A model generated the notes under the pieces. That model was given only the letters and a program-made list of their open reading frames with translations, was not told the DNA's origin and did no database searches. Below, piece by piece: positions 1-12,615 of a stretch of 12,615 bases of DNA; the first letter of the stretch is position 1; each line of letters opens with the position of its first letter. Location of the stretch: the NCBI GenBank assembly GCA_937890045.1, contig CALBXV010000633.1:1-12615 (forward strand), written 5' to 3'. The stretch is from an uncultured archaeon. Lineage in GTDB: Archaea > Thermoproteota > Nitrososphaeria > Nitrososphaerales > CALBXV01. Made by a program: the position numbers and the translations under genes.

Positions 1-235
1 CGCTGTTAATCCTGTAAATTATGGTAAAATTGGTATATTAAGTTCAGTTGAAGCTTTGGCAGCGGCTTTAACTATAATGGAATTTAATGAAGACGCTTAT
101 CATATGTTATCAAAATTTAAATGGGGATTAAATTTCCTTGATCTCAACGCTAATCTATTAAAAGATTATAGTACTGCTAAAAATATGGATGAAGTTATAC
201 AACTTGAAATTGAATATTTTAATAATAAATTTTAG
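1..235 (+). CDS. tsr3: Tsr3-type 16S rRNA aminocarboxypropyltransferase, C-terminal part
   Basis: Only the last 77 codons are in the window, reading from base 2 to a TAG at 233-235; the gene starts upstream. Tsr3 enzymes transfer the 3-amino-3-carboxypropyl group of S-adenosylmethionine to a modified uridine in small-subunit rRNA, a late ribosome maturation step in eukaryotes and archaea. The visible part holds the conserved C-terminal signatures of the family: ANPVNYG, then SSVEALAAAL, then LSKFKWGLNFLDLN, ending in the usual short tail. The length after ANPVNYG matches a normal C-terminus, so the gene end looks intact. The stop lies only a few bases before the TATA box of the RNase P RNA gene, so the two genes share a strand but probably not a transcript. 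Confidence 0.88.
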   Translation, partial: AVNPVNYGKIGILSSVEALAAALTIMEFNEDAYHMLSKFKWGLNFLDLNANLLKDYSTAKNMDEVIQLEIEYFNNKF

Positions 236-239
236 TAAC

Positions 240-246
240 ATATATA
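240..246 (+). promoter_or_regulatory. TATA box of the RNase P RNA gene
   Basis: The stretch atatata is centred about 27 bases before base 270. That is exactly where the terminal P1 helix of the RNase P RNA begins. The agreement between promoter spacing and the folded 5' end supports both calls. Confidence 0.6.
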
Positions 247-269
247 GTAAGTTGTTATCTATTTTAAAT

Positions 270-561
270 TAGGTATGAGTCGATTTGTGAGTCACGGGGT
301 ACTCCTGAGGAAACTCCTCCCTTCGTGTAGAAACGTGATGTTTAGAAACATAACGAGAGATCGTTGGCTACAAAACAGAAACGATATTTTAACCAAATTA
401 TACTATGATGTATTATCTGAGGTTTTTGGATTAAAAATGAAACGGTTGTCCCACGTGAAGTAAGACCAAACAAAGTTTATGATTTCTACAAGATACTTGG
501 GTAGGTCGCATAGTTGAATCTCACTTAAAACAAAAGGAGGGTTATGATCGTCACGTACCTA
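270..561 (+). ncRNA. rnpB: RNase P RNA
   Basis: This is the catalytic RNA of RNase P, which removes 5' leaders from tRNA precursors. CR-I is seen at 307-320 (GAGGAAACTCCTCC) and CR-V at 529-546 (AACAAAAGGAGGGTTATG). They form helix P4: 312-314 plus 316-320 pair with 536-543, leaving the universally bulged U at 315. A CR-IV-like AGTTGAAT lies at 512-519, correctly before CR-V. The ends pair as P1/P2: 271-284 with 547-560 gives 12 of 14 pairs, mismatched only at 278/553 and 280/551. A further stem, 360-365 with 380-385, encloses a loop with ACAAAACAGA like the CR-II/III region. Base composition is visibly richer in G and C than nearby genes. About 290 nt is normal for archaeal type A RNAs. A 62-codon reading frame inside it (275-463) is not a gene. 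Confidence 0.9.
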
Positions 562-573
562 TATTTTTTATCT
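562..573 (+). terminator. T-tract terminator after rnpB
   Basis: A run of six T (564-569) within a T-rich stretch directly follows the 3' strand of P1. Archaeal RNA polymerase often terminates at such T-tracts without a hairpin. The next gene converges from the other strand and ends at 601. Confidence 0.5.
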
Positions 574-600
574 TATATTGTTGTTTTAATGATATATGTT

Positions 601-1599
601 TTAAATTATGTTTAATGTTACGAAAATAAATATACTATAAATTAATATCATAACTATTATTGTTGGAAATTTTAGATGTTTGTATAATACGTAATAAATG
701 AGTATTAAACTTAGTATTATACTAAATATTATGTAATTATAAAAAGTAATAACATCTATCATTTGAGTTGTTAAAATAAATAAAATTCCTAATATTAATG
801 TTATATTAGTGAAGCAACTACCTGCCGCATTTCCCAAAGCTAAATCTCTATGCTTATGTAGAATAGCTGACAAACTTATTGCTAATTCTGGTATACTTGT
901 TCCTATAGCAATAATTACCGCTCCAATAACTAACTCAGAAATTCCTATATATCTAGATATTGATATTGCACTTTCTACTAAGTAATTTGAACTTATAACT
1001 ATAATTGATATTCCAATAATGATTAAACTCAAATGTTTTATAATTTGATTTCTTCTATTTCCTTTGTCATTGTTAATTTGTTTTACTTCTCTAGATTTTA
1101 ATACAAAATAACTTATTACAAAATATAATATTACTAATATTATTCCTAAAAATCTGTATGATGTCATATACATTAAAAAGTTTAAAAAATTTAATGCTAA
1201 CAAAATTACTGGTATTATTATAGACACTCCAAGAGCAATAACTATCGATCTTTTATTCTCTATTAAATTCTCTATTAACTCTTGGGTTTTTTGTTTTCTT
1301 AAAAATATGATCAAGACACTAATAAAAAAAGGAACAGCAATTACAAGTCCAATATTTGCTATATTTGATCCTATTATATTTCCTAAAGCTAAATTTACTT
1401 CTCCTTTATACGTTGAAATAATAGTAACTGATAATTCTGGTAGCGATGTAGTTAATGATATTAATAAAAATCCAATTACTGTTTTTGATATTCCTGTATA
1501 TTGTGATACCTTATCAGAACTATTAACAACTATGTTACTACTTATTCCTACAAAAATAAATGATAAAATTAAAATTATTATATTTAAAAATATATCCAT
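601..1599 (-). CDS. Calcium/sodium antiporter, CaCA family (NCX_Mj/YrbG-like)
   Basis: This 332-residue polytopic membrane protein probably exchanges Ca2+ (or another cation) for Na+ or H+ across the cytoplasmic membrane. It shows the two inverted alpha repeats of the CaCA superfamily. Repeat 1 has TSLPELSV (about residues 51-58, Glu55) followed by ALGNIIGSNIAN (71-82). Repeat 2 has GTSIPELA (233-240, Glu238) followed by ALGNAAGSCFTN (254-265). The two halves are joined by a charged linker around residues 168-190, giving about ten membrane spans. Glu55 and Glu238 match the ion-binding glutamates of the Methanocaldococcus exchanger. By motif spacing, Asn82 and Asn265 fall on its Asn81 and Asp240 sites, so the second site carries Asn rather than Asp. 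Length is normal. A TATA-like stretch at 1627-1634 suggests its own promoter and a short leader, separate from the gatB operon upstream. The transported ion cannot be decided from sequence. Confidence 0.88.
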   Translation of the reverse strand: MDIFLNIIILILSFIFVGISSNIVVNSSDKVSQYTGISKTVIGFLLISLTTSLPELSVTIISTYKGEVNLALGNIIGSNIANIGLVIAVPFFISVLIIFLRKQKTQELIENLIENKRSIVIALGVSIIIPVILLALNFLNFLMYMTSYRFLGIILVILYFVISYFVLKSREVKQINNDKGNRRNQIIKHLSLIIIGISIIVISSNYLVESAISISRYIGISELVIGAVIIAIGTSIPELAISLSAILHKHRDLALGNAAGSCFTNITLILGILFILTTQMIDVITFYNYIIFSIILSLILIYYVLYKHLKFPTIIVMILIYSIFIFVTLNII

Positions 1600-1660
1600 T
1601 TATTTGTTCACTACTTCTATTTAATTCTATATAATTCTTATTTATGATTTTAAAAATTTA

Positions 1661-3091
1661 TTATCTTATTTTATTTATAATTGCTTCTCGTACTTCTGTT
1701 GGTAGTATTTGACCACTAGTTTCTTTCATTACTAATCCAACTAAATAATGTATTACTTTATCATTACTTCCAGCATCTTTTACAGTATCTGGATTTTTAA
1801 GTAGAATTTCATCTATTATTTGATTTATATTTATTTTATCTGTGATCTGATTAGATTTTTTTTGATTTATTATTTCTTTTGGGATTTTTCCAGTTTTTAA
1901 CACTTCATATAACACCTTTTTACCTTTTGTCTCATTAATTATCATATCATCAACTAAACTAATTACTTGAAGAAATGTTTCAGGTGTTAATTTCAATTCA
2001 TTAAATTTGATTTTCTTCCGATTAACATAAGATAAGACATCTGTACTTAGCCAATTTGCCATTCTCTTATAGTTCTCACCTTTATCTTTACATGTATCAA
2101 AAAACTCCATTAGCATTCTGTTTCTAACTAGAACATTAGCTACTTGTGGATTAATTTTATATTGTGTAACTAATCTTAAAACACTTTGATCAGGTAATTC
2201 CACTATTTCTTTTTTAACTTCATTAATATATTTATCACTAAATGTAATTGGCAGTAAATCTGGTTCAGGAAAATATCTGTATTCCTCTTCATATTCTTTA
2301 GTTCTAAGTGAAACTGTTACTCTTCTTATTTCATCCCAATGTCTAGTTTCCATTTTCTTATTATATTCACTTGGTAATGTTGTTTGTCTAGTTATTTCAA
2401 AATTTAGTGCTCGTTCAACTTCTTTAAAAGATGATATGTTCTTTATTTCTACTCTACTTAAATTTTTTAATGAAATATTAGCATCACAACGCATTGATCC
2501 GTCTAAATCTCCATTAACAATTTTTAAATGTTCAAGAATATTTCGTAATTTTTCTAGAAATTCTCTTGCTTGTGATGGGTTTTTTATATCCGGCTCAGTA
2601 ACTATTTCTACTAATGATATTCCTGATCTATTATAATCAACTAATGCATATCTTGAATTAAGTATTGTACCATCATATGATATTTTAGCAGGGTCTTCTT
2701 CTAATTGTATTCGTCTAATTCTTATTTTATCTCCACTTTTCAATACTATTGTACCATTATTGGCTATTGCTATTCCACCTGCTTTATCATATTGTGTTAT
2801 TTGAAAATTTTTTGCTAAATCAGGATAAAAATAGTTCTTTCTAAAAAACAACATTTTTTTTGATATTTTACATTCTAATGCTAATCCAATTAACATGGCA
2901 AATTTCATAGCTTCCTTATTTATTACTGGTAAAGTTCCTGGAAATCCCATACATGTTGGACATATCATAAAGTTAGGTTCTGAATTCCTATAATCTGAAG
3001 AACAACTGCAAAATAATTTCGTTTTTAATCTCGTAAGTTGTACATGTATTTCTAACCCAATCTTCGTTTGACTTTCTTCTCTTTTATTCAT
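1661..3091 (-). CDS. gatB: Asp-tRNA(Asn)/Glu-tRNA(Gln) amidotransferase subunit B
   Basis: GatB binds the misacylated tRNA in the GatCAB complex, phosphorylates the Asp or Glu side chain with ATP, and receives ammonia channelled from GatA. The N-terminal catalytic part carries GLEIHVQL (12-19) and the zinc-site cysteines Cys28, Cys30, Cys44 and Cys47 in FCSC and CPTC, followed by GFPGTLPVIN. RKNYFYPDLAKNFQITQYD is the next conserved stretch. DPAK and SGISLVEIVTEPD follow. Roughly residues 330-476 form the C-terminal helical/YqeY-like tRNA-binding tail, ending with a typical GQILPTEVREAI. The length of 476 residues is standard. The ATG lies four bases after the gatA stop, so the subunits are translated from one message. 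Being B rather than the archaeal-only E form, and lying with GatC, GatA and AspRS, it most likely makes Asn-tRNA(Asn); Gln-tRNA(Gln) synthesis is also possible. Confidence 0.96.
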   Translation of the reverse strand: MNKREESQTKIGLEIHVQLTRLKTKLFCSCSSDYRNSEPNFMICPTCMGFPGTLPVINKEAMKFAMLIGLALECKISKKMLFFRKNYFYPDLAKNFQITQYDKAGGIAIANNGTIVLKSGDKIRIRRIQLEEDPAKISYDGTILNSRYALVDYNRSGISLVEIVTEPDIKNPSQAREFLEKLRNILEHLKIVNGDLDGSMRCDANISLKNLSRVEIKNISSFKEVERALNFEITRQTTLPSEYNKKMETRHWDEIRRVTVSLRTKEYEEEYRYFPEPDLLPITFSDKYINEVKKEIVELPDQSVLRLVTQYKINPQVANVLVRNRMLMEFFDTCKDKGENYKRMANWLSTDVLSYVNRKKIKFNELKLTPETFLQVISLVDDMIINETKGKKVLYEVLKTGKIPKEIINQKKSNQITDKININQIIDEILLKNPDTVKDAGSNDKVIHYLVGLVMKETSGQILPTEVREAIINKIR

Positions 3092-3095
3092 AATA

Positions 3096-4535
3096 TCACG
3101 TTATTGATTTCTCTATCTGATGTCCTAACTGTATTAATTTTCTCTCTTCAAAATGCGGTGCTAAAATCTGTATTCCTATTTGTTGTTTGTTTGACAAACC
3201 TACCGGTATAGTTATTGCGGGTATTCCTAATAAATTTGCTATTACTGTATTTGTATCACATAAATACATTTTTAACGGATCTTTTATTTTTTCGCCAATT
3301 TTAAAAGGTGATATAGGCATAGTAGGTCCAATTAGTAGATCAAATTTCTTGAAAATTTTATTAAATTCATCTCTTAATATATGTCTAATTGCTTGTGCTT
3401 TTAAATAATATTGATCAAAATATCCTGAAGATAATATATATGTTCCAAGAATAATTCTTCTTTTTACTTCAAAACCAAAACCTCTACCTCTATTATTACA
3501 AAATGCTTGTACCCAATCTTGTTTATCTGTGTTTAAATTCATTCCATATCTTAATCCGTCAAATCTTGCTAAATTTGAACTTGCTTCTGACATAGCTATA
3601 ATATAATATACTGGTAGAGCATAATTTAATTTATTAATATTTATTTCTTTGACTGTTAATACTTGGTCTTTTATTGTCTCTATTTGATTCCATATTGTTT
3701 TATTAATTATTTTTTCCCCATCTTCTGATAGGAAGTCCTTTAAAATTCCTATTTTTAAATTATTAATGTTCTTATCTAAATATTCTTCATAATTTATTTG
3801 TTTAGATTTTACTGAAGTTGAGTCCAATTCATCAAAGTTTGTTATTGTGTTTAAAAGTACTGCTGTATCACGAACATCTTTCGTTATTGGTCCAATTTGG
3901 TCAAAACTGTTTGCATATGCTATTAATCCATATCGACTTACAAGTCCATATGTTGGTTTTAACCCTACTAAAGAACAAAATGCGGCTGGACATCTTATTG
4001 AGCCACCAGTATCTGCTCCTAATGCTGCTGTTGCACCTTCTGATGCTACAGCTGCTGCACTACCACCTGATGAACCACCTGGAACTAGATTGATATTCAA
4101 AGGATTTCGTGTAGGTCCATAACTACTATGTTCTGTTGAAGTACCCATGGCGAATTCATCCATATTTGTTTTACCAGTAATTATCGCGTCTTCATTTTCT
4201 AATTGATTTATTACTGTTGCATTATATGGTGGATAATAATTCTCTAACATATGTGAGCCACATGTAGTCTTAATATTCTTAGTACATATGTTATCTTTGA
4301 TTGCTATTGCAACTCCTGGTAATTTTCCTATTTTTTCCCCTCTAGAAATTTTTTTATCTAATTTTATTGCTCTATCTCTGGCTCTACTTTCTAATGTTGT
4401 AATATAAGCATTGATTTCTCCATTCTTTTTATTTATTGATTCAAATATGTTTGCTACATATTCTTCTACTTTAAATTGTTGACTCTTGACTCCATCCACT
4501 ACTTCCCATAGTGTTAATTCAGTTAATTTAGTCAA
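3096..4535 (-). CDS. gatA: Asp-tRNA(Asn)/Glu-tRNA(Gln) amidotransferase subunit A
   Basis: GatA is the glutaminase subunit of GatCAB: it releases ammonia from glutamine or asparagine for transfer by GatB. The amidase-signature Ser-cisSer-Lys triad is complete: Lys80 in AIAIKDNI, Ser155 in PGGSSGGSAAA and Ser179 in GADTGGSIRCPA. Each is one residue on from the Staphylococcus aureus numbering (79, 154, 178). GKTNMDEFAMG and the SFDQIGPITKDVRD stretch are also typical. The length of 479 residues is normal. The start is a TTG at 4533-4535. No in-frame ATG exists between the gatC stop and the first conserved helix, and MTKLTELTLWEV aligns with usual GatA N-termini, so TTG is the only sensible start. 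It begins six bases after the gatC stop, with no obvious Shine-Dalgarno sequence, which suggests translational coupling. Confidence 0.96.
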   Translation of the reverse strand: MTKLTELTLWEVVDGVKSQQFKVEEYVANIFESINKKNGEINAYITTLESRARDRAIKLDKKISRGEKIGKLPGVAIAIKDNICTKNIKTTCGSHMLENYYPPYNATVINQLENEDAIITGKTNMDEFAMGTSTEHSSYGPTRNPLNINLVPGGSSGGSAAAVASEGATAALGADTGGSIRCPAAFCSLVGLKPTYGLVSRYGLIAYANSFDQIGPITKDVRDTAVLLNTITNFDELDSTSVKSKQINYEEYLDKNINNLKIGILKDFLSEDGEKIINKTIWNQIETIKDQVLTVKEININKLNYALPVYYIIAMSEASSNLARFDGLRYGMNLNTDKQDWVQAFCNNRGRGFGFEVKRRIILGTYILSSGYFDQYYLKAQAIRHILRDEFNKIFKKFDLLIGPTMPISPFKIGEKIKDPLKMYLCDTNTVIANLLGIPAITIPVGLSNKQQIGIQILAPHFEERKLIQLGHQIEKSIT

Positions 4536-4541
4536 TTTTAA

Positions 4542-4826
4542 TTAAACTATTCTTGGCGCTTTTATAAATCGTCCTTTTTTCTTTGAAATATTTTTTAATA
4601 TATCTTCTGATGGAAAAGATTTCACTTTGTCTTCTCTTCCAATGTTATCTACTCTAAAATCTTGGATAAATTCATCTATATTATCTGTATTCACTTTTTT
4701 AACATGATTAAAGTAATCAATTATTTTTTCAAATTCTTTATAAAAATCCTCTTCTTCTTCATCTGTTAAATTAATTTTTGCCATATCTAAAATCTTGTTA
4801 AGATCTTTTGTTTTATCCTCGTTCAT
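4542..4826 (-). CDS. gatC: Asp-tRNA(Asn)/Glu-tRNA(Gln) amidotransferase subunit C
   Basis: GatC is the small belt-like subunit that wraps the GatA-GatB interface and stabilises the amidotransferase. The protein is 94 residues from the chosen ATG. It shows the usual helical first half (KINLTDEEEEDFYKEFEKI, then IDYFNHV) and the extended second half with a conserved R-x-D (FRVDN), the SREDxV-like GREDKVKS and a final GRFIKAPRIV, which matches the GatC consensus. A GTG at 4833-4835 directly after the aspS stop would add three residues. I prefer the ATG at 4824-4826 because an aggtga Shine-Dalgarno sequence, overlapping that GTG, stands five bases before it. It sits between aspS and gatA in the same operon, which gives strong functional support to this otherwise weakly conserved family. 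Confidence 0.92.
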   Translation of the reverse strand: MNEDKTKDLNKILDMAKINLTDEEEEDFYKEFEKIIDYFNHVKKVNTDNIDEFIQDFRVDNIGREDKVKSFPSEDILKNISKKKGRFIKAPRIV

Positions 4827-4831
4827 TGGAG

Positions 4832-4837
4832 TCACCT
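4832..4837 (-). promoter_or_regulatory. Shine-Dalgarno sequence deciding the gatC start
   Basis: On the minus strand this reads aggtga, complementary to the expected 3' end of archaeal 16S rRNA, five bases before the ATG at 4826. It overlaps the stop codon of aspS. It favours the ATG over the GTG at 4835. Confidence 0.6.
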
Positions 4838-6146
4838 ATGGAGTTAACCGTCTTTGGTCTCTAGGAAAGAATGTTACTTCTCTAACGTTTTCTTCTTTTA
4901 TAATTGACATTATTAATCTCTCTAAACCTAAACCAAAACCTGCATGTGGTGGAACTCCATAATCAAACATTTTAATATGTGATTCAAAAGCTTTTGTTTT
5001 TAATTTTTTCTCTTTAAATCGCTCTAATAATAATTTTTTAGAACTTATTCTGGTACCACCAGAAGCTAATTCTTTGTTTCCAAACATTAAATCAAAAGAT
5101 TCACTTATTTCTTGATCATCTTTGTTTGGATTAATGTAAAACGGTTTCGATACTGTTGGCCAATCAATTATGAAATAGAATTCTTCTTCATTGAAATCTT
5201 TTAAATCTCTACTAGTTATATCTTCTCCCCACTCTTTTTCCACTCCTTTTTTATTTAGTAAATTCAAAATTTCTTTGTATGTATATGTTTTAAATTTTTT
5301 AATTTGTTTTTTTTCTATTTGAAATTTCTCTAATATATCACTTTCATTAAGTCGTGTTATAATATTATTGATCATTTTTTCGATAGTATTCATGATGTCA
5401 ATATAGTTGACGTATGCTTCTTCAACATCTACTGAAATAAATTCGCTTAAATGTGATAATGTACGTGATTGTTCAGCTCTAAAAGCTGACCCTATTTCAA
5501 ATACTTTTTCAAACGCTACTATTAACTGCTCTTTATATAATTGTGGACTTTGAGTTAGAAATGCTTCTCTATTATAATATAAAATTGGAAATAAAGCCGC
5601 TCCACCTTCTGTAGCACTTGAAATAATTTTTGGTGTGTTTATTTCTCTGTAACCTGTATTATTGTAATATTCCCTAATTGCTTTTATTATAATTTCTCTT
5701 ACATTAAAAATATTTTGAGCTCTTGTTCTTCTTAAATCAAACGCTCGTATATCTAATCTTTTATCTATACTTGGTAAAGTTTTAGCAAATATGTTAAAAG
5801 GTAAAGTTTTTTCAGATTTAGATAATATCTTTAAATCAATTGGCACAATCTCTATTTCATTTGGAGCTTTTTTGGCTAATTTCACCATTCCCCTAACTCC
5901 TATACTTGCTTGTTCTTTTATATTATTGACTTTTTGATATATTTCATCTTTTATCTCATTTTTCTTTACTGTTATTTGTATACTGCCATATTTATCATTG
6001 ATTATAATAAATATTAGATTACCTTGGTCTCTATAACTTGCCACCCATCCAAATACTATAACTTCTTCTCCAGAATTTTCTTTAGTTATATCATTTGAGT
6101 ATGCAGTTCTACGCCAAGCATCTAGATTATCTATATCTTCTCCCAT
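4836..6146 (-). CDS. aspS: Aspartyl-tRNA synthetase, probably non-discriminating (Asp/Asn)
   Basis: This class IIb synthetase charges tRNA(Asp), and probably tRNA(Asn), with aspartate. The N-terminal OB-fold anticodon-binding domain covers about residues 12-115 (GWVASYRDQGNLIFI). The catalytic domain follows, with SPQLYKEQL (200-208), motif 2 around FRAEQSRTLSHLSEF (222-236) and motif 3 GFGLGLERL (403-411). The length of 436 matches archaeal AspRS. In archaeal enzymes, discrimination depends on two anticodon-domain positions: Trp and Lys in strict enzymes, His and Pro in relaxed ones. Here they appear to be Ala36 (GWVA) and Pro95 (KKAPNE). So the strict pair is absent, as expected for an enzyme that makes Asp-tRNA(Asn) for GatCAB. 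The gatC, gatA and gatB genes follow directly. The start ATG is preceded by a TATA-like tgatatta (minus-strand taatatca) at 6171-6178. Confidence 0.95.
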   Translation of the reverse strand: MGEDIDNLDAWRRTAYSNDITKENSGEEVIVFGWVASYRDQGNLIFIIINDKYGSIQITVKKNEIKDEIYQKVNNIKEQASIGVRGMVKLAKKAPNEIEIVPIDLKILSKSEKTLPFNIFAKTLPSIDKRLDIRAFDLRRTRAQNIFNVREIIIKAIREYYNNTGYREINTPKIISSATEGGAALFPILYYNREAFLTQSPQLYKEQLIVAFEKVFEIGSAFRAEQSRTLSHLSEFISVDVEEAYVNYIDIMNTIEKMINNIITRLNESDILEKFQIEKKQIKKFKTYTYKEILNLLNKKGVEKEWGEDITSRDLKDFNEEEFYFIIDWPTVSKPFYINPNKDDQEISESFDLMFGNKELASGGTRISSKKLLLERFKEKKLKTKAFESHIKMFDYGVPPHAGFGLGLERLIMSIIKEENVREVTFFPRDQRRLTP

Positions 6147-6152
6147 TAATTT

Positions 6153-6173
6153 TCACTAATTATATTCTAGTGA
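6153..6173. repeat. Inverted repeat in the aspS-gatCAB promoter
   Basis: TCACTA (6153-6158) and TAGTGA (6168-6173) are perfect inverted copies separated by nine A/T-rich bases. The repeat starts seven bases before the aspS start codon, between it and a TATA-like element at 6171-6178. A third TCACTA occurs at 6215-6220. It could be an operator for the aspS-gatCAB operon, but six-base arms in such AT-rich DNA can arise by chance. Confidence 0.35.
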
Positions 6174-6278
6174 TATTACTTATCTAATTAATAGTTTTCT
6201 ACTAACATAGTAAATCACTAAAATACCGTATCTTTAATTTAATTATTTAAATATGTAAAAAATTAAATAATAATTCAA

Positions 6279-6542
6279 TTGAATAATGATATTCCTGAAA
6301 CTAAATTTAATGTAAAAATTTATCAAAAAGATAAAGCGTTACGAGTTGCTAAATCTGCTAAAGAAGCATTAAAAGGTGTAGTTAGTAAGAAAAAGATTAG
6401 TATTTTACAAAAAGACACTATTCATTGTCCACTTATTGATTCCGAAAGATCTTTTGTTGAATGTTTTGCTTGTGAATCATTTATTAGAAGAGTTACTGGT
6501 GAAGTTCACTGTTCTGGAATAAAAGCAACAATTTTTAAATAA
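6279..6542 (+). CDS. Small Cys/His-rich protein, possible zinc or iron-sulfur binder
   Basis: I do not recognise this 87-residue protein. The first half is basic and probably helical (KDKALRVAKSAKEALKG). The second half holds four cysteines and two adjacent histidines: HC at 49-50, CFAC at 62-65 and HC at 77-78. The pattern C-x11-C-x2-C-x12-C looks like a single zinc-ribbon or metal site. No ATG is present in frame. TTG at 6279 is the best start, since an in-frame TAA lies at 6264-6266 and a TATA-like tttaaata at 6246-6253 would place transcription start almost exactly on this TTG (a leaderless message). It is divergent from aspS across a 132-base spacer and converges with the dehydrogenase, whose end is only three bases away. 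Codon use matches its neighbours, so it looks like a real gene. Confidence 0.72.
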   Translation: MNNDIPETKFNVKIYQKDKALRVAKSAKEALKGVVSKKKISILQKDTIHCPLIDSERSFVECFACESFIRRVTGEVHCSGIKATIFK

Positions 6543-6545
6543 TTT

Positions 6546-7313
6546 CTATCTTATTGTAGCTCCACCATCTACAATAATTGTCTGCCCAGTTATAAATTCA
6601 CTATAATCTGATGATAAAAAAACACATGTTTTTGCTACATCTCTAGGTTCCCCCCATCTATTTAATATTGATTCTTCTGCTATCAACTTCTTTTCTTTTT
6701 CATTTAATATGTCGTAAGTTTTTGGTGTCTTAATATTTCCTAAAGCTAATGTGTTAGCTCTTATGTTATATTTGCCATATTCATATGCTATATGTTTAGT
6801 CAAACCTGATAACCCTGATTTAGCTATAGTATACGCTATCCCTTTATCATGTCCTGAAATTGTTGGTGTTGAAGAAATATTTATCACAACACCATTTTTG
6901 TTCTCCATCATTATGGGTATAACTTTTCTTGTACATCTAATAGCGCCCATAACATCGACTTCAAATATTTTATCATAATCCTCATCAGTAACTTCATGAA
7001 ATCTCATATTCCATAACTTTGATATTAATGGATAACCTGCATTATTTATTAACACATCAATTTTATTATATCTATTCATAATCTCTTTGAATAATATGTC
7101 TACATCTTGTTGTTTAGTAATATCCATTCGAATTCCTAAAGACTCTGTATTATATTTCGTTTTAATATCTCTTACAACTTCATTTATCTCATTTTGATTT
7201 CTTGCTGTAATGATTACATTTGCTCCTTGTTTCGAAAACTCATAAGCTATTGATTTACCAATACCCTTTGTAGATCCTGTAATTAAAGCTATTTTATTAT
7301 TTAGCATTTTCAT
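6546..7313 (-). CDS. Short-chain dehydrogenase/reductase (classical SDR, FabG-like)
   Basis: This NAD(P)-dependent oxidoreductase of 255 residues has a classical SDR Rossmann fold. Visible are the cofactor motif TGSTKGIG (12-19), the NNAG motif (90-93), the catalytic Ser at about 148 in NISSTPTISG, and Tyr161 with Lys165 in YTIAK. The C-terminal FITGQTIIVDGGATIR is typical of FabG-like members. The position usually held by the fourth catalytic residue, Asn in VNV/VNL, is Asp120 (EVDVMGAI). ARNQ follows the second strand, which weakly suggests NADP preference. The substrate cannot be read from sequence; FabG-like, 3-hydroxyacyl-CoA or polyol dehydrogenases are all possible. A second in-frame ATG at 7305-7307 (MLNNKIALITGS) fits the family length equally well and lies near the start expected from a TATA-like element at about 7331-7338, so the true protein may be two residues shorter. 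Confidence 0.9.
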   Translation of the reverse strand: MKMLNNKIALITGSTKGIGKSIAYEFSKQGANVIITARNQNEINEVVRDIKTKYNTESLGIRMDITKQQDVDILFKEIMNRYNKIDVLINNAGYPLISKLWNMRFHEVTDEDYDKIFEVDVMGAIRCTRKVIPIMMENKNGVVINISSTPTISGHDKGIAYTIAKSGLSGLTKHIAYEYGKYNIRANTLALGNIKTPKTYDILNEKEKKLIAEESILNRWGEPRDVAKTCVFLSSDYSEFITGQTIIVDGGATIR

Positions 7314-7366
7314 ATATCTTTTTATTATAACTATATTTATTAATCTTAATTTATCTTAAAAAGAAT

Positions 7367-7813
7367 TTATTTGAACATCTCATTCCACTTCTTACATACA
7401 TAATATGCTTGTTTCCAAAAACCTATGGAAGGTGCTCTTTGTGGAATATCAAAAATGTTGCTTGTATATAAATACAAAGTTTTTTTTCTACTATCATCCC
7501 ATATAGGAACGTTTTTACTTATGAATCCTAAATCTAATAATGTTCTTAATATTGTCATGTAAAAATTTCTTCTACTATATTTAAATTCTACACCATCTTT
7601 ATTGTAAAAATTACTTTGTAAATCATCTGCAAATTTACTCACTGCGTTTTTTGTAGCTTTCCCATCTCTTTTCTTTAACCAATCAATAAAAAATTTTGCG
7701 GCATCTCGTGTTCTTCCCTTAGGAAATATTATCTCTATCGCAGTATCTGAAGCATAAATATTCTCTTCTGAAAATCTTGATTTTATACTTCTTTGAGTTG
7801 CTATTGCAGCCAT
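7367..7813 (-). CDS. Conserved-looking 148-residue protein, possible winged helix
   Basis: I do not recognise this family. The protein is soluble, basic and has no membrane segment. Residues 36-70 (RDAAKFFIDWLKKRDGKAT and on) and 80-100 (SRRNFYMTILRTLLDLGFI) look like helices, followed by NVPIWDDSRKKTLYLY, which could be the beta-hairpin wing of a winged-helix domain. The C-terminal third is aromatic (SIGFWKQAYYVCKKWNEMF). Its size and style resemble archaeal DNA-binding or small regulatory proteins, but no catalytic or metal motif is present. The start is the ATG at 7811-7813; no alternative start lies near. It is followed by the dehydrogenase gene on the same strand after about 50 bases and preceded by a 134-base spacer. 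Function unknown. Confidence 0.78.
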   Translation of the reverse strand: MAAIATQRSIKSRFSEENIYASDTAIEIIFPKGRTRDAAKFFIDWLKKRDGKATKNAVSKFADDLQSNFYNKDGVEFKYSRRNFYMTILRTLLDLGFISKNVPIWDDSRKKTLYLYTSNIFDIPQRAPSIGFWKQAYYVCKKWNEMFK

Positions 7814-7867
7814 TAATTTCTAAAATCATTTATATGTTTTTAGGAACTTTGTGAATTCATTTTGATT

Positions 7868-7889
7868 CTTTAATCAATCTTTAATCAAA
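7868..7889. repeat. Tandem 11-base repeat with flanking inverted half-sites
   Basis: ctttaatcaat is followed at once by ctttaatcaaa. In addition tttgatt (7861-7867) and aatcaaa (7883-7889) are inverted copies. It lies in the spacer upstream of the 148-residue protein and could be a regulator binding site; AT-rich chance repetition is also possible. Confidence 0.3.
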
Positions 7890-7947
7890 TAGGTGATAGA
7901 TAATTATAATTAATCATAAAAAATAATAAATTAGTTGTAATTTCTAT

Positions 7948-8109
7948 TCATTTTAATATGTAATCATTTGCTTTATATTCAATTTGCCCCTTCATTATTT
8001 CTATATATTCATCATAGGAACTCTTAAAATTGCATTTAGAACATTTTATAACTTCTTTTTTTATATTATATTCTGCTATAGACTCACAATTTGGACATTT
8101 TGCATCCAT
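7948..8109 (-). CDS. 53-residue zinc-ribbon protein
   Basis: A short gene reading ATG (8107-8109) to TGA (7948-7950). The protein begins MDAKCPNCES and has a second pair, KCSKC, at residues 22-26. Cys5, Cys8, Cys23 and Cys26 thus form a classical four-cysteine zinc knuckle, C-x2-C-x14-C-x2-C. The remaining half is charged and helical. There is no further domain, so it may be a small adaptor or nucleic-acid binding protein; the role is unknown. The TATA stretch at 8134-8139 lies about 27 bases before the ATG, so the message is probably leaderless. The two CxxC pairs, the well-placed promoter and neighbour-like codon use argue that it is real despite its size. Confidence 0.72.
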   Translation of the reverse strand: MDAKCPNCESIAEYNIKKEVIKCSKCNFKSSYDEYIEIMKGQIEYKANDYILK

Positions 8110-8133
8110 AATTGTTTTTTATCTTAATTTAAA

Positions 8134-8139
8134 TATATA
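8134..8139 (-). promoter_or_regulatory. TATA box for the 53-residue zinc-ribbon gene
   Basis: On the minus strand the context reads ttatatattt, centred about 27 bases upstream of the ATG at 8109. That places transcription start on or next to the start codon. Confidence 0.45.
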
Positions 8140-8157
8140 AATTAATACTCAATTTCT

Positions 8158-9144
8158 TTATTTGTTTCTATCACTTCGATATTTTATTAAAATTATTATT
8201 ACATTTAATAAACCAACTAATAATACTAATATGTAAACTGAGTTAGCTAAATATGTTGTATTAAATACTTCATCTACATAATAATATGTTGTCAAAAAAT
8301 AATTAAAGCACCAATGCAAAGCAATAGAAACAAATAATCCTCTTGTTATATACAACCATCCTAAAGCTACTCCTGCAATAGCAGCCAATGAAATTTTTCC
8401 AACTTCCCATCCTCCTCCATATGAGAAATGAGATAAACCAAAAAGTATTGAACTTATTATATTTATTGAGAATAAAAATTTTATCGAATAATTAAATTGT
8501 TTTTTATTTAAATATTCTTTTAAATAATATGACGGATTATAAAGTATTTTTATTGATTCAGTTCTACGCTTTATAACAGATAAATATATCCAGGTCATTA
8601 TTCCTATTATTCCAACTCTGTAGCCAATTTCTTCTGCCACAGCAGCATATTGCAATAATGTTAAAGTAGTTAATGGATCTAATAAAGGAATAACTCCAGT
8701 TGTTATTCCAATATTAATTTGAATAATTTCAACTACTAATAATATGAATAATAATGATGTAAAAGTAATTATTATTGTAAATAAATTATTATCAATTCTA
8801 TTATCCGCTCTATTTCTAAACAAATGAATTATTTTGCTAATTATTGAATTTGGAGTTCTTGATATAATTACAAATATTATTAAACTAATTAACCAAAGTA
8901 ATGAAAATAAAAAAATTGTTGGAATTTCTGGTATTTTATAAATATATGTTCCAAAAAAATATAAAGGTAAAGGTCCTATAATCTGAGAATAAATAGCGCT
9001 ATTACTAAATTTTTCTAATCCAATTGATTGAAAAATAACTAAAGGACCTATTATAAAAGAAATCGCCATTAATCCTGTTATTATTGAAACGAATAGTAAT
9101 TGAATATTAATTAACTGTTTTAGTTTTCTATTATTTGTATACAT
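8158..9144 (-). CDS. CPBP-family intramembrane metalloprotease (CAAX protease/bacteriocin-immunity family)
   Basis: This integral membrane protein of 328 residues has about eight hydrophobic segments. The three sequence blocks that define the CPBP (Abi, Rce1-like) family are all present: EEIGYR at 171-176 (Glu171, Glu172, Arg176), FGLSH at 235-239 (His239) and HWCFN at 277-281 (His277, Asn281). In related enzymes the glutamate and the two histidines form the catalytic centre facing the membrane. The glycine-rich stretch SYGGGWEVGK follows block 2, and AAIAGVALGWLYITRGLF leads into block 3, as usual. The N-terminal approximately 140 residues are extra membrane spans, common in archaeal members. 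The substrate is unknown; prenyl-protein processing is not implied by sequence. It lies 47 bases downstream of the 57-residue zinc-ribbon gene with a TATA-like element in the gap, so it may have its own short-leader transcript. Confidence 0.88.
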   Translation of the reverse strand: MYTNNRKLKQLINIQLLFVSIITGLMAISFIIGPLVIFQSIGLEKFSNSAIYSQIIGPLPLYFFGTYIYKIPEIPTIFLFSLLWLISLIIFVIISRTPNSIISKIIHLFRNRADNRIDNNLFTIIITFTSLLFILLVVEIIQINIGITTGVIPLLDPLTTLTLLQYAAVAEEIGYRVGIIGIMTWIYLSVIKRRTESIKILYNPSYYLKEYLNKKQFNYSIKFLFSINIISSILFGLSHFSYGGGWEVGKISLAAIAGVALGWLYITRGLFVSIALHWCFNYFLTTYYYVDEVFNTTYLANSVYILVLLVGLLNVIIILIKYRSDRNK

Positions 9145-9191
9145 TTAATACACTATTTATTACTTAGAAAAATAATATAACTTAATTCATC

Positions 9192-9365
9192 TTATTCTTT
9201 TTCTAGCGCAATTCCTTTATATCCGCAATTATTACATGTATATTCATTTGGAATTAGCCAACCACCTATACTAGATTTTTCAGCATTCATTTGTTTTGTA
9301 CATTTAGGACAAAATTTTTCTCTAAATAAAGATCTTCGTCTAATCTTAATTTTTTTCAGAGTCAT
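9192..9365 (-). CDS. 57-residue basic zinc-ribbon protein downstream of aIF1
   Basis: A short gene reading ATG (9363-9365) to TAA (9192-9194). The protein opens with a strongly basic stretch, MTLKKIKIRRRSLFREKF. It continues with CPKC (residues 19-22) and CNNC (44-47) flanking SSIGGWLIPNEYT, a four-cysteine zinc ribbon (C-x2-C-x21-C-x2-C) like those of small archaeal ribosomal or transcription proteins. The start lies nine bases after the aIF1 stop, so it is almost surely co-transcribed with aIF1. This suggests, without proving, a link with translation or RNA. It is not recognisable as a named ribosomal protein. An ATG eight bases upstream is in another frame and closes quickly, so it is not the start. 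Confidence 0.74.
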   Translation of the reverse strand: MTLKKIKIRRRSLFREKFCPKCTKQMNAEKSSIGGWLIPNEYTCNNCGYKGIALEKE

Positions 9366-9374
9366 GTATATTCA

Positions 9375-9683
9375 TTATTGCACTTCAATTACTGATTCAT
9401 CAAATCCTTCTGATACTAAATATTCTTTAACTAAATCTCTATGATCTCCTTGGATTATTATTATCTCATTTTTAATTGCACCTCCACATGCTAATTTCTT
9501 TTTTAAATTATATGTCATCTTTTTTAAATCATGATTTTTAGAGTTTAAACCCTCTATTATAGTCGTTGGTTTTCTAAATTTTCTTAATTCTAATTTTACT
9601 AGTATTGATAAATCATCTTTATCTAATTCTTCACAAACACACAGATCTTTTGGTAAACCACAATTTTTGCATATTTCTGCCAT
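9375..9683 (-). CDS. sui1: Translation initiation factor aIF1 (SUI1 family)
   Basis: aIF1 binds the small ribosomal subunit near the P site and helps select the correct start codon and initiator tRNA. The 102-residue protein starts with the archaeal Cys-rich element MAEICKNCGLPKDLCVC (Cys5, Cys8, Cys15, Cys17). It then has the SUI1 fold: RKFRKPTTIIEGL, then LKKMTYNLKKKLACGGAI, where the LKKKLACGG loop contacts the ribosome, then NEIIIIQGDHRDLVKEYL. Length is normal. The ATG at 9681-9683 is preceded at seven bases by a gaggt Shine-Dalgarno sequence. A good TATA box lies about 105 bases upstream, giving a leader of about 80 bases, much longer than for most genes in this window. That leader holds a possible upstream reading frame. 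The 57-residue zinc-ribbon gene follows nine bases downstream. Confidence 0.95.
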   Translation of the reverse strand: MAEICKNCGLPKDLCVCEELDKDDLSILVKLELRKFRKPTTIIEGLNSKNHDLKKMTYNLKKKLACGGAIKNEIIIIQGDHRDLVKEYLVSEGFDESVIEVQ

Positions 9684-9686
9684 TAA

Positions 9687-9752
9687 TTAAACCTCAAGTA
9701 GTTGTAGAGCTATGTTATGATTATTTTGTTTGTCTCCTTCCTCTCGTATCAT
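9687..9752 (-). CDS. Possible 21-codon upstream reading frame in the aIF1 leader
   Basis: An ATG at 9750-9752 opens 21 codons (MIREEGDKQNNHNIALQLLEV) and stops with TAA at 9687-9689, only one codon before the aIF1 ATG and in the same frame. Its last codons contain the aIF1 Shine-Dalgarno gaggt, so its translation would run across that site. There is no Shine-Dalgarno before its own ATG. It could be a regulatory leader peptide or a chance frame; no homologue is recognised. Confidence 0.25.
   Translation of the reverse strand: MIREEGDKQNNHNIALQLLEV
9691..9695 (-). promoter_or_regulatory. Shine-Dalgarno sequence of aIF1
   Basis: Minus-strand gaggt, seven bases before the aIF1 start codon. It is one of only two convincing Shine-Dalgarno sequences in the window (with gatC); most other genes look leaderless. 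Confidence 0.55.
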
Positions 9753-9785
9753 CTAAAGTCTTTCAATTTTAATTATAGTTAGAAG

Positions 9786-9793
9786 ATATATAA
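9786..9793 (-). promoter_or_regulatory. TATA box of the aIF1 transcript
   Basis: Minus-strand ttatatat, centred near 9790, predicts transcription start near 9763 and a leader of about 80 bases ahead of aIF1. The 152-base spacer between aIF1 and the DUF4443 gene holds nothing else I can identify. Confidence 0.5.
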
Positions 9794-9835
9794 GCTCTTT
9801 GTCTCATATCTTTTTTATCACAAATTCTGTTTATC

Positions 9836-10471
9836 CTAAACCTTTAACTTTTTATAAATTAATTTAAGTGAACCTGCTATTGCTCCATAAATAGCACTAT
9901 GTATATTTTTAGACCCTGATATTATTATTACATCATTATCGCTTAAAATAAATTTAGTTCTTAATTCATTCCAAATAATATCTGGATAATCTTTTTCACA
10001 GTTATTACTTCCACCAGGAATACAAAACTCATTATTTTTTATTACTAAACTTATTATTCCTGTTGCACCTGCTATTATTCCAGCGTCTCTTTCTATTATT
10101 CCATGTTTTATCAAATGACCGCAATTTCTTACTTTTATTATAATGTTGTGCTTGTCTATTGTTAATTTTCCAACCGGTAATTCTTTCCATTCAGAAATTA
10201 GATTTTTTAATTCTTCGTATAATTTAATACCGTTGCTAGTTAATTCACATCCTTCAGTTGTAATCGTAATTAAGTTTAAATTAACTAAAATTTTTAATAA
10301 GGTTCTAACTGATCCTTCTCCTATCCCTATTATTTTAGATAATCTAACTCTTCCAATTTTGTTAGTTGCTACTATTATGTATGCTAAAATTATATGTGTT
10401 GGGGCAAATTTTGGATTAGGACCTAATGAATTTAATTCATTAATAACTTTCAAAAAAGACTTTAATTCCAA
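9836..10471 (-). CDS. DUF4443-type protein with N-terminal winged helix; candidate regulator
   Basis: The 211-residue protein appears to have two parts. Residues 1-95 form a winged-helix region: LGPNPKFAPTHIILAYIIV, then GRVRLSKIIGIGEGSVRTLL, where the GEGSVRTLLKIL helix looks like the DNA-recognition helix, and a wing ending ITTEGCELTSNG. Residues 105-211 are an alpha/beta domain with CGHLIKHGIIERDAGIIAGA and ATGIISLVIKNNEFCIPGG, like the DUF4443/DUF2111-related families of archaea, which may sense a small ligand. It is divergent from the transcobalamin-like/ECF/adenosyltransferase operon with about 78 bases between starts, a common arrangement for a local regulator. Regulation of cobalamin uptake is an inference only. 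The start is TTG at 10469-10471, about 25 bases after a TATA-like tttaataa; no in-frame ATG is available before the conserved domain. Confidence 0.8.
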   Translation of the reverse strand: MELKSFLKVINELNSLGPNPKFAPTHIILAYIIVATNKIGRVRLSKIIGIGEGSVRTLLKILVNLNLITITTEGCELTSNGIKLYEELKNLISEWKELPVGKLTIDKHNIIIKVRNCGHLIKHGIIERDAGIIAGATGIISLVIKNNEFCIPGGSNNCEKDYPDIIWNELRTKFILSDNDVIIISGSKNIHSAIYGAIAGSLKLIYKKLKV

Positions 10472-10517
10472 TTATATATTATAAAGTTGTATTTCTTATT
10501 AAACTAATTGCTAATAA

Positions 10518-10526
10518 TATATATAT
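10518..10526 (+). promoter_or_regulatory. TATA box of the cobalamin-type uptake operon
   Basis: tatatatat centred near 10521 predicts transcription start at about 10548-10550. This coincides with the ATG at 10550, so the first gene is probably leaderless. Confidence 0.6.
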
Positions 10527-10529
10527 GAT

Positions 10530-10546
10530 GGATGGTTTATCCATCC
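10530..10546. promoter_or_regulatory. Candidate operator: GGATGG-TTTAT-CCATCC inverted repeat
   Basis: Perfect six-base arms, 10530-10535 and 10541-10546, flank a five-base spacer. The repeat lies wholly between the TATA box and the predicted transcription start, where a bound protein would block RNA polymerase. Its G/C-containing arms stand out in this AT-rich DNA. It would not be part of the message if transcription starts at about 10550, so a DNA operator is more likely than an RNA hairpin. The divergent winged-helix protein is the obvious candidate binder. Confidence 0.5.
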
Positions 10547-10549
10547 TAT

Positions 10550-11008
10550 ATGTCTAAACAAAAACCTCTTGTTTTCTTTTGTATAATACTAATAATATCT
10601 CTTACAATTATATTGGGTTATTATCTCAAAATCAACTATTTTGATAAAAAACATGTTATTAATTATACTGACAAAAATATAATCTCTGTCAACCTTCTTA
10701 TCAAATATGATTCAAATAATCTTGTTTGGTATAATAATTCTCGTACAAATGTTGGAAATTCATTATTTAATCTAACTAATGAATTATTTGTAGTTGATTA
10801 TTCTGAGTCTTCTTTAGGTGTATATGTTAAATCTATTAATTCTGTAAATGAAATTCCTAATAATGTATATTGGTTATGGTGGTTATGGGATGAAGATCTT
10901 GGTTGGATACAAGGCCAAGTTAGCTCTAATCAATTTATTTTAGAAAATAATTCCACTGTAGCTTGGTATTTACAAGACCCATATGAATCTGATCTGATTT
11001 ATGAATGA
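10550..11008 (+). CDS. Membrane-anchored transcobalamin-like (DUF4430) domain protein
   Basis: The protein is 152 residues from the ATG at 10550. A single hydrophobic segment at about residues 7-26 anchors it, without an obvious lipobox, and the rest faces outward. Residues 46-143 match the DUF4430/transcobalamin C-terminal-like pattern: a strand with NVGNSLFNLTNE, then LGVYVKSINSV, the diagnostic aromatic block NNVYWLWWLWD, a tail of strands, and FILENNSTVAWYL at the end. In transcobalamin and intrinsic factor this domain closes over the cobalamin; bacterial DUF4430 proteins are often encoded with ECF transporters. Here it overlaps an ECF S component by eight bases and is followed by a cobalamin adenosyltransferase, so a corrinoid-capturing surface protein is the best guess. 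An in-frame ATG at 10532 would add six residues, but it lies inside the inverted repeat and before the predicted transcription start. Confidence 0.78.
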   Translation: MSKQKPLVFFCIILIISLTIILGYYLKINYFDKKHVINYTDKNIISVNLLIKYDSNNLVWYNNSRTNVGNSLFNLTNELFVVDYSESSLGVYVKSINSVNEIPNNVYWLWWLWDEDLGWIQGQVSSNQFILENNSTVAWYLQDPYESDLIYE

Positions 11009-11579
11009 AAAAAATGTTAAAATCCGTTTAGCTCTAGCTTCAGCCTTAATTGCTACTAGTGTTTCTACTCGTATAATTCTTGTTAGTCTTCCTAATATTA
11101 AGTTAGTTTCATTTATAACAATACTTTCTGGTATTATTGGTGGTCCTTTTCTTGGATTTCTTGTTGGATTATTTTCCATATTATTGACTGATATTTTCTA
11201 TTTTGGAGTAGGTTTTTGGACAGTTATCACTTCATTATCTATGAGTCTTATTGGCATTCTATCTGGTTTTATTTGGTATAAATCTTCTAATATTCCTTCT
11301 AAACTTCAATTGGGTATTTTCGGATGTTTACTTACATTATTATATGATGTACTTACTTCTATTCTCTCTTTACCTGTATTATTTAATTTATTATATGGGA
11401 ATTTTGATAAATTTTGGTTTCTAATAGGTAATTTGTTAATAGGATTATTCTTACCACTTGGAGGTTTTCTATGGCCAGCAGGACCAGCACATGAACTTTT
11501 TACAGCGTTATTATTAGTCTTTATAGGTCCAACATTAATCAGAAGAATTAAATTAATCCTTAATGATAAATATAATTAA
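11001..11579 (+). CDS. ECF transporter S component, probable corrinoid (B12/cobinamide) specificity
   Basis: This 192-residue membrane protein has about six spans and fits the substrate-capturing S component of energy-coupling factor importers. The N-terminal helix carries RLALASALIATSVSTRI, including the Ala-x3-Ala motif (Ala11, Ala15) that contacts EcfT. Then come LPNIKLVSF, GIIGGPFLGFLVGLFS and ILLTDIFYFGVGFWT, the typical loop and helix-3 pattern, and LIGILSGFIWY. A Pro/Gly-rich LPLGGFLWPAGPAHELF lies near the end. Ligand specificity cannot be read from the motif alone. The neighbours, a transcobalamin-like protein upstream and a cob(I)alamin adenosyltransferase downstream, point to a corrinoid. 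No EcfA ATPases or EcfT are encoded here, so a shared energising module elsewhere is expected. The ATG overlaps the end of the upstream gene (ATGAATGA), showing tight translational coupling. Confidence 0.85.
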   Translation: MNEKNVKIRLALASALIATSVSTRIILVSLPNIKLVSFITILSGIIGGPFLGFLVGLFSILLTDIFYFGVGFWTVITSLSMSLIGILSGFIWYKSSNIPSKLQLGIFGCLLTLLYDVLTSILSLPVLFNLLYGNFDKFWFLIGNLLIGLFLPLGGFLWPAGPAHELFTALLLVFIGPTLIRRIKLILNDKYN

Positions 11580-11586
11580 AGATATT

Positions 11587-12132
11587 ATGAAAATATATAC
11601 AAAAGTTGGTGATAAAGGAAAAACTAATCTGTATGGGAATATGGTTAGTAAATCTGATATTAGAATTGATGCTTATGGTACTATTGATGAATTAAACTCG
11701 TTTATAGGTCTAGCAGATAGTTTTAATAAAAATCACTTTATTCATGATATACTAATTAAAGTTCAGAACGAACTTTTTATTATAGGATCAGATTTGTCTC
11801 ATTCTTATAAAAATGAAATAAATTCTAATATGAAAATAGTTAAAGAAAATATAGTTACTTTAGAAAAATTTATTGATGATACAGATAAAAAAATACTCAA
11901 ACTTACTAATTTTATTCTTCCTTCGGGTTCTAATGTTGCTGCTTTTCTTCATGTATGCCGTTCACTATGCAGAAAAGCTGAACGTAAAATTGTTTTACTT
12001 TCTGAAAAATATTCTGTTAATTCACTATCTTTAATTTATCTTAATCGTTTATCTGATTTACTTTTTGTTTTAGCTAGATATTCAAATAATTTAGAAGATT
12101 GTGAAGAATTAATTTGGAATTCTAAATCATAA
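11587..12132 (+). CDS. Cob(I)alamin adenosyltransferase, PduO type
   Basis: The enzyme transfers the 5'-deoxyadenosyl group of ATP to cob(I)alamin or cobinamide, making the coenzyme form. The protein is 181 residues and all PduO-family blocks are present: MKIYTKVGDKGKTNLYG at the N-terminus for ATP binding, AYGTIDELNSFIGLA (29-43), FILPSGSNVAAFLHVCRS (109-126) with CRSLCRKAER (124-133) carrying the catalytic arginines, and LNRLSDLLFVLAR (152-164). An upstream in-frame ATG at 11563 would add eight residues and overlap the S-component gene. I chose 11587 because family members start exactly at MKIYTKxGDxG and this gives a seven-base gap. Physical linkage to the ECF S component suggests it adenosylates imported corrinoids, trapping them in the cell. 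Confidence 0.94.
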   Translation: MKIYTKVGDKGKTNLYGNMVSKSDIRIDAYGTIDELNSFIGLADSFNKNHFIHDILIKVQNELFIIGSDLSHSYKNEINSNMKIVKENIVTLEKFIDDTDKKILKLTNFILPSGSNVAAFLHVCRSLCRKAERKIVLLSEKYSVNSLSLIYLNRLSDLLFVLARYSNNLEDCEELIWNSKS

Positions 12133-12138
12133 TATTCA

Positions 12139-12146
12139 TTTATATT
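12139..12146 (+). promoter_or_regulatory. TATA box of the Nudix gene
   Basis: tttatatt centred near 12143 lies about 28 bases before the ATG at 12172. The Nudix gene is therefore probably transcribed as a leaderless message of its own rather than as the fourth gene of the preceding operon. Confidence 0.45.
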
Positions 12147-12171
12147 CTATTTATTTGTTTAATATATACAA

Positions 12172-12615
12172 ATGCGTTATTGTCCTTTATGTAAAGCTAA
12201 TTTAGAAATAGTTACTATAGAAAATAATGCTAAATTAAAATGTTCTAAATGTTATTTTACATTTTGGAATAATCCTTCTCCAGTTACTGCATCAATTTTA
12301 TTATATAATAACGATATTGTATTAGTTCGTCCAAATTATGTAAAAAACGATACATGGATGTTACCTGGTGGATATGTTGATGAATCTGAAACTGCAGAAG
12401 ATGCTTTAATTAGAGAAATAAAAGAAGAAACTAATACTGATGCTAAAATAAATAAATTTCTAGGAACATATTCTATTACTAGAACAAATAAAAATTTATT
12501 ATATATTGTATTTGAAGCTCAAGTATTATCTGGCGTTCCAAAAGCGAGTGCAGAAATAGCAGAAATCGTCACTGTTGATAGTAAATTAATATTAAATCAA
12601 AATTTCGGTGCAACT
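12172..12615 (+). CDS. Zinc-ribbon Nudix hydrolase, 5' part
   Basis: The gene runs off the window after 148 codons. The N-terminus is a zinc ribbon with CPLC (residues 4-7) and CSKC (24-27), as in NADH-pyrophosphatase-like and several archaeal Nudix proteins. The Nudix fold begins near residue 38 (VTASILLYNNDIVLVRP), with WMLPGGYVDESE and a complete Nudix box at 67-86: Gly67, Glu73, then REIKEE (81-86), whose glutamates bind the metal. Such enzymes cleave nucleoside diphosphates linked to another group, for example ADP-ribose or NADH; the substrate here is not determined. The C-terminal part is missing, so NudC-type features cannot be checked. It follows the adenosyltransferase by 39 bases, with its own TATA box. 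Confidence 0.9.
   Translation, partial: MRYCPLCKANLEIVTIENNAKLKCSKCYFTFWNNPSPVTASILLYNNDIVLVRPNYVKNDTWMLPGGYVDESETAEDALIREIKEETNTDAKINKFLGTYSITRTNKNLLYIVFEAQVLSGVPKASAEIAEIVTVDSKLILNQNFGAT

Follow-up and report, generated by a model that had tools for sequence, protein, structure and literature searches.

A predicted corrinoid-acquisition operon with an ECF S component, a transcobalamin-like surface protein and a palindromic operator in an archaeon

Genes and features of the locus

The window, i.e. the whole stretch of DNA that was analysed, comprises 12,615 bases with a G+C content of 26% and is archaeal, since it carries an archaeal RNase P RNA at positions 275-556. An ORF called at 275-463 on the plus strand sits within this RNA and is probably no gene. 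Two further ORFs, at 7367-7813 (minus strand) and 6279-6542 (plus strand), encode 148 and 87 amino acids and had no significant Pfam match. The features considered here are the following:

9836-10471, minus strand, divergent: DUF4443/PH0730-like winged-helix protein proposed to regulate the operon
10530-10546, in the gap between gene 1 and the divergent gene: palindromic operator GGATGG-TTTAT-CCATCC
10550-11008, plus strand: gene 1, membrane-anchored surface protein
11001-11579, plus strand: gene 2, ECF transporter S component, predicted to bind a corrinoid
11587-12132, plus strand: gene 3, PduO-type corrinoid adenosyltransferase

The three plus-strand ORFs lie where an earlier sequence-only reading of this DNA had placed them. 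Genes 1 and 2 overlap by 8 bases, as had been stated, and gene 3 begins 7 bases past the end of gene 2, given a start at its second in-frame ATG (11587); the longest ORF starts at 11563. For gene 1 a start at 10550 is likelier, because the other in-frame ATG (10532) sits within the palindrome. The operator at 10530-10546 and the divergent gene at 9836-10471 did not appear in the earlier reading.

Gene 1 encodes 152 residues, with a hydrophobic stretch beginning at residue 8, and had been described as having a transcobalamin-like DUF4430 pattern. As a profile match of the gene's own sequence this did not stand, since no match to PF14478 (DUF4430) was obtained in Pfam at E values of up to 1, but the assignment was recovered through relatives and through the predicted fold. 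BLASTP aligned gene 1 with proteins from loci L001 and L003 (E 1e-11 and 9e-11), which are neighbours of S genes and reach PF14478 at 48 and 52 bits (cut-off 24). The predicted fold, for which one of five structure models was of useful confidence, was that of the transcobalamin beta domain and matched transcobalamin, intrinsic factor and haptocorrin at 12-18% identity to their beta domains; the transcobalamin-like fold expected of this protein was thus found. Gene 1 is, as judged from this homology and the model, probably a divergent DUF4430 relative that resembles the transcobalamin beta domain. Searches with the single protein yielded only four proteins, 86-95% identical, and relatives therefore had to be reached via gene 2. 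PDB sequence searches with genes 1 and 2 gave nothing useful, and no relative of the L003 DUF4430 protein was present in a plasmid collection.

Gene 2 was identified as an ECF S component, as had been proposed, by PF07155 with 35.9 bits (cut-off 26.7), and its product has the S-component membrane fold. The Ala-x3-Ala motif is present as A11 and A15; position 15 is Thr in the proteins P0009 and P0010. The nearest solved folds were the S components for riboflavin, folate, thiamine, biotin and pantothenate, and the best NCBIfam matches were S models of the folate and riboflavin types, both far below cut-off. Only the broad PF07155 was over its cut-off, and a clear assignment to a family for another vitamin was thus not obtained. 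CbrT (6FNP) was not among the PDB sequence or fold matches of gene 2, an absence that excludes nothing.

Gene 3 was found to be of the PduO type by PF01923 (184 bits, cut-off 24) and TIGR00636 (188 bits, cut-off 108), again in agreement with the earlier assignment, and has solved PduO relatives. Both the N-terminal TKxGDKG loop and the NRLSD motif of PduO-type enzymes are kept, the former as TKVGDKG at residue 5 and the latter at residue 153, numbered from the start at 11587. Relatives of gene 3 were scored among the 7,996 candidates sharing most words. The best 120 listed comprised the window cluster itself, one copy of 96% identity and 118 proteins of 46-54% identity; five of these 120 were named by organism, all bacterial.

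The S-DUF4430 pair in related archaea

A profile search for the S component was carried out in 398 genomes of the phylum, of which 102 matched with 109 rows. Examined were 97 of the 109 rows, i.e. all but the 12 weakest, consisting of the best 30, 10 from operator-search loci and 57 others. Of these 97 loci, 85 have a DUF4430-like ORF next to the S gene or close by (30/30 of the best, 10/10 of the operator-search loci and 45/57 of the others), and at 12 none was found. The 45 include a weak case (L217) and two loci at which the DUF4430 ORF does not abut the S gene, lying about 1.0 kb off in L232 and about 0.6 kb off in L251. The two genes are arranged in tandem or convergently, 18 of the best 30 loci being convergent and 12 tandem. 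They overlap or abut in the tandem lineages, the window among them.

The gene content of 42 pair genomes was determined, namely those of the 30 best S matches and of 12 pairs from GGATGGNNNNNCCATCC loci; other pair loci were left out. PF14478 matches were obtained in 34 of the 42, over cut-off in 33, and were located at the S site, with one extra match elsewhere in G097. EcfT was present in 41 of the 42 genomes, so that the EcfT required by the proposal was found in the relatives, and EcfA-like ORFs lay beside EcfT in L006, the single EcfT locus that was opened. The gene cbiC occurred in only one pair genome (G151), compared with 29 of 60 genomes lacking an S match (the first 60 handles; Fisher p 1.1e-7, uncorrected for phylogeny or completeness). 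CobS was present in 15 of the 42 and gave no match in 27. From the distribution of EcfT and cbiC, the tested pair-bearing archaea seem for the most part to be auxotrophic for corrin and to possess an ECF motor, and the genome of the window may be in the same state.

Conservation of the order of all three genes had also been considered. The S-DUF4430 pair is conserved, but PduO is not, being present in one of the 42 pair genomes and there located away from the pair. No PduO ORF was found in L001-L058 or L195-L251, and PduO was rejected as a member of the conserved unit. Owing to this rarity it seems to have been added late in the lineage of the window, possibly from bacteria, and such an addition would fit an adenosylcobalamin-dependent enzyme there.

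The operator, its regulon and a candidate regulator

The operator of the window is an exact copy of GGATGGTTTATCCATCC, located at 10530-10546 just upstream of the likely start of gene 1, and is the sole exact GGATGGNNNNNCCATCC match in the window. A longer pattern allowing up to 3 mismatches matched at this place only, on both strands, while the mean expected by chance was 0.06 matches. The same palindrome occurs in relatives upstream of S genes and of convergent DUF4430 genes. A search for TGGATGGWTNANCTATCCA with up to 2 mismatches in the 18 convergent genomes of the best 30, which were picked after the box had been seen, found the operator at both promoters in 18/18, mostly as a one-base variant in which CTATCC replaces CCATCC; in the same 18 genomes three single matches were obtained with the reversed control pattern. 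Among the best 30, the 12 tandem loci had no GGATGG box; of the 57 further regions, 15 had it with up to one mismatch. The box, present at 18/30 of the best S loci, is therefore not universal. In some other lineages the S promoter bears a related palindrome whose arms are GGAT and ATCC.

Outside the pair, the 18 genomes contained 23 operator places, of which 18 (16 regions) were fetched and 5, with two mismatches and poor symmetry, were omitted. The 16 regions hold 19 operator sites. Seven were by BtuF-like genes and five by MtaB-like genes, the latter 164-195 bases ahead of the called ORF start. One site each was by CobT, a cobaltochelatase ATPase, a TrpD-like gene and another ECF S component, and three sites (two in L098, one in L095) were without an informative gene. 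Ten representatives of the operator-linked genes were scanned with profiles, and the remaining MtaB and BtuF names were given by eye. CobT reached 381 bits with TIGR00303 (cut-off 240), the cobaltochelatase 830 with TIGR02442 (779) and TrpD 257 (199), while MtaB scored 628 in Pfam (25) and 709 in NCBIfam, just short of the cut-off of 720. The three BtuF-like proteins scanned were over cut-off for Peripla_BP_2 and below it for the NCBIfam BtuF model; for the protein from L094 the model of the heme binder IsdE scored slightly above that of BtuF.

Across the 398 genomes GGATGGNNNNNCCATCC matched in 87 and the reversed control in 33 (row counts), and lone GGATGGNNNNNCCATCC matches are weak for this reason. 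An S-DUF4430 pair lay directly downstream in 12 of the 30 loci returned. Five loci had a BtuF-like gene and one a BtuC-like gene, all six named by eye; one of the five, L163, is the same site as L094. At seven loci the site was within an ORF and looks like a chance match, and at five no informative gene was called.

Several further arrangements were observed at these sites. In L101, L102 and L096 the operator separates a corrinoid gene from a divergent apgM-like gene for a phosphoglycerate mutase, and at the CobT site the divergent gene is apgM-like; a similar ORF was recognised by eye in L135. Such apgM-like genes may serve corrinoid metabolism in a way so far unrecognised. In L138, L153 and L100 the operator lies between a btuF-like gene and a divergent ORF that is CobZ/PgpA-like by eye. 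Directly behind an operator-like site, L104:3100-3582 encodes a second, different ECF S component (PF12822), which is a further candidate for a corrinoid or a precursor. In L098 (G151:C29) two operator-like boxes are separated by about 1 kb, and their contig carries cbiC and a CbiQ/EcfT gene as well.

The divergent gene at 9836-10471 matched PF14544 with 73.1 bits (cut-off 27), PF22167 with 40.7 (30.2) and PF21715 with 38.1 (30), has an N-terminal winged helix and aligned with PH0730 (PDB 2p8t), to which it is homologous over most of its length, at E 1.4e-12. PF14544 was present in 28 of 30 pair genomes. It was found in 23 of 24 operator genomes versus 20 of 24 genomes without an operator or S match, and since the family is nearly as common in the latter, its presence alone says little; presence was dropped as evidence for the regulator, and only adjacency and covariation were counted. 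A DUF4443-like ORF was near the S-DUF4430 pair, in tandem or divergent, at 27 of the 97 loci (4/30 of the best, 2/10 and 21/57), the 21 having been detected with a profile for which the window protein was the seed, and not with PF14544. In G160 such an ORF follows a BtuD-like ORF (by eye), and the operator and a BtuC-like gene are located a few kilobases upstream of it. An operator-like site at the gene's own start was present for one of 66 DUF4443 ORFs.

In the aligned winged helices the residue pair in the putative recognition helix was Arg-Thr in 30/30 proteins from operator genomes, the window included, versus Arg-Gly in 4/4 from genomes with another palindrome, phylogeny being uncontrolled; kinship could explain part of this pattern. 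Of 46 proteins set aside, 15 had Arg-Thr, at least 5 of them in genomes where the operator was not matched (G020, G030, G035, G037 and G050). The other palindrome, of the ATAGGCAA/TTGCCTAT type, lies at the S promoter in L042-L044, L047 and L048, and in four of these genomes a DUF4443 gene with Arg-Gly in the recognition helix is adjacent. By linkage and covariation, the DUF4443 protein is most likely what binds GGATGG-N5-CCATCC.

Proposed function and alternatives

Gene families, folds, linkage and operator sharing, together with the presence of EcfT and the absence of cbiC in relatives, were computed directly. Corrinoid import by the S-DUF4430 pair, the core of the sequence-only reading, is strongly supported by these independent computational lines: the linkage at 85 of 97 loci, the operator held in common with cobT, cobaltochelatase, mtaB and btuF-like genes, EcfT in 41 of 42 and cbiC in 1 of 42 pair genomes. 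With high confidence, the three genes are regarded as one repressible operon for corrinoid acquisition, comprising capture, ECF import, adenosylation and control through the palindrome. Gene 1 would be anchored in the membrane on the outer face and would capture a cobamide or cobinamide there, and hand it over to gene 2. This S component, whose binding and transport of a corrinoid are inferred from its regulon and partners, would carry the ligand across the membrane together with a shared EcfA-EcfA'-EcfT module, the genes of which lie elsewhere. The added PduO enzyme would make the adenosyl form in the cytoplasm, and the palindrome would control transcription according to corrinoid supply, most likely via the divergent DUF4443 winged-helix protein.

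The nature of the ligand admits other readings. The S component could carry a precursor or lower-ligand part (cobinamide, alpha-ribazole or benzimidazole) instead of complete cobamides, with the surface protein only tuning selectivity. CobT and, by eye, CobZ-like genes at the operator agree with this, as does CobS, needed to finish cobinamide, in 15 of the 42 pair genomes. The surface protein nevertheless resembles a binder of whole corrinoids, and in the 27 genomes without a CobS match the import of complete cobamides is simpler, so that a precursor is considered an unlikely cargo. Import of riboflavin, folate or a similar vitamin by a pair merely co-regulated with corrinoid genes is very improbable. 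PF07155 is named for riboflavin, the similarity to folate-type and riboflavin-type models lies below cut-off, and RibU and FolT are among the nearest solved folds, but the operator neighbours that could be identified are for the most part corrinoid genes, the fold of the partner is transcobalamin-like and PduO comes after the pair in the window.

Two further alternatives leave corrinoid as the ligand and concern the parts of the system. If the surface DUF4430 protein were a corrinoid sensor or store that passes nothing to the S component, no fixed operon would be needed, as in the 18 of the best 30 loci with convergent, separately transcribed genes. The tandem genes of other lineages, including the window, overlap or abut, however, and the separate genes have the operator in common, which makes a sensor or store decidedly unlikely. 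A regulator other than the DUF4443 protein is possible, if rather unlikely: the family is widespread whether the operator is present or absent, its own starts almost never bear the site and the Arg-Thr pair also occurs where no operator was matched, whereas proximity to the pair at 27/97 loci, the arrangement in G160 and the split between Arg-Thr and Arg-Gly, with the reservation on phylogeny given above, point to DUF4443. With moderate confidence, the DUF4443 family is proposed as an archaeal corrinoid-responsive regulator which recognises GGAT/ATCC palindromes and governs a corrinoid regulon (the S-DUF4430 pair, btuF, cobT, cobaltochelatase and methanol:corrinoid methyltransferase).

The preferred reading, a corrinoid-acquisition operon, has a bacterial counterpart. 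CbrT of Lactobacillus delbrueckii is described in PMC5997447 as an ECF S component transporting cobalamin and cobinamide, in an nrdJ-cbrS-cbrT-pduO cluster. In L. rhamnosus, according to PMC9963975, the gene of a DUF4430 protein adjoins rtpR, and a protein is named there an 'additional lipoprotein component of putative cobalamin ECF transporter'; partly from this, CbrS is probably a DUF4430 lipoprotein. The archaeal system represents a variant of this bacterial ECF cluster for cobalamin. An S component is followed by pduO in both L. delbrueckii and the window, while the archaeal pair differs in its palindromic operator and in the N-terminal hydrophobic anchor of the surface protein. Compared with transcobalamin, the gene 1 protein is membrane-anchored and its length leaves no room for the large N-terminal domain. 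Archaeal BtuFCD, of which a putative form is reported for Bathyarchaeia (PMC11697101), serves the same nutrient class with a Peripla_BP_2 binder and an ABC permease, whereas the window system uses an ECF S component and a DUF4430-type protein. The ECF route does not take the place of BtuF, since 7 of the 18 genomes searched have btuF-like genes downstream of the GGATGG operator; a btuC-like gene, by eye, is also under it. In the survey results of PMC11697101, Bathy-6 has B12 synthesis genes and most Bathy-8 genomes have only BtuFCD and salvage, and an ECF route is not mentioned alongside these results. In the open-licence literature we found no link of Bathyarchaeia, cobalamin and ECF, no transcobalamin-like proteins joined to ECF in bacteria, no function for the DUF4443 family, and neither the archaeal operator nor a regulatory role of DUF4443 described.

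The pair provides a candidate uptake system for the pair-bearing archaea tested, which nearly always lack cbiC yet have corrinoid genes. The questions of where these archaea get B12-type cofactors from and by what means they sense them thereby become testable, and the operator can also be used to search for more genes of corrinoid metabolism. If the proposed regulation is true, the DUF4443 protein would do in these archaea what cobalamin riboswitches do in bacteria.
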